From Actinomycetota bacterium (lineage in GTDB: Bacteria; Actinomycetota; Actinomycetes; Nanopelagicales; Nanopelagicaceae), in NCBI GenBank assembly GCA_003569265.1, contig BGON01000002.1, forward strand, positions 124,001 through 188,000: a DNA stretch of 64,000 nucleotides, read 5' to 3'. The position numbers were made by a program, and so were the translations under genes. Under the pieces are notes generated by a model. It did no database searches. It was not told where the DNA came from and worked only from the letters and a program-made list of their open reading frames with translations. This document shows, in pieces, positions 1-64,000 of this stretch (within the stretch, counting starts at the first letter, position 1; every line of letters starts with the position of its first letter).

Positions 1-2
1 CA

Positions 3-80
3 GCGCTCATAATCTTCGTACTAGTTGGTTCTGGTACAGATTTTGGTCCAAGCATTACATCTGCATTCTTTAGCTTATAA
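3..80 (+). CDS. 3' end of an unidentified gene
   Basis: A frame open from the left edge ends at TAA 78-80 and gives 25 residues (ALIIFVLVGSG...ITSAFFSL). The segment is hydrophobic, so it could be the last membrane helix of a transporter or a pilin-like tail. It is followed directly by a strong hairpin shared with the convergent MFS gene. Too little is present to name a family. Confidence 0.4.
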   Translation, partial: ALIIFVLVGSGTDFGPSITSAFFSL

Positions 81-93
81 AAAGTTAGTCAGT

Positions 94-130
94 AAAGCCC
101 CTGCGGAGAAATCTGCGGGGGCTTTATTTT
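94..130. terminator. Bidirectional intrinsic terminator
   Basis: An 11-bp near-perfect stem (AAAGCCCCTGC at 94-104 against GCGGGGGCTTT at 115-125) is flanked by A-rich sequence on the left and a T run on the right. It sits between two convergent genes and overlaps the last codons of the MFS gene, so it can terminate both. Confidence 0.85.
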
Positions 131-1320
131 TTGATGATGTGTGATTGATACCCGGCCAGCAGCAACATAAGAACCGGATACATCATTGCAACAGGAAGTG
201 AAGTTATTTGAGCAAGAGCGCCAGTAACAGATGGCCCAATGAAATAACCAGCAATACCAATTACTCCCACACGTGCAATGGCAACTGATGAGGCCATTCC
301 AGGAACCTCAGAGGCTGCCAAAATATAGGCAGGAAACATCGGACCAATACCTAATCCAGCACAAGCAAAACCAATGTTGACGATAATCAAAGCTAGAACT
401 GGTTGTGTGTCAGAGAGTGGCACACCAATTACAATTCCAGCACCTAAACCAATACCACCTAAATAACCACCGTAGAGCACTGTCTTTCGTGGTCCAAAGT
501 AATCTAAAGCTTTATCGCCCATAAATCGGGCAGTAATCATTGCTAGTGAAAAGACAGCAAAAGCTGAAGCATTCACGCCAATACCAAAGCCCATGTCATC
601 GCGCAACAAGATAGCGCCCCAATCACTGGCAGCACCTTCTGCAATCAACCCACCGAGTAGACCAATGCCCATCCCCCATAGTGGAAGAACTGATTTTCCA
701 AATAGCGGAATCTTGGCTTCTGTCTCTTCATCTCCACCGCTATGTTCATCTAAATCTGCAGATAGCAGCATGCGCACAGCTGGAATAAATAAGAAAAAGC
801 AAACGATGCCCACTCCAACTAAGTTATCGCGAGGTGAAACATGCTTAGCAATTGATCCACCTAAAACCGTTGTTGCAAAGGCACCTGATGACCACAGAGC
901 ATGAAATGAAGACATGACACGGCGTCCTAAGAGTTTTTCAATGACAACAGCTTGGGTATTAGATGCGATATCCATACTGGAATACCCAAGGCCCATGATG
1001 AAGAGACCAAAAATTAAAGTAATCGGAGAAGTTGAAAAGCCCATCAAGATCAAACCAATAGGCATGATGATGATGGCAACTCGAATAACTGCTTTTGTGC
1101 CATAGGAGTGCACTAATCGCCCAGCTAACTGCGCGCCAAGGATTGCTCCTGCTGTGCTGGAAATAAGGATTAATCCCAACTGTCCATTATTTAGCCCATT
1201 GGCATCGCGGATCTCTGGGATGCGAGCAACCCAGGCCATAGAGACAACACCCATGAAGAAAAAGGTTGCCAAGAGACCTTTGCGCGCACGCGTTGCACTT
1301 GTGAATAAATCATTGCTCAT
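124..1320 (-). CDS. MFS transporter (YbjJ-like)
   Basis: A 398-residue polytopic membrane protein with about 12 hydrophobic segments, the usual size for the major facilitator superfamily. The N-terminus (ATFFFMGVVSMAWVARIPEI) followed by a Gly/Ala-rich second helix and a short basic loop (GRLVHSYGTKAVIR) resembles the YbjJ subgroup of putative exporters and sugar-type permeases. The two halves are joined by an acidic loop around residues 190-205 (SADLDEHSGGDEETEAK). Substrate cannot be read from sequence. The ATG start is followed by an unbroken frame; the gene is monocistronic and divergent from the alcohol dehydrogenase gene. Confidence 0.8.
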   Translation of the reverse strand: MSNDLFTSATRARKGLLATFFFMGVVSMAWVARIPEIRDANGLNNGQLGLILISSTAGAILGAQLAGRLVHSYGTKAVIRVAIIIMPIGLILMGFSTSPITLIFGLFIMGLGYSSMDIASNTQAVVIEKLLGRRVMSSFHALWSSGAFATTVLGGSIAKHVSPRDNLVGVGIVCFFLFIPAVRMLLSADLDEHSGGDEETEAKIPLFGKSVLPLWGMGIGLLGGLIAEGAASDWGAILLRDDMGFGIGVNASAFAVFSLAMITARFMGDKALDYFGPRKTVLYGGYLGGIGLGAGIVIGVPLSDTQPVLALIIVNIGFACAGLGIGPMFPAYILAASEVPGMASSVAIARVGVIGIAGYFIGPSVTGALAQITSLPVAMMYPVLMLLLAGYQSHIIKK

Positions 1321-1452
1321 AAGGTGATAACGGTAACTGAGTATGCCCCAATAGTCTGCCTACACTGCCCTTTATCCTTAAGGTTCTCCCAACTCTAAAA
1401 AGCCTTCAGCGATATAGAATCAAACCCATACCAACTCAACAAGGAGCTCTCC

Positions 1453-2631
1453 GTGGACAACATCACTGCCTTTAATAATCATCTTCCAGTCAAGGTTCGC
1501 TTTGGAGAGGGCGTGGCGCAAACGTTGCCAGCAGTTGTTGCAGAGCTTGGTGCCAGCAAAGTCTTTTTGATGGTTGATAAAGATATTGAGAAGTTCAATC
1601 CAGCGGCAGCAAAGCTCATTGATCAGATGAAGGCAGCTGCTGGCATCACTGTTACGGTCTTTGAAAAGCCTGCAGGTGAGCCAACAATTCAAATGGTCGA
1701 TGAATCAATCGCAGCACTTAAGGCAGCAGGCTCTGATGTTGTTGTTGCACTCGGTGGTGGCTCAGTTATAGATACTGCTAAAGCTGCGCGTCTATGCGCC
1801 CAACTCAACTGCACATTCCGTGAGTTCCAATCAAAGCCACCTGTTTATCCAGCACCAACACTTCCACTTGTTGCTCTGCCAACATCTGCTGGAACAGGCT
1901 CTGAAGTATCTGGTGGCTCTGTTATCTCTGATCCAGAAGCTGGTCGCAAAGCAGGTATTGCTAATGGAAACCTTCGCGCGCAAGTTGCACTGGTTGACCC
2001 AGTCCTTACATATTCAATGCCTCCTTCAATGACAGCTAACACTGGCATCGACGCTCTTGCTCAAGCCATCGCAGGAATTATCGCTAAGTGCTCAACTCCT
2101 ATTGGAGATGCCATTGGTTATGAGGCAGTGCGCATGATGACTCCTGCTTTAGTTGCTGCCTTTAAAGATGGCAATAACAAAGTTGCACGTGCTGGAATGG
2201 CATCAGGGAGCATGATGGCTGGTCTAACAATGAATATCTCTGACTGCACAGCAGAACACTCACTTGGCCAAGCTATTGGTGGCTTAAAGCATGTTCCACA
2301 CGGTCTAACAATTGGTTTAGTTCTAGTTGAAACTCTCACACGTGAAGCAAAGATTGTGCCGCAAAAGTTGGAGCGCGTTGCAGATGCGATGGGCGTGCCA
2401 CAAGATGGCACTAAGGATGGATCTCGCTGCGTGAACGCTGTGAGAAAAATCCTTGCACAGCTGCAATTTCCTGTGCTTTCATCCCTTGGTTTTGTTGAAG
2501 GCGACATAGATGAGTTAGCTGAAATTGCACTCAAAGACTTCTTTATTACACAAGCTCCAAAGCCATGGAGCAAGCAAGAGGTAGTCGATGCATTTATGTC
2601 AGCGCTCAAGTTAGAAAGCCGTGTTGCATAG
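1453..2631 (+). CDS. Iron-containing alcohol dehydrogenase family protein
   Basis: A 392-residue group III (Fe-type) alcohol dehydrogenase. It has the NAD-binding GGGSVIDTAK motif (residues 101-110), the PTSAGTGSE loop (143-151), and a C-terminal metal-binding half with H269 and the PHG histidine H283. The start is GTG 1453, chosen because AAGGAG lies about 6 bases upstream and the protein then begins at the normal family position. One metal ligand looks changed: the usual DALTHAI motif reads DALAQAI here, so D200 is kept but the following His is Gln204. The enzyme may use a different metal, have altered activity, or be a divergent subgroup. Substrate unknown. It is followed 3 bp later by ybaK. 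Confidence 0.85.
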   Translation: MDNITAFNNHLPVKVRFGEGVAQTLPAVVAELGASKVFLMVDKDIEKFNPAAAKLIDQMKAAAGITVTVFEKPAGEPTIQMVDESIAALKAAGSDVVVALGGGSVIDTAKAARLCAQLNCTFREFQSKPPVYPAPTLPLVALPTSAGTGSEVSGGSVISDPEAGRKAGIANGNLRAQVALVDPVLTYSMPPSMTANTGIDALAQAIAGIIAKCSTPIGDAIGYEAVRMMTPALVAAFKDGNNKVARAGMASGSMMAGLTMNISDCTAEHSLGQAIGGLKHVPHGLTIGLVLVETLTREAKIVPQKLERVADAMGVPQDGTKDGSRCVNAVRKILAQLQFPVLSSLGFVEGDIDELAEIALKDFFITQAPKPWSKQEVVDAFMSALKLESRVA

Positions 2632-2634
2632 ATA

Positions 2635-3123
2635 GTGGAAGAAGTTCTCACTAACCCTTCAGTTATCCGTGTAACTGCCCTGCTCAAAGAGCTGGGTTGT
2701 TCTGGTGAAGTAAGAATTCTCTCTGACTCTGCTCGCACAGCACTCGATGCTGCAAATGCCCTAGGCATTGAAGTAGGTCAGGTTGCATCCTCAATTGTTT
2801 TTAAACTCCCCAGTGGCAATCCACTGCTAGTTATAACTAGTGGGCGCCATCGTGTTGATACAGAACTTGTTGCTAAGAACTTAGGTGTTGAAAAACTTCA
2901 CCGAGCAGATGCTGACTTTGTGAAAAACGCCTCAGGCTTTTCCATTGGTGGCGTCTCCCCTGTTGGTTGGGTTAATCAGCCAGAGATCACTTTGCTTGAT
3001 CAAGCACTCAATGATTACGACGTGGCTTGGGCTGCAGCTGGTCATCCGCATTCTGTTTATCCAACATCTTTTTCAGAGCTAGCGCGAGTAACAGGTGCTA
3101 CACCGATGGTGGTTGGCGACTAA
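2635..3123 (+). CDS. ybaK: YbaK/ProX-type aminoacyl-tRNA deacylase
   Basis: A 162-residue single-domain protein of the YbaK/EbsC/ProX editing family, which hydrolyses mischarged tRNA (typically Cys-tRNA(Pro) or Ala-tRNA(Pro)) in the cytoplasm. Visible signatures are the SSIVFKLPSGNPLLVITSG strand, the DFVKNASGFSIGGVSPVG segment and the terminal HPHSVYPTSFSEL stretch. Start is GTG 2635, 3 bp after the alcohol dehydrogenase stop, so the two are probably co-transcribed. The last codons are nearly repeated 645 bp downstream (see repeats), which suggests the original 3' neighbour was separated by an insertion. Confidence 0.8.
   Translation: MEEVLTNPSVIRVTALLKELGCSGEVRILSDSARTALDAANALGIEVGQVASSIVFKLPSGNPLLVITSGRHRVDTELVAKNLGVEKLHRADADFVKNASGFSIGGVSPVGWVNQPEITLLDQALNDYDVAWAAAGHPHSVYPTSFSELARVTGATPMVVGD
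3101..3123 (+). repeat. Direct repeat copy 1 (ybaK 3' end)
   Basis: CACCGATGGTGGTTGGCGAC plus TAA, the last codons of ybaK. It matches 3746-3768 with one mismatch over 23 bp. The two copies bracket a roughly 620-bp segment holding two minus-strand small genes. Confidence 0.7.
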
Positions 3124-3356
3124 TTGTTTTTATTCTCTTCCGATAATGGTGTTCCAATAATTGGAGTCGGTCCACTCGTGGTGTATCCAACTCCCAATGC
3201 CTTAGTTGAGGGATCCGTTCCGACGTTTAAACTAAATGGGCTGATGGCACCTCTTCGTGCTTCCGCATCTTCTCTGCGTAGGAGTTCCAATTGAGCTACT
3301 GAAAGTTCATGCCTCGAATTGTTTCGTTTTCGCCAAAATTTTAGAGAGAGTTTCAT
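3120..3356 (-). CDS. Small hypothetical protein, basic N-terminus
   Basis: A 78-residue protein not recognised from any family. The N-terminal half is strongly basic and polar (MKLSLKFWRKRNNSRHELS, then LLRREDAEARR), and the C-terminal half is Gly/Thr/Pro-rich. There is no membrane segment or signal peptide. It starts 4 bases after the stop of the upstream 68-residue secreted peptide gene, so the pair is probably one transcript. Its stop overlaps the ybaK stop on the other strand. No strong ribosome-binding site is seen. It lies inside the segment bracketed by the duplicated ybaK end. Confidence 0.5.
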   Translation of the reverse strand: MKLSLKFWRKRNNSRHELSVAQLELLRREDAEARRGAISPFSLNVGTDPSTKALGVGYTTSGPTPIIGTPLSEENKNN

Positions 3357-3360
3357 GGTG

Positions 3361-3567
3361 CTAGGGGTTTAAAACAACTCTCATTGCCCCAGAACCCCTC
3401 TCTCCACCACTCCCAATGCCAGGGTCGAAGCTTGCGATGCATCCAAGAGTATGAAGTGCGTTGGGGCATTCGACCGAAGCGGAAGCAATCGGGGCCGCGA
3501 ATAATGAGACGGTAAATGTACTAATCAAAATTGTTATCAAGAAACCAAATCTCTTTGCATTATTCAT
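3361..3567 (-). CDS. Small secreted peptide, hypothetical
   Basis: A 68-residue protein with a clear Sec-type signal peptide: basic start (MNNAKR), hydrophobic core (FGFLITILISTFTVSLFAA) and an ASA-type cleavage site near residue 30. The predicted mature part is only about 38 residues, contains two cysteines (VEC and LGC) and a Gly-rich tail (GIGSGGERGSGA). Function unknown; a small exported, possibly disulfide-bonded peptide. It precedes the 78-residue gene by 4 bp. The insert's location suggests recent acquisition. Confidence 0.5.
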   Translation of the reverse strand: MNNAKRFGFLITILISTFTVSLFAAPIASASVECPNALHTLGCIASFDPGIGSGGERGSGAMRVVLNP

Positions 3568-3745
3568 AAGTTCCAGCCTCTCTTCTTAATTGAACAAATT
3601 ACCCCAATGATATTCAGGCTAATAGCCAAAGAGGTCTAAGTCAATGAAAAAGGTATTACTTGGATAACCGCGGAAGAGTACTCTACTCTCATGAATGACA
3701 ATGCTGAGTGCATCTTCTCTCATGCCGTCGAGAATCTATCCGCCA

Positions 3746-3768
3746 CACCGATGGTTGTTGGCGACTAA
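3746..3768 (+). repeat. Direct repeat copy 2 (orphan ybaK 3' end)
   Basis: A 23-bp near copy (one mismatch) of the ybaK 3' terminus including the stop codon. The same reading frame encodes ATPMVVGD-stop and is open back to about 3640, but that upstream part is unrelated to YbaK. The copy lies directly before the VOC gene start, where the true ybaK end would sit if no insertion had happened. Confidence 0.7.
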
Positions 3769-3770
3769 CT

Positions 3771-4154
3771 ATGAACACTCTAGGCATGATTGCAATCGTC
3801 ATTGATGACTATGACGCAGCAATTTCTCACTACGTTAATGATCTGGGTTTCACTCTTATTGAAGACTCAGTCATGTCACCTGAAAAGCGCTGGGTAGTAG
3901 TTGCACCAAGCTCACAAGGTGCTCGAATTTTGCTGGCAAAGGCTGCTAACGAGGCGCAAGTGGCAGCAATAGGTAATTCGACTGGTGGCCGTGTGGGGTT
4001 CTTTATGTATACAACCAACTTTAATGAAACTTATGAGGGTTATAAATCCAAAGGTATTGAGTTCATTGAAACTCCCCGCCAAGAGGCCTATGGTCAAGTT
4101 GTGGTATTCAAAGACAACTATGGAAATAAGTGGGATTTAATTGAACAGAAATAG
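3771..4154 (+). CDS. VOC (glyoxalase/bleomycin-resistance fold) family protein
   Basis: A 127-residue protein with the beta-alpha-beta-beta-beta vicinal oxygen chelate fold: N-terminal MNTLGMIAIVIDDYDAAISH with the ligand position in the first strand, then a second module ending in YGQVVVFKDNYGNKWDLIE. The ATG at 3771 is chosen rather than an upstream frame extension because the latter would encode the orphan ybaK-tail region out of family alignment. Metal-dependent small-molecule enzymes and resistance proteins share this fold; substrate cannot be inferred. The stop overlaps the next gene by 14 bp. Confidence 0.8.
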   Translation: MNTLGMIAIVIDDYDAAISHYVNDLGFTLIEDSVMSPEKRWVVVAPSSQGARILLAKAANEAQVAAIGNSTGGRVGFFMYTTNFNETYEGYKSKGIEFIETPRQEAYGQVVVFKDNYGNKWDLIEQK

Positions 4155-4383
4155 CGATGCCTCTAAGGCAAGGATTTTTGAGTGGCTAGGCGTTGCAACA
4201 GCAATTGTTTATTCACTTCTAGTTGCTGCCAACATCGGAGCTGAGTTCATTGGATTTAGCTTGCTTCTGACATCTGCTGCCCTGATTGGTATCTGGGCAT
4301 ACCTTGGAAAACACAAAGGAATTCTCTTCTTGCAGTTTTTCTATGCAGCAGCCGGCATTATTGGAATGATTCGCTGGTTTTAA
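4141..4383 (+). CDS. Small integral membrane protein
   Basis: An 80-residue protein with three hydrophobic helices (about residues 14-34, 36-52 and 59-78) and short polar loops (LGKHKG). The start is TTG 4141, inside the VOC gene's end; the stop TAA at 4381-4383 abuts the ATG of the CrtA-like gene. It faintly resembles half of a PnuC/YgjV-type transporter, but no function can be claimed. Its position at the head of the carotenoid cluster makes co-expression likely. Confidence 0.6.
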   Translation: MNRNSDASKARIFEWLGVATAIVYSLLVAANIGAEFIGFSLLLTSAALIGIWAYLGKHKGILFLQFFYAAAGIIGMIRWF

Positions 4384-5040
4384 ATGATCGTTGCCTACTT
4401 CTGGACCATCACTCCTAGCCGTATTCCCTTTGCTCTCGTTGCTATGGGGATGGATCGTTTTGTATTGCGTCGCTCCAAAAATGTTGGCTTTTTTAAATCA
4501 CTTGGTACGGGCAAAGGCGAAACATTCACACCAGCAGATGCCAACTCGTTGCGCTGGGGTTTGATTGCTCAAGTGCAAGATATTGACGCTTTTGATCAAT
4601 CTTTTGTTGTGAAGCAATGGCGCAAGAACAGTGTGAGCGAATTTCGTGCAGTGCTCGAACCAATCTCATCCCATGGTCAGTGGGCTAAGCAGGAACCATT
4701 TATTGCAACGGTAAAAGATTGGGATGGGCCAGTTGCAGCAATTACTCGAGCGCGTATTAAGTGGCACCAGAACTTTCGCTTTTGGAGCTCTGTGCCGCCT
4801 GTGACTATGTCACTGAAATCTGCTCCTGGATTGATCTCTGCCATTGGAATTGGTGAAGCCCCTATTGGTTTGCAGGGCACTTTTTCATTGTGGGAGTCTG
4901 GCGCGGCTATTAAGAATTTTGCATACAAAGGCGCAGAGCACCAAAAGGCGATTGCAGACACAAGTACCTATAAATGGTATTCAGAAGAGCTCTTTGCACG
5001 CTTTGCGCTCAAAGATATTCGCGGTTCGATTAATAGTTAA
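4384..5040 (+). CDS. CrtA-like carotenoid oxygenase (spheroidene monooxygenase family)
   Basis: A 218-residue protein resembling spheroidene monooxygenase CrtA, a heme-dependent enzyme that introduces a keto group at C-2 of acyclic carotenoid ends. Supporting features are the GIGEAPIGLQGTFSLWES region, the following AYKGAEHQKAI segment and the terminal YKWYSEELFARF motif, all in the order seen in the family. The gene starts right after the preceding stop and is followed 26 bp later by cruF. The neighbours strongly favour a role in carotenoid end-group oxidation, though actual substrate and position are inference. Confidence 0.75.
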   Translation: MIVAYFWTITPSRIPFALVAMGMDRFVLRRSKNVGFFKSLGTGKGETFTPADANSLRWGLIAQVQDIDAFDQSFVVKQWRKNSVSEFRAVLEPISSHGQWAKQEPFIATVKDWDGPVAAITRARIKWHQNFRFWSSVPPVTMSLKSAPGLISAIGIGEAPIGLQGTFSLWESGAAIKNFAYKGAEHQKAIADTSTYKWYSEELFARFALKDIRGSINS

Positions 5041-5066
5041 GTAGTCATATAGGGCAGACTTAAGCC

Positions 5067-5870
5067 ATGTCGATCCGTCATTACACTCCAAGACGGCGCC
5101 GCCATGGGCAGTTATCACCCCGAGTAAATGGCTTATTGAACTCTGTTGTTGCCATCGCAATTCTGCTTCAAGTCATCTATCCATTAGTCGATGGTGAAGT
5201 ATTGAGATTGCTCACTATAAATGTAGTTTATTGGGGCGCAGGAGCGATGTTGTTACACGCACTTCTTGCATATGGCATCCGCTATGCGATCACTTACTTT
5301 TTCTTTACATTCATCTTCGCCCTCACCATCGAACACGTAGGCGTTCTTACCCAGTGGCCTTTTGGTAATTATTCATATTCTGGCGATTTAGGTTTGAAGA
5401 TCTTTGAAGTTCCTCTCGTTGTTCCATTTGCTTGGATCATGATGGCTCACCCAGTTCTAACTGCTGCCCGTCGCATTGCAGGCAATTGGGTATTTCTCTA
5501 TGGTGGAGTTGCTCTTGCTGCATGGGATTTATTTTTAGATCCCATGATGGTGGCAGAGGGACGATGGACATGGGTTGTGACAGGGGCACACATTCCTTTC
5601 CAACCCGAGATTCCTTTATCAAATGCTTTTGGTTGGCTACTGAGTGGAATGTTTTTAATTGGTGTCTTGCATCTGATCACCCCACGTGAAAAGCGAAAGG
5701 GTGGCGCCACATTCCGCACTACCGACATATTCCTTTTATGGACATTGTTCTCAGGAATTATCAGCAACTTATTCTTCTTCAACCGTCCAGGTATTGCCTT
5801 CTTTGCCGGAGCTATCTATGGCATCGTCTTTGCCCCTTATTTCTTTAACCGCTGGTTAGGACGCCCTTAG
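5067..5870 (+). CDS. cruF: Carotenoid 1,2-hydratase-type membrane protein (CruF family)
   Basis: A 267-residue protein with about seven membrane segments. It belongs to the CruF/DUF422 family, which hydrates the terminal double bond of psi-end carotenoids to give a 1-hydroxy group. Family signatures are IEHVGVLTQWPFGNYSYS (around residues 89-106), VPLVVPFAWIMMAHP, and the DLFLDPMMVAEGRW motif. The start ATG at 5067 gives a basic N-terminus before the first helix. Only 5 bp separate it from the glycosyltransferase gene, matching the common cruF-cruG pairing. Alternative: another member of the same family with unknown substrate. Confidence 0.85.
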   Translation: MSIRHYTPRRRRHGQLSPRVNGLLNSVVAIAILLQVIYPLVDGEVLRLLTINVVYWGAGAMLLHALLAYGIRYAITYFFFTFIFALTIEHVGVLTQWPFGNYSYSGDLGLKIFEVPLVVPFAWIMMAHPVLTAARRIAGNWVFLYGGVALAAWDLFLDPMMVAEGRWTWVVTGAHIPFQPEIPLSNAFGWLLSGMFLIGVLHLITPREKRKGGATFRTTDIFLLWTLFSGIISNLFFFNRPGIAFFAGAIYGIVFAPYFFNRWLGRP

Positions 5871-5875
5871 ATTCC

Positions 5876-6949
5876 ATGGATTACCTCTTAATAATTCCTT
5901 CCAGTTTTATTCTCCTCATCTCTCTGATTAACTTCCTTACTATCCGCACCCCTGACAAGACTTCACAAATCCAAGAATCAATCTCTGTATTAGTGCCTCT
6001 GCGCAATGAAGCTAATAATGTTGGCGAACTTGTTGCCTCTCTAAGAGATCAAGAGAATCTCACTCAAGTTGAGTTTCTACTTCTAGATGATAATTCTGAA
6101 GATGACACGCTGGCCTTACTGCAGCAACACGTTTCGGGGTTATCAAAGTTTCAGATACTGGGCGGAACTACGCTGCCACAAGGCTGGATTGGTAAAACCT
6201 GGGCGCTGCAACAACTCTTTGAAAGAGCAAGCGGTGAAATCATCGTCTCAGTTGATGCAGATGTGAGATTGGTTCCAGATGCAATAAGTAGGGCAGTGAC
6301 TTTGTTAAAGGACGCACAATTAGATTTTCTCTCCCCATATCCATCACAGTTGGCACATTCTTGGTCTGAACGACTCATTCAGCCACTACTTCAATGGTCG
6401 TGGATGTCCACAGTTATTTTGCGAATTGCTGAAAAGAGCTCTATCTCTTCGATGGTTGTGGCCAACGGTCAGTTCTTTGTTGTCAGACGTACAGCTCTTG
6501 CTCAAGTGAGTGGTTATACATCAGTGAGTAATAAAGTTTTAGATGATGTGGAGTTAGCAAGGGCCCTTGTTAAACAAGGTTCACATGGCTGTGTGGCAAA
6601 TGGGGCATTAATTGCTTCCACTCGCATGTATTCATCGTGGAACCAGATCCAAGCCGGATACGGTAAATCTCTGCATGCAGCATTTGGTTCTGTTTTTGGT
6701 TCTGCACTTGCAATCGCATTCCTCTTTCTTACAGGAATCGCTCCACTTATCGCCGGTATCACAGGTTCATATGTGGCGTGGTATGCCTATGCCGCAGTTA
6801 CTCTTACCCGTGCAATGAGTTCAATTAAAACCGGTAAGAATGGTGTGGATGCATTTTTGCATCCCATTTCTTCTGCACTTCTTATTTACCTCATCATCTA
6901 CTCGTGGTTAATGCGTGGCCAGGTGCAATGGAAAGGCCGCACGCTATGA
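5876..6949 (+). CDS. Family 2 glycosyltransferase (CruG-like)
   Basis: A 357-residue GT-A glycosyltransferase anchored by an N-terminal helix and C-terminal membrane helices (roughly residues 275-300 and 330-347). Motifs: SVLVPLRNEANNVGELVASL, the LLLDDNSEDDT loop, the VDADVRL metal site, LDDVELAR and a terminal RMYSSWNQIQAGYGKS segment in place of QxxRW. Genes of this type follow cruF in organisms making 1-hydroxy-carotenoid glycosides (CruG), so a sugar is probably transferred to the CruF-derived hydroxyl. The stop overlaps the next start as ATGA (6946-6949), implying translational coupling. Confidence 0.8.
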   Translation: MDYLLIIPSSFILLISLINFLTIRTPDKTSQIQESISVLVPLRNEANNVGELVASLRDQENLTQVEFLLLDDNSEDDTLALLQQHVSGLSKFQILGGTTLPQGWIGKTWALQQLFERASGEIIVSVDADVRLVPDAISRAVTLLKDAQLDFLSPYPSQLAHSWSERLIQPLLQWSWMSTVILRIAEKSSISSMVVANGQFFVVRRTALAQVSGYTSVSNKVLDDVELARALVKQGSHGCVANGALIASTRMYSSWNQIQAGYGKSLHAAFGSVFGSALAIAFLFLTGIAPLIAGITGSYVAWYAYAAVTLTRAMSSIKTGKNGVDAFLHPISSALLIYLIIYSWLMRGQVQWKGRTL

Positions 6950-8460
6950 AGATAGTTGTAATTGGCGCCGGCATGGGTGGAATGATGTCAGCTGCACGTT
7001 TAGCTAAAGCTGGCCATGAAGTCAGCCTCTATGAAGCATCCGATCGTGTCGGCGGAAAACTTCACACTGAATGGATCGGCAAAGTTGCCTTTGATACAGG
7101 GCCATCTCTTCTGACTTTGCCAGCGGTGTATAAAGATTTCTTTGCGCGCACCGGTAAACATCTTGGATTGCTCTGTGAAATACAGGCTGTTGATCCATCT
7201 TTTGATTATCACTTTGCTGACGGCACTAGCGTTAAGTTCGCCAACCTTTCTAGATATACCACGCTCAATAATCTTCGCGCAGCCTATGGTGAACCTGTGG
7301 CACGCCAATGGGATCAACTCATGCGCAGGGCAGAAAAGATGTGGGATGTTTCTCGGGAACCCTTTATCGAAAATGAACTGCGCTCACCTTTTTCTCTACT
7401 CAAGCGCTTTTCACTCATAAGAGATCTGAAAATAATTGCCCCATGGAAAACTTTAAGAGACATCGCTACTCAAGAACTCTCTGATGAGCACCTTGGATAC
7501 ATTCTGGATCGTTATGCAACCTATAGTGGTTCTGATCCACGCAAAGCTCCTGCAGTTCTTTCCACCATTGCCTACGTTGAAGAATCTTTCGGTGCTTGGC
7601 ATATCAAAGGTGGCCTTGGAACGCTAGCAACGCTGGTGCATGAGCGAGCTGAGAAAGTGGGAGTCACTTTTCACCTTAACTCCCCTGTTGCATCCATTGA
7701 TGTTAAAAAAGGTAAGGCTAGGGGAATTACTTTAGATAGCGGTGAAGTAATTGAAGCTGATGCAGTCATTGCGAATGCTGATGCCTCACTTATCTATAAC
7801 AAGTTAATCACCGGCAAAATTCGAAAGATTAAGAAGGTGCGAAAGAACCTAGAGAAAGCTGATGCCTCACTTGCTGGATTCTCATTGCTTCTTGGCATGC
7901 GAAAAGATGGATCTGCCCCACTTAATCACCACACTGTTCTTTTCCCGAAAGATTATGACGCAGAGTTTGATGCGATATTTACCCACAAGCAGCCAGTTGC
8001 AGAGCCCACTATCTATATCTGCGCCCCTGGTGATGAGGCAATGTCGAAAGATGAACTACTAGAAGGATGGTTTGTTCTAGTTAACGCCCCTGCCCACGGC
8101 GCCGAAAGCTTTGATTGGAATGATGCTGAGTTTGCTCGCAAATATGCCAACACAGTTATTGATCAGATAGAAGCGCGTGGGATCCCAGTGCGCTCTCGCC
8201 TTGAATCAATGACGATTAGAACTCCTGCTGATTTAGAAAGCGCTGTGAGAGCACCTGGAGGATCCATCTATGGAACTTCAAGTAATGGTGCGCGCGCAGC
8301 CTTTATGCGCACTAAGAACCGCTCGCCTATTAAATCTCTGTATTGTGTTGGCGGTTCGGCTCACCCTGGTGGCGGATTACCGTTAGTGGGGTTGAGTGCA
8401 GAAATGGTTGCTAATGCAATTGGGAGCGCGCAAAGCGGACAACCATTAAAAAGCCACTGA
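6946..8460 (+). CDS. CrtI-family FAD carotenoid desaturase (CrtD-like)
   Basis: A 504-residue FAD-dependent desaturase. The ATG at 6946 is chosen because it overlaps the glycosyltransferase stop (ATGA) and places the dinucleotide-binding motif VVIGAGMGGM at the very N-terminus. Also visible are KLHTEWIGKVAFDTGPSLLT and the C-terminal CVGGSAHPGGGLPLV FAD motif. A second CrtI-type enzyme lies in the crtE-crtI-crtB operon, so this copy is more likely the one acting on hydroxylated ends (3,4-desaturase, CrtD type), as fits its place after cruF and the glycosyltransferase. That role is inference. Its last 50 bp overlap the convergent phosphatidyltransferase gene. Confidence 0.8.
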   Translation: MKIVVIGAGMGGMMSAARLAKAGHEVSLYEASDRVGGKLHTEWIGKVAFDTGPSLLTLPAVYKDFFARTGKHLGLLCEIQAVDPSFDYHFADGTSVKFANLSRYTTLNNLRAAYGEPVARQWDQLMRRAEKMWDVSREPFIENELRSPFSLLKRFSLIRDLKIIAPWKTLRDIATQELSDEHLGYILDRYATYSGSDPRKAPAVLSTIAYVEESFGAWHIKGGLGTLATLVHERAEKVGVTFHLNSPVASIDVKKGKARGITLDSGEVIEADAVIANADASLIYNKLITGKIRKIKKVRKNLEKADASLAGFSLLLGMRKDGSAPLNHHTVLFPKDYDAEFDAIFTHKQPVAEPTIYICAPGDEAMSKDELLEGWFVLVNAPAHGAESFDWNDAEFARKYANTVIDQIEARGIPVRSRLESMTIRTPADLESAVRAPGGSIYGTSSNGARAAFMRTKNRSPIKSLYCVGGSAHPGGGLPLVGLSAEMVANAIGSAQSGQPLKSH

Positions 8461-9031
8461 TTTGAAGTGCTAGGAAAGCAACAGAGAGCACATAAACTCC
8501 TGGAAGATTTAGCTGCCACATGATTAGGACTACAAATAAGAATGATGCACGCACTGGGCGCTCAGCTGGTGTGACAACACCGATATCTTCAACACCGAGA
8601 GAAACTAATTTGGCTCGTGCATACTCTTGGAAAGATGCAACGCTCCATAAAGTTATTACTAACCATGCTGGAACACCGATGACATAGAGCGCGTAGAGCC
8701 AAAAAGCTTCACTAACTCGATCCACTACAGAATCAAGGGTTGCACCCCATACACTTTGGCGTTTTTGAAATATCGCAACGCTACCGTCAATGCCATCACA
8801 GAAAAGTGAGAAAACTAGAAAGAGAACTGCCCACCATGAGGTTGCTGTTAAAGCTGTGGCAGCTGCAGCGACAAGACCTAACATTGTTAGTACGTTTGGT
8901 GAAATGCGAAGCAACGTTGCAACCAGACCACAGCGATAGGAGATATTGAGCCACCAAGCAACAACACCGGTAACAGGGGCATCGTTATGTAACGAACTCC
9001 ATGTAGCGGTGAACTCTTGCTTACTGAGCAT
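8411..9031 (-). CDS. CDP-alcohol phosphatidyltransferase family protein
   Basis: A 206-residue membrane enzyme. The catalytic CDP-alcohol phosphotransferase motif is present as DGIDGSVAIF followed by GATLDSVVDR, giving all four metal-binding aspartates (DxxDG...GxxxDxxxD). The Ala-Arg normally following DGxx reads Ala-Ile, an unusual change at a substrate-contacting position. ATG 9031 is preferred over an in-frame ATG 36 bp upstream because AAGGAAG lies about 7 bases before it. The family makes phospholipids such as phosphatidylinositol phosphate or phosphatidylglycerol phosphate; which alcohol is used here is unknown. Located inside the carotenoid cluster on the opposite strand. Confidence 0.8.
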   Translation of the reverse strand: MLSKQEFTATWSSLHNDAPVTGVVAWWLNISYRCGLVATLLRISPNVLTMLGLVAAAATALTATSWWAVLFLVFSLFCDGIDGSVAIFQKRQSVWGATLDSVVDRVSEAFWLYALYVIGVPAWLVITLWSVASFQEYARAKLVSLGVEDIGVVTPAERPVRASFLFVVLIMWQLNLPGVYVLSVAFLALQISGFLMVVRFARSQLH

Positions 9032-9137
9032 TTTCTCTCTTCCTTTTTCTAGCGCTGCAGTATTCATAGTATAGAAGAGCAGGCTCGCGAGAGCGACAAG
9101 AATGGCAAAGCGAACTGGGTGAGAGTACCTTTACGCT

Positions 9138-10214
9138 GTGAGTTCAGCGACTAAGTCAGAGTTACAAGAGACACGCGATTGCGTAGAGATTGAACTCACT
9201 CAATTTATGCGTGATCAGAGCGCATACCTACTTTCAATCTCCCCTGAACTACAACCAGTTTCCTCCGCTCTCTCTTCTTTTCTACTAGATAGCGGTAAGC
9301 GCTTACGTCCTCTCTTCGCCTACGCTGGAATAAAAAGTGCGGGCGGGTCATTAACTCCTGCAACCACCAAAGCCATCTCCTGCCTTGAGCTACTTCAAGC
9401 TTGCGCCCTCATTCATGATGATCTGATGGATGGTTCTGACACACGTCGAGGTAAGCCATCTATTCATCGCCACTTTGAATCAATCCATGTGCAAGATGCC
9501 CTAGAAGGTTTCGCGCCTGCCTATGGTTTAGCTTCTGCTGTTTTGCTAGGCGATTTAGCACTTGTGTGGTCTAACCAACTCCTTAACACTTCCGGTATTT
9601 CAACTGAGCAACTTCGCCACGTCATGCCGATCTTTGATGAGATGCGCGTTGAGTTAATGGCTGGACAGTTCTTAGATATTCATGAACAAACGCAGAAGAA
9701 CACAGATCTTGCTCGATCAGTCAAGATTGCTCGCTACAAATCTGGCAAATACACAATTGAGCGACCACTACACATGGGAGCAGTCTTAGCCAGGGATGCA
9801 TCCCCGGGATTACTGGCAGCTCTTTCTGAGTATGGATTACCTCTAGGTGAGGCTTTCCAGTTCCGCGATGATTTACTGGGCGTCTTTGGTGATCCATCCG
9901 TGACAGGAAAACCTGCCGGCGATGACCTACGTGAAGGAAAGCGCACAGCCCTTATCGCAATGGCCGATGCCAAAAGCAGCGATGCCATGAAGGCCGAGAG
10001 CCGTAAATATTTTGGTAAGAACGATATTGATGATAAAGGTGTGGCGATCTTGCAGGAGATGATTGTTTCAACAGGCGCAAAGGCACAACTTGAAACTATG
10101 ATTGAGGAATTAACCTCAAAGGCATTGAAAGCTATTGAAAATCCAGTACTCGATAACGCTGGACGTGATTTACTCAATGAGCTAGCCCTGATTGCCACGA
10201 AGCGGAGTATGTAA
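9138..10214 (+). CDS. crtE: Geranylgeranyl diphosphate synthase (polyprenyl synthetase)
   Basis: A 358-residue trans-isoprenyl diphosphate synthase. Both aspartate-rich motifs are clear: LIHDDLMDGSDTRRGKPSIH (first) and FQFRDDLLGVFGDPSVTGKP (second), plus the GKRLRP substrate motif near residue 53. The start is GTG 9138. It is immediately followed by crtI (stop TAA then ATG), so it supplies C20 precursor for phytoene in the same operon. The chain length is inferred from context rather than residue analysis. Confidence 0.9.
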   Translation: MSSATKSELQETRDCVEIELTQFMRDQSAYLLSISPELQPVSSALSSFLLDSGKRLRPLFAYAGIKSAGGSLTPATTKAISCLELLQACALIHDDLMDGSDTRRGKPSIHRHFESIHVQDALEGFAPAYGLASAVLLGDLALVWSNQLLNTSGISTEQLRHVMPIFDEMRVELMAGQFLDIHEQTQKNTDLARSVKIARYKSGKYTIERPLHMGAVLARDASPGLLAALSEYGLPLGEAFQFRDDLLGVFGDPSVTGKPAGDDLREGKRTALIAMADAKSSDAMKAESRKYFGKNDIDDKGVAILQEMIVSTGAKAQLETMIEELTSKALKAIENPVLDNAGRDLLNELALIATKRSM

Positions 10215-11699
10215 ATGGTTGCCCGAGTTAAAGGCCCCACTGATCACGTTGTAATCGTTGGCGCAGGTCTTGCTGGATTAAGTGCCGCACTTCGACTTGC
10301 TGGTGCTGGTAGAAAAGTAACTGTATTAGAGCGTGAAAACGTTCCTGGTGGGCGCAATGGTTTACTCAAAAAGGATGGTTACTCCTTTGATACCGGTCCC
10401 TCTGTTCTAACAATGCCATCACTGATCAATGATGCATTTAATTGTGTGGGCGAAGATATGAAAGATTGGCTTGAGTTAACGCCCCTCACACCGCTCTATC
10501 GCGCCTTCTATGCCGATGGCTCACAACTAGATGTTCACGCAGATACTAATGAGATGGAAGCAGAGATTGCTAAGCACATTAGTAGCTCTGAGGCTGCTGG
10601 ATATCGCAGATATGTAGAATTTGTAACCAAACTCTATAAGTATGAGATGAATGATTTCATCGATAGAAATATCGATAGTCCTCTGAACTTGCTCACACCT
10701 AACCTTGCCCGCTTAATTGCACTCGGAGGCTTTCGCAGACTCTCTCCTAAAGTAAATCAATTTATGAAAGATCCTCGTCTGCAAAAGGTCTATTCATTCC
10801 AGGCTATGTATGCAGGAGTTAGTCCACAACAGGCTTTAGCTATCTATGCAGTCATTGCATATATGGACTCTGTTAATGGTGTTTTCTTTCCTAAGGGTGG
10901 CATGCATGCAGTTCCACGTGCGCTAGCTGCAGCTGCCGAAAAGCACGGTGTGGTATTCAAATACAACACCACGGTCACAAATGTTGAAGTCAGCAATGGA
11001 CGCGCAAAAGCAGTCATTACCGAATCTGGTGAGCGCTATGAGTGCGATGCCGTTATTTTAAATCCAGATCTGCCTGTTGCCTACCGCGAATTACTAGGTA
11101 AATCACCAGTCACAATCAAACGTCTGAAGTACTCACCATCCTGTGTGACTCTACTAATCGGTTCAAGTAAGAAATATGAATTTGCTGCTCATCACAATAT
11201 TCACTTTGGCCACTCATGGGATGGCGTCTTTGATGAACTTATTAAGAAAAAGCAGTTAATGAGTGATCCCAGCATCTTGGTTACCGTGCCAACCCATGAT
11301 GACCCAAATTTAGCTCCTCCTGGAAAGCATTCTTATTATGTTTTGTTCCCAACACCTAACTTAGATAGTGATATTGATTGGAACAAGCAAGCTGGGCCAT
11401 ACCGTGATCAAATGATTAAAACCATTGAAGAGCGCGGATACAAAGGCTTTGGTGATTCCATTGAAACTGAAGTTATGACTACTCCCCTTGATTGGAAAAA
11501 TCAAGGAATGGAGATGGGCGCACCTTTTGCTAGTGCACATACATTCTTCCAAACTGGTCCTTTCAGACCACGCAACATGGCACAAGGAATTGAAAACGTT
11601 GTCTTTGCAGGTTCTGGAACACAACCTGGAGTTGGTGTTCCTATGGTTTTGATATCAGGACGCCTTGCTGCAGAGAGAATTGTTGGACCAGTTAAGTAA
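10215..11699 (+). CDS. crtI: Phytoene desaturase
   Basis: A 494-residue FAD enzyme of the bacterial CrtI family. It has an N-terminal VVIVGAGLAGLSAALRLAGA dinucleotide fold, the GGRNGLLKKDGYSFDTGPSV segment, and the C-terminal FAGSGTQPGVGVPMVLISGR motif. It converts phytoene to lycopene (or an earlier desaturation product) at the membrane. It sits between crtE and crtB with no gap to either, so all three are translated from one message. Confidence 0.93.
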   Translation: MVARVKGPTDHVVIVGAGLAGLSAALRLAGAGRKVTVLERENVPGGRNGLLKKDGYSFDTGPSVLTMPSLINDAFNCVGEDMKDWLELTPLTPLYRAFYADGSQLDVHADTNEMEAEIAKHISSSEAAGYRRYVEFVTKLYKYEMNDFIDRNIDSPLNLLTPNLARLIALGGFRRLSPKVNQFMKDPRLQKVYSFQAMYAGVSPQQALAIYAVIAYMDSVNGVFFPKGGMHAVPRALAAAAEKHGVVFKYNTTVTNVEVSNGRAKAVITESGERYECDAVILNPDLPVAYRELLGKSPVTIKRLKYSPSCVTLLIGSSKKYEFAAHHNIHFGHSWDGVFDELIKKKQLMSDPSILVTVPTHDDPNLAPPGKHSYYVLFPTPNLDSDIDWNKQAGPYRDQMIKTIEERGYKGFGDSIETEVMTTPLDWKNQGMEMGAPFASAHTFFQTGPFRPRNMAQGIENVVFAGSGTQPGVGVPMVLISGRLAAERIVGPVK

Positions 11700-12572
11700 A
11701 TGAATGAGCTAGAGGCATCCTATGCCGAATGCAAAAGATTAAACTCTCTGCACGGCAAAACATATTACTTAGCCACACTCCTTCTGCCTAAAGGTAAACG
11801 AAAATATGTTCACGCCCTTTATGGTTTTGCCCGATATGCAGATGAAATCGTTGATGATCTTGCATCAACACTTACTGTGCAGGAGAAGACAGATGCATTA
11901 GGTGTGTGGGGTGAAAAGATTCTGCGGGACCTAAAAACTGGCAAGAGTGATGATGCAATCGGCCGGGCGCTCATTGATACGGTCAATACCTTTTCAATCC
12001 CCTACGAGCATTTTGAAGCATTCCTGCACTCAATGACTATGGATTTAACTGTGCAGGAATATCAAAGCTATGAAGATCTTGTGGAGTATGTCTATGGCTC
12101 TGCTGCAGTCATCGGCCTTGAGATGGTGCCAGTGTTAGGCGTTCTTGAAGATGATGCCTATGAATGTGCCAAGAAGCTCGGTATTGCCTTCCAATTAGCT
12201 AACTTCATCCGCGATGTGGGAGAGGACTTAGATCGAGGTCGTATTTATCTACCTATTGCTGAGTTAGCTGAGCACGGTGTCACACGAGAGATGCTTGAAG
12301 AACGAGTTCTTACGCCGCAAATCATTAGCGCACTCAAGTTTCAAATTGCCCGCGTGCGCCAACTCCAAGCCGAGGCAACACCGGGAATTCAAATGCTTGC
12401 AGCCTCTAGTCGTCCATGTATTGAGGCAGCAAGTGAGCTCTACTGCGGCATTGTTGATGAAGTAGAAAAGATTGGTTACGACATCTTTAACAAGCGTGCC
12501 AAGACTTCCACTGCACGCAGATTACGTGTCTTCATTACCGCTTATCTGAAGCGCCTAGCCGTATCCAATTAG
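11700..12572 (+). CDS. crtB: Phytoene synthase
   Basis: A 290-residue squalene/phytoene synthase. Both Asp-rich regions are visible: YADEIVDDL near residue 43 and the FQLANFIRDVGEDLDRGRIYLP segment near residue 160. It condenses two GGPP into phytoene. The ATG at 11700 directly follows the crtI stop. The final 38 bp overlap the convergent crtYd gene. Confidence 0.93.
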   Translation: MNELEASYAECKRLNSLHGKTYYLATLLLPKGKRKYVHALYGFARYADEIVDDLASTLTVQEKTDALGVWGEKILRDLKTGKSDDAIGRALIDTVNTFSIPYEHFEAFLHSMTMDLTVQEYQSYEDLVEYVYGSAAVIGLEMVPVLGVLEDDAYECAKKLGIAFQLANFIRDVGEDLDRGRIYLPIAELAEHGVTREMLEERVLTPQIISALKFQIARVRQLQAEATPGIQMLAASSRPCIEAASELYCGIVDEVEKIGYDIFNKRAKTSTARRLRVFITAYLKRLAVSN

Positions 12573-12834
12573 TTAAAACTCCAAGCACTAGCGCAAAACC
12601 AAAGAGCAGATCCTCCACTGGAGCTGATGCGATGCGAAGGCCAATAATGGCATCCGGGCTATACATCACAATATTTCTTGATGTCAGCCACCAATTAGTA
12701 AGCAATTGAAAACCAACAATGATTGTGTAAGAAGTCCAAAAGACTCTGCGCTTGAGCAACTGCGTATTAAAGAGATAGAGATCAAATGAAATGGCAAAAA
12801 GCACTGCAAAAATAGCAATCTGTGTGTAGGTCAC
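12535..12834 (-). CDS. crtYd: Lycopene cyclase subunit, CrtYd type
   Basis: A 99-residue three-helix membrane protein of the heterodimeric actinobacterial lycopene cyclase. The signature APVEDLLFGFALVL lies near residue 70, matching the PxE(E/D) motif of these subunits. It overlaps crtYc by 4 bp (ATGA arrangement), and CrtYc and CrtYd together close carotenoid end rings (beta or epsilon). It runs opposite to crtB and overlaps its end. Confidence 0.88.
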   Translation of the reverse strand: MTYTQIAIFAVLFAISFDLYLFNTQLLKRRVFWTSYTIIVGFQLLTNWWLTSRNIVMYSPDAIIGLRIASAPVEDLLFGFALVLGVLTNWIRLGASDKR

Positions 12835-13157
12835 TTATAGACCTGCCAATGCTTCTTAACTGTGCGCACGGCTTCAATTGTCATCAGAGCTGCAATGGGC
12901 ACAACTATGAAGAACAAATACTCTTCTAAAGGAATGCAAAAGGGTCCATAGATTCCCAGAATTTGTTCCTTATCAAAGAACCAATGGCCGTTGGCAATTG
13001 CATACTTGTCCCATGCGATAAATAGAAAAGCTACCGGAGCAATGGCAAGTGCTACTCGCTTGAATTGCTTGAGGACTCCGACCTTTAAAAACACTTCTAG
13101 CCAAAATGAGCCAACGATTGTGAAAACAATCATGGCTAGATATCCATACTTTTGCAC
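12831..13157 (-). CDS. crtYc: Lycopene cyclase subunit, CrtYc type
   Basis: A 108-residue membrane protein with three helices and the conserved IPLEEYLFFIVVP motif near residue 77. It is the first gene of the crtYc-crtYd pair. Its start lies about 20 bp from the TPP riboswitch of the divergent thiamine-transport operon, so the two promoters share a very short region. Confidence 0.88.
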   Translation of the reverse strand: MQKYGYLAMIVFTIVGSFWLEVFLKVGVLKQFKRVALAIAPVAFLFIAWDKYAIANGHWFFDKEQILGIYGPFCIPLEEYLFFIVVPIAALMTIEAVRTVKKHWQVYK

Positions 13158-13175
13158 GAGATAACGCTACTCTAA

Positions 13176-13258
13176 GAACTACGGGAGCCGCATGCGGCTG
13201 AGAGGGTTTGAAATTCAAACCGACCGATTGACCCGTCCGGTAATGCGGACGTGGAAAG
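13176..13258 (+). promoter_or_regulatory. TPP riboswitch (THI element)
   Basis: The conserved parts appear in order: GGCTGAGAGGG after a short hairpin (AGCCGCATGCGGCT), a second stem (GGTTTGAAATTCAAACC), the ACCGATTGACCCG joining strand, and the CCGGTAATGCGG loop followed by GTGGAAAGGA. The ribosome-binding site (GGAAAGGA) lies within or at the 3' edge of the aptamer, 6 bases before the pnuT ATG, which suggests translational control by sequestering it when TPP binds. Confidence 0.9.
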
Positions 13259-13264
13259 GAAACT

Positions 13265-13840
13265 ATGTCATTCACCGTTTTTACAGCCTGGGGTTATGAA
13301 GTCTCAGCACTTGAATTCATCGCCGCAATTACATCATTTACTGGAGTCTGGCTTGGCACAACTGGAAAGCGCATCACATGGCCGTGGTGGGCACTAAGCA
13401 GTGCTCTCTATATGGTCTTCTTTTATCAAGTTGATCTCTTTGCAAGTGCAGCTCTTCAAATAGTTTTTATCATTGCCGCTATCTGGGGTTGGCGTGACTG
13501 GGCACCAACAGGTGCAGCCCCTGGCTATTTGAATAATCGTCATCGCTTATTCATTGGTGTTGCAACCCTTATCACAGTTTCAGTTCTTTCCCCACTCCTA
13601 GCGCGCGCTGGCGCTGCGGCAACATGGTCTGATGCATTTTTACTTGTTGGTTCACTTGTTGCACAGATTGTTATGGTCTACCAAAAAGTTGAAGCATGGG
13701 TCCTCTGGCTCATTATTGATTTGGCCGGAACAGTTCAATATGCCTATCTGGGATATTGGTTTACTGCCGTTTTATACGCTCTCTTCACATTTGTAGCAAT
13801 CATCGGTTGGAATCGTTGGTATGTCCTTAATAGCAATTGA
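13265..13840 (+). CDS. pnuT: PnuC-family thiamine transporter (PnuT type)
   Basis: A 191-residue protein with about seven membrane helices and PnuC-family features: WPWWALSSALYMVFFYQVDLF, the WGWRDWAP motif, and YQKVEAWVLWLIIDLAGTVQY. PnuC relatives carry nicotinamide riboside, riboflavin (PnuX) or thiamine (PnuT). The TPP riboswitch directly upstream makes thiamine by far the most likely substrate. Its end overlaps the P-loop kinase gene by 20 bp, consistent with a transport-and-trap pair. Confidence 0.88.
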   Translation: MSFTVFTAWGYEVSALEFIAAITSFTGVWLGTTGKRITWPWWALSSALYMVFFYQVDLFASAALQIVFIIAAIWGWRDWAPTGAAPGYLNNRHRLFIGVATLITVSVLSPLLARAGAAATWSDAFLLVGSLVAQIVMVYQKVEAWVLWLIIDLAGTVQYAYLGYWFTAVLYALFTFVAIIGWNRWYVLNSN

Positions 13841-14312
13841 TGGCAGAGCAGGTGCTGGCAAGACAACGCTGGCTGCACGCTTGTTCGAAGAGCTATCCCT
13901 AGATAAAACCGTTGAAGTGATTCATATGGATGATCTGTATAACGGTTGGGAAAAAGCATTAGATGAGGGTTTAACTAAAACCTTAAAATCGATTGTGAAA
14001 TCGCATCACAACAAGGTTGCCTTTGAAATAGAGATCTTCAACTGGCATTCAATGTCTTTTGATTCAAAAGAAGTGATTAATCCCGTTGATATCTTGATTT
14101 TAGAAGGCGTGGGAGCCGGGCAAAAAGTAGTGCGAGATGCTGGTGCAACCCTGTATTGGCTAGATATCGATGCTGAAGTGGGAATACAACGGGTATTGAA
14201 TCGAGATGGCAATCAGATTGCATCACAGATGAAGCAATGGCAAATTTCGCAAGAGACTCATTTCATGCGAGATAAGACACGCGAAAATGCGGAACACATT
14301 CAAAGCTCGTAA
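13821..14312 (+). CDS. P-loop kinase, uridine-kinase-like (candidate thiamine-trapping kinase)
   Basis: A 163-residue nucleotide kinase-like protein with Walker A GRAGAGKTT (residues 8-16), an HMDDLYNGWEKAL segment like the substrate-binding loop of uridine kinases, a VDILILEGVGAG strand (Walker B position) and a C-terminal RDKTRENAEHI lid. It starts inside pnuT. PnuC transporters act by facilitated diffusion and need intracellular phosphorylation of the cargo, so this overlapping kinase is a plausible thiamine kinase or pyrophosphokinase. That is inference from context; it could equally be a nucleoside kinase of unknown substrate. Confidence 0.7.
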   Translation: MSLIAIDGRAGAGKTTLAARLFEELSLDKTVEVIHMDDLYNGWEKALDEGLTKTLKSIVKSHHNKVAFEIEIFNWHSMSFDSKEVINPVDILILEGVGAGQKVVRDAGATLYWLDIDAEVGIQRVLNRDGNQIASQMKQWQISQETHFMRDKTRENAEHIQSS

Positions 14313-14337
14313 GCCTTAAAGCCCTAAAATCGGTCAT

Positions 14338-16239
14338 ATGTCAGATCTATCGGGTGAGCTCATTGATGGGCGCTATCAACTCATCCGCCAGGTTGCCAAT
14401 GGTGGAATGGCCAGTGTCTATGAGGCTCTCGATACCCGTTTAGATCGAAAAGTTGCAGTGAAGATTATGCACCCACATTTAGCCCAAGATGAAGCATTCG
14501 TTAACCGCTTCATTAGAGAAGCTAAAGCTGCTGCTGCACTTACACACCCCAATATCGTTGCTGTGCAGGACCAAGGGTGGAATCAAAACGGAGTCCCTGC
14601 AGTCTTTATTGTCATGGAGTTAATTGAAGGTCACACTCTTCGTGAATATTTGAATGAGCGTGGAAGATTTGAAATTAAAGATGCAATTAACTACCTCACC
14701 CCAATTCTTAGCGCACTTGCTGCTGCCCATGATTTGGGAATTGTGCATCGTGATATGAAGCCTGAAAACATTTTGATTTCAAAAGAGGGTCGCGTAAAGA
14801 TTGCAGATTTCGGTTTAGCTCGTGGTGAAATCATTGGTTCAACTATGACGGCTGAATCAAGTGTCATTTTGGGTTCAGTTTCATATCTCTCGCCTGAACA
14901 AGTACAACGAGGTGTTGCAGATTCAAGAAGTGATGTTTATGCCGTTGGCATCGTGGCATTTGAAATGCTTACAGGTGAAAAACCTTTCCTAGGTGACTCC
15001 CCCATCCAAATTGCCTATATGCACGTTAATCAAGAGATTCCATCACTTCGCACTAAGCGAAAAGACATGCCTGAAGCCTTAGATAATTTGATTCTGCAAG
15101 CCACCAACCGTGATCCAGATAAACGCCCGCGCACAGCCGGTGACTTCCTTAAAGCGCTGGAATCCATTCAGAATGAGATTGATCCTAAAACTAATCAGAT
15201 GAAGTTATCTCTTGATCTTCCGGTCGAGCCGATTAAAGAAAAGCCACGTGGCAAAGTGAAGAAGCAGATTGAGGAAGAAAAAGAAGACACCATTGAAGTA
15301 AAAGAAACTACCCAGGAGATTAAAGCTGCAAAGGAAAAGAAAAACAAGGCCAGCAAACGTGTGCGCCGCAACCGTAAAGTTGCAATCATTCTTGCCATAG
15401 CCCTTGGTATTGGCGGTTGGTACACATTGGTGGGGCCTGGTTCGCGTGTCGTTGTGCCTTCGGTGGTCGGTGGTACTTATGACGAAGCGATTTCAACTCT
15501 TACACCTCTTGGTCTCACCACAGTTATTTTAGAAAAGCGTTTCGATGAAGATATTGCTAAAGGTGCCATCATTGAAACAGATCCCCCAGGTGGCGGACGG
15601 GTTGCATCTGGTGGGCAAGTGAAGTTAATCGTGTCAAAGGGCCCGGAGCGATACATCATTCCTCCAGTTACAGGACTTACTCCCGAGGCTGCCACAACTG
15701 CACTCGAGAAATTCCCATTGATAGTTGGTGCAAATACTGAAAGTTTTAACAAAGATATCCCCAAAGGTTTTGTCATCTCTGCATCCCCTGAATCTGGCAC
15801 AGAAGTTAAGCGGGATACTCCAGTCTCACTTGTCATCAGTAAAGGTGTTGAGACTGTGGCACTTGCTTCTTATTCAGGTAAGAGTGGTGAACAAGCACTC
15901 AATGAGTTAAATGATCTTGGCTTTAATGTTGAATCTAGTTATGCATTTAATGAAAAGGTTTTATCAGGCGTGGTTGTTTCTCAAAGTCCAAGTGGTGTTG
16001 ATGTGGCACCCAAGGGCTCAACTGTGACACTAATTATCTCTAAGGGTTCACAGTATGTATTTATCCCTAATGTCTTTTCATTAGATCAACTCAAAGCAAC
16101 GCAGGCGTTGCAAGACCTGCAGCTCAAGGTGGTTGTGAAGAAATTGGGAACTAAGAAGGTTAAGAAGGTTACAAATATCTCTCCTAAGGTGGGCACGAAA
16201 GTTAAGCGTGGCAGCACAGTCACAATTACCGTAGGGTAA
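14338..16239 (+). CDS. Membrane Ser/Thr protein kinase with PASTA repeats
   Basis: A 633-residue kinase. The catalytic domain (about 12-275) has NGGMASVYE, Lys42 in VAVKIM, the HRDMKPEN loop with Asp139 and DFG at 157-159. An acidic/basic linker (about 295-345, rich in Lys and Glu) precedes one membrane helix (348-366). The external part holds four PASTA repeats, each ending in a VSKG or ISKG-type strand. This PknB/Stk1 arrangement senses muropeptides or lipid II in actinobacteria and controls growth and wall synthesis. Its position near the class II DAHP synthase recalls the pknL region in mycobacteria. Confidence 0.9.
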   Translation: MSDLSGELIDGRYQLIRQVANGGMASVYEALDTRLDRKVAVKIMHPHLAQDEAFVNRFIREAKAAAALTHPNIVAVQDQGWNQNGVPAVFIVMELIEGHTLREYLNERGRFEIKDAINYLTPILSALAAAHDLGIVHRDMKPENILISKEGRVKIADFGLARGEIIGSTMTAESSVILGSVSYLSPEQVQRGVADSRSDVYAVGIVAFEMLTGEKPFLGDSPIQIAYMHVNQEIPSLRTKRKDMPEALDNLILQATNRDPDKRPRTAGDFLKALESIQNEIDPKTNQMKLSLDLPVEPIKEKPRGKVKKQIEEEKEDTIEVKETTQEIKAAKEKKNKASKRVRRNRKVAIILAIALGIGGWYTLVGPGSRVVVPSVVGGTYDEAISTLTPLGLTTVILEKRFDEDIAKGAIIETDPPGGGRVASGGQVKLIVSKGPERYIIPPVTGLTPEAATTALEKFPLIVGANTESFNKDIPKGFVISASPESGTEVKRDTPVSLVISKGVETVALASYSGKSGEQALNELNDLGFNVESSYAFNEKVLSGVVVSQSPSGVDVAPKGSTVTLIISKGSQYVFIPNVFSLDQLKATQALQDLQLKVVVKKLGTKKVKKVTNISPKVGTKVKRGSTVTITVG

Positions 16240-16243
16240 GCCA

Positions 16244-17113
16244 ATGCCTCAGGAGTCCAAGAAGCCACGTATTGGTGCCCACGTCCCAACAACTGGCGGA
16301 ATGGCAAAGCGCTCCATTGAATATGCCCAAGAAATCGGTGCAAGTGCAATTCAAGTTTTTGCATCAAGTCCACGTATGTGGGCAATGCCAGCAGCAAAAC
16401 CTGATCTCGATGAGGCTTACAAAATCAAAGCTGCAGAGTTGGATCTTGAAACATACGTTCATGCTCCATTTCTTATTAACTTAGGCTCACCCACTGAGGC
16501 CACATACCTCAACTCTTTAGCTTCTACTAAATATTCTCTCCAGCGCGCTGCAGATATTGGAGCACTTGGTGCTGTTATTCACACAGGCTCTGCTGTAGAT
16601 GTAAACCACGTTGAAAAAGCATGGAAGCAGATTCATGAAGGCATGATGCCCATCCTTAACGCGCTTCCAGATGATGCTCCATATTTATTATTAGAACCTA
16701 CTGCAGGTCAAGGCCAATCATTGGTTAAGAAATTAGATGATCTAGAAAACTATCTCAAAGCTCTGGAGTATCACCCAAAGGTTGCCATCTGTCTTGATAC
16801 ATGTCACGTATTTGCCGCAGGCCATGATATCTCTGTTAAAGGTGGTATGAGCGCCACTATTGATCTTCTTGTTCAAATCGCTGGCGTTGAGCGTTTCCAG
16901 TTAGTCCATGCCAATGATTCAATGGATGTGTGCGGAGCACTAAAAGATCGCCACCAAAACATTGGTGATGGACATATAGGTATAGAACCATTTGCTGAAC
17001 TTCTTGCTCACCCAGCCATTGCTAACGCGCCATTAATTCTTGAAACACCGGGCATGGAGGAAAAACACAAGCCTGAAGTTGCGCTACTGAAGAAGCTACG
17101 AGATAAAAAGTGA
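16244..17113 (+). CDS. nfo: Endonuclease IV (AP endonuclease)
   Basis: A 289-residue TIM-barrel enzyme that cuts DNA 5' to abasic sites in base excision repair. Zn-ligand motifs in order: IGAHVPTTGG, YVHAPFLINLGS, GAVIHTGSA, LLLEPTAGQG, CLDTCHVFAAGHD, LVHANDSMDVCGALKDRHQN, IGDGHIG and LILETPGM. The start ATG is 5 bp after the kinase stop; the end overlaps the EamA gene (start GTG at 17110). Confidence 0.93.
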   Translation: MPQESKKPRIGAHVPTTGGMAKRSIEYAQEIGASAIQVFASSPRMWAMPAAKPDLDEAYKIKAAELDLETYVHAPFLINLGSPTEATYLNSLASTKYSLQRAADIGALGAVIHTGSAVDVNHVEKAWKQIHEGMMPILNALPDDAPYLLLEPTAGQGQSLVKKLDDLENYLKALEYHPKVAICLDTCHVFAAGHDISVKGGMSATIDLLVQIAGVERFQLVHANDSMDVCGALKDRHQNIGDGHIGIEPFAELLAHPAIANAPLILETPGMEEKHKPEVALLKKLRDKK

Positions 17114-17976
17114 GTGAAGCAAAACATTTATTCAAGATGAAGCTTGCCCCGTGGGCCCTTCTCACCGTTGCGATGGCTTGGGGCTGGGCTTTTGTGATCA
17201 TGAAGGATGCAATTCAGCGCCAGAGTGTTAACAATTTTCTTTTCACCAGATTTTTACTCGGAACAGTTGTTATGGTGCTCATTCGCCCACAAGTTTTAAA
17301 ACTGCTCAATAAAGATCTCCTACTACGTGCTGGATCTGCCGGTGTTTTCTTGGGCTTTGGTTACATCTTCCAAACACTTGGCCTTGCCCGCACCGGAGCT
17401 GCAATTACGGGTTTTGTTACCGGACTTTATGTGGTTCTCACTCCACTCTTTGCCTGGTTATTTTTGAAAGAGAAGATTAATAGATTCACTTGGAGCTGCA
17501 TCGCAGTTGCAACTGTTGGCCTTGGCTTCTTATCAATACATGGATTTTCTGTGGGAATGGGTGAACTTCTAGTCTTTATTAGTGCAATCTTCTATGCCTG
17601 CCACATTATTGCCTTAAGCAAGTGGAGCTCGGGCCGAGATGTTTATGCCATGACGGTAGTGCAGCTATTTATGTGTGCTCTGCTCGCTGGCATCGCATCA
17701 ATTCCAGAAGGTTATTCACCGCCGCCTGATACAAGTGTGTGGGGTGTTGTCATATTCACGTCAGTCTTTGCAACTGCAATTGCCTTCATCATTCAGACGT
17801 GGGCCCAAGCGCATATGAGCCCAACTAAGGTGGCGGTCATTTTGACGATGGAAGTTGTCTTTGCCGCAGTCTTTGCAATCATCTTTGGCGGTGAGCGCTT
17901 AACACTACAGAGTGCACTCGGTGGAGTCCTTGTAGTTACTGCTATGTATTTGATTGTTATTAAAGAATCAAAGTAG
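17110..17976 (+). CDS. EamA/DMT-family transporter
   Basis: A 288-residue protein with ten predicted membrane helices in two EamA repeats, the usual size for drug/metabolite transporters. The first repeat includes the helix start WALLTVAMAWGWAFVIMKDA; the second ends with FAAVFAIIFGGERLTLQSALGG, the canonical EamA closing segment. The GTG start overlaps the nfo stop by 4 bp. Cargo is unknown; family members export amino acids or import various metabolites. Confidence 0.85.
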   Translation: MSEAKHLFKMKLAPWALLTVAMAWGWAFVIMKDAIQRQSVNNFLFTRFLLGTVVMVLIRPQVLKLLNKDLLLRAGSAGVFLGFGYIFQTLGLARTGAAITGFVTGLYVVLTPLFAWLFLKEKINRFTWSCIAVATVGLGFLSIHGFSVGMGELLVFISAIFYACHIIALSKWSSGRDVYAMTVVQLFMCALLAGIASIPEGYSPPPDTSVWGVVIFTSVFATAIAFIIQTWAQAHMSPTKVAVILTMEVVFAAVFAIIFGGERLTLQSALGGVLVVTAMYLIVIKESK

Positions 17977-17986
17977 GCTCACTACT

Positions 17987-19021
17987 ATGGCAATCGATCT
18001 TCGCTCTGACACAGTCACCCGCCCATCACAAGGCATGCGTGATGCAATTGCTTCAGCACCGGTTGGCGATGATGTTTATAGCGATGATCCAACCGTTAAC
18101 TCTCTTGAAGAGCGCGTTGCTGCGATGTTTGGCAAAGAAGCAGGCCTCTTTACCCCAACCGGCTCACTTGCAAATCAATTAGCAATTCGTATGTTGGTTA
18201 ATCCTGGCGAAGAGATAATTGCCGAGACAAATTCACACATCGTTCGCGCAGAACTTGGCGCTGCAGCCGTGTTTAGCGGTATTACTACCCGCACATGGCC
18301 CGCTACGCATGGATTACTAAAGGCTGCTGATGCACTTGAGATCGCCCGTCCGGACTCTGGACCATATCTAGTTTCAACCACTGCAATTGCTGTTGAAAAC
18401 ACCCACAACTTTGGTGGCGGAACCGTGCAACCAATAGATGAAATCAAGGCTTTGCGCAAAGGCGCCGATGCTATGGGATTAGCCCTTCACTTAGATGGTG
18501 CCCGTATTTGGAACGCGCACGTTGCAAGTGGAGTTGCATTTAGTGAATATGGAAAATACTTTGACACTATTAGCGTCTGCCTATCTAAAGGTTTAGGTGC
18601 CCCAGTTGGTTCGGTAATGCTTTCAACTAAGGAGCGCGTTGCTAAGGCGCGCGTATGGCGCAAGCGCTATGGGGCAGGAATGCGACAAGTGGGATTGCTA
18701 GCAGCTGGTGCTCACTATGCACTAGATAACAACATCAATCGCCTGTCTGAAGATCATCGCCGAGCTAAAGAGATTGCCGTTGCAATTGCTGCTATTGATT
18801 CTTCTCTTATTGACCCAACAACAGTTCAAACAAATATTGTGGGATTAGATCTGGCCCATCTACCAATAACCGCGGCAGAGCTAGCAACACGCTGCCGTGA
18901 AAAAGGCTTGTGGATTAGCGCTCTGGGTCCAAAGTATGCGCGCCTTGTAACACATTTAGATTTTAATGATGCTCAGTGCAAAGAAGCTATTGAGATTTTA
19001 AAGGTAGCCCTCGTGGCGTAG
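17987..19021 (+). CDS. Low-specificity threonine aldolase (PLP enzyme)
   Basis: A 344-residue fold-type I PLP enzyme that splits threonine or allo-threonine into glycine and acetaldehyde. Hallmarks: MAIDLRSDTVTRPSQGMRDA at the start, VGDDVYSDDPTV, FTPTGSLANQLAIR, and the PLP lysine in SVCLSKGLGAPVGSV. ATG 17987 is chosen because an upstream in-frame extension overlaps the EamA gene and lacks family similarity. The 3' end overlaps the convergent ogt gene by 24 bp. Confidence 0.88.
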   Translation: MAIDLRSDTVTRPSQGMRDAIASAPVGDDVYSDDPTVNSLEERVAAMFGKEAGLFTPTGSLANQLAIRMLVNPGEEIIAETNSHIVRAELGAAAVFSGITTRTWPATHGLLKAADALEIARPDSGPYLVSTTAIAVENTHNFGGGTVQPIDEIKALRKGADAMGLALHLDGARIWNAHVASGVAFSEYGKYFDTISVCLSKGLGAPVGSVMLSTKERVAKARVWRKRYGAGMRQVGLLAAGAHYALDNNINRLSEDHRRAKEIAVAIAAIDSSLIDPTTVQTNIVGLDLAHLPITAAELATRCREKGLWISALGPKYARLVTHLDFNDAQCKEAIEILKVALVA

Positions 19022-19470
19022 TAGCCACTCTTTCTTGCTAACTCCATAAGCATAATTTCCTAGCGCTCCCCCAGTTTTAACAACGCGGTGGCATGGAACA
19101 ACCAACATAATGGCGTTATTAGCGCAGGCACTTCCTGCTGCGCGAACTGCCGCTGCAGATCCAGCGCGCTGGGCAATATCTGAATAGGAGAGAACTTTGC
19201 CACCAGAGATCTTGCGCATGGCCTTCCAAGCAGCTTGTGAAAATGGAGCACCTGGTTGGCTGACTTTGATGCCATTAATGGCAGTAATGTCGCCATCGAA
19301 GTAATCATTGATTAAATCACTAATGACGGGAATGGATTTAACAATCTTTATGTCTTTGCCAGCTTTAAAGCACTGATTGTTGAAAGATTTGCACCCATTA
19401 AAATCTGATCATCGGCAATGAGATTCAGATTGCCCACAGGTGTCTTGTGGGTAGTTACTAATAATGTCAC
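18998..19470 (-). CDS. ogt: O6-alkylguanine-DNA alkyltransferase (frame broken by 1-base indel)
   Basis: The C-terminal part (from FSQAAWKAMRKISGGKVLSYSD to KKEWLLRHEGYL) has the active-site PCHRV motif and is a clear DNA repair suicide methyltransferase. The frame stays open to 19411 but has no start. The N-terminal part (TLLVTTHKTPVGNLNLIADD...) runs in another frame from GTG 19470, 10 bp after the aroG stop. Restoring one A in the run at 19363-19369 joins them into a continuous 157-residue protein (NLSTISALKAGKDIKIVK), the normal family length. I read the break as a homopolymer error or recent mutation. Confidence 0.85.
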
Positions 19471-19480
19471 AAGGAGAAAA

Positions 19481-20827
19481 TTAGCGGTCGCGCAACATCT
19501 CAGCAACTAGGAAAGCTAGCTCTAGAGACTGAGAGTGGTTCAGGCGCGGATCACATGCCGTTTCATAGCGTGAAGCCAGATCCTCATGTGAAATCTGCTC
19601 GCCGCCACCAACGCACTCAGTGACATCATCTCCAGTGAGTTCGATATGGATTCCACCTGGATGTGTACCTAACGCTTTGTGGACTTCAAAGAATCCCTTT
19701 ACCTCATCCATAACATCATCAAATTTACGTGTCTTATAGCCAGTTGGTGCCTCATATGTATTGCCGTGCATCGGATCGCATACCCACAAAACCTTTGCAC
19801 CAGATTTAGTAACTCCATCAACTAGAGCAGGTAGGGCTTCGCGAATCTTTCCTGCTCCCATGCGTGTAATAAAAGTAATACGCCCTGGTTCGCGGTTGGG
19901 ATCAAGCTTGTCAATCAGAGCGAGTGCGTCATCAACTGTGGACTTAGGTCCAAGCTTGATACCAATGGGATTTTTAACCTTGGATGCAAAATCAACATGT
20001 GCACCATCTAATTGACGTGTGCGCTCACCAATCCAGATGAAGTGACCTGATACATCGTATGGATTTCCTGTACGCGAATCGATACGTGTTAGCGCCTTCT
20101 CATATTCCAGAATCAAAGCTTCATGACTTGAGAAGAAATCAACTGATTTAAATGACTCAGGATCTACTCCTGCTGATTGCATAAATGAAAGCGCGCGGCC
20201 AATTTCATTAGCCATCTTTTCATAGCGCTCCCCCACTGAAGAATCGCGGATGAAGCCCTTATTCCACTCATGCACTTGGCGCAGATCAGCAAAGCCACCT
20301 TGTGTGAAGGCACGAACTAAGTTCAGAGTTGAAGCTGACGTGTTGTAAACACGGACCAAACGGTGTGGATCTGGCGTGCGAGAGCTTTCAGTAAATTCAA
20401 TACCGTTCACAGCATCTCCACGGTAAGCAGGAAGTGTTACATCCCCACGGGTCTCCATGTCATTAGAGCGTGGTTTAGCAAACTGACCTGCCATGCGTCC
20501 AACTTTTACAACTGGCAATGATGAGTAGTACTGCAGAACTGCAGCCATCTGCAAAATAGTTTTAATGCGGTTTCTAATTGAATCTGCTGTGGCCGCGGCA
20601 AAAGTCTCTGCGCAATCTCCGCCTTGCAACCAGAAAGCTTTTCCCTCTGCAGCAAGTGCAATACGTGCCTTTAAATCATCACATTCACCGGCAAAGACAA
20701 GTGGTGGAAATGATTTAAGTTCAGCAACTGCTGCCTTAATCGCAGCACCCTCTGAACCGCCAGGCCACTGTGGTTGCTGGGCAGCCACAAGGCCAGGCGT
20801 GAAGAGATTATCTAGAGGAGAAGTCAT
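19481..20827 (-). CDS. aroG: Class II 3-deoxy-7-phosphoheptulonate synthase
   Basis: A 448-residue type II DAHP synthase, which joins PEP and erythrose 4-phosphate as the first step of the shikimate pathway. Recognisable blocks: WLQGGDCAETF, VKVGRMAGQFAKPRS, LPAYRGDAVNG, FFSSHEALILEYE, GERTRQLDGAHVDF, LWVCDPMHGNTYE and GGIHIELTGDDVTECVGG. This plant/actinobacterial form is usual in actinobacteria. The ogt start lies 10 bp after its stop, so they probably share a transcript. Confidence 0.93.
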   Translation of the reverse strand: MTSPLDNLFTPGLVAAQQPQWPGGSEGAAIKAAVAELKSFPPLVFAGECDDLKARIALAAEGKAFWLQGGDCAETFAAATADSIRNRIKTILQMAAVLQYYSSLPVVKVGRMAGQFAKPRSNDMETRGDVTLPAYRGDAVNGIEFTESSRTPDPHRLVRVYNTSASTLNLVRAFTQGGFADLRQVHEWNKGFIRDSSVGERYEKMANEIGRALSFMQSAGVDPESFKSVDFFSSHEALILEYEKALTRIDSRTGNPYDVSGHFIWIGERTRQLDGAHVDFASKVKNPIGIKLGPKSTVDDALALIDKLDPNREPGRITFITRMGAGKIREALPALVDGVTKSGAKVLWVCDPMHGNTYEAPTGYKTRKFDDVMDEVKGFFEVHKALGTHPGGIHIELTGDDVTECVGGGEQISHEDLASRYETACDPRLNHSQSLELAFLVAEMLRDR

Positions 20828-20868
20828 GGGTTAAGGATAGAGAATCAATTGATAATCGCGTAGCGCAA

Positions 20869-21894
20869 TTATCCGAAGAAGATCTCTGACTCCTTATAGC
20901 GCTCTAGGGGAACGAGTTTGAGCTGTTCTGTGGCAGATGCCAGCGGAACACGCACGATATCGGTACCGTGAAGTGCAACCATCTTGCCCCAGTCACCTTC
21001 ATGAGCGGCCGTAATAGCGTGGAGACCAAATCGTGTAGCAAGAACACGGTCAAATGCTGTTGGAGATCCACCACGTTGGATGTGACCCAAAACAGATGTG
21101 CGTGCCTCTTTGCCTGTGCGTGCTTCAATCTCACTAGCCAGCCAATCACCTATACCTGAGAGCTTGACGTGACCAAATGAATCAAGTGTCTTATCCTTTG
21201 TGACCATATCGCCCTCTTGAGGAATAGCACCTTCAGCAATAACGATAATTGGCGCATAGTGAGATTTGAATCGAGATTCAACCCAATCGCATACCTTCTC
21301 AATTGAGAACTTCTGCTCTGGAATCAAAATACAAGCCGCTCCGCCTGCAAGCCCTGAGTGAAGTGCAATCCAGCCAGCATGGCGACCCATAACTTCAACG
21401 ATTAATGCACGGTGATGTGACTCTGCTGTTGTGTGTAGACGATCGATTGCCTCAACTGCAATATTGACAGCTGTGTCGAAGCCAAATGTGTAGTCAGTAT
21501 TGTTCAAATCATTATCAATTGTCTTTGGAACACCAATAACTTTTACGCCAAGTGAATCAAGCTTTGTTGCAACGCCCAATGTATCTTCGCCACCGATTGC
21601 AATAAGTGCATCGATTCCAGCTTTAGCCAAGTTGTCCTTGATCTTTTCTACGCCGCCCTCAATCTTGAAAGGGTTAGTACGAGAAGATCCCAAAATTGTT
21701 CCGCCGCGAGGCAAGATCCCACGAGTTGTTTCAATATTGAGAGGCATTGTTAAGCCCTCTAGTGGACCCTTCCAGCCATCACGGAAACCAACAAATTCAT
21801 GGCCATATTCTTTTACGCCTTTACGAACTACGGCGCGAATCACAGCATTTAGACCTGGGCAATCTCCGCCACCAGTTAGCACACCAATACGCAT
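20869..21894 (-). CDS. 6-phosphofructokinase, predicted PPi-dependent
   Basis: A 341-residue phosphofructokinase A family enzyme. The start is set at ATG 21894 because GGAG lies about 6 bases upstream; an upstream ATG overlaps that site. Catalytic PKTIDNDL (Lys124, Asp127) and MGRHAGWIAL are present. The residue that normally separates phosphoryl donors reads Asp104 (GGED at 101-104) instead of Gly. Asp at that position together with Lys124 is the known signature of pyrophosphate-dependent or mixed 'group III' enzymes. The donor is therefore predicted to be PPi; a biochemical test would settle it. Confidence 0.88.
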   Translation of the reverse strand: MRIGVLTGGGDCPGLNAVIRAVVRKGVKEYGHEFVGFRDGWKGPLEGLTMPLNIETTRGILPRGGTILGSSRTNPFKIEGGVEKIKDNLAKAGIDALIAIGGEDTLGVATKLDSLGVKVIGVPKTIDNDLNNTDYTFGFDTAVNIAVEAIDRLHTTAESHHRALIVEVMGRHAGWIALHSGLAGGAACILIPEQKFSIEKVCDWVESRFKSHYAPIIVIAEGAIPQEGDMVTKDKTLDSFGHVKLSGIGDWLASEIEARTGKEARTSVLGHIQRGGSPTAFDRVLATRFGLHAITAAHEGDWGKMVALHGTDIVRVPLASATEQLKLVPLERYKESEIFFG

Positions 21895-21990
21895 TATTAA
21901 CTCCATTAAAAAGTAAATGATGAAGGGCTCGAGCTATCAAAAGCGCCCGGCCTGTGGTCAACGCTGACTGGAACAGTCTAGCCTTGCCAC

Positions 21991-23394
21991 ATGGGCAATC
22001 AACAAATTATCGTAGGCGTGGATTCATCTACTCAGTCGGTAAAAGTAGTCATGCGCGATGCCCGCACAGGAGCGCTGCTGCGCCAAGGCCGAGCAGCACA
22101 TCCTGATGGCACTGAAGTTGATCCCATCCATTGGAAAAACGCCCTAGATAGTGCACTAAAAGATGCAGGTGGATTAGAAGATGTCAAAGCAATTTCTATT
22201 GCAGGACAACAACATGGAATGGTCGCTCTCGATAACAAGGGTGAAGTAATTAGACCAGCGTTGTTATGGAATGACACACGATCTGCCAAAGCTGCCGAAG
22301 ATTTAAACCGAGAAGAAGGTGGAAATGCTGAGATCGCTCGCAAAGTTGGTTCAGTCTTAGTTGCATCTTTTACTGCATCAAAGCTTCGCTGGATGGCAGA
22401 TAACGAACCAGAAAATGCCGCCCGTGTTGCATCTGTGGCACTGCCCCATGATTGGCTTTCATGGCAACTACAAGGCGGTAAAGACTTCTCCACGCTATTT
22501 ACAGATCGAAGTGATGCATCCGGAACTGGATACTTTGATCCAACAACTTCTCATTACCGAGAAGATATTTTACGTCTAGCACTGCGCCATGACTTAGAAC
22601 TGCGTCTACCAAAAATCATTGCACCTAATTCTTTTGGCGGAACAACAACTACTGGAATTCCAATTGCTGCAGGTGCTGGGGATAATGCTGGCGCAGCATT
22701 AGGTGTGCAAGCACAACCTGGAGATGTTGTAGTTTCACTGGGAACATCTGGCACAGCTTTTGCAGTTTCGCAAACTCCCACACATGATGCAACTGGCGCA
22801 GTTGCAGGTTTTGCAGATGCAACTGGTCGCTTCTTGCCTCTTGTCTGCACATTAAATGCGGCACGCATCATGGATGCTGCAACAAAGATTCTTGGTAAAA
22901 CTCATGAAGAAGTCGGTGCCCTTGCACTCTCTGCTACTCCAGGTGCTAATGGTTTAACTCTTCTTCCCTACTTTGAGGGCGAGCGGACCCCTAATCGCCC
23001 AGATGCAACTGGCGTATTTTCTGGAATGAATTTGAATAACTCCAATCAGGCCGATATTGCACGGGCGATGATCGAAGGGATGTTGGCCGGATTAGCCGAT
23101 GCTGTTGATTCTTTGATTGCACTGGGCGTAAACATCAATCGCATACTTCTCATCGGAGGAGCAGCAAAGAATCCTGCGATTCCAACCATTGCAAGTGCAC
23201 TCTTTGGCCGCGAAGTTTTAGTGCCACCAGCAGGAGAATATGTTGCTGATGGCGCAGCTAAACAAGCTGCATGGGCGCTACTAGGAGAAATGCCAACATG
23301 GGATCTAGGAAAAGTTTCACATCATCATTCGCAAGCAACTCCACATGTAATGGATAAATATCGAACTTTGCGAGATAACACTGCAAATTGGTAG
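21991..23394 (+). CDS. xylB: Xylulokinase (FGGY family)
   Basis: A 467-residue FGGY carbohydrate kinase. N-terminal GVDSSTQSVKVVM phosphate loop, SIAGQQHGMVALD substrate motif, PALLWNDTRSA, LPHDWLSWQLQGG and the C-terminal LLIGGAAKNPAIPTIASALF adenosine motif point to xylulokinase. It would phosphorylate D-xylulose for the pentose phosphate pathway. No xylose isomerase or transporter gene lies nearby, so the physiological source of xylulose is not visible here. Confidence 0.87.
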   Translation: MGNQQIIVGVDSSTQSVKVVMRDARTGALLRQGRAAHPDGTEVDPIHWKNALDSALKDAGGLEDVKAISIAGQQHGMVALDNKGEVIRPALLWNDTRSAKAAEDLNREEGGNAEIARKVGSVLVASFTASKLRWMADNEPENAARVASVALPHDWLSWQLQGGKDFSTLFTDRSDASGTGYFDPTTSHYREDILRLALRHDLELRLPKIIAPNSFGGTTTTGIPIAAGAGDNAGAALGVQAQPGDVVVSLGTSGTAFAVSQTPTHDATGAVAGFADATGRFLPLVCTLNAARIMDAATKILGKTHEEVGALALSATPGANGLTLLPYFEGERTPNRPDATGVFSGMNLNNSNQADIARAMIEGMLAGLADAVDSLIALGVNINRILLIGGAAKNPAIPTIASALFGREVLVPPAGEYVADGAAKQAAWALLGEMPTWDLGKVSHHHSQATPHVMDKYRTLRDNTANW

Positions 23395-23404
23395 AGTAGG
23401 CAAC

Positions 23405-23473
23405 ATGAAGAAATTTGGTTGGGACGCCGTTGCCTCTGCAACCATTAGTCTCTATTGCGCTGTGATTGCATAA
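23405..23473 (+). CDS. Possible 22-residue leader ORF
   Basis: ATG 23405 to TAA 23473 encodes MKKFGWDAVASATISLYCAV plus two residues. Its stop abuts the EamA start (TAAATG), so it could couple translation. No clear ribosome-binding site and no homology are visible; it may also be an untranslated remnant. Confidence 0.25.
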   Translation: MKKFGWDAVASATISLYCAVIA

Positions 23474-24337
23474 ATGACCCGTAAATCCTGGATTCAATTT
23501 GGCATTGTCGGCTTCTTATGGGGAATTCCTTATCTACTCATGAAGGTAGCTGTTGCTGATATTCCACCTCCCCTCATCGTTGCTGGCCGCACACTCATTG
23601 GTGCTGCAATTTTGATTCCTATTGCGATGAAGAAAAATACTTTCAAAGATGCAATCAAAGGCATTAAATACGTAATTCCATACGCTGTACTTGAAATGGT
23701 TGGCCCTTGGATTCTCATTACAAATGCAGAAAAAGAAATCTCCTCTGGTCTTGCCGGATTACTTATTGCAACTGTTCCAATCTTTTCAACTATTTTCTCT
23801 TCACTTCGTGGAGATCACAGCGTCTGGCAGCCAAAGAGAATCTTTGGTCTAGTTGTTGGTTTTATCGGAATTATTGCCCTCGTTGGTATTGAATCAATCA
23901 CTGGAAGCAGTAATCCAAAAGCTATTGCAATGGTGATTCTCGCAGCAATTATGTATGCCTACGCCGTACTGATGATTACGGCTAACTTGCCAGGCGTTGA
24001 TGGAATTGCCATTAATGGTGTGGCAATGGGACTCACCTGTCTTTTCTACACACCCATCGCAATTGCCACATGGCCAAGTAATCCAGTCTCAACTCAAGCA
24101 ATCACTGCCTTAGTTGCCCTAGGTGTCTTTAGCACTGCTATCGCCTTCATGCTCTTCTTCATCGTTATTGTGGAAATCGGTCCAGCGCGCGGGTCGTTAA
24201 CGACCTATATCAACACGGCAGTTGCAGTTGTTCTTGGAATTATCATCTTAGGTGAGCCACTTACTTTGGGAATTAAAGTAGGGCTACCCATGGTCGTCCT
24301 GGGCTCTTACTTAGCAAGTCGCAAAGAGAAAGTTTAG
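23474..24337 (+). CDS. EamA/DMT-family transporter
   Basis: A 287-residue protein with ten predicted helices and duplicated EamA units: WIQFGIVGFLWGIPYLLMKV opening the first and ARGSLTTYINTAVAVVLGII closing the second. It differs clearly from the other EamA protein at 17110, so they are not recent duplicates. Substrate unknown. Convergent with era, overlapping its stop by 4 bp. Confidence 0.85.
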   Translation: MTRKSWIQFGIVGFLWGIPYLLMKVAVADIPPPLIVAGRTLIGAAILIPIAMKKNTFKDAIKGIKYVIPYAVLEMVGPWILITNAEKEISSGLAGLLIATVPIFSTIFSSLRGDHSVWQPKRIFGLVVGFIGIIALVGIESITGSSNPKAIAMVILAAIMYAYAVLMITANLPGVDGIAINGVAMGLTCLFYTPIAIATWPSNPVSTQAITALVALGVFSTAIAFMLFFIVIVEIGPARGSLTTYINTAVAVVLGIIILGEPLTLGIKVGLPMVVLGSYLASRKEKV

Positions 24338-25254
24338 CGACGCTCTTCAAAACCTAGCTTGTCGAGCATGCGTGCATCACGCTGCCATTCTTTAGAGACC
24401 TTTATATGCAGGCCAAGAAATATTTTGGCAACAAGTGCGCGCTCAATATCTGCGCGGGCTCTGATTCCAATTTCCTTTAATCGAACGCCCTGGTGACCCA
24501 GCAGAATTGCGCGCTGCGTGTCACGTTCAACGTGAATAGTTGCATGCACATCATAAAAGGGACGTGATCCTTTTTCTTCTCGCTCACCAAACTCATCAAT
24601 TGTTACAACAATAGAGTGAGGAAGTTCTTCTCGAACATCCTGCAGCGCAGCTTCTCGAATGAACTCACAAATCAACTGCTCGATTGCTTGATCACTGGTG
24701 GTGCCTTCAGGGTAATAAGCAGGACCTGCAGGAAGTGCAGCACCAATGAGTTGGTTAAGTAAATCAATTTGATCATGAATCGCCGCAGAGACAGGAATGA
24801 TTTCATCCCATGTAAAGCCCTGGGCTAACTCCATAATCCCACTCAAGCGAAAGGCCAGCTTTTCTTTAGAGAGTAAATCTGTCTTGGTAATAACTGCAAA
24901 CTTCTTAGCTCTTGGGTGCTTTGCGATTTCTTGAGCAATATACACATCTCCAGCACCTGAGGTCTCATCGGCTGGAATGCAGAGAATCACAACATCAACT
25001 GAATCCATAGATTGATCCACTACAGCGTTCAGGCGATGGCCTAATAGCGTTTTAGGTTTGTGGACTCCAGGAGTGTCAACTAAAACTGCCTGGAAGTTAT
25101 CACCATGGACAATGCCTCGGATTGCACTGCGGGTGGTGTTGGGATGATGTGAAGTTATTGCAATCTTGCTTCCAACTAAAGCGTTAATGAGAGTTGATTT
25201 ACCAACGTTTGGGCGGCCAACAATGGCAACGAAGCCCGAACGGAAATCACTCAT
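24334..25254 (-). CDS. era: GTPase Era
   Basis: A 306-residue ribosome-assembly GTPase that binds the 3' end of 16S rRNA. G motifs: GRPNVGKSTL (G1), DTPGVH (G3), TKTD (G4) and SA (G5, IPVSAA). The C-terminal KH domain contains IHVERDTQRAILLGHQGVRLKEIG. Ten or so bases separate it from dprA upstream, so it is probably the last gene of the rplS-lepB-rnhB-dprA-era series. Confidence 0.93.
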   Translation of the reverse strand: MSDFRSGFVAIVGRPNVGKSTLINALVGSKIAITSHHPNTTRSAIRGIVHGDNFQAVLVDTPGVHKPKTLLGHRLNAVVDQSMDSVDVVILCIPADETSGAGDVYIAQEIAKHPRAKKFAVITKTDLLSKEKLAFRLSGIMELAQGFTWDEIIPVSAAIHDQIDLLNQLIGAALPAGPAYYPEGTTSDQAIEQLICEFIREAALQDVREELPHSIVVTIDEFGEREEKGSRPFYDVHATIHVERDTQRAILLGHQGVRLKEIGIRARADIERALVAKIFLGLHIKVSKEWQRDARMLDKLGFEERR

Positions 25255-25266
25255 AGGCTTATTCTC

Positions 25267-26151
25267 TCATTGATTTGCACCTATGAACTCCACTGCATCT
25301 GCAACTGAAGTGATCAACTCTGCGGCACGTTCACTAATTAAGCGATGACATCCCTGGCTCATCACAGAGTTAATTGGTCCAGGAATTGCCATGACTGGAC
25401 GAAATAGTTCGGCGGCATCGTGTGCGGTGCGAAGAGATCCACTTTGAAACGCAGCTTCAACCACCAGGGTAGCTTTTGCTATCGATGCAATTAATCGATT
25501 GCGAACCAGAAACCTAGAGGGCACCGCGTTCTCATGTGGCATGAGCTCACTTATCAATGCACCATTCACGCGCATTTCATCAAAGAGCTTTTGGTTTGAT
25601 TTTGGATAAGCGACTTCTATCCCCGTTGCCAAGACTGCAATAGATCGTCCATTTGCTTGCAGCGCTGCACGATGGGCAAAGGAATCAATTCCATATGCTC
25701 CCCCACTAATTATCGTCCAGCCTAAATCTGAAAAAGCCCGCGCAAAATCATTAGCAACATGAGCGCCATATGTTGTGGGTTTGCGTGAACCAACGATTGC
25801 CAAAGACGGTGTTACTAAAGAGGTTGACTCACCTTTAACTATTAATCCGATAGGTGGATTAGCTAATTGATTTACGCCCACGGGCCAGTGCTCATGTTCA
25901 GGGGTAAGAAACTTCGCTCCTACTTTTTCAATCTCATAGAGAATTTGGCCAACGTCAGCGGCTCGGATTGATGTGATGATCGTTTTCGTTTTCTCGGCTG
26001 GGTACTCACCCGAAAGAATAGATTCCAAAGTTTTAAGGGGGCCGAACTGCGAAATCTGGGCAGTCCAGAAGAAATGTCCGGGTTCGATGCATGAAAAGAG
26101 AATGGCGCGGGCTTCAAATGGAGTCAGAAAGGCAGGTGTTTGTATGTACAT
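25267..26151 (-). CDS. dprA: DNA-processing protein DprA
   Basis: A 294-residue Rossmann-fold protein that loads RecA on incoming single-stranded DNA. Family marks: LAIVGSRKPTTYGAHVANDF, TIISGGAYGIDSFAHRAAL, SIAVLATGIEVAYPKSNQKL and LRTAHDAAELFRPVMAIPGP. It ends soon after the Rossmann domain, so the usual C-terminal winged-helix domain seems absent. In many actinobacteria yraN and comM separate rnhB from dprA; here only 46 bp lie between, so both appear lost. Confidence 0.88.
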   Translation of the reverse strand: MYIQTPAFLTPFEARAILFSCIEPGHFFWTAQISQFGPLKTLESILSGEYPAEKTKTIITSIRAADVGQILYEIEKVGAKFLTPEHEHWPVGVNQLANPPIGLIVKGESTSLVTPSLAIVGSRKPTTYGAHVANDFARAFSDLGWTIISGGAYGIDSFAHRAALQANGRSIAVLATGIEVAYPKSNQKLFDEMRVNGALISELMPHENAVPSRFLVRNRLIASIAKATLVVEAAFQSGSLRTAHDAAELFRPVMAIPGPINSVMSQGCHRLISERAAELITSVADAVEFIGANQ

Positions 26152-26197
26152 AAGGCGTCACGTTAAAACTGGCAGGTGATAAAAAGCTTAGGTAAAA

Positions 26198-26809
26198 CTA
26201 CTGCTTGTGAATAAGTGCAGCTACATTAGAAAAAGACTGACGATGTTGTGCACAAGGCCCATGTTCAGTCAGGGCCTGCGCGTGAGCGGTAGTGATGTAT
26301 CCCTTATGTCCGCCAAAGCCATAGAGCGGAAACTCTGTATCCATCTGACGCATAATGCGATCACGTGTGACTTTTGCAACCACAGATGCAGCGCTAATGC
26401 TCACAACTACTTGATCACCTTTCCACACCGCTAAGTTAGGAAAACCTAAACCTTGAATTGCATATCCATCGGTTAACACATATGCCGGGGTTATATCTAG
26501 GCCATTGACTGCACGGCGCATGCCATCAAGATTTGCTGCATGCACACCTCGTGCATCAACTTCTTGGGCCGGCACAATCACCACACTAATACTGGTAGCA
26601 ATTGATTGGATAAGTTCAAAGACTTCATCTCTTTTACATTCACTAATTTCTTTTGAATCTCGCACTGGTGCAAGCTCTGGTGCAAAAGGATCATTTAATA
26701 CAACAGCTGCAATTACCAACGGTCCAGCACATGCTCCGCGTCCAGCTTCATCAACGCCGGCAATAGGTGAGATTCCTGCTTGAATGAGCAGCTGCTCAAT
26801 AACTTTCAT
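26198..26809 (-). CDS. rnhB: Ribonuclease HII
   Basis: A 203-residue type 2 RNase H that removes RNA and misinserted ribonucleotides from DNA. The catalytic Asp/Glu motif GVDEAGRGACAGPLVIA lies near residue 19, with RDSKEISECKRDEV, VLTDGYAI and the KGDQVVVSISAASVVAKVTRD block. Its start is 7 bp from the lepB stop. Confidence 0.92.
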   Translation of the reverse strand: MKVIEQLLIQAGISPIAGVDEAGRGACAGPLVIAAVVLNDPFAPELAPVRDSKEISECKRDEVFELIQSIATSISVVIVPAQEVDARGVHAANLDGMRRAVNGLDITPAYVLTDGYAIQGLGFPNLAVWKGDQVVVSISAASVVAKVTRDRIMRQMDTEFPLYGFGGHKGYITTAHAQALTEHGPCAQHRQSFSNVAALIHKQ

Positions 26810-26815
26810 AAAGAA

Positions 26816-27469
26816 CTATTTCAGAACGTTGATTTGTGGAACGTAAGTAATATTTCTAAATGGCCAGATCACAGCAACCACACGGCCTGTTACACGAGAG
26901 AGTGGAATAAAACCTTTATTGATATCCTCTTGATGATATCTAGAATCAGCACTTGCTCCTCGGTGATCTCCCATAACCCAGAATTTTCCTTTGGGCACTG
27001 TGACATCAAAATTCATATCGCTAGGTTTATTTCCAGCAAAGATATATGGCTCAGTAATAGCCTTACCATTAACTGTTAATAGCCCTGCTTTGTCACAACA
27101 AACAACTCGATCTCCCTCAACACCAATTACACGCTTAACTAAATATTGCTTAGCTGGGTTAGGTAATACACCCACAGCAACCAACCCTGTTTTCAACTTT
27201 GCAACATATTTGTTTGTTGAATAATCTGTAATTTCAGGTAACCAGCCGGCAGGATCGCGGAAAACAACGACATCACCGCGGGCGATATTGCGCGAAAGGA
27301 AAGGAACTTTATTTACCGCAACGCGGTCTTTAATCTGCAAAGTGTTTTCCATAGAGCCAGAGGGAATATAGAAAAACTGCACTAGAAACGTCTTTATAAA
27401 CAGGGAGACAACAAGTGCAACTACAACAAGGATTGGGAGCTCCCGTAGGAGGGAACCCTTACGACGCAT
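26816..27469 (-). CDS. lepB: Signal peptidase I
   Basis: A 217-residue type I leader peptidase with one N-terminal membrane helix (about residues 12-32) and its catalytic domain outside. Active-site Ser is in YIPSGSMENTL, the general-base Lys in YLVKRVIGVEGD, and the conserved GDHRGASADSRY box is present. It sits in the conserved rplS-lepB-rnhB order and cleaves Sec/Tat signal peptides. Confidence 0.93.
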   Translation of the reverse strand: MRRKGSLLRELPILVVVALVVSLFIKTFLVQFFYIPSGSMENTLQIKDRVAVNKVPFLSRNIARGDVVVFRDPAGWLPEITDYSTNKYVAKLKTGLVAVGVLPNPAKQYLVKRVIGVEGDRVVCCDKAGLLTVNGKAITEPYIFAGNKPSDMNFDVTVPKGKFWVMGDHRGASADSRYHQEDINKGFIPLSRVTGRVVAVIWPFRNITYVPQINVLK

Positions 27470-27477
27470 TGAGGTGA

Positions 27478-28014
27478 TTATTCGGCTTTAGGAGTTTCTT
27501 CAACAACTTCTTCAGCAACAGGGGCTTCAACAACAGCCTCAACTACTGGAGCCTCAACAACTGCCTCAACTACTGGAGCCTCAACAACTTCCTCAACAAT
27601 GACAGCTTCAGCAACTACAGGGGCAATTGGTTCAGGTGTTGAAAGAATTCCATCACCGTAACCTTCAACACCATCGCGCTTTTCGCGAATCTTTGCAGCC
27701 TTACCACGTAGATCGCGTAGGTAGTAAAGCTTGGCGCGACGTACTTCACCCTTCTTTACTAATTCAATCTTTTCAATAACTGGTGTGTGAACTGGGAATG
27801 TGCGCTCTACGCCAACACCGTAAGAAACTTTACGGATTGTGAATGTTTCACGAACGCCATCGCCTTGACGACGGATAACGATTCCTTGGAATACCTGAAG
27901 ACGGCTCTTGCTACCTTCGATAACACGGACGTGAACCTTGAGCTCATCACCAGCACGAAACTGTGGGATGTCTTTGCGCAGCGATGCTGCATCTACGGCG
28001 TCAAGAATGTTCAT
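27478..28014 (-). CDS. rplS: 50S ribosomal protein L19 with acidic C-terminal tail
   Basis: The first about 115 residues are canonical L19 ([54 protein letters not shown]). A further 60 residues follow that L19 normally lacks, made of VVEAPVVEA-type repeats rich in Glu, Val, Ala and Pro. The DNA there is visibly repetitive (about 27520-27610). Actinobacterial L19 proteins sometimes have variable tails, but the role here is unknown; an electrostatic or chaperone-like function is only speculation. Confidence 0.93.
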
Positions 28015-28053
28015 GGAATTCGTCCTTTTTTATCTTCATCTATGAAGCACCGG

Positions 28054-28087
28054 CTGTGGCAGGTGCAGACTGAGTATCTTGCCACAG
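28054..28087 (-). promoter_or_regulatory. Inverted repeat in the rplS leader
   Basis: A perfect 8-bp inverted repeat (CTGTGGCA at 28054-28061 and TGCCACAG at 28080-28087) with an 18-base loop lies about 40 bp upstream of the rplS start. A second small hairpin (CTTCATAGATGAAG) follows nearer the start. This could be a ribosomal-protein leader or a protein-binding site. No match to a known L19 leader was established. Confidence 0.4.
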
Positions 28088-28116
28088 AAGGGGCCTTGAG
28101 CCTAAATCGGGTAAAT

Positions 28117-28881
28117 CTAGGCGGGAATCTCCCGCATGAGGGCGCTATGTAGGTGTGCTCCACCAGCCACGGTTAACTCCATCCCCCTCCATGCATGAGT
28201 AGTCACGATAGCCCCAGCTTCTGTGGCAACTAATGCCGCTGCAGCTAAGTCCCACTCTTTTAACCCGGTTTCTATATAGCCGTCCACCATCCCAGTTGCC
28301 ACACAACATATATCCACCGCCGCTGCTCCTATACGCCTGAAGTCACGAATTTTCGGAAGAAGTTTGTTTACTAAATCCAGTTGATTTATGCGATCTTTTA
28401 CATCGTATGCAAAGCCAGTGGAAATTAGGGCTCGGTTTAACTCAATGGGCTCATTGCACGTTATCGGCAAATTATTTAAAAACGCACCACCGCCACGGGT
28501 TGCATGCCATGTTGAATCAATAGTTGGTGCATGCACCACTCCTGCCACCGGACCTTGAGCATCTTTGACGGCAATACTGATATTCCATGCTGGAAGTCCA
28601 TAGAAATAATTAACGGTTCCATCTACTGGATCAATCACCCAGGTGTAACCGGATGTACTCACCCTGCCTGCACCTTCTTCACCAATAATTCCATCATCTG
28701 GTCTAGCCGCAAGAAGGGCGTTAACTATGAGTTTTTCACTTGCAATGTCCATCTGTGTTGCAATATCTATCGCAGTTGATTTAGATGTTAACTCCCAAGA
28801 GGCTGGGCGATCAACTAATAAACGGCCAGCTTGCTTGGCTATATCCAAAGCTAGCTCTAAGAGTTCATGATTAATACTCAC
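28117..28881 (-). CDS. Inositol monophosphatase family protein
   Basis: A 254-residue Mg-dependent sugar phosphatase. Metal-site motifs: GEEGAG, WVIDPVDGTVNYFYGLPAWN and the C-terminal EWDLAAAALVATEAGAIVT. Family members hydrolyse inositol-, histidinol- or fructose-bisphosphates or PAP; substrate cannot be decided. It precedes rplS in the same direction with a 102-bp leader between, so it is probably transcribed separately from it. Confidence 0.85.
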   Translation of the reverse strand: MSINHELLELALDIAKQAGRLLVDRPASWELTSKSTAIDIATQMDIASEKLIVNALLAARPDDGIIGEEGAGRVSTSGYTWVIDPVDGTVNYFYGLPAWNISIAVKDAQGPVAGVVHAPTIDSTWHATRGGGAFLNNLPITCNEPIELNRALISTGFAYDVKDRINQLDLVNKLLPKIRDFRRIGAAAVDICCVATGMVDGYIETGLKEWDLAAAALVATEAGAIVTTHAWRGMELTVAGGAHLHSALMREIPA

Positions 28882-28906
28882 ATGCTCATCCTAACCCTGT
28901 CATAGG

Positions 28907-30157
28907 ATGGGCAGCATGTTCTCGGCATATACAACCCTATTTCGCACTCCGGGAGCGATGAAATTTTCAATTCCAGCCCTCATCGGCCGAATGCCGATAT
29001 CGATGGATTCATTAGCGCTAATTTTTATCGTTATTTCCGTCAGTGATTCCTATGCTTTAGCTGGGGCGCTGAGTGCGGTTGCATCCATAGTTATCTCTAT
29101 TGCAACACCATTTTGGTCCAGGCTTGCTGATCGCATTGGGCAACGAAAGATGTTGCTGCGTGTTGTGCCGCTCAAAATCGCTGGTCTCTCACTCTTTATT
29201 GCCTTAGTAATGAATGAAGCACCGGTCTGGAGCTGGTTTGTTTCAATTATTGTGGCTGAACTTGCTGCAATCAATACTGGCGGCTTAGTGCGCAGGAGAT
29301 GGCTTCACGTCTTAAGTCCGGATAAATCAACTACCGCTGAAGATGAAGCAGATAAGCATGTAGTCAATACTGCTTACTCTTACGAAGCCTTGATGGATGA
29401 GATTGTTTTCATCGTTGGTCCCATTACTGCCACGGCGTGTGCTACATCGATTGCACCTGCGGCTGGATTAATTGCGGGAATGATTTTGATGTCTATTGGA
29501 CTGCCTCTCTTTGCAATGCAACGAGCAACTGAGCCACCACCATCGCCAGTGCGAGTAAAGGATCCACATCCCCCAGTGATTGGAATACCTATCGTTCAGG
29601 CAATTGCACTTGCCACAACTTTCACCGGTGGATTCTTTGGTGCAATCGCAATTACTGTCGTTGGATTTGCCGAAAGCCAAGGGCAAAAATCACATTCGGG
29701 TTTACTACTGGGCTTGTGGGCATCAGGCAGCGCAGTCATGGCCATCATTAATGGTCTGATCAAATGGAAAACTCCATACGTCGGCCGGTTCCTCATCTTT
29801 TTAACGGCGCTGACCGTTCTATCAATTCCATTTATATTTGTGGATTCAATATTTTGGTTAGCTATCGCACTCTTCTTTAACGGCATTGCTATCGCGCCTT
29901 TAATAGTAAATGCCTATGGTGTTGTGCAGGAAGCGGTGCCGAGTGAACAAATCACTGAATCTTTTACATGGGTCGTGGCAGGTATGCCGTTAGGTGGTGC
30001 AATCTCTAGCGCCCTTGGCGGATGGGTCATCGATACCTACGGGGCACAAAACGCTTTCTGGGTGCCCCTGGGATTTATGTGTGCAGCTTTATTAGCCACA
30101 CTGCCCTACTTTCGCGTTTATAAGGGGCTCATCCATTACTCTCTGAACCGTGACTGA
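28907..30157 (+). CDS. MFS transporter
   Basis: A 416-residue, roughly 12-helix major facilitator protein. Features: basic loop FWSRLADRIGQRKMLLR after helix 2, the central cytoplasmic loop about residues 205-225 (RATEPPPSPVRVKDPHPP), and the terminal FTWVVAGMPLGGAISSALGG. Substrate unknown; this layout is common among actinobacterial efflux-type proteins. Overlaps the sepH start by 8 bp, which suggests coupled translation. Confidence 0.83.
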   Translation: MGSMFSAYTTLFRTPGAMKFSIPALIGRMPISMDSLALIFIVISVSDSYALAGALSAVASIVISIATPFWSRLADRIGQRKMLLRVVPLKIAGLSLFIALVMNEAPVWSWFVSIIVAELAAINTGGLVRRRWLHVLSPDKSTTAEDEADKHVVNTAYSYEALMDEIVFIVGPITATACATSIAPAAGLIAGMILMSIGLPLFAMQRATEPPPSPVRVKDPHPPVIGIPIVQAIALATTFTGGFFGAIAITVVGFAESQGQKSHSGLLLGLWASGSAVMAIINGLIKWKTPYVGRFLIFLTALTVLSIPFIFVDSIFWLAIALFFNGIAIAPLIVNAYGVVQEAVPSEQITESFTWVVAGMPLGGAISSALGGWVIDTYGAQNAFWVPLGFMCAALLATLPYFRVYKGLIHYSLNRD

Positions 30158-30929
30158 GCTTCGATTAAATGGCAAGAGTGAGGACGGTACTCACTTGTCC
30201 CTGCATGATAATGATGGCAATGAGTTCACTGTTCGCATTAGCGACACTTTGCGTGCCACAGTTAATCAACCTCGTCTTTCTGCAGTTCCAGAACAAGAAG
30301 TCGACACAATTTCTATCAAAGAGATTCAGCGTCGCTTGCGTGCTGGTGAGTTAGCAGAAGAGCTAGCTCGCGAAAATAATATTCCACTAGAAAAAATCGA
30401 ACGCTTCTCTGGTCCAATCTTGCAAGAGCGCATCTACATCATTGATCAAGCTCAACAAGTTTCAGTTCGCAAAGAAGGTAGTCGCGATCCAGTTAACTTA
30501 TTAGGTGTAGTTGTTTCCCGTCTTGCCCCGCGCAATATCGATCTTTCAGATCTTTCGTGGAACACATGGCGCCATGAAGATTCAACATGGACAGTTGAAC
30601 TGCATTATCCAAACACCAACGGTGTTGGAATTGCGCAATGGAACTTTGATACCACTCGTCGCGTTCTTACATCTATGGATGAAAATGCGCGTTGGATGAT
30701 GGGCGATGAGCCACCAGTACGTCAGATGAGCGCACCTGGTCTTGTCTATTCAGATGCAAATCACCCATCCTTGCGCGAAGACATCACCCCCATGCCAGAG
30801 GTTCCACGCTTGGCAGTTATTCGCGAACTGCCAGATGATGAGGCTGCGCGTGATGGAATTGTTGCACGTGCAAAGGTTCCAAGTTGGGATGAAATTATGT
30901 TCGGCATTAAACCAACTGAAGATCAGTAA
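30150..30929 (+). CDS. sepH: Cell division protein SepH
   Basis: A 259-residue protein. The N-terminal 100 residues match the actinobacterial SepH (DUF3071) domain: ELRLNGKSEDGTHLSLHDND, VDTISIKEIQRRLRAGELAE, and the helix-turn-helix-like ENNIPLEKIERFSGPILQER. SepH binds FtsZ and stimulates its assembly in Streptomyces and mycobacteria. The C-terminal region is short compared with Streptomyces forms and ends in SWDEIMFGIKP. It abuts the convergent AlkP-family gene with no spacer. Confidence 0.85.
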   Translation: MTELRLNGKSEDGTHLSLHDNDGNEFTVRISDTLRATVNQPRLSAVPEQEVDTISIKEIQRRLRAGELAEELARENNIPLEKIERFSGPILQERIYIIDQAQQVSVRKEGSRDPVNLLGVVVSRLAPRNIDLSDLSWNTWRHEDSTWTVELHYPNTNGVGIAQWNFDTTRRVLTSMDENARWMMGDEPPVRQMSAPGLVYSDANHPSLREDITPMPEVPRLAVIRELPDDEAARDGIVARAKVPSWDEIMFGIKPTEDQ

Positions 30930-32042
30930 TTAACTCAAAGCTGTAGTAAACAAACCCACCTGAGATTCAATCTCACTATCGCCACCATGATGGCCAACCA
31001 TGGCACCTTCCTTTTCAGCACGCTCTGGATCAAGTAAAACAACTCCACCTTGGGCAATAGCAATAACTTCGCCCATGCGATCAAGTGCATCAGGACTTAT
31101 CTGACTACCAAAGAGGTTTGTAGCAATCGCTTCTTCGCGCGTTAGCACCCTTGCCTTGGAACCTAAAAACTCTTTCCACCTGCTAGCTAATTCACTTCGT
31201 GCGCTCACGCTGTCATTTTCTGGAGATAAATAAAGATGTCTAGCTCTCGGCTCACCCGCAATGACGGCCACACCCTCTAATAACGGATTATCTTGTCCAA
31301 TAATTATCTTCTCACCTGCATTAACCATTCCATGATCTGAAGTGAGCCAAATGCGGGTGCCATGTGGCATCTCTTTCATCAGGTTTGAAAACATTTGATC
31401 AATGACAGAAAGCGCGGCTAACCACTTATCACTTCCAACACCATCACTATGTCCAGCTGCATCTAGATCATTGACATAGAGATAAACAAAAGATGGTGTC
31501 TTTTGCAGCGCAGCTTTAGTCTCTGCAATTAAATCTGCAGCAACGTTTGCGCCTTTATAGTTCGCCCCACGAAAGACTGCTCGCGTGAACCCTGAGTTCT
31601 CATAGCGCTTTGCTGCAACATGTGTGACGTTAATGTTTTCAGCTACTGCACGTTCAAATAACGTGGGAACTGGCTGCCAGTTAATCGGATCAACGCGCTC
31701 ATCCCATTTAAGAGCGTTAAGAATACGACCACCACTTCGCGGAACTTGCACGGTGTAACCGAACATTCCGTGAACTCCAGGTAATTCACCAGTCATAAGT
31801 GTTGCTAGCGATGTTGCAGTAGTTGATGGGAATGAAGTATTTATCGTTGAGAACTTAGTTAGGCGCGAGATAGTGGGCATGGCATCGCCATATTTTTCAA
31901 TGACATCTGCGCCAAAGCCATCGATTAGAAAAAGAAGTTCACGCCCGCTGGGTGAAGGCCCAATCGCTAAAAGGTCTTCGGAAGTCGATAGCCCCAGGGA
32001 TGTAAAGATCGATGGAGTTATCTGGGACAAATGCACGTTCAT
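30930..32042 (-). CDS. Alkaline phosphatase superfamily (nucleotide pyrophosphatase/phosphodiesterase type)
   Basis: A 370-residue AlkP-superfamily hydrolase. Metal and nucleophile motifs: LLFLIDGFGADVIEK at the N-terminus, SFPSTTATSLATLMTG with the nucleophilic Thr, YVNDLDAAGHSDG and WLTSDHGMVN, with the last metal ligand in VGHHGG. There is no signal peptide, so it is probably cytoplasmic. Substrate (nucleotide, phosphonoacetate-like or phospholipid headgroup) is not readable. It is divergent from psuG across only 31 bp. Confidence 0.85.
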   Translation of the reverse strand: MNVHLSQITPSIFTSLGLSTSEDLLAIGPSPSGRELLFLIDGFGADVIEKYGDAMPTISRLTKFSTINTSFPSTTATSLATLMTGELPGVHGMFGYTVQVPRSGGRILNALKWDERVDPINWQPVPTLFERAVAENINVTHVAAKRYENSGFTRAVFRGANYKGANVAADLIAETKAALQKTPSFVYLYVNDLDAAGHSDGVGSDKWLAALSVIDQMFSNLMKEMPHGTRIWLTSDHGMVNAGEKIIIGQDNPLLEGVAVIAGEPRARHLYLSPENDSVSARSELASRWKEFLGSKARVLTREEAIATNLFGSQISPDALDRMGEVIAIAQGGVVLLDPERAEKEGAMVGHHGGDSEIESQVGLFTTALS

Positions 32043-32073
32043 ATCTTCTCATTACATCGGCTAAGGTTGACCC

Positions 32074-32976
32074 ATGAAGAGTGCAATTAAATATTCAGCC
32101 GAAGTTTCGGCTGCACTTGCAGCGGGCACCCCCATCGTTGCACTCGAATCCACGATTATTAGCCATGGATTGCCACGGCCATCCAATTTGGCAGTTGCCC
32201 AAGAGTGTGAAGGCATTATTCGCCAGCACAGCGCCGTCCCAGCCACAATTGCACTCCTTGATGGCGTTGTTCATATCGGACTTGAAGCCAATGAATTAGA
32301 TGCCATAGCTAATCGTGATGATATTTCAAAAGCATCGAGCCGAGATTTAGCAATCATCATTGCCCAGGGCAAGAGTGCAGCAACAACAGTTGCCGCCACA
32401 GCTCACATCGCAGCGATTGCTGGAATCAAAGTATTTGCAACTGGTGGTCTTGGCGGGGTTCATAGAGGTGCCAATGAATCATTTGATGAATCAGCAGATT
32501 TAACTGCGCTCTCACATTTAGATATCACCGTTGTGTGTGCTGGAGTCAAATCAATTCTGGATGTTCATGCCACACTAGAGCGCCTTGAAACGCTAGCAAT
32601 CGCCATCGTTGGCTATAAAACCAACCACTTCCCGGGTTTCTACTTAACTGATTCAGGCTTTGAGATTGAACACCGCGTTAATTCAGCCCAAGAGGTTGCC
32701 GCAATCATTAAAGCCCGTAGTCAGGTTTCAACTGCAAGTCATGCCTTGATCGTTACTAACCCAGTTAAAAAGCAGATGGACAAGGCCCGCCATGATGAGA
32801 TTTTGGCATCAGGCCTTGCCAATGCTGCCCGTGATGGAATTGATGGAAAATATGTAACACCATACTTACTGGAGCATTTCCACACTGCCAGCAAAGGTGA
32901 ATCACTTGCCATTAATACTGAAATCATTAAATCAAACTGCGCGCTAGCTGCAGATATTGCGATGGCGATTAAATGA
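32074..32976 (+). CDS. psuG: Pseudouridine-5'-phosphate glycosidase
   Basis: A 300-residue enzyme that splits pseudouridine 5'-phosphate into uracil and ribose 5-phosphate. Family blocks: TPIVALESTIISHGLPRPSN, TIALLDGVVHIGL, TTVAATAHIAAIAGIKVFATGGLGGVHRG and VVCAGVKSILDVHATLE. The stop overlaps the psuK start (ATGA at 32973), forming a two-gene pseudouridine salvage unit with it. Confidence 0.92.
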   Translation: MKSAIKYSAEVSAALAAGTPIVALESTIISHGLPRPSNLAVAQECEGIIRQHSAVPATIALLDGVVHIGLEANELDAIANRDDISKASSRDLAIIIAQGKSAATTVAATAHIAAIAGIKVFATGGLGGVHRGANESFDESADLTALSHLDITVVCAGVKSILDVHATLERLETLAIAIVGYKTNHFPGFYLTDSGFEIEHRVNSAQEVAAIIKARSQVSTASHALIVTNPVKKQMDKARHDEILASGLANAARDGIDGKYVTPYLLEHFHTASKGESLAINTEIIKSNCALAADIAMAIK

Positions 32977-33854
32977 AAAAAATCCTGTGTATTGGCGATT
33001 TAGCTCTAGATGTTATCTCCCAGTTAAAAGAGCCAATTAACTATGGCAATGACACTGCCAGCAGAATTTCAAGTCACCCAGGTGGACAAGCTGCAAATGT
33101 TGCAACGTGGATTACTCGCACACGTTCAAAAGCTCAGTTAGTAGCCCGTGTTGGCAATGATCCTGTTGGCTTTGCCCTTATCTCTGATTTAGATAAATAC
33201 GGCGTAGAACACATGAATCTGATGCACTCAGGACGCCCCACCGGCGTGGTCGTAATCTTGGTTGACTCCAATGGAGAGCGCACGATGTTTCCAGATAACG
33301 GGGCTAATGCAGATCTTGAAGTAAGTGATTTGCCACCCTTAGATGATGTTGATGGTGTGTATGTCAGTGGCTATGCATTACTAGATTTTCGCAGCCGTGA
33401 GGCAGTCCTTTCAATGATTGCAAAGATAAAAGTAGCTGGAAAGCCAATCTATTTTGATCCAACAACAACTGGGGCGATGAAGATAGTTTCTCGCGATGAA
33501 GTTTTATCCTGGGTCAAACTTATGGATGGAATTCTGCTCAACTCTGAAGAGGCTCTTTATCTTGGTGATGCTAAAGATGTTGAGACGGCTGAAAAGAATT
33601 TAACTGCTTACACCCCACTTGTTGTCATCAAATTAGGTTCTCGTGGCGCTATGGCCGTTCATAAAGACATCATTGCAAAGGTGTCAGCCGTCACTACCAA
33701 TGTCGTCGACACAACAGGTGCTGGAGATTCATTTGCCGCTGGATTTATTCCAAAGTGGCTTGAAACAAATGATTTAGAAGCAGCCCTTTCTGCCGGAACG
33801 GCGTTGGCCGCAAAGTGTGTAGCAACTGTTGGGGCGCGCCCTCCCCTAGATTAA
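32973..33854 (+). CDS. psuK: PfkB-family kinase, probable pseudouridine kinase
   Basis: A 293-residue ribokinase-like enzyme. PfkB signatures: SSHPGGQAANVATWITR near residue 33 and DTTGAGDSFAAGFIP near the C-terminus with the catalytic Asp. Its overlap with psuG strongly suggests it makes pseudouridine 5'-phosphate for that enzyme. Sequence alone would only give 'PfkB carbohydrate kinase'. Confidence 0.82.
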   Translation: MKKILCIGDLALDVISQLKEPINYGNDTASRISSHPGGQAANVATWITRTRSKAQLVARVGNDPVGFALISDLDKYGVEHMNLMHSGRPTGVVVILVDSNGERTMFPDNGANADLEVSDLPPLDDVDGVYVSGYALLDFRSREAVLSMIAKIKVAGKPIYFDPTTTGAMKIVSRDEVLSWVKLMDGILLNSEEALYLGDAKDVETAEKNLTAYTPLVVIKLGSRGAMAVHKDIIAKVSAVTTNVVDTTGAGDSFAAGFIPKWLETNDLEAALSAGTALAAKCVATVGARPPLD

Positions 33855-33879
33855 GCAACTCTCTTGGCACAATGCTCCA

Positions 33880-35412
33880 ATGGCAACTGCGAAGACTCCC
33901 GCGAAAGCTGCGGCAAAGGGTAAGAAACCGCTCGGTCCCAAACCTGGTGAATACCCAGGCAAGATCGTTGATATCGATGTTTCAAAGGAAGTTTCAGAGT
34001 CGTTTCTTGAGTATGCATACTCAGTAATTTATTCACGTGCACTTCCTGATGCACGTGATGGTTTAAAGCCAGTTCACCGTCGTATCTTGCATCAGATGGC
34101 AGATATGGGACTTCGTCCAGAGCGTGGACATGTGAAGAGTGCACGTGTTGTTGGTGAAGTAATGGGTAAGTTGCACCCTCACGGAGATGGTGCAATCTAT
34201 GACGCACTTGTTCGTATGGCGCAATCTTTTTCAATGCGCTTGCCACTCATTGATGGCCACGGAAACTTTGGCTCACTGGACGCGGGCCCTGCAGCGATGC
34301 GCTATACCGAAGCCCGCCTTGCATCTGCTGCAATGGCAATGGTTGCAGAGGCTGATGAAAACACCGTTGACTTTGGTCCTAACTACGACGGCCAATTAGC
34401 AGAGCCGCTTGTTCTTCCCGCTGCCTATCCGAACTTGCTTGTTAACGGTGGTTCTGGAATTGCTGTGGGAATGGCCACCAACATGGCTCCACATAATCTG
34501 GGCGAAGTTATCGCTGCAACTAAGTTTTTGATTGAAAATCCTTCTGCCACAGTCAAGCAGTTAATGAAATTTGTTCCGGGTCCAGATTTTCCAACCGGCG
34601 GCGAACTCGTTGGTCTAGATGGTGTGCGCGAGGCATATGCAACCGGCAAAGGCTCCTTTAAAGTCCGTGCCAGCGTTGAGATCGAAAAAGTTTCCTCTCG
34701 CAAAATGGGAATTGTTATTAAAGAACTTCCCTTCACTATCGGACCTGAGAAAGTCGTAGAGCGCATCGCAGCCCTTGTGAAAGCCAAAAAAATCGCCGGC
34801 ATCAGCGACATCATCGATTTAACTGATGGTCAGACTGGCACCAACGTGGTTATTGAGATCAAGAATGGCTTTGAGCCTGAAGCAGTTCTAGAGCAGCTCT
34901 ATGCATTAACTCCCATGGAGGATGCTTTTTCTATCAATGCCGTGGCATTGGTGAAGGGCAAGCCACAGACCCTTGGGATAAAAGAGCTTCTTAAAGTCTT
35001 CATTGAGCACCGCATTGATGTTGTTCGTCGTCGCTCTGAGTACCGTAAAGCAAAGGCAGAGGGACGTTTGACTCTTGTAGATGGACTCTTAAAGGCGATC
35101 ATCGATATCGATAAGGTCATCAAGATTATCCGCGGCAGCGATGATGCAGCCTCTGCTAAAGAGAAGTTAATGAAGGACTTTAAATTAAACGATGAGCAAA
35201 CTACCTATATCTTGGATATGCCACTTCGTCGTTTAACTAAAATGAGCAAGCTAGAACTTGAAACTGAGCAAAAAGAGTTAAAATCAACGATTGCAGAACT
35301 GACAAAACTGCTAAGAAGTGAAGATGCGATCAAAGCACAGGTTTCAGATGAGTTAACTGCTGTTGGTAAGTCATTTGCTACCCCACGAAAAACTCGAATT
35401 GGCGCTGCCTAA
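33880..35412 (+). CDS. parC: DNA topoisomerase IV/gyrase subunit A lacking the C-terminal domain
   Basis: A 510-residue type IIA topoisomerase breakage-reunion subunit. It has a short basic Ala/Lys/Pro tail (residues 1-20), the winged-helix CAP domain with RALPDARDGLKPVHRRIL and the active-site Tyr in the ...DAGPAAMRYTEARL segment, the tower, and the coiled coil ending about residue 490. The roughly 300-residue beta-pinwheel C-terminal domain is missing: the stop at 35412 is followed 22 bp later by another gene. The pinwheel wraps DNA and sets substrate choice. No gyrA/gyrB pair is in view; parE lies 1.9 kb downstream in the opposite direction. Confidence 0.9.
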   Translation: MATAKTPAKAAAKGKKPLGPKPGEYPGKIVDIDVSKEVSESFLEYAYSVIYSRALPDARDGLKPVHRRILHQMADMGLRPERGHVKSARVVGEVMGKLHPHGDGAIYDALVRMAQSFSMRLPLIDGHGNFGSLDAGPAAMRYTEARLASAAMAMVAEADENTVDFGPNYDGQLAEPLVLPAAYPNLLVNGGSGIAVGMATNMAPHNLGEVIAATKFLIENPSATVKQLMKFVPGPDFPTGGELVGLDGVREAYATGKGSFKVRASVEIEKVSSRKMGIVIKELPFTIGPEKVVERIAALVKAKKIAGISDIIDLTDGQTGTNVVIEIKNGFEPEAVLEQLYALTPMEDAFSINAVALVKGKPQTLGIKELLKVFIEHRIDVVRRRSEYRKAKAEGRLTLVDGLLKAIIDIDKVIKIIRGSDDAASAKEKLMKDFKLNDEQTTYILDMPLRRLTKMSKLELETEQKELKSTIAELTKLLRSEDAIKAQVSDELTAVGKSFATPRKTRIGAA

Positions 35413-35434
35413 GCTCTAAGCGTTAAACTACGGC

Positions 35435-37033
35435 GTGATTTCAACCCAAGCGCTAGAACTTCGAGCAGGTGCTCGCCTGCTCGTTAAGGGCGTAACTGTG
35501 CGTATTAATAGCGGTGATCGCATTGGTTTTGTTGGTCGAAACGGTGCCGGTAAATCAACTCTGGCAAAAGTTTTAGCGGGAGAAACTATGCCTGCAGGAG
35601 GCGTCGTCAATCGCACAGGAAAAATCGGCTACTTGCCGCAAGATCCCCGCACAGGTGATGAACCTGGCACAGTCATCGAACGCATTCTCTCAGCCCGAGA
35701 CTTAGATCAAATTTCACACCGTATGAGGGCAGTTGAAGAAGAGATGGCAACTGCCCAAGGTGAAGCCCTTGAAAAGGCAATGGATCGCTATACCCGCGTT
35801 GAACATGAGTTCAGTGCTGCCGGTGGTTATGCAGCAACTGCTGAAGCAGAAGCGATTGCAACATCTTTAGGTGTAACAGAGGCTGTCTTTGCCCATGAGC
35901 TTTCCACACTCTCTGGTGGTCAACGCCGCCGCATTGAGTTAGCTCGTATTCTCTTTAGTGGCGCCGAAACTTTGCTCCTTGATGAACCAACGAACCACTT
36001 AGATGCTGACTCCATCGTGTGGCTGCGTGAGTTTTTAGCTAAATACTCCGGCGGCCTTGTCATTATCTCCCACGATGTAAACTTGATTGAAACCGTTGTT
36101 AACAAGGTTTTTTACCTTGATGCCAACCGAAACGTTATCGATGTCTATAACTTGGGCTGGAAGGCCTACCTTCTTCAGCGCGAACAAGATGAGCATCGCC
36201 GTAAAAAGGAGCGCGCTAACGCTGAAAAGCGTGCAGAGATTTTGCAGAAGCAGGGCGAGAAGATGCGTGCAAAGGCATCGAAGGCAACTGCAGCACAAGG
36301 CATGTTACGTAGAGCTGAAAAGCTTCGCAGTGGTCTAGAAGATGTTCGCGTCAATGACAAAGTCGCACGACTACGCTTTCCAACCCCTGCCCCATGTGGC
36401 AAGGTTCCCCTATCGGGCGAAGAGCTCTCAAAGTCTTATGGCTCACTTGAAATCTTTACTGATGTATCTTGTGTGATTGATAAAGGCTCTCGTGTTGTAA
36501 TCCTTGGTCTTAACGGTGCTGGAAAGACAACACTTCTTAGAATTCTGGCTGGTGAAATTGAATCTGATACTGGAAAAGTTGAACAAGGTCATGGTCTAAA
36601 GATTGGTTACTACGCCCAGGAACATGAATCCCTAGATTTTGAGCGCACTGTTTTAGAGAACATGATGTCTGCAACGCCAGATCTGCGTGAACCTGAAGCT
36701 CGTAACACTCTAGGTTCTTTCCTTTTCATTGGCGATGATGTTCACAAACCCGTCAAGGTCTTATCCGGCGGAGAACGAACTCGTTTAGCTTTGGCCGTTC
36801 TAGTTGTCTCTGCAGCAAATGTATTGCTCCTAGATGAGCCAACAAATAACTTAGATCCAGCATCTCGTGCTGAAATCCTTGGAGCACTTGCTGAGTATCA
36901 AGGCTCTGTCATCATGGTTTCTCACGATGAAGGCGCTGTGCAATCACTCAAGCCTGAGCGTGTCATTTTGTTGCCAGATGGCGATGAGGATCTGTGGAAA
37001 GAAGAGTATTTCGACTTAGTTTCTATTGACTAA
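35435..37033 (+). CDS. ABC-F family ATPase
   Basis: A 532-residue soluble twin-ATPase of the translation-associated ABC-F type. Two Walker A motifs (GRNGAGKSTL and GLNGAGKTTL), two signatures (LSGGQRRRIELAR, LSGGERTRLALAV) and two LLLDEPTN Walker B regions flank a basic linker (about residues 240-290). No membrane part. Such proteins act at the ribosomal E-site, in stalling relief or antibiotic protection. Start is GTG 35435, giving an N-terminus ISTQALELRAGARLL. It sits between convergent parC and parE. Confidence 0.88.
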   Translation: MISTQALELRAGARLLVKGVTVRINSGDRIGFVGRNGAGKSTLAKVLAGETMPAGGVVNRTGKIGYLPQDPRTGDEPGTVIERILSARDLDQISHRMRAVEEEMATAQGEALEKAMDRYTRVEHEFSAAGGYAATAEAEAIATSLGVTEAVFAHELSTLSGGQRRRIELARILFSGAETLLLDEPTNHLDADSIVWLREFLAKYSGGLVIISHDVNLIETVVNKVFYLDANRNVIDVYNLGWKAYLLQREQDEHRRKKERANAEKRAEILQKQGEKMRAKASKATAAQGMLRRAEKLRSGLEDVRVNDKVARLRFPTPAPCGKVPLSGEELSKSYGSLEIFTDVSCVIDKGSRVVILGLNGAGKTTLLRILAGEIESDTGKVEQGHGLKIGYYAQEHESLDFERTVLENMMSATPDLREPEARNTLGSFLFIGDDVHKPVKVLSGGERTRLALAVLVVSAANVLLLDEPTNNLDPASRAEILGALAEYQGSVIMVSHDEGAVQSLKPERVILLPDGDEDLWKEEYFDLVSID

Positions 37034-37035
37034 AA

Positions 37036-37248
37036 CTAACCTTTTTCTTTTCGCTTTAACTCCGTAATTGGATTCCACTGCTTAATTGGTGTTCGAGGAT
37101 TTTTAGGAGACAGCATTAGGGCCAGTAAAATCCAAAATGTCCCAAAATAACCAAGGAGCATCCAAGGCAACACACGACGCCCAAAAGCGTAAGCACATAA
37201 TCCAGCGAAAATTGCAAAAAATAAATGCTTGAGATCAAAACTCACCAT
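37036..37248 (-). CDS. Small membrane protein, hypothetical
   Basis: A 70-residue protein with two hydrophobic helices (about 8-24 and 26-46) and a polar basic tail (SPKNPRTPIKQWNPITELKRKEKG). No family recognised. It ends 3 bp from the ABC-F stop and follows parE in the same direction with a 46-bp gap, so it may be expressed with parE. Confidence 0.55.
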   Translation of the reverse strand: MVSFDLKHLFFAIFAGLCAYAFGRRVLPWMLLGYFGTFWILLALMLSPKNPRTPIKQWNPITELKRKEKG

Positions 37249-37294
37249 AGTTAAATTGTACAGAATTTATTAGTTCGAACCCTATAAAGAGCCT

Positions 37295-39373
37295 TTAGGC
37301 GTCGATATGTTCGCGATCAATCTCAGCAGTAGCAATGAACTCCTTGCGTGGGGCAACATCACTACCCATCAATAGTTCAAACATCGCCTCGGCAGCTGAT
37401 GCGTCAGAGACTGTGATGCGGCGAAGTGTGCGGGCATCTGGATCCATGGTTGTCTCTCGCAGTTGATCTGCATCCATTTCGCCCAGACCTTTATAGCGCT
37501 GAATTGGCTCTTTCCAACGCTTTCCGCTCTTCTTTAAATCTGCAGTAATTTTTCTCATCTCATCATCACTATAGGTATAGATGTATTCACCCTTTTTACC
37601 TGCCCCGCCCATTACTTCAATGCGGTGCAGAGGTGGGATTGCCGCAAATACACGGCCAGCATCGATCAGCGGGCGCATATAGCGATACATCAGAGTAAGT
37701 AATAAGCAGCGAATATGCGCACCATCAACATCAGCATCTGACATCAAGATTACGCGGCCATATCTAGCTTCATCTAGCTCGAAAGACTTTCCAGAGCCCG
37801 CACCAATGACCTGAATAATTGATCCACACTCTTTATCTTCTAGCATCTGTGAGAGTGATGCTTTCTGAACGTTAAGAATCTTTCCACGAATAGGCAAAAT
37901 CGCCTGGAACTCAGAGTTGCGTGCTGCCTTGGTTGTGCCAAGGGCTGAGTCACCTTCAACAATAAAGAGCTCAGTGCGGGTTACATCCTCTGAACGACAA
38001 TCTGAGAGCTTTGTTGGAAGGGAAGATGATTCCAAAGCGTTCTTGCGGCGCTGTAGATCTTTATGGGCACGGGCACTAATACGTGTGCGAGATGCGGCAG
38101 CGATCTTTTCAAGTACTAAGCGTCCATTGGCTTTATCAATGCGCTTTGAAGTATTGAAATACTCTTTCATCTTATCTGCCACAACTGCAGAAACAATTCG
38201 TGTGGCAGCAGCTGTTCCTAGAACTTCCTTAGTTTGACCTTCAAACTGTGGTTCAGACATACGCACTGTGACAACAGCTGTTAAACCTTCAATGACATCG
38301 TCTTTAATGACATCGATCTCTTTATTGGCAAGAGTTTTGGTTGAGCGAAGTGCTTCGTTAACGACTTTTACAAGAGCGCGCTCAAAGCCCAGTACGTGGG
38401 TTCCGCCCTTAGGTGTTGCAATGATGTTGACGAATGAGCGCTGGGTGGTTTCAAAGCCATTACCCCACTTCATGGCGATATCTACTTCCATATCCCGCTC
38501 TACTTCAGTTGACACCATATGCCCCTTGTCATCTAAAACAGGCACGGTTTCTTGATAATGCCCAGTGCCATAGATGCGAATGACATCGCCAACGGCTTCA
38601 TCGGGCTGTAAGAAATTACAGTATTCAGTGATTCCGCTCTTATGAAAGAAGGTTTCAGTCGTTTTAACCTTTGTGCGGTTATCATTAACAATGAGCGTTA
38701 AGCCTGGAACTAGGTAGGAAGTCTGGCGAGCACGTGCATAAACCTCTTCTAAATCCAGCTCTGCTTCTTTGAGGAAAATTTGACGATCACTCCACCACTT
38801 AATACGTGTGCCAGTAACTTTGCTAGAAATCTTTCCAATAACACGTAATCCTGATTTTGGTTCAAAAGGCGCTTTTGGTCCATCACCATCAAATATTCCT
38901 GCAACTCCGCGTTGGAATGACATCCAGTAAATCTTGCCATCACGATCAACTTCAGCATCAAGACGAGATGCAAGTGCGTTCACAACGGATGCACCTACAC
39001 CGTGCAAACCACCAGATGCGGCGTATGAGCCGCCACCGAATTTTCCACCGGCATGTAATTTTGTTAGAACAACTTCAACACCAGTTAAACCAGTCTTGAC
39101 CTCTTTATCAACTGGAATTCCGCGACCATCATCATGAACTTCCACCGAACCATCTGATTCAAGATTAATCTCAATTTTCTTGCAATGCCCAGCTAGTGAC
39201 TCATCTACTGAGTTATCAATGATTTCCCACAAGCAGTGCATGAGTCCACGTGAATCAGTGGAGCCGATATACATACCTGGGCGCTTGCGAACGGCATCGA
39301 GGCCTTCTAAAACCGCTAAATCTTTTGCGGTATAGCTATCCTGCACATTTGTCGCAATATCTTTTTCAGCCAC
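37295..39373 (-). CDS. parE: DNA topoisomerase IV/gyrase subunit B (ATPase)
   Basis: A 692-residue GHKL ATPase plus TOPRIM subunit. GHKL motifs: LWEIIDNSVDESLAG, HDDGRGIPVD, GGLHGVGASVVNALAS. TOPRIM: LFIVEGDSALGTTKAARNSE with Glu and ILMSDADVDGAHIRCLLLTL. The closing IQRYKGLGEMDADQLRETTM and DAFE-like AEAMFELLMG are intact. It pairs functionally with parC despite opposite orientation and an ABC-F gene between them. Confidence 0.9.
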   Translation of the reverse strand: MAEKDIATNVQDSYTAKDLAVLEGLDAVRKRPGMYIGSTDSRGLMHCLWEIIDNSVDESLAGHCKKIEINLESDGSVEVHDDGRGIPVDKEVKTGLTGVEVVLTKLHAGGKFGGGSYAASGGLHGVGASVVNALASRLDAEVDRDGKIYWMSFQRGVAGIFDGDGPKAPFEPKSGLRVIGKISSKVTGTRIKWWSDRQIFLKEAELDLEEVYARARQTSYLVPGLTLIVNDNRTKVKTTETFFHKSGITEYCNFLQPDEAVGDVIRIYGTGHYQETVPVLDDKGHMVSTEVERDMEVDIAMKWGNGFETTQRSFVNIIATPKGGTHVLGFERALVKVVNEALRSTKTLANKEIDVIKDDVIEGLTAVVTVRMSEPQFEGQTKEVLGTAAATRIVSAVVADKMKEYFNTSKRIDKANGRLVLEKIAAASRTRISARAHKDLQRRKNALESSSLPTKLSDCRSEDVTRTELFIVEGDSALGTTKAARNSEFQAILPIRGKILNVQKASLSQMLEDKECGSIIQVIGAGSGKSFELDEARYGRVILMSDADVDGAHIRCLLLTLMYRYMRPLIDAGRVFAAIPPLHRIEVMGGAGKKGEYIYTYSDDEMRKITADLKKSGKRWKEPIQRYKGLGEMDADQLRETTMDPDARTLRRITVSDASAAEAMFELLMGSDVAPRKEFIATAEIDREHIDA

Positions 39374-39438
39374 GGGGCGAAAGGTTATCGCCCACTGCCC
39401 GGTATCACCCGTAAGCGCGCCGATTACGCCTCAAATAC

Positions 39439-39458
39439 TGGAAATATCGATATTTCCA
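39439..39458. promoter_or_regulatory. 20-bp perfect palindrome upstream of parE
   Basis: TGGAAATATCGATATTTCCA is a perfect 20-bp palindrome between the divergent parE and DUF7455-like genes, followed by very AT-rich DNA (39460-39500) that could hold the promoter. Its position is typical of a dimeric repressor operator. No regulator could be named, and a hairpin role is less likely because there is no loop. Confidence 0.45.
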
Positions 39459-39572
39459 CAGCAAATTAACAGCAATTTAACGAAAATAATTTAATTATAA
39501 CGAGCGGGGAATATCCAGACATGGTTTGATGTTCCATAGGAAGTAAGACACAACGCACGAACGGAGAGAGAT

Positions 39573-39788
39573 ATGTCAGAACAATTGATGCTTCAATCAG
39601 TACCTCTTAACGCCCTTGACCGTTGCGATCGATGCGGCGCCCAGGCTTATGTGCGCGCTGTGCTTCTCAATGGTGGAGAACTCACGTTCTGTGCCCACCA
39701 TGGCAAGGAATATGCTGAAAAGTTAAAGGTTGTTGCTAAAAAGATTATCGATGAGAGCGAAAAGCTCGTCGAGACTTCTTCTATTTAA
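39573..39788 (+). CDS. DUF7455-like small actinobacterial protein
   Basis: A 71-residue protein with a zinc-ribbon-like core: LDRCDRCGAQAYVRAVLL then ELTFCAHHGKEY, giving CxxC and CxHH-type ligands. Such small proteins are conserved in actinobacteria near sigA and parE. AGAGAG lies about 5 bases before the ATG. Function unknown; a nucleic-acid-binding or RNA-polymerase-associated role is only a guess. The stop overlaps the end of the convergent CDGSH gene by 4 bp. Confidence 0.75.
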   Translation: MSEQLMLQSVPLNALDRCDRCGAQAYVRAVLLNGGELTFCAHHGKEYAEKLKVVAKKIIDESEKLVETSSI

Positions 39789-39976
39789 TCTTTCTTAACT
39801 ACTTTATCTCTGTGTGATCCATCGCAGTTAGGTTTATCTTTTGATAAACCGCAGCCACAAAACTTCACATTCTCTTGAGTTTCAAGAATGTTGCCTTCAC
39901 GGTCCACAAAATCAACTGCACCAATAATCTTAATTGAACCACTGACTGGATTAATAAAGATGCGTGCGTTAGTCAT
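39785..39976 (-). CDS. CDGSH iron-sulfur domain protein
   Basis: A 63-residue protein with the exact 2Fe-2S ligand set of CDGSH (mitoNEET-type) domains: C-x-C...C-D-G-S-H, seen as FCGCGLSKDKPNCDGSHRD. The N-terminal beta-rich part (NPVSGSIKIIGAVDFVDREG) completes the fold. It starts 3 bp from the sigA stop. Members carry transferable Fe-S clusters; the bacterial role is generally unclear. Confidence 0.88.
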   Translation of the reverse strand: MTNARIFINPVSGSIKIIGAVDFVDREGNILETQENVKFCGCGLSKDKPNCDGSHRDKVVKKD

Positions 39977-39979
39977 GGA

Positions 39980-41635
39980 TTAGTCGAGGTAGTCGCGCAG
40001 AACCTGGCTGCGTGATGGGTGACGTAGTTTTGACATTGTCTTGGATTCAATCTGGCGAATACGCTCACGTGTAACGCCATAGACCTTTCCAATTTCATCC
40101 AAAGTCTTTGGTTGACCATCAGTTAAACCAAATCGCATTGCAACCACACCAGCTTCACGCTCTGAGAGAGTATCTAGAACTGAGTGCAACTGCTCTTGTA
40201 GCAACGTAAATGAAACCGCATCAGCTGGAACAACAGCCTCTGAGTCTTCAATGAGATCTCCGAACTCGCTATCGCCTTCTTCACCTAGTGGTGTGTGAAG
40301 TGAAATAGGTTCGCGGCCATACTTTTGAACTTCGACAACCTTTTCAGGTGTCATATCCAGCTCTTTAGCTAACTCTTCTGGGGTCGGTTCGCGACCAAGA
40401 TCTTGAAGCATCTGGCGTTGAACACGTGCCAACTTATTAATAACTTCCACCATGTGCACAGGAATACGGATGGTGCGGGCCTGGTCAGCCATCGCACGGG
40501 TAATTGCCTGGCGAATCCACCATGTGGCATAAGTGGAGAACTTATAGCCCTTTGTGTAGTCGAACTTTTCAACGGCGCGGATCAAACCTAAGTTACCTTC
40601 TTGAATAAGGTCAAGGAAAAGCATTCCACGACCGGTGTAGCGCTTTGCAAGTGAAACAACCAGACGAAGGTTTGCCTCTAGCAAGTGATTCTTTGCGCGC
40701 TTTCCATCTTCAACGAGCCACTCAAGTTCGCGCTTGAGCTTTTTCTCAATCTTCTTCTCATCTTTAATCTTTGCCTCAGCAAAAAGACCTGCTTCAACAC
40801 GTGTGGCAAGCTCCACTTCAAGCTCTGCGTTCAAGAGTGCAACGCGGCCAATCTGCTTGAGGTAATCCTTCACCGGATCAGCTGTTGCACCAGCGGTCAT
40901 AACCGTCTGGGCGGGCGCATCATCTTCTTCAGAGGCCTTTAATGTGAAGGCATCTTCTTCATTTCCTGAAGTATCTTCAGCCAAGTTAACAACGCGAGGT
41001 TGGTTGCTCTTATCTTCTTCTTCGCCATCAATAATCTCGACAGCTTCTTTAATCAAAACCTCAACATCTTCAAGCTCTACTTCTTCTAGCTCTACTTCTT
41101 CGCCATCAATCTTAACCTTGATAGCCTTACCAGTCTTGGCATCGATCTTTGGTGCACCAACTGATGTGGCCTTTTGTTCAATAAGTGCGTACTCACTCTT
41201 TTTCAAAATACGTGAAGGTGCACCTAGGCCAGCTTTGCGTAGTTTTTCAACAATTACCGGAACTTCAGTTGCTAATGCGCGGGCTTCATCTACTAAATCT
41301 TTATTAGCCTTCTTTGGAATGCGGTTAATCGATGTGACACCGCGCTTTTCTAGCTCTGCTAGAACTTCATGCTGGCGCAATACAGCGTTTTTAGCATCAA
41401 CAATCGCTTGAACATCTTTAGCGGTTAAATCTTTCTTTAATGCAATCTTCGCAGAAGCTGCCTTTTTGGTAACACCTTTCTTTGCAGGTGCGCTCTTTTT
41501 CGCTGTAGCTTTCTTTACTGGCGCGCTCTTTTTGGTAGGTGCTGCTTTTTTAGCAGCGGTTTTTTTCACAGGTGCCGCTTTTTTAGTAGCGGTTTTCTTT
41601 AACACCTTGTTTTTGAGCGCACTAAATACAGCCAC
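39980..41635 (-). CDS. sigA: Principal RNA polymerase sigma factor (SigA/HrdB type)
   Basis: A 551-residue group 1 sigma-70. Region 2 ([38 protein letters not shown]), region 3 ([20 protein letters not shown]) and region 4 ([26 protein letters not shown] end) are complete. Residues 10-75 form a histone-H1-like Lys/Ala/Pro tail of AAKK/APVKK repeats, followed by an acidic segment ([20 protein letters not shown]); such tails occur in actinobacterial HrdB proteins. Followed by the CDGSH gene after 3 bp. Confidence 0.95.
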
Positions 41636-41734
41636 AATTATCCTTTGGTTTTCTCAGCGAGCGCGCTGATGCGATGGCTATATTATAATTTGTTCACGGG
41701 GGTAAATGCACATCCAAAAGCGATAATTTGCCCC

Positions 41735-42823
41735 CTATTTAGCTAATTTCAGGGCCTGCCTAATCACATTTCCAACAGATTCGACTTCCACCAGGAAGCC
41801 ATCATGGCCAAATGGCGATGAAATCCTCACAAGGGGCGCAGCTGTGGGCGCAAAGTCGGCGATCTCAGCCTGCAGGCGCACAGGAAAGAGGCGATCAGTA
41901 TCGATTGAGACGGCAACGACAGGAATAGTGATGGATTCAAGGGCGGCAACTACTCCTCCACGTCCTCGGCCAATGTCATGGGAGATCATCGCCTCAGTCA
42001 GGGCTATATAGGTATTGGCATCAAAACGATGGGCCAACTTATCGGCCTGATGATCAAGATATGACTCCACGGCATAGCGGCCCGTGTCATCACCTTGGAG
42101 TTCTCGGCCAAAACGAATATCCATCTCCGCTTCAGTTCTATACGTCAGATGGGCAATGCGTCTAGCTATTCCCATTCCTTCTATCGGACCACGCTCTTGT
42201 TCGTAGTAATCACCGTCATTGAAGTTAGGATCACTCTTTATTGCACGTATCTCAATGGACCATGTGCCGATCTGATCTCCTGTGGCAACTGCTGATGAAC
42301 CAATCGTGCAAATGGCACCAACACGGTGTGGCAACTGCACCGCCCACTCCAATGAACGCATTCCTCCCAAGGATGGCCCAACGGCTAAGCAGTACTTATC
42401 AATTCCTAGCGCATCACTAAATTGAATTTCAGCATTGACCATGTCGCGAATTGTCAGCGATGGAAATCGAGAGCCATATCTTTTGCCGTCAGGGGCAATC
42501 GATGAAGGCCCAGTTGATCCTTGGCACCCACCAATAACATTAGGACAGACAATAAAATATTTCTCTGTATCAAATGGCAGTCCAGGGCCCACCATTGATG
42601 GCCACCAACCAGGGACATCTGACCAACCAGTCATAGCGTGATTAACTAAAATCGCATTATCTTTATTGTTATTAAGTTCGCCCCAGCTTTGATAGGCGAT
42701 AGTCACATCTGTGAGTACTTCACCATCTTCAAGTCCAACATCACCAATCTTTAGAAAGCGCCGATCACCGGGTGCATGGTCTTCAAGCCATGCCCCGGTA
42801 ACCGAAGCGATTGTCTGTGGCAT
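41735..42823 (-). CDS. metX: Homoserine O-acetyltransferase
   Basis: A 362-residue alpha/beta-hydrolase that activates homoserine for methionine synthesis. Marks: ILVNHAMTGWSDV (oxyanion side), FIVCPNVIGGCQGSTGPSS, the nucleophile elbow VGPSLGGMRSLEWAVQ, and the C-terminal His in SPFGHDGFLVE. It starts right after the metY stop, so both lie on one message under the SAM-IV riboswitch. Confidence 0.92.
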   Translation of the reverse strand: MPQTIASVTGAWLEDHAPGDRRFLKIGDVGLEDGEVLTDVTIAYQSWGELNNNKDNAILVNHAMTGWSDVPGWWPSMVGPGLPFDTEKYFIVCPNVIGGCQGSTGPSSIAPDGKRYGSRFPSLTIRDMVNAEIQFSDALGIDKYCLAVGPSLGGMRSLEWAVQLPHRVGAICTIGSSAVATGDQIGTWSIEIRAIKSDPNFNDGDYYEQERGPIEGMGIARRIAHLTYRTEAEMDIRFGRELQGDDTGRYAVESYLDHQADKLAHRFDANTYIALTEAMISHDIGRGRGGVVAALESITIPVVAVSIDTDRLFPVRLQAEIADFAPTAAPLVRISSPFGHDGFLVEVESVGNVIRQALKLAK

Positions 42824-44146
42824 CTATTTCGCGGCAGCAAAACCATCTGTGAGATCTGCCTTGATATCTTCAATATCTTCAAGACCAACAGATAAACGGA
42901 TTAAGCCAGGCTTCACACCGGCATTGAGTAACTCTTCTGCCGATAGTTGTGAATGGGTCGTCGATGCTGGATGAATAACAAGTGATCTCACATCGCCGAT
43001 ATTTGCAACGTGTGAGTGCAAGCTCAGCCCTTCAACAAACTTCTTTCCAGCCTCTATCCCACCCTTGATTTCAAAGGAGAAGACTGAGCCTGAACCCTTA
43101 GGCGCATACTTTGTGGCCAGTTTGTTATAGGAGTTGCTAGGAAGGGAAGAGAAATGAACTTTCTCAACCTGTGGGTGGCTCTCCAGCCATGTTGCAACGG
43201 CCTTGGCATTTTCCAAATGTTGTTTCATACGAAGTGTCAGAGTCTCAAGACCTTGGGCCAATAACCATGCATTAAATGGGCTCACTGCAGCGCCAATATC
43301 GCGCAGCAAAGTCAGGCGAATCTTGAATATATAGGCCAAGTTGGCACCAAATGCACTGCCAACTCCTAGGGCTTGGGCATAAACAAGGCCGTGATAGGAA
43401 GGATCTGGAGTATTAAAGCTTGTGAACTTCTCTGGGTACAGTGCGTAATCAAAGTTACCTGAATCGACAATTGCACCCACTACGGCATTTCCATGACCGG
43501 CAAGGAACTTAGTTGCCGAGTGAATAACCACATCTGCGCCAAATTCGATTGGCTTAATAACATATGGAGTTGCCACAGTGTTATCAACAATCAATGGCAC
43601 ATGATTTTCATGGGCAACTTTTGCAACTGCTGCAATATCCAAAATATCATTATTTGGGTTTGAGATTGACTCACCAAAAAACGCCTTGGTATTAGGACGA
43701 ACTGCCTTGGCCCACTCTGCAGGATCATTAGGATTATCAACAAAAGTTACTTCCACACCAAATGTTGGCAATGTGTAATGGAACAAGTTATATGTTCCAC
43801 CATAGAGATACTTTGATGAAACGATGTGATCTCCTGCAGTTGCAACGGCTAAGACTGCAAAAGTTGTAGCAGCAGAACCTGATGCAAGAAGAAGAGCAGC
43901 AACGCCACCTTCTAATGATGCGATGCGCTTTTCAACAACATCTTGAGTTGGGTTCATGATGCGGGTATAGATATTGCCTAGCTCTGCCAAACCAAAAAGA
44001 TCTGCTGCATGCTTTGTATCGCGGAATTGATATGCAGTGGTTTGATACAGAGGAAGTGCACGTGCTCCTGTTGTTGGATCAGCAACTTGTCCGGTGTGTA
44101 TTTGACGCGTTTCGAAAGCTGCTTCTTCAAGTGAAAAGGTTGACAT
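42824..44146 (-). CDS. metY: O-acetylhomoserine sulfhydrylase/aminocarboxypropyltransferase
   Basis: A 440-residue Cys/Met-metabolism PLP enzyme. PLP features: LPLYQTTAYQF near the start, LLLASGSAATTFAVLA, and the lysine in DVVIHSATKFLAGHGNAVVG. It makes homocysteine from O-acetylhomoserine and sulfide. A good ribosome-binding site (GGGAGGA) lies 10 or so bases upstream and is embedded in alternative RNA structures downstream of the SAM-IV aptamer. Confidence 0.92.
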   Translation of the reverse strand: MSTFSLEEAAFETRQIHTGQVADPTTGARALPLYQTTAYQFRDTKHAADLFGLAELGNIYTRIMNPTQDVVEKRIASLEGGVAALLLASGSAATTFAVLAVATAGDHIVSSKYLYGGTYNLFHYTLPTFGVEVTFVDNPNDPAEWAKAVRPNTKAFFGESISNPNNDILDIAAVAKVAHENHVPLIVDNTVATPYVIKPIEFGADVVIHSATKFLAGHGNAVVGAIVDSGNFDYALYPEKFTSFNTPDPSYHGLVYAQALGVGSAFGANLAYIFKIRLTLLRDIGAAVSPFNAWLLAQGLETLTLRMKQHLENAKAVATWLESHPQVEKVHFSSLPSNSYNKLATKYAPKGSGSVFSFEIKGGIEAGKKFVEGLSLHSHVANIGDVRSLVIHPASTTHSQLSAEELLNAGVKPGLIRLSVGLEDIEDIKADLTDGFAAAK

Positions 44147-44228
44147 GTAAGTAATTCCTCCCAGTTATGGGGAACACCTAAAAATAGATATGCCAACAAG
44201 GGCCATAACTAGTGGAATTAGGTGTTCC
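44147..44228 (-). promoter_or_regulatory. Expression platform between SAM-IV aptamer and metY
   Basis: Two competing pairings are visible. Sequestering form: 44214-44220 with 44152-44158 (7 bp, covers the GGAGGAA ribosome-binding site) plus 44203-44210 with 44163-44170 (8 bp). Alternative form: a perfect 10-bp stem, 44219-44228 (GGAACACCTA on the minus strand) with 44171-44180, which shares bases with the first and leaves the ribosome-binding site free. This suggests translational control of metY. Confidence 0.65.
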
Positions 44229-44232
44229 ACGC

Positions 44233-44342
44233 TTATCGACTGCGTTGTGCTAGTCGATCTGGTCTTCACCCGGAGCACCCCACCGTGGTGGAGGGTTGCC
44301 GTCTAGTAAGCCGGGGCTATGCACTAGAACTCATGACCTGGG
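44233..44342 (-). promoter_or_regulatory. SAM-IV riboswitch
   Basis: Read on the minus strand, the conserved actinobacterial SAM-IV core is clear: GGTCATGAG at the start, then AGCCCCGGCTTACTAG, ACGGCAACCCTCC, CACGGTGGGGTG and CTCCGGGTGAAGAC, closing the outer helix. It is followed by a hairpin with perfect 7-bp arms (ATCGACT/AGTCGAT at 44235-44258), also typical of this class. It controls metY-metX in response to S-adenosylmethionine. Confidence 0.9.
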
Positions 44343-44365
44343 GGAAATATAACAGAGGAGCTGGA

Positions 44366-44911
44366 TTACTCAAAAATCCCAGCGGTGACCTTGGGGTGCA
44401 GCTCTATGCGCATGGCGGCAAAGGCGCTGGCCGGCCAGCCAGAGCCAAAGACTCTGCGCAGCAAAATCGTTAAGGAGTAGCCCGGGGCATCGGCGCTAGC
44501 GCGATCCAGGGAGCGATAAGCAAGTGGAGTATCAGAGCGCTCATAGGCAAGGGTTGCAAACAATGTGGCAACGGGTGCCACAAAGCCCACAGGTGCAATT
44601 TGCAGCAAGTAATGCCACATGCGCCAGTAGGTTTCAAAGCTTTCACCATTGTGGGTGCCAAGTGCAAAGTCTCGCACTTGGATATCGCTCAGGCGCCCAA
44701 TAACCCGTGCAATCAAATCAGGATTGCTGGCCACACCATATTTTTCAAACTCCGTTGCTAAATCAATGACTGCCGTTGCCCCATCGCGCTGCATGAAGGA
44801 AAGATCTGGACTATCTGGATCAACGCTAAAACTAGTAACCAGTGCCACAAAGTCCTTATCACTTGCAAGTGGAAGGGATGCTATCTCTAGCTCTTCATAA
44901 TCAGTTGTCAT
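44366..44911 (-). CDS. DUF4192-domain protein
   Basis: A 181-residue protein that fits the actinobacterial DUF4192 family: a central VIDLATEFEKYGV...IARVIGRLSDIQVRDFALG segment and the C-terminal LLRRVFGSGWPASAF. ATG 44911 (MTTDYEELEIASLPL) is chosen; the longer upstream frame overlaps the PKD gene and encodes no family sequence. Function unknown. It lies between the SAM-IV leader and the PKD protein gene. Confidence 0.7.
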   Translation of the reverse strand: MTTDYEELEIASLPLASDKDFVALVTSFSVDPDSPDLSFMQRDGATAVIDLATEFEKYGVASNPDLIARVIGRLSDIQVRDFALGTHNGESFETYWRMWHYLLQIAPVGFVAPVATLFATLAYERSDTPLAYRSLDRASADAPGYSLTILLRRVFGSGWPASAFAAMRIELHPKVTAGIFE

Positions 44912-44918
44912 TATCTGC

Positions 44919-45614
44919 TCATTTCGTAAAAGTTGAGTTAGCAGATACCACGGTGATAACTGCAAAAGAAGGGATTTTGATAGTTCCGGTAATGGCACGC
45001 GTGGCACCATTGTGTTTGAAGGTGCCGTTCCACGTTGCAATCAATGTCACGTAGTAAGTTCCAGGGTGTTTATAGGTATGTGTAACTTTTTGATTGGGAT
45101 AAGGAGCACCAGGTTCAGTGGTTTGGAAAACTTCTCCATCCCCCCACTGCCAAGCAAAACCAGGACGCAGCGCCACATCGATTACTTCGCCAATGATGTC
45201 GACACGAGATTGAAAGAGTGTGGGCAGATCACACCAGAAAATAACTGGCACATGCACCAGCGGTTCAAACTCTGGCTGATAGGCAATGGTGGCCGTTGGA
45301 ACCATTTTGATTAAACGATCACTTAAGTTAACAGTTGTAGTAACTGCTTTTTTCACACGCACCCGTGGCTTATAGGTGCGCTTTACCGTTGGAATAGCTT
45401 TAGGTTTTGGCGGAAACCACAGCGTGGGCTTGGGAGTAGGGACAACTACCGTGCGCTTTTTAACTACCGCTCCACCATCACCTTTTTGAGCCGTAATGAT
45501 GATCTTGTTATTGTCAGTAAAAACATCGACACAGGCCGTTGTAGTGCAATCAGCAATAGCTGCGGCAGGGGTGGATAAAGAGATGAAAAGGATGAGAATG
45601 AATAAGCGCTTCAT
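44919..45614 (-). CDS. Exported PKD-domain protein
   Basis: A 231-residue protein. ATG 45614 is chosen because it starts a clear signal peptide (MKRLFILILFISLSTPAAA); longer in-frame extensions would bury it. The mature part has a Pro/Lys/Val-rich linker (KKRTVVVPTPKPTLWFPPKP) and one PKD domain near the end (WQWGDGEVFQTTEPG ... HTYKHPGTYYVTL). PKD domains bind carbohydrate or protein surfaces. Cell-surface function is likely but unspecified. Confidence 0.72.
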   Translation of the reverse strand: MKRLFILILFISLSTPAAAIADCTTTACVDVFTDNNKIIITAQKGDGGAVVKKRTVVVPTPKPTLWFPPKPKAIPTVKRTYKPRVRVKKAVTTTVNLSDRLIKMVPTATIAYQPEFEPLVHVPVIFWCDLPTLFQSRVDIIGEVIDVALRPGFAWQWGDGEVFQTTEPGAPYPNQKVTHTYKHPGTYYVTLIATWNGTFKHNGATRAITGTIKIPSFAVITVVSANSTFTK

Positions 45615-45695
45615 GTGCAGGCACGATAAATGGGCGCTGAGACTAATGCCTGTGCTCGCTGGGCTAACTGTGGATAGTTGTGACACTCTTAGTTC

Positions 45696-46151
45696 ATGAG
45701 CGCGCGCGATGGAGATGGTTGGATCCAATGCGCCTGTGGCAACAAGCACTGGGGCCTCAATGGTGCCGCTGGAATCCTTTTAGTGCGTGGAACACAAATC
45801 CTCTTACAACATCGTGCCCCTTGGGTTCATAACGGTGACACCTGGGGAATCCCAGGAGGTGCGCGTGACAGTCATGAAAGCGTTTTAGAAGCTGCAATTA
45901 GGGAAGCGAAAGAGGAAACAGGAATAGATCCTGTGCACATAACACCCATTCAAACTTTTAGCGATGATCACGGTAGCTGGCGCTATGACACCGTCATTGC
46001 CTATGCAACAGAGCAATTAGTTGCCCACGAACTCAACGATGAATCTCATGAAGTGCGCTGGGTTGAAATAGATGCGGTGGATGAATTAACGCTTCACCCT
46101 AGTTTTGAAAACTCCTGGCCTGCCCTAAAGGGACTCGTTCAGGCGCTTTAG
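45696..46151 (+). CDS. NUDIX hydrolase
   Basis: A 151-residue NUDIX protein. The Nudix box fits GX5EX7REUXEEXGU exactly (GARDSHE ... REAKEETGI). A short CACGNKHWG stretch before the fold resembles a half zinc ribbon. Substrate (nucleotide or cofactor pyrophosphate) unknown. Convergent with dinG, overlapping it by 27 bp. Confidence 0.85.
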   Translation: MSARDGDGWIQCACGNKHWGLNGAAGILLVRGTQILLQHRAPWVHNGDTWGIPGGARDSHESVLEAAIREAKEETGIDPVHITPIQTFSDDHGSWRYDTVIAYATEQLVAHELNDESHEVRWVEIDAVDELTLHPSFENSWPALKGLVQAL

Positions 46152-48115
46152 GGAATCTTGCACCACAGCTTTATCTGATGTGCGCCACAGAGGTGGCATT
46201 GAATTTAATAACACACTTCCATATCGCTTAGTGACAATGCGCGAATCCAAAATCGCAACTACTCCCCGGTCATCAACAGATCTAATGAGTCGGCCCGTGC
46301 CCTGAGCTAACAACAATGCAGCACGTGGCAGTGACACCTGCATAAATCCACTTCCACCAGCGGCATCTGCCTGTGATGCACGAGCCGACATCACCGGCTC
46401 ATCTGGGCGTGGGAAAGGAATGCGATCGATAGCAACAAGGATGCAACTATTTCCTGGCACATCCACACCTTGCCATAGCGACATCGTGCCAAGTAGCACT
46501 GATGTTTCATCCTTTGCAAAGCGGGCAACTAGTGGACCCACTGCATCACCGCGCTTTTGCGTGATGATCTTGATAGGAAGTTCAGCTAACACTTTGCGCA
46601 AATGCGCATCTGCTGCTTCAACCCCGCGCCATGAAGAAAACAGGGCAACGTGCGCCCGCCTGCAGCATCTATTAACTCACCTAACTCAGTGAGCACTTCC
46701 ATACTGGGACCATCTCGCCCGGGTTCTGGCAGGTGCTTTGGCATATAGAGAACGCCTTGATTAGCAAAATCAAATGGGGATCCCACATCCAACATCTGCA
46801 CATTGCCTGGATCTAATTCACCTTCACTGATCTCGGCATTTAAATCCTCTCCCACAATAAAACCAATGCTTTTAGCTAATGAGTTAAAAGAGTTGCCAAC
46901 AGTTAATGTGGCAGAGGTGGCAATAACAGGGGTCTGCTTGAGCATGTTCTCACGCAAGACATCTGAGACAGAGAGTGGTGCCAAATGCAGCGTTGAAAAC
47001 GTTGGTTCATACCAGAGCACTAAACCATCTCCGAGTTTTAATAGCGTGGCAGCAGTTGTTGAGACTTCATTCACCGCACCTTTTACACGCGCCCGCTCAG
47101 CCATTGCATCGGTATCGATAATCTCATCATCGGCAGAGAGGTATTGCGTAATTGCTTGCGCACTCTCTCTCACCTTTCGAATTGGTGATTCAAGTGATTG
47201 CGGGATCTGCTCTAATCGGCCCTGTGAACCCAGTTCACTGCGCACGCTTTCCCCGTAATCAACCATGGACTCATGAAAATCATTGGCAGCTTTATGAAAA
47301 GCATCTGCCAGCTTGCCCGGCATGAATTTGCGGGCCATGGCAGCTGCTCGCAGTACTCGACCTGAAGTAAGTTCATCGGTAACAGCCTGCGTTGCTCTAT
47401 CCATAAACTCGTGGGCCTCATCCAAAATGATGCAATCTCGCTCAGGCAATATGGGGTGCAGATCCATAATCTCAATTGCAAGAAGAGTGTGGTTTGTAAC
47501 AACAACATCTGCCGATTGCGCTTTGCCTTTCGCATTTGCAGCAAAGCACTGTGAACCAAAAGCACAGACATCTGCGCCCACACACTCCCGCCCTGAAACA
47601 CTATTTGCCGCCCACACCCGCCTATCTACTTCAGGTGCATCATCTCTGTCCCCAGAAACTCCCGGCGTCTTAGCCCAGGCAATTAAACGTTTTGCATCTT
47701 TTTCTAATGACGAAACATCCAAGACTAACTCACCATCAGGATCAACATCTTCACTATTCATCTTTTGCAGGCAGATGTAGTTACCCACGCCTTTATAAAT
47801 TGCATAGGTAACTTCACGCCCCAGCAGTTTTTCAAGGGCTGGGACAACGGCAGGTAAATCGCGATCTACCAACTGGCGCTGCAGCGCCAAGGTGGCAGTT
47901 GCCACTAATACTTTTCGCCCGTGCACAATTCCTGGAATCAAATAGGCAAGTGATTTTCCTGTGCCAGTTCCAGCTTGAACCATTAAGTGGTGGCGATCTG
48001 TTAAGGCGTTAGCAACGGCTTCAGCCATTTCAATCTGGCCTTCGCGTGCTGATCCACCAATTGCATCAACGGCGACATCGAGTGCTTCGCGCACTTTCTT
48101 GGACATATCGCTCAT
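46125..48115 (-). CDS. dinG: DinG-like ATP-dependent DNA helicase (frame broken by 1-base indel)
   Basis: Two frames together give one Fe-S XPD/DinG-type helicase of about 663 residues. The first (46586-48115) has MVQAGTGTGKSLAYLIPGIV (Walker A), the cysteine cluster with GRECVGADVCAFGSQCF, and ILDEAHEF. The second (46125-46601) has LGTMSLWQGVDVPG and the final GTGRLIRSVDDRGVVAILD. They join at about 46645, where restoring one base in the short G/C run gives GRTLxLFSSWRGVEAADAHLRKV. Total length then becomes a multiple of three. The helicase resolves R-loops and DNA-repair structures. Confidence 0.85.
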
Positions 48116-48169
48116 GGAGCAACCTTAGTGGCTGCAGCCAATAGCTTTTTAATGAAGTAAAGGAAACGC

Positions 48170-48637
48170 CTAACGCTTCTTTTGCAGATGCAGAAGCTCT
48201 AGCGCAGCAACTGCGCTGTCATAACCTTTATCTTCTTTGCTCGTTGCACGGCCACATCTATCAATTGCTTGATTAAGATCATTACACATCAAGACGCCAT
48301 AACCAATGGGCTTTGAGTGTTTAAGTGAAACATCGATAACACCTTGTGTGACTCCTTGGCAGACATAATCAAAATGTGGAGTATCACCCTTTAAAAACAA
48401 GGCCCAGCGCCACAACAGCATCAAAGCCAGCTTCAAATGCATATTGGGCAGCAAGTGGAATCTCAAAGGAGCCAGGAACGAACTGGACTTCAACTGTGCC
48501 AACCTGTGCTTGAGAAAGTGCGCGCTTGGCACCGGCAATCAATCATTGCAAATATCTAGATGCCATGAGGAAGAAATGATTGCGACCTTTGCCCCTGGAA
48601 GTGGCTTAATACCGATAGTTGGTGCATGTCCTGCCAT
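48170..48637 (-). CDS. ribH: 6,7-dimethyl-8-ribityllumazine synthase (two compensating indels)
   Basis: ATG 48637 directly follows the ribBA stop. The frame encodes MAGHAPTIGIKPLPGAKVAI then ISSSWHLDICN before breaking at about 48541 (one base missing from a short homopolymer). The middle (LIAGAKRALSQAQVGTVEVQ, FVPGSFEIPLAAQYAFEAG) lies in another frame, and one extra T (five instead of four, 48393-48397) restores the last frame GDTPHFDYVCQGVTQGVIDV. Net length 468 bp gives 155 residues, exactly the family size. Catalyses the penultimate riboflavin step. Confidence 0.85.
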
Positions 48638-49831
48638 TTAATTGCCTCCTCGAGTGTGGCCCAGCTTTTCTTGCTTGGTTGCTAAATACTTTTCATTAAA
48701 TTCATTGCTAGGGATTACTAGCGGATTTTGAATCACTGCAATACCAGCCTCTTGAAGGGCAGCAACCTTTTTAGGGTTGTTAGTAAGCAGTTGTAGATGT
48801 GAAAGACCAAGTGATTGAATAATTGCAATTGCATCAGACCAATCCCGGGCATCGATTTCATGACCTAAATGCAGGTTAGCCTCAATAGTGTCCATACCTT
48901 TATCTTGGAGTTGATAGGCCATGATCTTTTCAGTTAATCCTATTCCACGGCCCTCATGATCGCGCAGATAAACAATAAATCCATAGCCATGGCCTTGAAT
49001 CAAAGAAATGGATTGTTCTAACTGTTCACCGCAATCACAGCGCATTGAATGAATAACATCGCCTGTGAAGCACTCGCTGTGGATGCGAACTAAAGGTGTG
49101 GTGGTGGCTGTGCCAAAGGAAAGCACAGCGTGCTCTCTTTGTCGCAAACCAGGAAAAGTTGCAATCTTCCACATGCCACTGCGCAAAGGTAGATCAGCCC
49201 AGAGGAACTCAAACTCTGATTTCACTTCACTCATAACGGGTGCAATGCCAACCAACTCTTCAATAGAGACCATAGGAATTGAATGTGCAGAGCCAAAATC
49301 TTTTAAAGATTGACCACGGGCCATAGATCCATCTTCAGCAACAATTTCAGATAAGAGAGTAAGAGGGGCTGCCCCAACTATCTGCGCTAGTGCCACACCC
49401 GCTTCGGTGTGGCCTCTGCGTGCACGCAGGCCGCCCTTATCGGCAATGAGTGGGAAAACATGTCCTGGGCGGATGAAATCTGAGTGCTGGACGCTGTTAT
49501 CAGCCAAGGCACGAGCAGTATTAGCACGCTCTGTGGCACTGACTCCTGTTGTTAACCCCACTTTGTAATCAACAGAGACGGTAAAGGCAGTCTTTTTAGA
49601 GTCTTGGTTTTCTTCAACCATAAGTGGTAGACGAAGCTTGCGCGCACGCTCTTGTGTCATTGCAACACATAAAATTCCAGTTGTGTGGCGCACCATAAAG
49701 GCCACCTTTTCAGGCGTTGCCTCCTGCGCCAGCATCATTAAATCGCCTTCATTTTCACGATCAGCATCATCTGTAACAATAATCAGATCACCTCTTTTAA
49801 AAGCATCAAGGGCAGTTTGCAAATTACTCAT
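48638..49831 (-). CDS. ribBA: Bifunctional 3,4-dihydroxy-2-butanone-4-phosphate synthase / GTP cyclohydrolase II
   Basis: A 397-residue fusion. RibB half (1-200): ITDDADRENEGDLMMLAQEA, HTTGILCVAM, DFIRPGHVFPLIA, RRGHTEAGVALAQ. RibA half: VRIHSECFTGDVIHSMRCDC Zn site, LRDHEGRGIGLTEKI and LLTNNPKKV. ATG 49831 is used because it overlaps the ribE stop (TGATG). It supplies both riboflavin precursors. Confidence 0.93.
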   Translation of the reverse strand: MSNLQTALDAFKRGDLIIVTDDADRENEGDLMMLAQEATPEKVAFMVRHTTGILCVAMTQERARKLRLPLMVEENQDSKKTAFTVSVDYKVGLTTGVSATERANTARALADNSVQHSDFIRPGHVFPLIADKGGLRARRGHTEAGVALAQIVGAAPLTLLSEIVAEDGSMARGQSLKDFGSAHSIPMVSIEELVGIAPVMSEVKSEFEFLWADLPLRSGMWKIATFPGLRQREHAVLSFGTATTTPLVRIHSECFTGDVIHSMRCDCGEQLEQSISLIQGHGYGFIVYLRDHEGRGIGLTEKIMAYQLQDKGMDTIEANLHLGHEIDARDWSDAIAIIQSLGLSHLQLLTNNPKKVAALQEAGIAVIQNPLVIPSNEFNEKYLATKQEKLGHTRGGN

Positions 49832-50433
49832 CACTTATCCCCCTTTGCCAATAATCGTTCAACGTACTTTGCCAATACATCAACTTCCACATTAACTAAA
49901 TCTCCAGCACTTTTTCCTGAAAGATTGGTGGACTCTAAAGTCTCTGGAATCAACCACACAGTGACAACATTGCTTGCATCATTAATGCCTCCCACGGTCA
50001 GTGATACTCCATCGAGGCAGATAGAGCCTTGATTAACAATATATTTTGAAAGGTGGGAGGGAACAGTGATATCAAACTGGGCCCATTTATCTCCTGGTGT
50101 GAGCCCAACAACGCTTGCTACACCATCAACATGTCCCTGCACCATGTGTCCGCCCAAACGTGAATTTAACTGCGCAGCTAATTCAAGGTTGACGGTGCTT
50201 GCAACACTCAGTTGCGAGAGTGATGTGAGAGAAAGCGTTTGAATCATGACATCTGCGGTGAAAGTGGTGCCAGAGATGGCTGTAGCGGTCAAACACACGC
50301 CGTTCACAGCCACCGAATCCCCCATTGCAATCTCACCAATCAGTTTTGGTGCATTGATTGTGAAAACAGCAGAGCTCTCGCCCTTTTCAATGGCGGTAAT
50401 TGAACCAAGTTCGCCAATAAGTCCTGTAAACAT
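49831..50433 (-). CDS. ribE: Riboflavin synthase alpha subunit
   Basis: A 200-residue protein with two lumazine-binding repeats (MFTGLIGELGSITAIEKG ... VNGVCLTATAI and GGHMVQGHVDGVASV ... DGVSLTVGGI). It dismutates two ribityllumazines to riboflavin. ATG 50433 overlaps the ribD stop (TGATG), indicating translational coupling; an upstream GTG is one codon earlier. Confidence 0.92.
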   Translation of the reverse strand: MFTGLIGELGSITAIEKGESSAVFTINAPKLIGEIAMGDSVAVNGVCLTATAISGTTFTADVMIQTLSLTSLSQLSVASTVNLELAAQLNSRLGGHMVQGHVDGVASVVGLTPGDKWAQFDITVPSHLSKYIVNQGSICLDGVSLTVGGINDASNVVTVWLIPETLESTNLSGKSAGDLVNVEVDVLAKYVERLLAKGDK

Positions 50434-51445
50434 CACTCACCATTCCTAATGCGATATACCGATTTAACATCGCCATCTAGAACCTGGGTGCTGATGTGGT
50501 CCATCCGCATTTGGTCAGTAATCGTCGTTGGGTAATCAAAGGCAAAAAACGGCCTTCCTGTGCCCAATAGCGTGGGTGCCTGATAGAAAACAAGCTCATC
50601 CATCAAGCAGTGATCCACCATGGCACTAGCCAGAGTGGGCCCTGCCTCAACAAGGACGTGATTAACACCTAATTCATTCAATTTTTCCACCAAGACATCT
50701 AGATCCTTCGACTTAACAACAACGGTCTGGGCAGCAGAATCAAAAACAGCAGAATCCTTTGGTAGCTCTTGCTCCCCGCAAATAACGCGAATGGGATTGC
50801 CTGCATACCCTGCAAACTCTCCCCGTGGGATCAAATGTGGGTTATCTGCAATAACAGTGTTAGTACCTACAAGGATTGCATCAGCTTGGCGGCGCAGTAC
50901 CTGCACATCGCCCCGAGATGTCTCATTTGTAATCCACTTCGATGTTCCATCAGCGGCAGCAACTTTGCCATCTAGGGTTGCGGCAACTTTCCATGTGAAA
51001 AATGGGCGGTTCTTTTAATCTTCATCAGCCAGGCCCGGTTTGAATAGGCAGCTTCATCTTTAAGGACGCCTTCAATAACAGTGACACCTGCTGCTCGTAG
51101 AGCATCTGCTCCCCCGGCTGCCTTTTCATTGGGGTCTGCAACTGCAAAGACAACTGTTGTAATGCCTGCATCGATGATGGCTTGAACACAGGCTCCTGTG
51201 CGCCCGCTGTGATTGCATGGCTCTAATGAAACAACGATCGTTGCACCTTTTGCTTTGACGCCGGCTGCCTTAATGGCAACAACTTCTGCGTGATCTGGGG
51301 AGTTCACACGATCATGAAAACCTTCACCGACAACATTTCCATTTGAATCAATAATTACTGCGCCAACAATTGGGTTGGGTGCCGTTTTTCCTAAAGCCTT
51401 TTCGGCAAGGGCAATGGCACGTTGCATGGCAACTGTGTAATCCAT
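50433..51445 (-). CDS. ribD: RibD deaminase/reductase (frame broken by 1-base indel)
   Basis: Start ATG 51445 is set by a GGGGAG site 6 bases upstream. The deaminase half has the HAEVVAI and EPCNHSGRTGAC zinc motifs. The frame stops after about 157 residues, but the reductase half (VLRRQADAILVGTNTVIADN ... VLVEAGPTLASAM) continues in another frame. Restoring one A at 51010-51012 gives continuous KRNRPFFTWKVAATLDGKVA and a 337-residue RibD. First gene of ribD-ribE-ribBA-ribH. Confidence 0.87.
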
Positions 51446-51477
51446 TTTTAACTCCCCTACCCCAACTCTAGAAACGA

Positions 51478-51538
51478 GTAACCGGGGTGGGTTGTGCAAA
51501 AAGAAATGCACAAAGAAGGTAGGCAAGAACCTACCCTT
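51478..51538 (-). promoter_or_regulatory. Hairpins after the FMN aptamer (possible expression platform)
   Basis: On the minus strand, GGTAGGTTCTTGCCTACC (18 bases, stem of 6 bp) is followed by TTCTTTGT, then TGTGCA...TGCACA forms a second stem ahead of the ribD ribosome-binding site. The first resembles a weak intrinsic terminator, so transcriptional control is possible, but I cannot show the alternative pairing with the aptamer. Confidence 0.5.
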
Positions 51539-51542
51539 TGTT

Positions 51543-51662
51543 GGTTTCCTCTCATCCGGACTTTAACCGTCGGTCCCAGAATTTCACTGAGTCAACCGAT
51601 ACCTGGCTGGCATCGGGTCGCGGACTATAACCGCCGGTTCGAAATTACATCGACCCCGGAAA
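51543..51662 (-). promoter_or_regulatory. FMN riboswitch (RFN element)
   Basis: On the minus strand the RFN blocks appear in order: TTCCGGGGTCGATGTAATTT, CGAACCGGCGGTTATAGTCC, GCGACCC, then GTGAAATTCTGGGACCGACGG, TTAAAGTCCGGATGAGAGGA. It lies in front of ribD in the riboflavin operon orientation, so FMN excess would repress that operon. Confidence 0.93.
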
Positions 51663-51673
51663 CAACAGCATAA

Positions 51674-54391
51674 TTATAGCCCTTTAGGGGCGGTGGAAGA
51701 ACTTGTTTTTGCCGCAATTGCCGATGCTCGTCCAGACTCTAAGCGTGCAATCGGGACTCGAAATGGAGAACAGGAAACATAATCTAGTCCAAGTGAGTTG
51801 AAGAAATGAATGCTCCGAGGATCTCCGCCATGCTCACCACACACACCTAATTTGAAATCATGGCGCAGCTTTCGAGCCAAATCTACTGCTGTGCGCAGGA
51901 GTATTCCAACACCGGCCTCATCCAAAGATTCAAATGGATTAAAGGGTAAGAGTTCAAGATCTAAATAGCGAGGCAAGAAAGTGGATTCGACATCATCTCG
52001 ACTAAATGCCCAAGTTAATTGAGTTAAATCATTAGTACCAAATGAGAAGAAGTCTGCATACACCCCTAAGCGATCTGCTGTGATTGCAGCGCGCGGCGTC
52101 TCAATCATTGTCCCGATTGGGATTGCAGTTTTTACTCCTGTGCCTTTAAAAGTTGCTTCAATTTCTTCTTCAAGTGTTTCGCGCAAGTAAAGAAGTTCTC
52201 GCTGCGTTGCCACAAGTGGAATCATTACTTCAGGATGTGGATCATGTCCTAACTTCTTAACCTCTAAATAGGAATGTACAAGGGCACGAACCTGCATTTT
52301 ATAGAGCTCTGGAATAAGAATTCCTAAGCGCACCCCTCGCAGACCCAACATAGGGTTTGATTCATGCAGGCGATTAACGGCTGCAAATAGTGCTTTGTCA
52401 CGAGGTGAAACCTCTTCATTGAGTGCTTCAGAGCGAGCCATCTGTGCACTTAAGTCAACAAGAGATGGCAGGAATTCGTGCAGTGGAGGATCTAGTAATC
52501 GAATAGTTACTGGCAGGCCCGACATCGCCATCATAATTCCAACAAAATCTGCCCGCTGTAATGGTTCCATCTCAGCAATAACCGAGCGTTGCACATCTTC
52601 ATTTTCAGCTAAAACTAAACGCTCAACAAAAGATCGGCGTGGACCTAAGAACATATGTTCTGTGCGGCACAAGCCCACTCCCTCTGCCCCCAGTATCCGT
52701 GCTCGAATTGCATCCTCAGGAGTGTCTGCATTGGTGTGAACTTTGAGTCGGCGCATCGCATCGGCATGCATCAAAATTCGATCAACTGCCTTAACAACAG
52801 GGGCCGCCTCATCAGAATGAGGCGATAAACGGCCCTCTAAATAGGATGTCACCGAAGATGCAACAACTGGAACATCACCTAAATAAACAGCGCCTGTTGT
52901 GCCATCAATTGAAATCACGTCACCTTCATAAACCGTTATCCCACCTGCTGTAAATAAACTAGCGCGCTCATCAACTGAGATCGAATCTGTTCCGCACACA
53001 GCAGTTTTTCCCATACCGCGGGCAACAACAGCGGCGTGAGAAGTTTTACCGCCACGGCTAGTTAATATGCCTTGCGAGGCGACCATTCCCACTAAATCAT
53101 CTGGGCTGGTTTCACGGCGTACCAAGATAACTTTCTTACCAGATTTAGATAAATCAAAGGCGCGCTTTGAATCAAAGACAACTTCCCCAACAGCGGCCCC
53201 AGGTGATGCCGGAATTCCCCGAGCGATTTCATTGAGCGCTCCTGAGGTATCAAATTGAGGAAACATCAGCATGGCAAGTTGATCACCTGATGTGCGAATC
53301 AATGCCTCATCCATTGAGATTTTCCCTTCATCGACAAACTGAAGTGCGATACGAAAGGCTGCCTCAGCAGTGCGCTTGCCCACACGGGTCTGCAAAATCC
53401 ACAGCTTTCCCCGCTCAACAGTGAACTCAATGTCGCAGAGATCCTCATAATGAGCCTCTAACAACTCCATCACATCATCTAACTCTTTTGCAACGATTGG
53501 GCTAAGAACGGCAAACTCAATTAATGAGACTGGGGTGCGAATTCCTGCAACAACATCTTCTCCTTGAGCTCTTTGAAGATAATCACCATAACGACCAACT
53601 TCACCCGTTGAGGGGTTACGAGTAAATGCAACTCCAGTGCCTGAGTCATCGCTGAGATTTCCAAAAACCATAGATTGGATATTTACTGCAGTTCCTAAAT
53701 CTGATGGAATACGTTCGCGTCTGCGATACATCTGAGCGCGCTCTGAATTCCAGGATTTAAAGACCGCTTCAACTGATCTAATCAAATGTTCACGTGGATC
53801 TTTAGGGAATTCTTGGTCAGTTGCTAGTGAGACAACTTTTTTGAACCCATCACAGAGCTGTTTCAAAGCTTGAACATCAAATAATTGAATATCTGCTACG
53901 CCCACCGAAGATGCAACTCGTTCTTGCACTTTATGAAACTCTGAAGAATCGATATCGCAAACAATTTTGCCAAACATTTCAATAAAGCGCCGATATGAAT
54001 CCCAGGCAAAACGTGCATTTCCAGTGGAGTCCGCTAGTGAGTCAGTGACTTCTGGAGTCATACCCACGTTTAACACTGTCTCCATCATTCCTGGCATTGA
54101 AAACTTTGCTCCAGAGCGCACTGATACTAAAAGAGGATTCTCAACTCCACCGAATGTCTTGCCCGTTTGCTTCTCTAAATCATTCAGGGCTGCATCAATT
54201 TCAGCAGTTAGAATTGTAGGGAAATTTCCAGATTGCAGATATTCACGACATGCATGGGTTGTAATTGTGAATCCTGGTGGAACAGGTAAACCGATGCGAA
54301 CCATCTCGGCCAGGTTTGCACCTTTACCACCCAAGAGATCCTTCTGTGACATGTCCCCAAAAGTGAAGGGATGAATCAACTGCTTGGTCAT
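51674..54391 (-). CDS. ppdK: Pyruvate, phosphate dikinase
   Basis: A 905-residue enzyme that interconverts PEP, AMP and PPi with pyruvate, ATP and phosphate. N-terminal ATP-grasp (GDMSQKDLLGGKGANLAEM), the phosphohistidine loop GILTSRGGKTSHAAVVARGM, and the C-terminal PEP-binding domain (LGTMIETPRAA-like IPIGTMIETPRAA, the SFGTNDLTQLTWAFSRDD segment, FKLGVCGEHGGDP with the acid Cys) are complete. Together with the PPi-type phosphofructokinase at 20.9 kb it suggests PPi-linked glycolysis. Confidence 0.95.
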   Translation of the reverse strand: MTKQLIHPFTFGDMSQKDLLGGKGANLAEMVRIGLPVPPGFTITTHACREYLQSGNFPTILTAEIDAALNDLEKQTGKTFGGVENPLLVSVRSGAKFSMPGMMETVLNVGMTPEVTDSLADSTGNARFAWDSYRRFIEMFGKIVCDIDSSEFHKVQERVASSVGVADIQLFDVQALKQLCDGFKKVVSLATDQEFPKDPREHLIRSVEAVFKSWNSERAQMYRRRERIPSDLGTAVNIQSMVFGNLSDDSGTGVAFTRNPSTGEVGRYGDYLQRAQGEDVVAGIRTPVSLIEFAVLSPIVAKELDDVMELLEAHYEDLCDIEFTVERGKLWILQTRVGKRTAEAAFRIALQFVDEGKISMDEALIRTSGDQLAMLMFPQFDTSGALNEIARGIPASPGAAVGEVVFDSKRAFDLSKSGKKVILVRRETSPDDLVGMVASQGILTSRGGKTSHAAVVARGMGKTAVCGTDSISVDERASLFTAGGITVYEGDVISIDGTTGAVYLGDVPVVASSVTSYLEGRLSPHSDEAAPVVKAVDRILMHADAMRRLKVHTNADTPEDAIRARILGAEGVGLCRTEHMFLGPRRSFVERLVLAENEDVQRSVIAEMEPLQRADFVGIMMAMSGLPVTIRLLDPPLHEFLPSLVDLSAQMARSEALNEEVSPRDKALFAAVNRLHESNPMLGLRGVRLGILIPELYKMQVRALVHSYLEVKKLGHDPHPEVMIPLVATQRELLYLRETLEEEIEATFKGTGVKTAIPIGTMIETPRAAITADRLGVYADFFSFGTNDLTQLTWAFSRDDVESTFLPRYLDLELLPFNPFESLDEAGVGILLRTAVDLARKLRHDFKLGVCGEHGGDPRSIHFFNSLGLDYVSCSPFRVPIARLESGRASAIAAKTSSSTAPKGL

Positions 54392-54500
54392 CGTTGACCC
54401 TCCTGCTGTGCCTTAACCGCCTGTAGCAACGCTACCCCTCGTTTACCTCTATGAGCTCATCGCAACTCTCTATCTAATCGATGATTTTCTACTGGATGTA

Positions 54501-54536
54501 AAAACCCCGCCAATCGCAGTGATTGACGGGGTTTTT
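54501..54536. terminator. Intrinsic terminator between nrdJ and ppdK
   Basis: AAAACCCCGCCAATC then loop GCAGT then GATTGACGGGGTTTTT forms a strong hairpin with A and T runs on both sides. It lies after nrdJ and before the ppdK start in the same direction (minus strand), so it mainly ends the nrdR-nrdJ transcript. Confidence 0.88.
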
Positions 54537-54568
54537 AACGGGGTTGGTTAAAACTTATGAACTACTGC

Positions 54569-57396
54569 TTATGAGCAACCAGATGTGTTTCCGCATCCTT
54601 CGCATACAAAGCAGGCACCTGACATACGCATCTTCACACCACAAGTCATACATAACGGTGCATCTGCTTTAACTCCAGAGAGTGCTTCCATCAACTCAGT
54701 TGATGATCCGTACTCAACGGCTGGTGCTGCTTCGATCTTTACAGAGACAGGCTTTGCAACAGTTGCAGGTGCAGCAGATTGGGCAATCGTCTCTGTTGCT
54801 GCAGTGATATCTGGTGTGTACTCACCTGTATCGAGTGCGCGAGCGCGCTCTGATGATGTGTAGAGACCCATTGTGCTGCGTGATTCAAATGGCAAGTAAT
54901 CAAGTGCTAAACGACGGAAGATGTAATCCATCATGGACTGTGCCATGCGGATATCAGCATCATCTGTCATACCTGCAGGTTCAAATCGCAAGTTTGTAAA
55001 CTTCTCAACAAATGTCTCTAGCGGCACTCCGTATTGCAGACCAATTGATACTGCAATTGAGAAGGCATCCATCACACCGGCTAGCGTTGATCCCTGCTTA
55101 CCTAGCTTTAAGAAGACCTCACCTAGTGCGCCATCGGCATATGCACCTGCGGTCATGTAACCCTCGGCCCCGCCAACAGCAAATGATGTTGTAATGGATG
55201 GACGGGCCTTTGGAAGGCGCTTGCGCACTGCAGCAGCAGGTGCTGATGCTTCAATCGGTGCATCCTTCTTCTTTGCCTTGCCATCAGAGAGAGGTTGTCC
55301 GACCTTGCAGTTATCACGATAAACAGCGAGCGCCTTAATTCCCATTCTCCATGCTTCGATGTGAACTTCTTCAACCTCTTCAACAGTTGCATCTTCAGGC
55401 AGGTTCACTGTCTTTGAGATAGCACCTGAGAGGAATGGCTGGCATGCAGCCATCATGCGAACGTGGCCCATAGGAGCAATTGAGCGCTGCCCCAGTGCGC
55501 AGTCAAATACTTCATAGTGCTCAAGCTTGAGTCCTGGAGCATCGATAACGTGACCGTTTGCTGCGATGAACTCAACGATTGCTTCTATTGTCTCTTGGGC
55601 ATATCCCAGCTTTATAAGAGCCTGTGGCACTGTCTGGTTAACGATCTGCATTGAACCGCCACCGACAAGCTTTTTAAACTTAACGAGTGAGAAGTCAGGC
55701 TCAATACCTGTTGTATCGCAATCCATCATCAAACCAATTGTTCCTGTTGGAGCTAGAACTGAGATCTGGGCATTGCGCCATCCATTCTTATCTCCCGTTG
55801 CAAGACATGCATCCCAGGCCTTATTAGCCTCAGTCCACACATCGATATCGAGCGTTGTTTCAGACTTTGCAGCAGATGATGCTGATGCGTGCTTGCGCAT
55901 AACGCGAGCATGTGGCTTAGCGTTGTGTGCAAAGCCGGCATACGGTCCAACGATTCCGGCAAGTTCTGCTGAGCGCTTGTATGTAATACCAGTCATCAAT
56001 GATGTGATCGCACCAGCTAGTGCGCGCCCACCCTCTGAGTCATATGCCAGACCTGAAGCCATAAGAAGGGCGCCAAGGTTTGCATAACCAATACCTAGTT
56101 GGCGGAAAGCCTTTGTTGTGTCACCGATTGCCTCAGTGGGGAAATCTGCGAAACAGATTGAGATATCCATCGCGGTGATGATGAGCTCTGCCGCTTTTCC
56201 AAATACCTTTGCATCAAATGAACCATCTGATTTTAAGAACTTCATCAAGTTAAGAGATGCCAAGTTACAAGAAGAGTTGTCTAGTGACATGTATTCAGAG
56301 CAAGGATTTGATGCGTTGATGCGACCTGACTCTGGAGTGGTGTGCCAGTCATTGACTGTGTCATCAAATTGAACACCAGGATCAGCACATGCCCATGCAG
56401 CTTGTGCAATCTTTGTGAAGAGTTCACGTGCATCAACTGTGTCAATAACTTCACCAGTTGAACGAGCTGTTAATCCAAAACGCTCTCCCTTTTCAACAGC
56501 TTGCATGAACTTGTCCGATAGACGAACAGAGTTATTAGCGTTCTGGTATTGAACAGAGATGATGTCTTTTCCACCTAGGTCCATGTCAAAGCCAGCATCG
56601 CGTAGGGCGCGAATCTTGTCTTCTTCATTGACCTTAGTCTCAATAAACTCTTCAATATCTGGGTGATCTACGTCTAAAACAACCATCTTTGCTGCACGGC
56701 GTGTAGCACCGCCAGATTTGATTGTTCCAGCTGATGCATCAGCACCGCGCATAAATGAGACTGGGCCAGAGGCTGTTCCGCCGGACTTGAGAAGCTCCTT
56801 TGATGAGCGAATACGTGAGAGGTTAAGTCCAGCACCTGACCCACCCTTGAAGATCATTCCTTCTTCGCGATACCAGTTAAGGATGCTGTCCATAGTGTCA
56901 TCAACAGAGAGGATGAAGCATGCACTTACTTGCTGTGGTTGATTTGTTCCCACGTTAAACCACACTGGTGAGTTAAATGAGAAAACTTGATGCAAGAGCA
57001 TGTAAGTAAGTTCGTGTTCAAAACAAGTGCATCAGCATCTGTTGCAAAGTAACCGTGCTCTTTTCCAGCCTTTGTATAGGTAAGAACTACGCGATCGATA
57101 ACTTGCTTCAAAGACCATTCGCGATTTTCAGCACCAAGTGCTCCGCGAAAGTACTTTGTTGTAACGATCATTGATGCATTTACTGACCATGTATCTGGGT
57201 ATTCAACACCGTGTTGTTCAAATACGGTCTCACCGGTTTTCCAGTTTTGCTGTACTACATCACGACGTTCCCATTTAACTTCATCGTATGGGTGTACGCC
57301 TTCGTTAGTGTAGATACGCTCGATAGTCAGACCCTTACCTTTTACGGTGTTGTGGGCCTTGATTTTCGCTGGTCGGTTGATAACCGTCTCTGACAT
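54569..57396 (-). CDS. nrdJ: Adenosylcobalamin-dependent ribonucleotide reductase (frame broken by 1-base indel)
   Basis: Two frames give one class II reductase of about 942 residues. The N-terminal part (56926-57396: RIYTNEGVHPYDEVKWERRD ... ATDADALV) breaks at 57020-57023, where one base is missing from an A run; restoring it gives LVFEHELTYMLLHQVFSFNS into the second frame. That frame carries the radical-site region (NASNPCSEYMSLDNSSCNLA; PTGTIGLMMDC), and ends with the CMTCGVKMRMSGACFVCEGC redox/zinc tail. It makes deoxynucleotides using vitamin B12. Confidence 0.88.
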
Positions 57397-57416
57397 GTGT
57401 GTTTCCCCGTCTTCTT

Positions 57417-57971
57417 TTAGTTGTTCTGGTTCATTAATGTTTTATTGCTTTGTGGTGCTGATGTAGTGCTATTTTTTTCAGTAATGGGGGTATTACTTTT
57501 ATCCAATTGCGCCGGAGAATGGCTAGAAGGTAGAGCTCGCAGTAGAGCGATCTCGCCTTCGAAATCTTCAAGGGAAGCAAAGTTACGGTACACCGAGGCA
57601 TAACGTAAGTAAGCGACCTCATCGAGTTCTCGGAGTGGCGCAAGGATGGCCATTCCAACTTCTTGAGCTTCAATCTCTGCTTGACCAGTAGAACGTAGGG
57701 TTTCCTCCACACGCTGGGCTAGCAAAACTAGATCATCTTCATTAACTGGTCGCCCCTGGCAGGCCTTGCGAACGCCCACAAGGACCTTCTCACGGCTAAA
57801 TGGCTCAGTGGCCCCGCTTCGCTTGATGATGTTGAGCAAAGCGACTTCTTGGGTAGAAAATCTCTGGCTGCACTGTGGGCACTCACGACGACGGCGAATC
57901 TGTGTGCCCTCTTCAATAGGACGAGAGTCAACAACACGGGAATCTTCGTATCGGCAGAACGGGCAAATCAT
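57417..57971 (-). CDS. nrdR: Transcriptional repressor NrdR
   Basis: A 184-residue protein. N-terminal zinc ribbon ([19 protein letters not shown] ... [17 protein letters not shown]), followed by the ATP-cone domain ([19 protein letters not shown]). The last about 35 residues ([20 protein letters not shown]) are a polar extension beyond the usual roughly 150 residues. Regulates ribonucleotide reductase genes; nrdJ starts 20 bp downstream, so the pair is likely one operon. Confidence 0.92.
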
Positions 57972-58083
57972 CTCGGCGTGTCTCCCTTCGAAATACTAGA
58001 TATTCCAACTTTTAGATGTATTGAGTGGAGGAGAAAAACTACCCTATAAACACTAGTTATGGAAGTTTTACTGTCTTCGACCC

Positions 58084-58096
58084 CTACATATAGTAG
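58084..58096 (-). promoter_or_regulatory. Possible NrdR-type box
   Basis: CTACATATAGTAG is a near-palindrome with the TATA-like core of NrdR boxes, about 115 bp upstream of nrdR. A second similar site (ACACTAGTTAT near 58049) lies upstream of nrdR at a spacing compatible with paired boxes, but neither matches well enough to be sure. Confidence 0.3.
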
Positions 58097-58165
58097 GAAC
58101 TATAAAGCATTCCTCGAGGCTTTGCCACCCGAGTAGGGAAAAGGATTATGTGGGCGTGTCGGGGC

Positions 58166-58534
58166 TTATTGCCTTGGAACGCGCAGCTTCTGCCCTGCCA
58201 CCACGTCATAGCCGCTCAAGTTATTAGCCTCACGGATCGCCTCAACCATCGCCTGAACATCCCCGCTTGAATAGGCAGAGGCGACAGACCAGAGCGTTGC
58301 TCCCTGCGGCACGACCACGCTCACATAGGAGGTGGGTGCTACTACTTGATCACCGGCACCTGATTGGGCAGCAAAACCTGCCGCCAGGAGCACGGTCAGG
58401 GAGGCTACGAACAAAGTGCGAGCTAGTCGAGCACGACGAGTCAATGATGCGCCGGACGGATTGCTCGATTGTGTGAAAGGGCTAGAAAAGCCTTGTAAAA
58501 CACTTGTTTTGCTAGCTAGTGACACTGTGCTCAT
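58166..58534 (-). CDS. LysM-domain membrane protein, probable SOS cell-division inhibitor
   Basis: A 122-residue protein: cytoplasmic N-terminus rich in Ser and Arg (ASLTRRARLART), one membrane helix (about residues 41-58) and a C-terminal LysM domain (VPQGATLWSVASAYSSGD ... YDVVAGQKLRVP). It is divergent from lexA and shares two SOS boxes with it. Small LysM proteins in this position (YneA in Bacillus, Rv2719c in mycobacteria) block division during DNA damage, so that role is likely by context. Confidence 0.8.
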   Translation of the reverse strand: MSTVSLASKTSVLQGFSSPFTQSSNPSGASLTRRARLARTLFVASLTVLLAAGFAAQSGAGDQVVAPTSYVSVVVPQGATLWSVASAYSSGDVQAMVEAIREANNLSGYDVVAGQKLRVPRQ

Positions 58535-58570
58535 AGTTTTCTCTCCTGCGAACTACCTTGGGGAAGGTAT

Positions 58571-58586
58571 TCGAACAACTGTTCGA
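58571..58586. promoter_or_regulatory. LexA (SOS) box 1
   Basis: TCGAACAACTGTTCGA fits the actinobacterial consensus TCGAAC-N4-GTTCGA perfectly. It lies 37 bp upstream of the LysM gene and about 100 bp upstream of lexA. Confidence 0.9.
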
Positions 58587-58631
58587 ATAAGACAATTAAA
58601 CACCCCACCACTGACAAATAGCAAGTTAAAT

Positions 58632-58647
58632 TCGAACATATGTTTGA
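58632..58647. promoter_or_regulatory. LexA (SOS) box 2
   Basis: TCGAACATATGTTTGA matches the SOS box with one substitution in the right arm. It lies about 30 bp upstream of the lexA ATG, where LexA could autoregulate. Confidence 0.85.
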
Positions 58648-58678
58648 ATTTTTCCTAAATCTATGTCACCCTGTATCC

Positions 58679-59305
58679 ATGAGCACACAAACCCCCCAGG
58701 GCCTAACCACCCGCCAGGCCGAGATCCTCAATGTCATCGAAACGGCCATGGCCGAGCATGGCTATGCCCCCACTATGCGAGAGATCGGGGCGGCCGTTGG
58801 CCTGACCTCCACAGCCTCAGTGAAGTATCAGCTAGAGATCTTGGAGCAAAAAGGATTCATCCGCCGCGATGAGAGCAAGGGCCGTGCACTAGAGCTAACC
58901 CCTGAGGTAAACGGGGCACCCGTCGATAAGACAAGGATGATTCCGCTCGTTGGTCGCATTGCAGCAGGTGGCCCAATAACTGCCGAGCAAGAAGTGGAAG
59001 AAGTATTTCCTTTGCCTGAGTCCTTTGTTGGAAAAGGTGAGTTATTTATGCTCAAAGTTGTGGGCGAATCAATGATTGATGCAGCTATCTGTGATGGTGA
59101 CTATGTAGTGATCCGTTCACAAAAAGATTGCAACAAAGGTGAGATCGTTGCAGCGATGATTGATGGCGAAGCCACAGTAAAGACATTTTCAAAAAAGGAT
59201 GGCCACATCTGGCTACTGCCAGCAAATGATGCTTTTGAGCCTATAAATGGCGATAACTGTGAAATCCTGGGAGTTGTAACTGCAGTACTTCGCTCAATTG
59301 CCTAA
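58679..59305 (+). CDS. lexA: LexA repressor
   Basis: A 208-residue SOS repressor. ATG 58679 is chosen because upstream extension overlaps an SOS box. Winged-helix part: LTTRQAEILNVIETAMAEHG, PTMREIGAAVGL. Cleavage site Ala96-Gly97 (RIAAGGPI), catalytic Ser131 (VVGESMIDAAI) and Lys168 (GEATVKTF). It controls the shared promoter region with the LysM gene. Confidence 0.95.
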   Translation: MSTQTPQGLTTRQAEILNVIETAMAEHGYAPTMREIGAAVGLTSTASVKYQLEILEQKGFIRRDESKGRALELTPEVNGAPVDKTRMIPLVGRIAAGGPITAEQEVEEVFPLPESFVGKGELFMLKVVGESMIDAAICDGDYVVIRSQKDCNKGEIVAAMIDGEATVKTFSKKDGHIWLLPANDAFEPINGDNCEILGVVTAVLRSIA

Positions 59306-59960
59306 TTTATTGCGCGAGTAACAATGACTCTGGCTTGATCCCCGTAGTGCACACTGCCCTCTTCATACACATCAATTCTAAGTATCTGTGGCGCCTTTAT
59401 TGCACCCAGTGCAACAAGTGAATCTAATTCACTCGCAAAACCTTTAGCCTCAAAGTGTTCGTTATTTACTCCCACAACTAACCAGCCGTTATTTGCTAGC
59501 AGTGGCAATAGGTTGCGCAAGCACTCAGGCCCTAAGTGGCCATGGGTAAATGTTCCAGAACTAATGAGTGCCTCATAGGGTGCATTTTCGTTCAGCACTG
59601 CTCGAGTTAAATCCCTTTCATACAACTTCCTATACACCGCACTGTTATCAGTGCGCGCCTTTAATTTTGCCTGTCCCAACATCTCAGGTGAGATATCCAT
59701 GCCATCTAAAACAACATCGGGGCGAAGCCTTGATAAATACATGCCGGTCAGGCCCGTGCCGGTGCCGATATCTAGAACCCGAGTAACTGAATCTGTAACG
59801 ACTTGATCAAATACTTCACTAATAGCTTTTGGATAGCGATACTGCTTGGCATCTACAAAGATGAGTCATAGGTAGCGGCCCACTTTGCATATAAGCGCTT
59901 GTTATCTTCAGGCGTCTTAACAGAATATGCCTCATCGAGGCCAAGTGCGTCATCGTTCAT
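59302..59960 (-). CDS. Class I SAM-dependent methyltransferase (frame broken by 1-base indel)
   Basis: ATG 59960 starts MNDDALGLDEAYSVKTPEDN and RLYAKWAATYDSS, a common methyltransferase N-terminus, then hits a stop. Restoring one T in the run at 59856-59858 joins it to FVDAKQYRYPKAISEVFDQV, the SAM-binding VLDIGTGTGLTGMYL, DGMDISPEML and the later SGTFTHGHLGPECL. The corrected protein is 219 residues. Substrate unknown. Convergent with lexA, overlapping its end by 4 bp. Confidence 0.78.
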
Positions 59961-60006
59961 AGTGCAAGGCTATGCAGATTCTGCAGCCGCGACAATGCCC
60001 TAGCCC

Positions 60007-60591
60007 TTAACCAATCCTTTTAATCATCGCTGCCATCGCCTTATTCTGCGCACTCTGTGAGGCAACAATGCCTTCACCAAAGCTTTTGATTTCAGCGCTC
60101 TTGGCATTTTCAATCATCGCTGCCATATCGATGGCGCCATCGTGGTGGCCAGTCATAGCTTTTAACCACAACACATCAAAGCTCTTTCCTGTTGCGCTCT
60201 TTAGTGCAGCTAGCTCTGAATCACTGAGCATTCCGCCCATGCCATGACCCATGCTGTGTCCAGGATCGAGACCAGCCCCAGCTGCCTCTAACCAGGCTTT
60301 CATCTTCACAATCTCAGCTGACTGCTCATCACGGATGTTTTTGGCAAGTGCTAAAAGTTCTGAATCAGCACTCTTTGTCAGTGCCAGATCTGAGATATCA
60401 ATAGCTTGTTGGTGATGAGGAATCATCATCTGCAAAAACATAATCTCATCACTACTTAAATCACCTGAGGCCTCAGTTGAATGCCCCTCGTGGTCCATTC
60501 CAATATTGCTGCCGTTAGAACAGCCAGAGAGAGACAAGGCCACAATGGCTATTAATATGGTTGTAACTGCTCTTTTGAGTCTCATTACCAA
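60007..60591 (-). CDS. DUF305 lipoprotein
   Basis: A 194-residue exported protein with a lipobox (LSLSGCSN; lipid Cys at about residue 24). The mature part has two DUF305 halves, each with His-rich motifs (MMIPHHQQAIDISDLAL and WLKAMTGHHDGAIDMAAMI). Such proteins are ferritin-like and often metal related, but function is not settled. It overlaps the SDR gene by 7 bp (its start lies within the end of the SDR gene). Confidence 0.85.
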   Translation of the reverse strand: MVMRLKRAVTTILIAIVALSLSGCSNGSNIGMDHEGHSTEASGDLSSDEIMFLQMMIPHHQQAIDISDLALTKSADSELLALAKNIRDEQSAEIVKMKAWLEAAGAGLDPGHSMGHGMGGMLSDSELAALKSATGKSFDVLWLKAMTGHHDGAIDMAAMIENAKSAEIKSFGEGIVASQSAQNKAMAAMIKRIG

Positions 60592-61301
60592 GGCACCACT
60601 TTCATCTCTTCCCAGAGCACTCCCGTAAGTTTATCTTGCTCACTAGAACCGTTCACATCAAAGGCCCTTGTTGCTAGCCAGATCGCAGTGCGAGCACCCT
60701 CTGCAGCAGATAACGGTGCATCTGGGCCACCCATATCTGTGCGGGAATGATTTGGACACACTGCATCTACTAAAAACCCACGTGCACCAAGTCCAGTTTC
60801 ATGTGCCAAGTTACGAACCAAAGCATTTACTCCTGCTTTGCTCACACGATAGGGAGCTAATCCCCCAGCATTTCCAGGTCCTGACATACGTCCTAAACAT
60901 GCAGAGAAGATAACGACTCGACCACTTCTTGCCTCTGCCATAGGAGCAGCCAAAATATTAAGTGCGCTAAAAACAGAATCCAAATTAATCGCCATTACAC
61001 GTCGCCACTCAGCATTATCAGTCTTTAGCGTCTTAGACATCTTTGCACTCATCACACCATGGGCCAGAATCACAATCTCTGGTGTGCCAAAGGATTCTAG
61101 AATCTCTTCAAATGCCTTCCTTGCTGCATCTAAATCTTCTAAATCAACGGCTCGATAGTCAGCACCTAAGTGTTTGGCTGATTCTTCTAAGCGCGCTTTA
61201 TCTTGTGCAACTAAAACAATCTGATGACCAATGGCTGCAAGCTCTTTTGCACATTCAAAACCAAGGCCCCGTGATCCCCCAGTAACAATTACTAGCCCCA
61301 T
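60585..61301 (-). CDS. Short-chain dehydrogenase/reductase
   Basis: A 238-residue Rossmann oxidoreductase. Cofactor motif VTGGSRGLGFECAKEL at the N-terminus, VDLEDLDAARKAFEEI, ILAHGVMSAK (in place of NNAG), the catalytic Ser/Tyr/Lys in IFSACLGRMSGPG and APYRVSKAGVNALVRN. Cofactor preference and substrate are unclear. ATG 61301 directly follows the stop of a 56-residue membrane ORF. Confidence 0.85.
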   Translation of the reverse strand: MGLVIVTGGSRGLGFECAKELAAIGHQIVLVAQDKARLEESAKHLGADYRAVDLEDLDAARKAFEEILESFGTPEIVILAHGVMSAKMSKTLKTDNAEWRRVMAINLDSVFSALNILAAPMAEARSGRVVIFSACLGRMSGPGNAGGLAPYRVSKAGVNALVRNLAHETGLGARGFLVDAVCPNHSRTDMGGPDAPLSAAEGARTAIWLATRAFDVNGSSEQDKLTGVLWEEMKVVPW

Positions 61302-61472
61302 TTATTTACGCTTTAACTCTCTAAGGGAGGCTTTGAGCGCTTTGCGCTCGGCCTTTGCCACAGGATCTTTCTTAGGTGGAAATACCCACTTTAAAATCAG
61401 AGCAAAGATAGCCATGACAAAAAAGCCACTTAAGGCCTGTATATAAAGGCCGTTGTTGATTCCACCAAGCAT
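61302..61472 (-). CDS. 56-residue membrane microprotein
   Basis: ATG 61472 to TAA 61302 encodes one membrane helix (residues about 10-30, ALSGFFVMAIFALILKWVFP) followed by a basic tail rich in Lys, Arg and Ala. The stop is directly followed by the SDR start (TAAATG), so it is probably translated in that operon. No family recognised. Confidence 0.55.
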   Translation of the reverse strand: MLGGINNGLYIQALSGFFVMAIFALILKWVFPPKKDPVAKAERKALKASLRELKRK

Positions 61473-61956
61473 GTCTAAAGATTACCCGGGCAAACTACTT
61501 CTCGCATATCCACAGAAGAAATACTCATAAAAACTTACAAAACTCTCAGGACTTACCTTTCGCACGCCTGAATTCCTTATCTCTGATCAACCAGCACGCC
61601 GCCAGCGTTACTAGTTGATTTCCCAACACACGTTGGGAATAGAGAAAGGAAGTGCAAATGAATGTCACTACATGATGTTGCGGCGCTTGTCGTTGCAATA
61701 GCCAATCTCATACTGCGTGTATGGGAGATGCGAAAGGATCGGCGGAGAAACTCCGATGATCCCGATCAGTTAGCAGACTGATTTCGTATAAGGCAGTTGG
61801 GTCGGAATTGGCACCTCCGGCTCAACTTCATTAATTAAAGCAGATAACTCGGTTACTCAGAGTGGTTCTGCCACACCCACAACTCTTCACCCAACTCTCA
61901 CTTGCAATTAACCTGCATCATCCAACCTAGTCACCTTCATAGCCCACTATCCATCC
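61473..61956. other. 484-bp gene-poor stretch
   Basis: Holds no long ORF. It contains a microORF at 61662-61781 preceded by a short hairpin (TCCCAACACACGTTGGGA at 61620-61638). Outside those I see only AT-mixed, non-repetitive sequence with several short direct repeats of CAACTC type and no tRNA, terminator or riboswitch. Confidence 0.6.
61662..61781 (+). CDS. 39-residue microORF
   Basis: ATG 61662 to TGA 61781 encodes a hydrophobic N-terminus (SLHDVAALVVAIANLILRV) followed by a very basic and acidic tail (WEMRKDRRRNSDDPDQLAD). An AAGGAAG ribosome-binding site lies 9 bases upstream of the chosen ATG. A hairpin sits just upstream. Possibly a small membrane or regulatory peptide; no homologue known to me. 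Confidence 0.45.
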   Translation: MSLHDVAALVVAIANLILRVWEMRKDRRRNSDDPDQLAD

Positions 61957-62142
61957 ATGGATCTGTCACATTCATTGTTTCTGCTCAACGCCAGCCTTGA
62001 TCGCCATCTCAACAATGACCACTACGGTCAACTAGAGTTAGAGGAGCGTGCCACCTTCTCTCGCTCACGCCGCTCTATAGAGCGCTTTGATGAACAACTC
62101 CAACGCCAGAGCGTTAAAGAGCAAGCGGCCAAATCAGCTTAA
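61957..62142 (+). CDS. 61-residue hypothetical protein
   Basis: A small polar protein (LERATFSRSRRSIERFDEQL in the middle) with a short hydrophobic N-terminus (SLFLLNASLD). No family recognised. Followed 18 bp later by a strong terminator, which supports it being a real transcribed unit. Confidence 0.45.
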   Translation: MDLSHSLFLLNASLDRHLNNDHYGQLELEERATFSRSRRSIERFDEQLQRQSVKEQAAKSA

Positions 62143-62159
62143 ATACCCCTTAAGACACC

Positions 62160-62189
62160 AAAGGCCTCCTAGGTCACTAGGGGGCTTTT
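62160..62189 (+). terminator. Intrinsic terminator
   Basis: AAAGGCCTCCTA, loop GGTCAC, TAGGGGGCTTTT forms a hairpin with one mismatch and one G-U pair followed by T-rich sequence, just after the 61-residue ORF. Confidence 0.75.
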
Positions 62190-62305
62190 GTGTTCCTAAA
62201 AAGTTCATCTGGAGTTCAACTTCATAACCCTTTGTCATAACCAACATCCTTGACGATATAGCTACTTCCCCACACCAATGCCTATCGATAGAAGGGAAGT
62301 TGCTC

Positions 62306-62476
62306 ATGTCTGAATTAATAGATTTTCCAACTTGTTATGTCTGTCGTTCCATTGATTTGGAAATTGTCGTCAATGAAGATTTCGGTCCCATGACTACCTG
62401 CACAGAGTGCGGCTACTCATGGATCTCTAAATATGAAGAGCTAGAAATACCACTGCTCATTACCAAGGCATCATGA
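62306..62476 (+). CDS. 56-residue zinc-ribbon protein
   Basis: ATG 62306 to TGA 62476. Two CxxC pairs (CYVCRSID and CTECGYSW) separated by about 22 residues define a small zinc ribbon. A GAAGGGA ribosome-binding site lies about 10 bases before the ATG. The TGA overlaps the next ATG (ATGA at 62473-62476). No named family. Confidence 0.6.
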   Translation: MSELIDFPTCYVCRSIDLEIVVNEDFGPMTTCTECGYSWISKYEELEIPLLITKAS

Positions 62477-62555
62477 AAGAAAACTTAAATCTGCCTTAGT
62501 CTTTATCATCACTATCATTATTTTCTTAATCTTTGTGGCCTTAGCCCCACGTTAA
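62473..62555 (+). CDS. Possible 27-residue membrane microprotein (one-base indel)
   Basis: As given the frame from ATG 62473 stops after 8 codons. Restoring one A to the run at 62476-62478 gives MKRKLKSALVFIITIIIFLI plus seven residues, a basic start and a single helix, ending at TAA 62553-62555. This fits the homopolymer pattern elsewhere. Evidence is indirect. Confidence 0.35.
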
Positions 62556-62737
62556 CTGAGGATGCGCTGTTGGAGCAATTAAATTGACTCCAACAACGCT
62601 TCATCCCTCGAATGAAACACCCATGAAGAAGATGCAAGAGCAAGATTTATCTATAAAGGTTACGGGCAGTAATTATCAAGGCAAATAAAGGCCTAAATTA
62701 AAGTGAACTCTGACTATCTTGCCCATACGATTAATCC
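62556..62737. other. Short gap with a hairpin before tspO
   Basis: A perfect 7-bp inverted repeat (GTTGGAG at 62569-62575 and CTCCAAC at 62588-62594) lies here without a T run. A 21-codon ORF at about 62622 has no ribosome-binding site. Nothing else is recognised in this stretch. Confidence 0.4.
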
Positions 62738-63199
62738 ATGAAAAACCTATGGGCGCTCATTGGCATCGCCATTGTCGCTATCTATGTCATTGGCTCTGGA
62801 CTGTGGGTTAACACAGGAGATAACTGGTACCGAACCCTGAATGCACCATCCTGGCAACCACCACCTGCCATCTTTGGCATTATCTGGCCCTATAACTTCA
62901 TAGTCCTTGGTGTTGCCGCCGTTACTATTGCCCAGCGTGCTGCAACTACAACAACGCTGATCTACTTAACTTTCTTCGCACTCTCTGTTGCTTGCGCCCT
63001 AACATGGGCATATCAGTTCTATCGCCCTCACAACTTAAGCTTTGCAGTAATGGCACTTGTAGGAACGGTTTTGTTGACGATTCCTATGACAGTGATTGCC
63101 TTTAGGACATCTGCCGGTTTAGGCGTTGCACTACTTCCCTACCAAATCTGGGTAGCGATAGCGGCAAACCTGAGTTACACCTACAGCCGCCTCAACTAG
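62738..63199 (+). CDS. tspO: TspO/MBR-family membrane protein
   Basis: A 153-residue five-helix protein matching TspO: NTGDNWYRTLNAPSWQPPPA, IIWPYNFIVLGVA and the closing LLPYQIWVAIAANLSYTYS. TspO proteins bind porphyrins or related ligands and respond to light or oxygen in some bacteria. Its proximity to the carotenoid cluster is not close, so a link is speculative. Confidence 0.82.
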   Translation: MKNLWALIGIAIVAIYVIGSGLWVNTGDNWYRTLNAPSWQPPPAIFGIIWPYNFIVLGVAAVTIAQRAATTTTLIYLTFFALSVACALTWAYQFYRPHNLSFAVMALVGTVLLTIPMTVIAFRTSAGLGVALLPYQIWVAIAANLSYTYSRLN

Positions 63200-63202
63200 C
63201 GC

Positions 63203-63325
63203 TTAGGACTCGAAGTCCCCACCACGTCCAGTTATCTTCTTCTTTGCCTTGCTGGGCTTCTCGTATGCGAGCAAGAAGATAGCCACTGCAACGGCAAATA
63301 AAGCAACAATGACTATCTTCTCCAT
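63203..63325 (-). CDS. 40-residue membrane microprotein
   Basis: ATG 63325 to TAA 63203 encodes one membrane helix (EKIVIVALFAVAVAIFLLAY) and a basic C-terminus (KPSKAKKKITGRGGDFES). It follows the 124-residue membrane gene by 4 bp in the same direction, suggesting coexpression. Confidence 0.5.
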   Translation of the reverse strand: MEKIVIVALFAVAVAIFLLAYEKPSKAKKKITGRGGDFES

Positions 63326-63329
63326 GGAT

Positions 63330-63704
63330 TTAACCTAGAACAGCCCACACAACAAGTGCGAAGACTGCAAGACCAAGACCAACGATTGCGATTGCAAATA
63401 ACGATACCAAACCACGTGATTGAGCAATCTTCTTAGCTAGCTCAGAAGGATTTGTCACTCTATTGAGATCAACGATTAACGCTTCTGCTTCACGAATCGC
63501 TGCGTATTGTGTAATCATCGCCAAGATTCCAGTCGCTGCTGCCACACCAATTGTTAGGTATTTAGCACCATCAGTTGCGCCATCAAATTTGCCAAAAGCT
63601 GCCAAAACAAAGATGCCGATGAGCATCAAGTTTGGTGCCATTTGAGCGCTGATAATCTGTGAGCGCTTGGTGTTCCATAAATCTAATAAGTTCTTCTCAT
63701 CCAT
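63330..63704 (-). CDS. Small multi-helix membrane protein
   Basis: A 124-residue protein with about four helices. Start ATG 63704 is chosen because GGGAGAGA sits 6 or so bases upstream; a longer frame starts 27 codons earlier but lacks this. Sequence: MDEKNLLDLWNTKRSQIISA then helices and a polar middle (NRVTNPSELAKKIAQSR). No family recognised. Confidence 0.6.
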   Translation of the reverse strand: MDEKNLLDLWNTKRSQIISAQMAPNLMLIGIFVLAAFGKFDGATDGAKYLTIGVAAATGILAMITQYAAIREAEALIVDLNRVTNPSELAKKIAQSRGLVSLFAIAIVGLGLAVFALVVWAVLG

Positions 63705-63814
63705 CTCATTCTCTCCCTTACCTGGGCTGCCCGGTAGAGCAGCAAAGCAAATCCTAAGCCCGTTAGGTGAACTTCGCATGGCCAATCAAAAAACACTCAC
63801 CTACCATTACCCCC

Positions 63815-63958
63815 ATGGGGCGCATAGCTAAAACCAAGAACGGTTTTGACCCTAAAACCTGCCTGCGCTGCCACCTACCCTTTGAATGGCGCAAGAAGTG
63901 GGCTAAGAACTGGGATGAGGTGAAGTACTGCAGTGATCGTTGCAGGAACAACAAATGA
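63815..63958 (+). CDS. DUF2256 protein
   Basis: A 47-residue basic protein with two CxxC-like pairs ([16 protein letters not shown] and KYCSDRCRN), the DUF2256 signature. Start ATG 63815 gives the family N-terminus ([15 protein letters not shown]). TGA overlaps the next ATG (ATGA). Function unknown; short metal-binding proteins of this kind are often next to photolyase-like genes. Confidence 0.85.
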
Positions 63959-64000
63959 AGCGCATCATCTATATCCCCTTTGATCACCTGCACCGCAACT
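63955..64000 (+). CDS. 5' end of a gene running off the window
   Basis: ATG 63955 overlaps the DUF2256 stop and encodes [15 protein letters not shown] before the edge. The context with DUF2256 suggests a cryptochrome/photolyase-related protein, but 15 residues do not allow a call. Confidence 0.4.

Follow-up and report, generated by a model that had tools for sequence, protein, structure and literature searches.

Organization of the TPP–pnuT–kinase unit

The window (the whole stretch of DNA analysed, 64,000 nt in length) contains a compact forward-strand unit in which a riboswitch aptamer leads directly into two overlapping genes. Its features are as follows:

13171–13274 (+): TPP riboswitch aptamer, divergent (RF00059, 41.1 bits, E 1.2e-6; covariation over 41 homologues)
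13253–13260 (+): likely Shine-Dalgarno sequence, GGAAAGGA (read directly from the sequence)
13265–13840 (+): pnuT-like gene for a PnuC-family transporter of 191 aa, predicted thiamine facilitator (PF04973, E 1.1e-35)
13821–13840 (+): 20-bp overlap between the end of pnuT and the start of the kinase gene (ORF coordinates)
13821–14312 (+): gene for a P-loop kinase of 163 aa with a uridine-kinase/PRK fold, proposed thiamine kinase (PF00485, fold and context)

A preliminary description of this DNA had placed a TPP element ahead of a PnuC-family gene, and a uridine-kinase-like P-loop protein overlapping the transporter by 20 bp; both placements are borne out by the RNA and protein family models and the ORF coordinates. 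The transporter belongs clearly to its family (123.7 bits for PF04973, against a cut-off of 27.3), and TPP-element control, a mark of PnuT, is predicted from the aptamer directly upstream of the ORF. From family and context, the protein is predicted to be PnuT-like, with thiamine as its cargo. The overlap makes translational coupling of pnuT and the kinase gene probable. The opposite strand (12535–13157, −) encodes two short lycopene cyclase half-proteins (PF18916), which converge on a phytoene synthase gene and diverge from the TPP unit.

The source of the DNA is a member of the acI lineage (Nanopelagicaceae). Its nearest named relatives are Nanopelagicaceae and uncultured actinobacterial MAGs, with acI-type carotenoid genes and small genomes, and its genus is probably ‘Ca. 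Planktophila’. Because this genome (641,603 bases) is only 42% complete, absences were scored on relatives, and pathway gene content was read from 32 congeners (≥90% complete, ≤5% contaminated) plus the genome itself, 33 in all. Wider comparisons used sets of 101 genomes for the genus, 201 for the order and 396 for the phylum.

A divergent TPP aptamer

With 41.1 bits (the E value of 1.2e-6 comes from a 601-base search), the aptamer does not reach the curated RF00059 cut-off of 54.3 bits, a level attained in none of the 101 congeners and in 13 of the 201 genomes of the order. For this reason the TPP element is absent from a gathering-level Rfam scan of the window, which lists only a SAM-IV and an FMN element. 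The SAM-IV riboswitch (44224–44338, −; 102.7 bits) lies upstream of ORFs resembling MetY (42824–44146) and MetX (41735–42823), and the FMN riboswitch (51540–51667, −; 101.2 bits) lies upstream of an apparent riboflavin operon. A RibD-like frame at 50433–51526 (−) is apparently split into ORFs 50972–51526 and 50433–50906, for which a frameshift, a misassembly or the presence of two separate genes could be responsible.

The RNA alignment consists of the window element and 40 further loci. The CUGAGAG core is present in all 41 rows, a conservation that is not evidence in itself because the rows were picked by that motif. Pairs of P2, P3, P3a, P4 and P5 are kept in 32 to 41 of the 41 elements, and compensatory, two-sided changes occur in P3, P3a, P4 and P5; one P4 pair, for example, is C-G in 19 elements, A-U in 11 and G-C in 11. 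The window element thus contains the aptamer core (P2, P3, P3a, P4/P5 and the CUGAGA motif), and a conserved P1 is not apparent in the alignment of 41 elements. On this pattern of pairing, we consider 13171–13274 to be a real TPP aptamer despite its sub-cut-off score.

The likely Shine-Dalgarno sequence ends 4 nt ahead of the pnuT start and adjoins the 3' strand of P4 (13251–13254), and the aligned elements repeatedly show a GGAA-rich stretch in this position. Since the likely ribosome site abuts the P4 strand, the arrangement suggests that the aptamer controls pnuT at the level of translation.

Linkage and conservation

The gene pair noted in the preliminary description recurs across the genus and the family. 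The kinase is found in 95 of the 101 congeners, including all 32 near-complete ones. The TPP model gives 73 matches in 72 of the 101 congeners, and in 72 of these the kinase follows downstream, in the same orientation, at a distance of 546–614 nt; the one exception sits at the very edge of its contig, which is 3.7 kb long. In 63 of the 65 genomes whose loci were read, pnuT lies directly 5' of the kinase (in the other two, the locus is without one partner), and 62 of these 63 carry the aptamer core upstream of the pair, including genomes that the model search had missed.

The same arrangement extends through the order. Adjacency of pnuT and kinase holds in at least 20 of 32 PnuT genomes (20/20 of those with both positions among the matches listed), and each of 20 regions fetched around PnuT, including those of G115, G119 and G131 from the remaining 12 genomes, contains the kinase. 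In all 16 cases compared, the TPP element is immediately upstream of the PnuT match or overlaps its start.

The kinase protein

Both profile and fold place the protein in the uridine-cytidine kinase/phosphoribulokinase superfamily (PF00485, 32.1 bits; cut-off 22), with which it shares the fold, the Walker A motif and an acidic DxxY motif, although it is short (163 aa) and scores far under the uridine kinase cut-off (TIGR00235, 41.2 bits against an equivalog cut-off of 220.3). On the latter score, uridine kinase was rejected as the annotation of 13821–14312. The best family is NCBIfam PRK06547 (NF005115), a “hypothetical protein” model that gives no function; it is matched by 27 of 27 homologues, and the window kinase is a divergent outlier (92.7 bits, below the cut-off of 173). 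Neither of the established thiamine-phosphorylating families appears among the best-scoring models: the TPK catalytic domain (PF04263) is not among the best 25 of 37 Pfam families, and ThiK (TIGR02721, cut-off 299.45 bits) is not among the best 25 of 27 NCBIfam families.

The 27 homologues are 39–88% identical to the window kinase and share an invariant set of residues (Walker A K14, D37, Y40, G42, W43, W75, E95, R124, R128 and W140). The catalytic residues are among these, and D37, W43 and W75 are the predicted base and ring contacts. An AlphaFold model built from nine sequences has a mean pLDDT of 81 (55–76 in the last third) and superposes on human uridine-cytidine kinase 2 (UCK2) with a VIA Z of 17.0 (rmsd 2.4 over 160 residues); it also matches PRKs and pantothenate kinases. 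In the stretch aligned to the UCK2 base-binding segment, where His117 of UCK2 has its role, a W is invariant and a conserved His is lacking. A profile search against the PDB likewise returns uridine kinases and PRKs; the top phmmer matches there are repeat proteins over residues 6–51, and were treated as chance. The predicted fold is shared with kinases that act in phosphotransfer to small molecules, and a shared fold alone says nothing about substrate.

Viral contigs gave no relative. Across the phylum, matches (E ≤1e-12) occur in 43 of 396 genomes, including the source genome. Thiamine context was not seen in the 1.5-kb flanks of 29 phylum loci, where ORF calling is poor in GC-rich DNA; the distant locus L104, also GC-rich with poor ORF calling, similarly has no readable thiamine context. 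We therefore propose the thiamine role for the acI clade, and the wider family, judged from these neighborhoods, does not appear thiamine-specific on present evidence.

Thiamine pathway gene content

ThiL is matched in all 33 genomes, 29 of them above the curated cut-off; of the others, three fall just short and one (G046) has a fragment. The ThiL of the source genome is above the TIGR01379 cut-off, at 206.6 bits. The TPK catalytic domain (PF04263) is found in none of the 33 genomes, in a search whose control gave a match in 8 of 14 known genomes, and ThiK above its cut-off is found in none of 51. Weak ThiK-model matches do occur in 32 of the 51, a point that counts against the kinase proposal, and one that was checked is a choline-kinase/APH-like protein.

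For ThiE (PF02581), 23 of the 33 genomes have matches at E ≤0.01, all of them fragments, and G039 alone passes the cut-off, through summed fragments (32.5 bits). These weak matches are fragments of 15–21 bits, and one of them, on checking, proved to belong to the KDPG aldolase family. Partial ThiD matches (PF08543) are present in 26 of the 33 genomes, above the cut-off in 11; a weak match that was checked turned out to be a hexose kinase of the PfkB type. Neither ThiE nor ThiD was found intact in the 32 near-complete congeners or the partial source genome. In the single-contig, 100% complete genome G064, the searches detect PnuT, the kinase, a ThiL that falls marginally short of its cut-off (181.3 bits) and a partial PF08543 match of 28.8 bits; TPK, ThiE and ThiK give no match there.

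With ThiL kept and ThiE, TPK and ThiK not found, a source of TMP is needed, and the remaining one would be a thiamine kinase of another family. Judged by gene content, the thiamine-to-TMP kinase is the missing step in acI genomes. The lack of tpk matches, a point that the preliminary description had put forward for checking, favors its proposal that a kinase unlike classical TPK acts on PnuT-borne thiamine, which genomic context supports. Nor did a separate TPK under its own TPP element, considered there as a counter-case, come to light; the source genome, searched at 42% completeness, gave no further TPP element.

Kinase and importer across the order

The kinase is present in 191 of the 201 order genomes and in 105 of the 108 near-complete ones; all three near-complete genomes without it belong to genus g8. 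Of the ten genomes without a match, four belong to g8 and one to g15; the other five have a completeness of 70–86%. From the order set we picked 47 genomes, the five kinase-less ones of g8 and g15 and 42 that bear the kinase, for a joined-query search.

All 42 kinase-bearing genomes have a thiamine-type importer, which is PnuT in 32, ThiB in nine and YkoE-like in one. This last genome (G130) has neither PnuT nor ThiB, and carries a YkoE-like gene (PF09819) after a TPP element. The five kinase-less genomes all have ThiG, ThiE, ThiD and the HMP importer CytX, and in this search PnuT, ThiB and ThiC are absent from all five. PnuT and ThiB occur together in none of the 47. Kinase presence in these 47 genomes thus tracks thiamine import and not HMP import; the five kinase-less genomes represent two genera and may reflect a single event. 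Two kinase-bearing genomes, G103 and G130, additionally encode ThiC, ThiE and ThiD. At L171 (G103) and L183 (G130) a TPP element precedes thiC-thiM-thiE-thiD, and ThiG was not found in either genome by the joined-query search; they appear to make the pyrimidine themselves and would depend on an external supply of thiazole or thiamine.

Alternative thiamine modules share one locus, before a PASTA Ser/Thr kinase gene. In six ThiB/YkoE genomes the P-loop kinase occupies this slot without PnuT or TPP element, and the TPP elements are elsewhere, before thiB-thiP, thiC-thiM-thiE-thiD or ykoE. In the g8 and g15 loci read (L174, L175, L178 and L179), the slot is taken by a TPP element with thiO and thiG behind it, where relatives have TPP-pnuT-kinase or the kinase alone. 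CytX lies behind a TPP element in three of the g8 genomes read. Because the kinase keeps its slot in the ThiB/YkoE genomes without a TPP element, synteny could by itself account for some of this retention.

In a phylogeny of 37 kinases, genomes without PnuT require at least three changes of importer (starred branches), four in the best tree, and a single origin is rejected (AU p 8.1e-9). Shuffled importer labels require 5.7 changes on average, and 18 of 500 shufflings are as low as observed, so the importer label is partly clustered on the tree. Both importer types occur within genera g2, g4 and g9. These multiple changes imply that the kinase has been kept through several importer exchanges.

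Comparison with known systems

Several known systems resemble the unit in part. PnuC transporters work with NadR or NRK kinases on nicotinamide riboside, by facilitated diffusion and trapping by the cytosolic kinase, and PnuT reportedly works by facilitated diffusion as well, as Jaehme et al. are said to have found in 2018. The likeness extends to the kinase, since NRK1 belongs to the same superfamily (with a weak profile match; VIA Z 11.5, rmsd 3.4 over 137 residues), although the cofactor differs and control here would be by TPP. In E. coli, ThiK (YcfN) carries out the reaction proposed here, thiamine to TMP, with ThiL to follow; however, ThiK belongs to the APH/choline-kinase superfamily, whereas the window protein is a P-loop kinase.

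A precedent is the Bacteroides operon TPP-pnuT-tnr3, which likewise has a TPP element, a Pnu-type inner-membrane thiamine carrier and an adjacent enzyme that phosphorylates thiamine, as we propose for the kinase (PMC5613172). There the enzyme is a TPK (Tnr3), whereas here it is a P-loop kinase, TPK was not found, and ThiL would have to finish the route. Within acI itself, Kang et al. (2017) describe THI elements upstream of pnuC-like genes in four of four genomes, propose PnuT, and report nearly all de novo and salvage thiamine enzymes as missing (PMC5301498). Lineage, element, transporter and thiamine auxotrophy are those seen here, but their passages on this subject name no kinase, and the kinase with ThiL would complete the route. 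The TPP element and PnuT of acI have accordingly been on record since 2017, and the kinase assignment, which its context strongly supports, is new as far as we searched: the literature searched, most subscription papers lying outside it, yielded no account of a thiamine kinase of the P-loop or uridine-kinase-like type.

Proposed route and alternatives

We propose, with a probability of roughly 0.78 on this genomic evidence, that the P-loop kinase traps PnuT-imported thiamine as TMP and that ThiL completes TPP. At low TPP, the aptamer would leave the pnuT ribosome site free; thiamine would diffuse into the cell through PnuT, and the kinase would convert thiamine and ATP to TMP and ADP, so that thiamine is trapped. 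The unlinked ThiL would then convert TMP to TPP. On this reading the host is an acI actinobacterium auxotrophic for thiamine, and the locus is its full thiamine-salvage unit, in which the kinase, recruited from the uridine kinase/phosphoribulokinase superfamily, would be a non-orthologous replacement of both TPK and ThiK.

A one-step trap would be simplest, and the kinase might instead be a pyrophosphokinase that, like TPK, takes thiamine directly to TPP, with ThiL a leftover or otherwise used. The predicted fold is nearest to uridine-cytidine kinases, PRKs and pantothenate kinases, which transfer one phosphate, and ThiL is retained in all 33 genomes despite their streamlined size. We regard this alternative as distinctly unlikely, even with a TPK as the neighbor of pnuT in the known Bacteroides operon (PMC5613172). 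Alternatively, the kinase may act on a nucleoside or other metabolite and hitch-hike in a conserved slot, while another enzyme phosphorylates thiamine. Its superfamily is that of uridine kinases, it occupies the slot without pnuT in the six genomes mentioned above, and its distant relatives have no visible thiamine context. Yet the uridine kinase model gives it only 41 bits against a cut-off of 220; among the 47 genomes it is missing from those that lack thiamine import (5/5) and present in those that have it (42/42); in PnuT genomes it belongs to the pair predicted to be under TPP control; and the TPK and ThiK searches found no other candidate for thiamine phosphorylation. An independent kinase of this sort seems improbable to us.

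The pair could also salvage a thiamine precursor or breakdown product (HMP or thiazole) rather than thiamine, as HMP importers too are TPP-controlled, CytX in three of the g8 genomes read being an example. However, joining the two moieties needs ThiE and ThiD, which were not found intact in the kinase-bearing genomes tested except G103 and G130, and the HMP-importing genomes are without the kinase. We consider salvage of this kind very unlikely; a role as HMP or thiazole kinase is unlikely on the same ThiE and ThiD evidence.

Implications for acI actinobacteria

The acI actinobacteria are among the most abundant freshwater bacteria. They depend on external vitamin B1, and the published reconstruction supplied no enzymes for their salvage route. 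A new family of P-loop thiamine kinase, unrelated to TPK and ThiK, is likely to be standard in acI, traveling with whichever thiamine importer the lineage has and lost from view where a lineage relies on HMP and on thiazole of its own making. If this is true, acI would have a complete and testable thiamine salvage route, and an orphan kinase family would receive a name. The view that salvage genes are “missing” in streamlined plankton would then need correcting, and the presence or absence of the kinase would serve as a marker in metagenomes, distinguishing importers of thiamine from importers of HMP.
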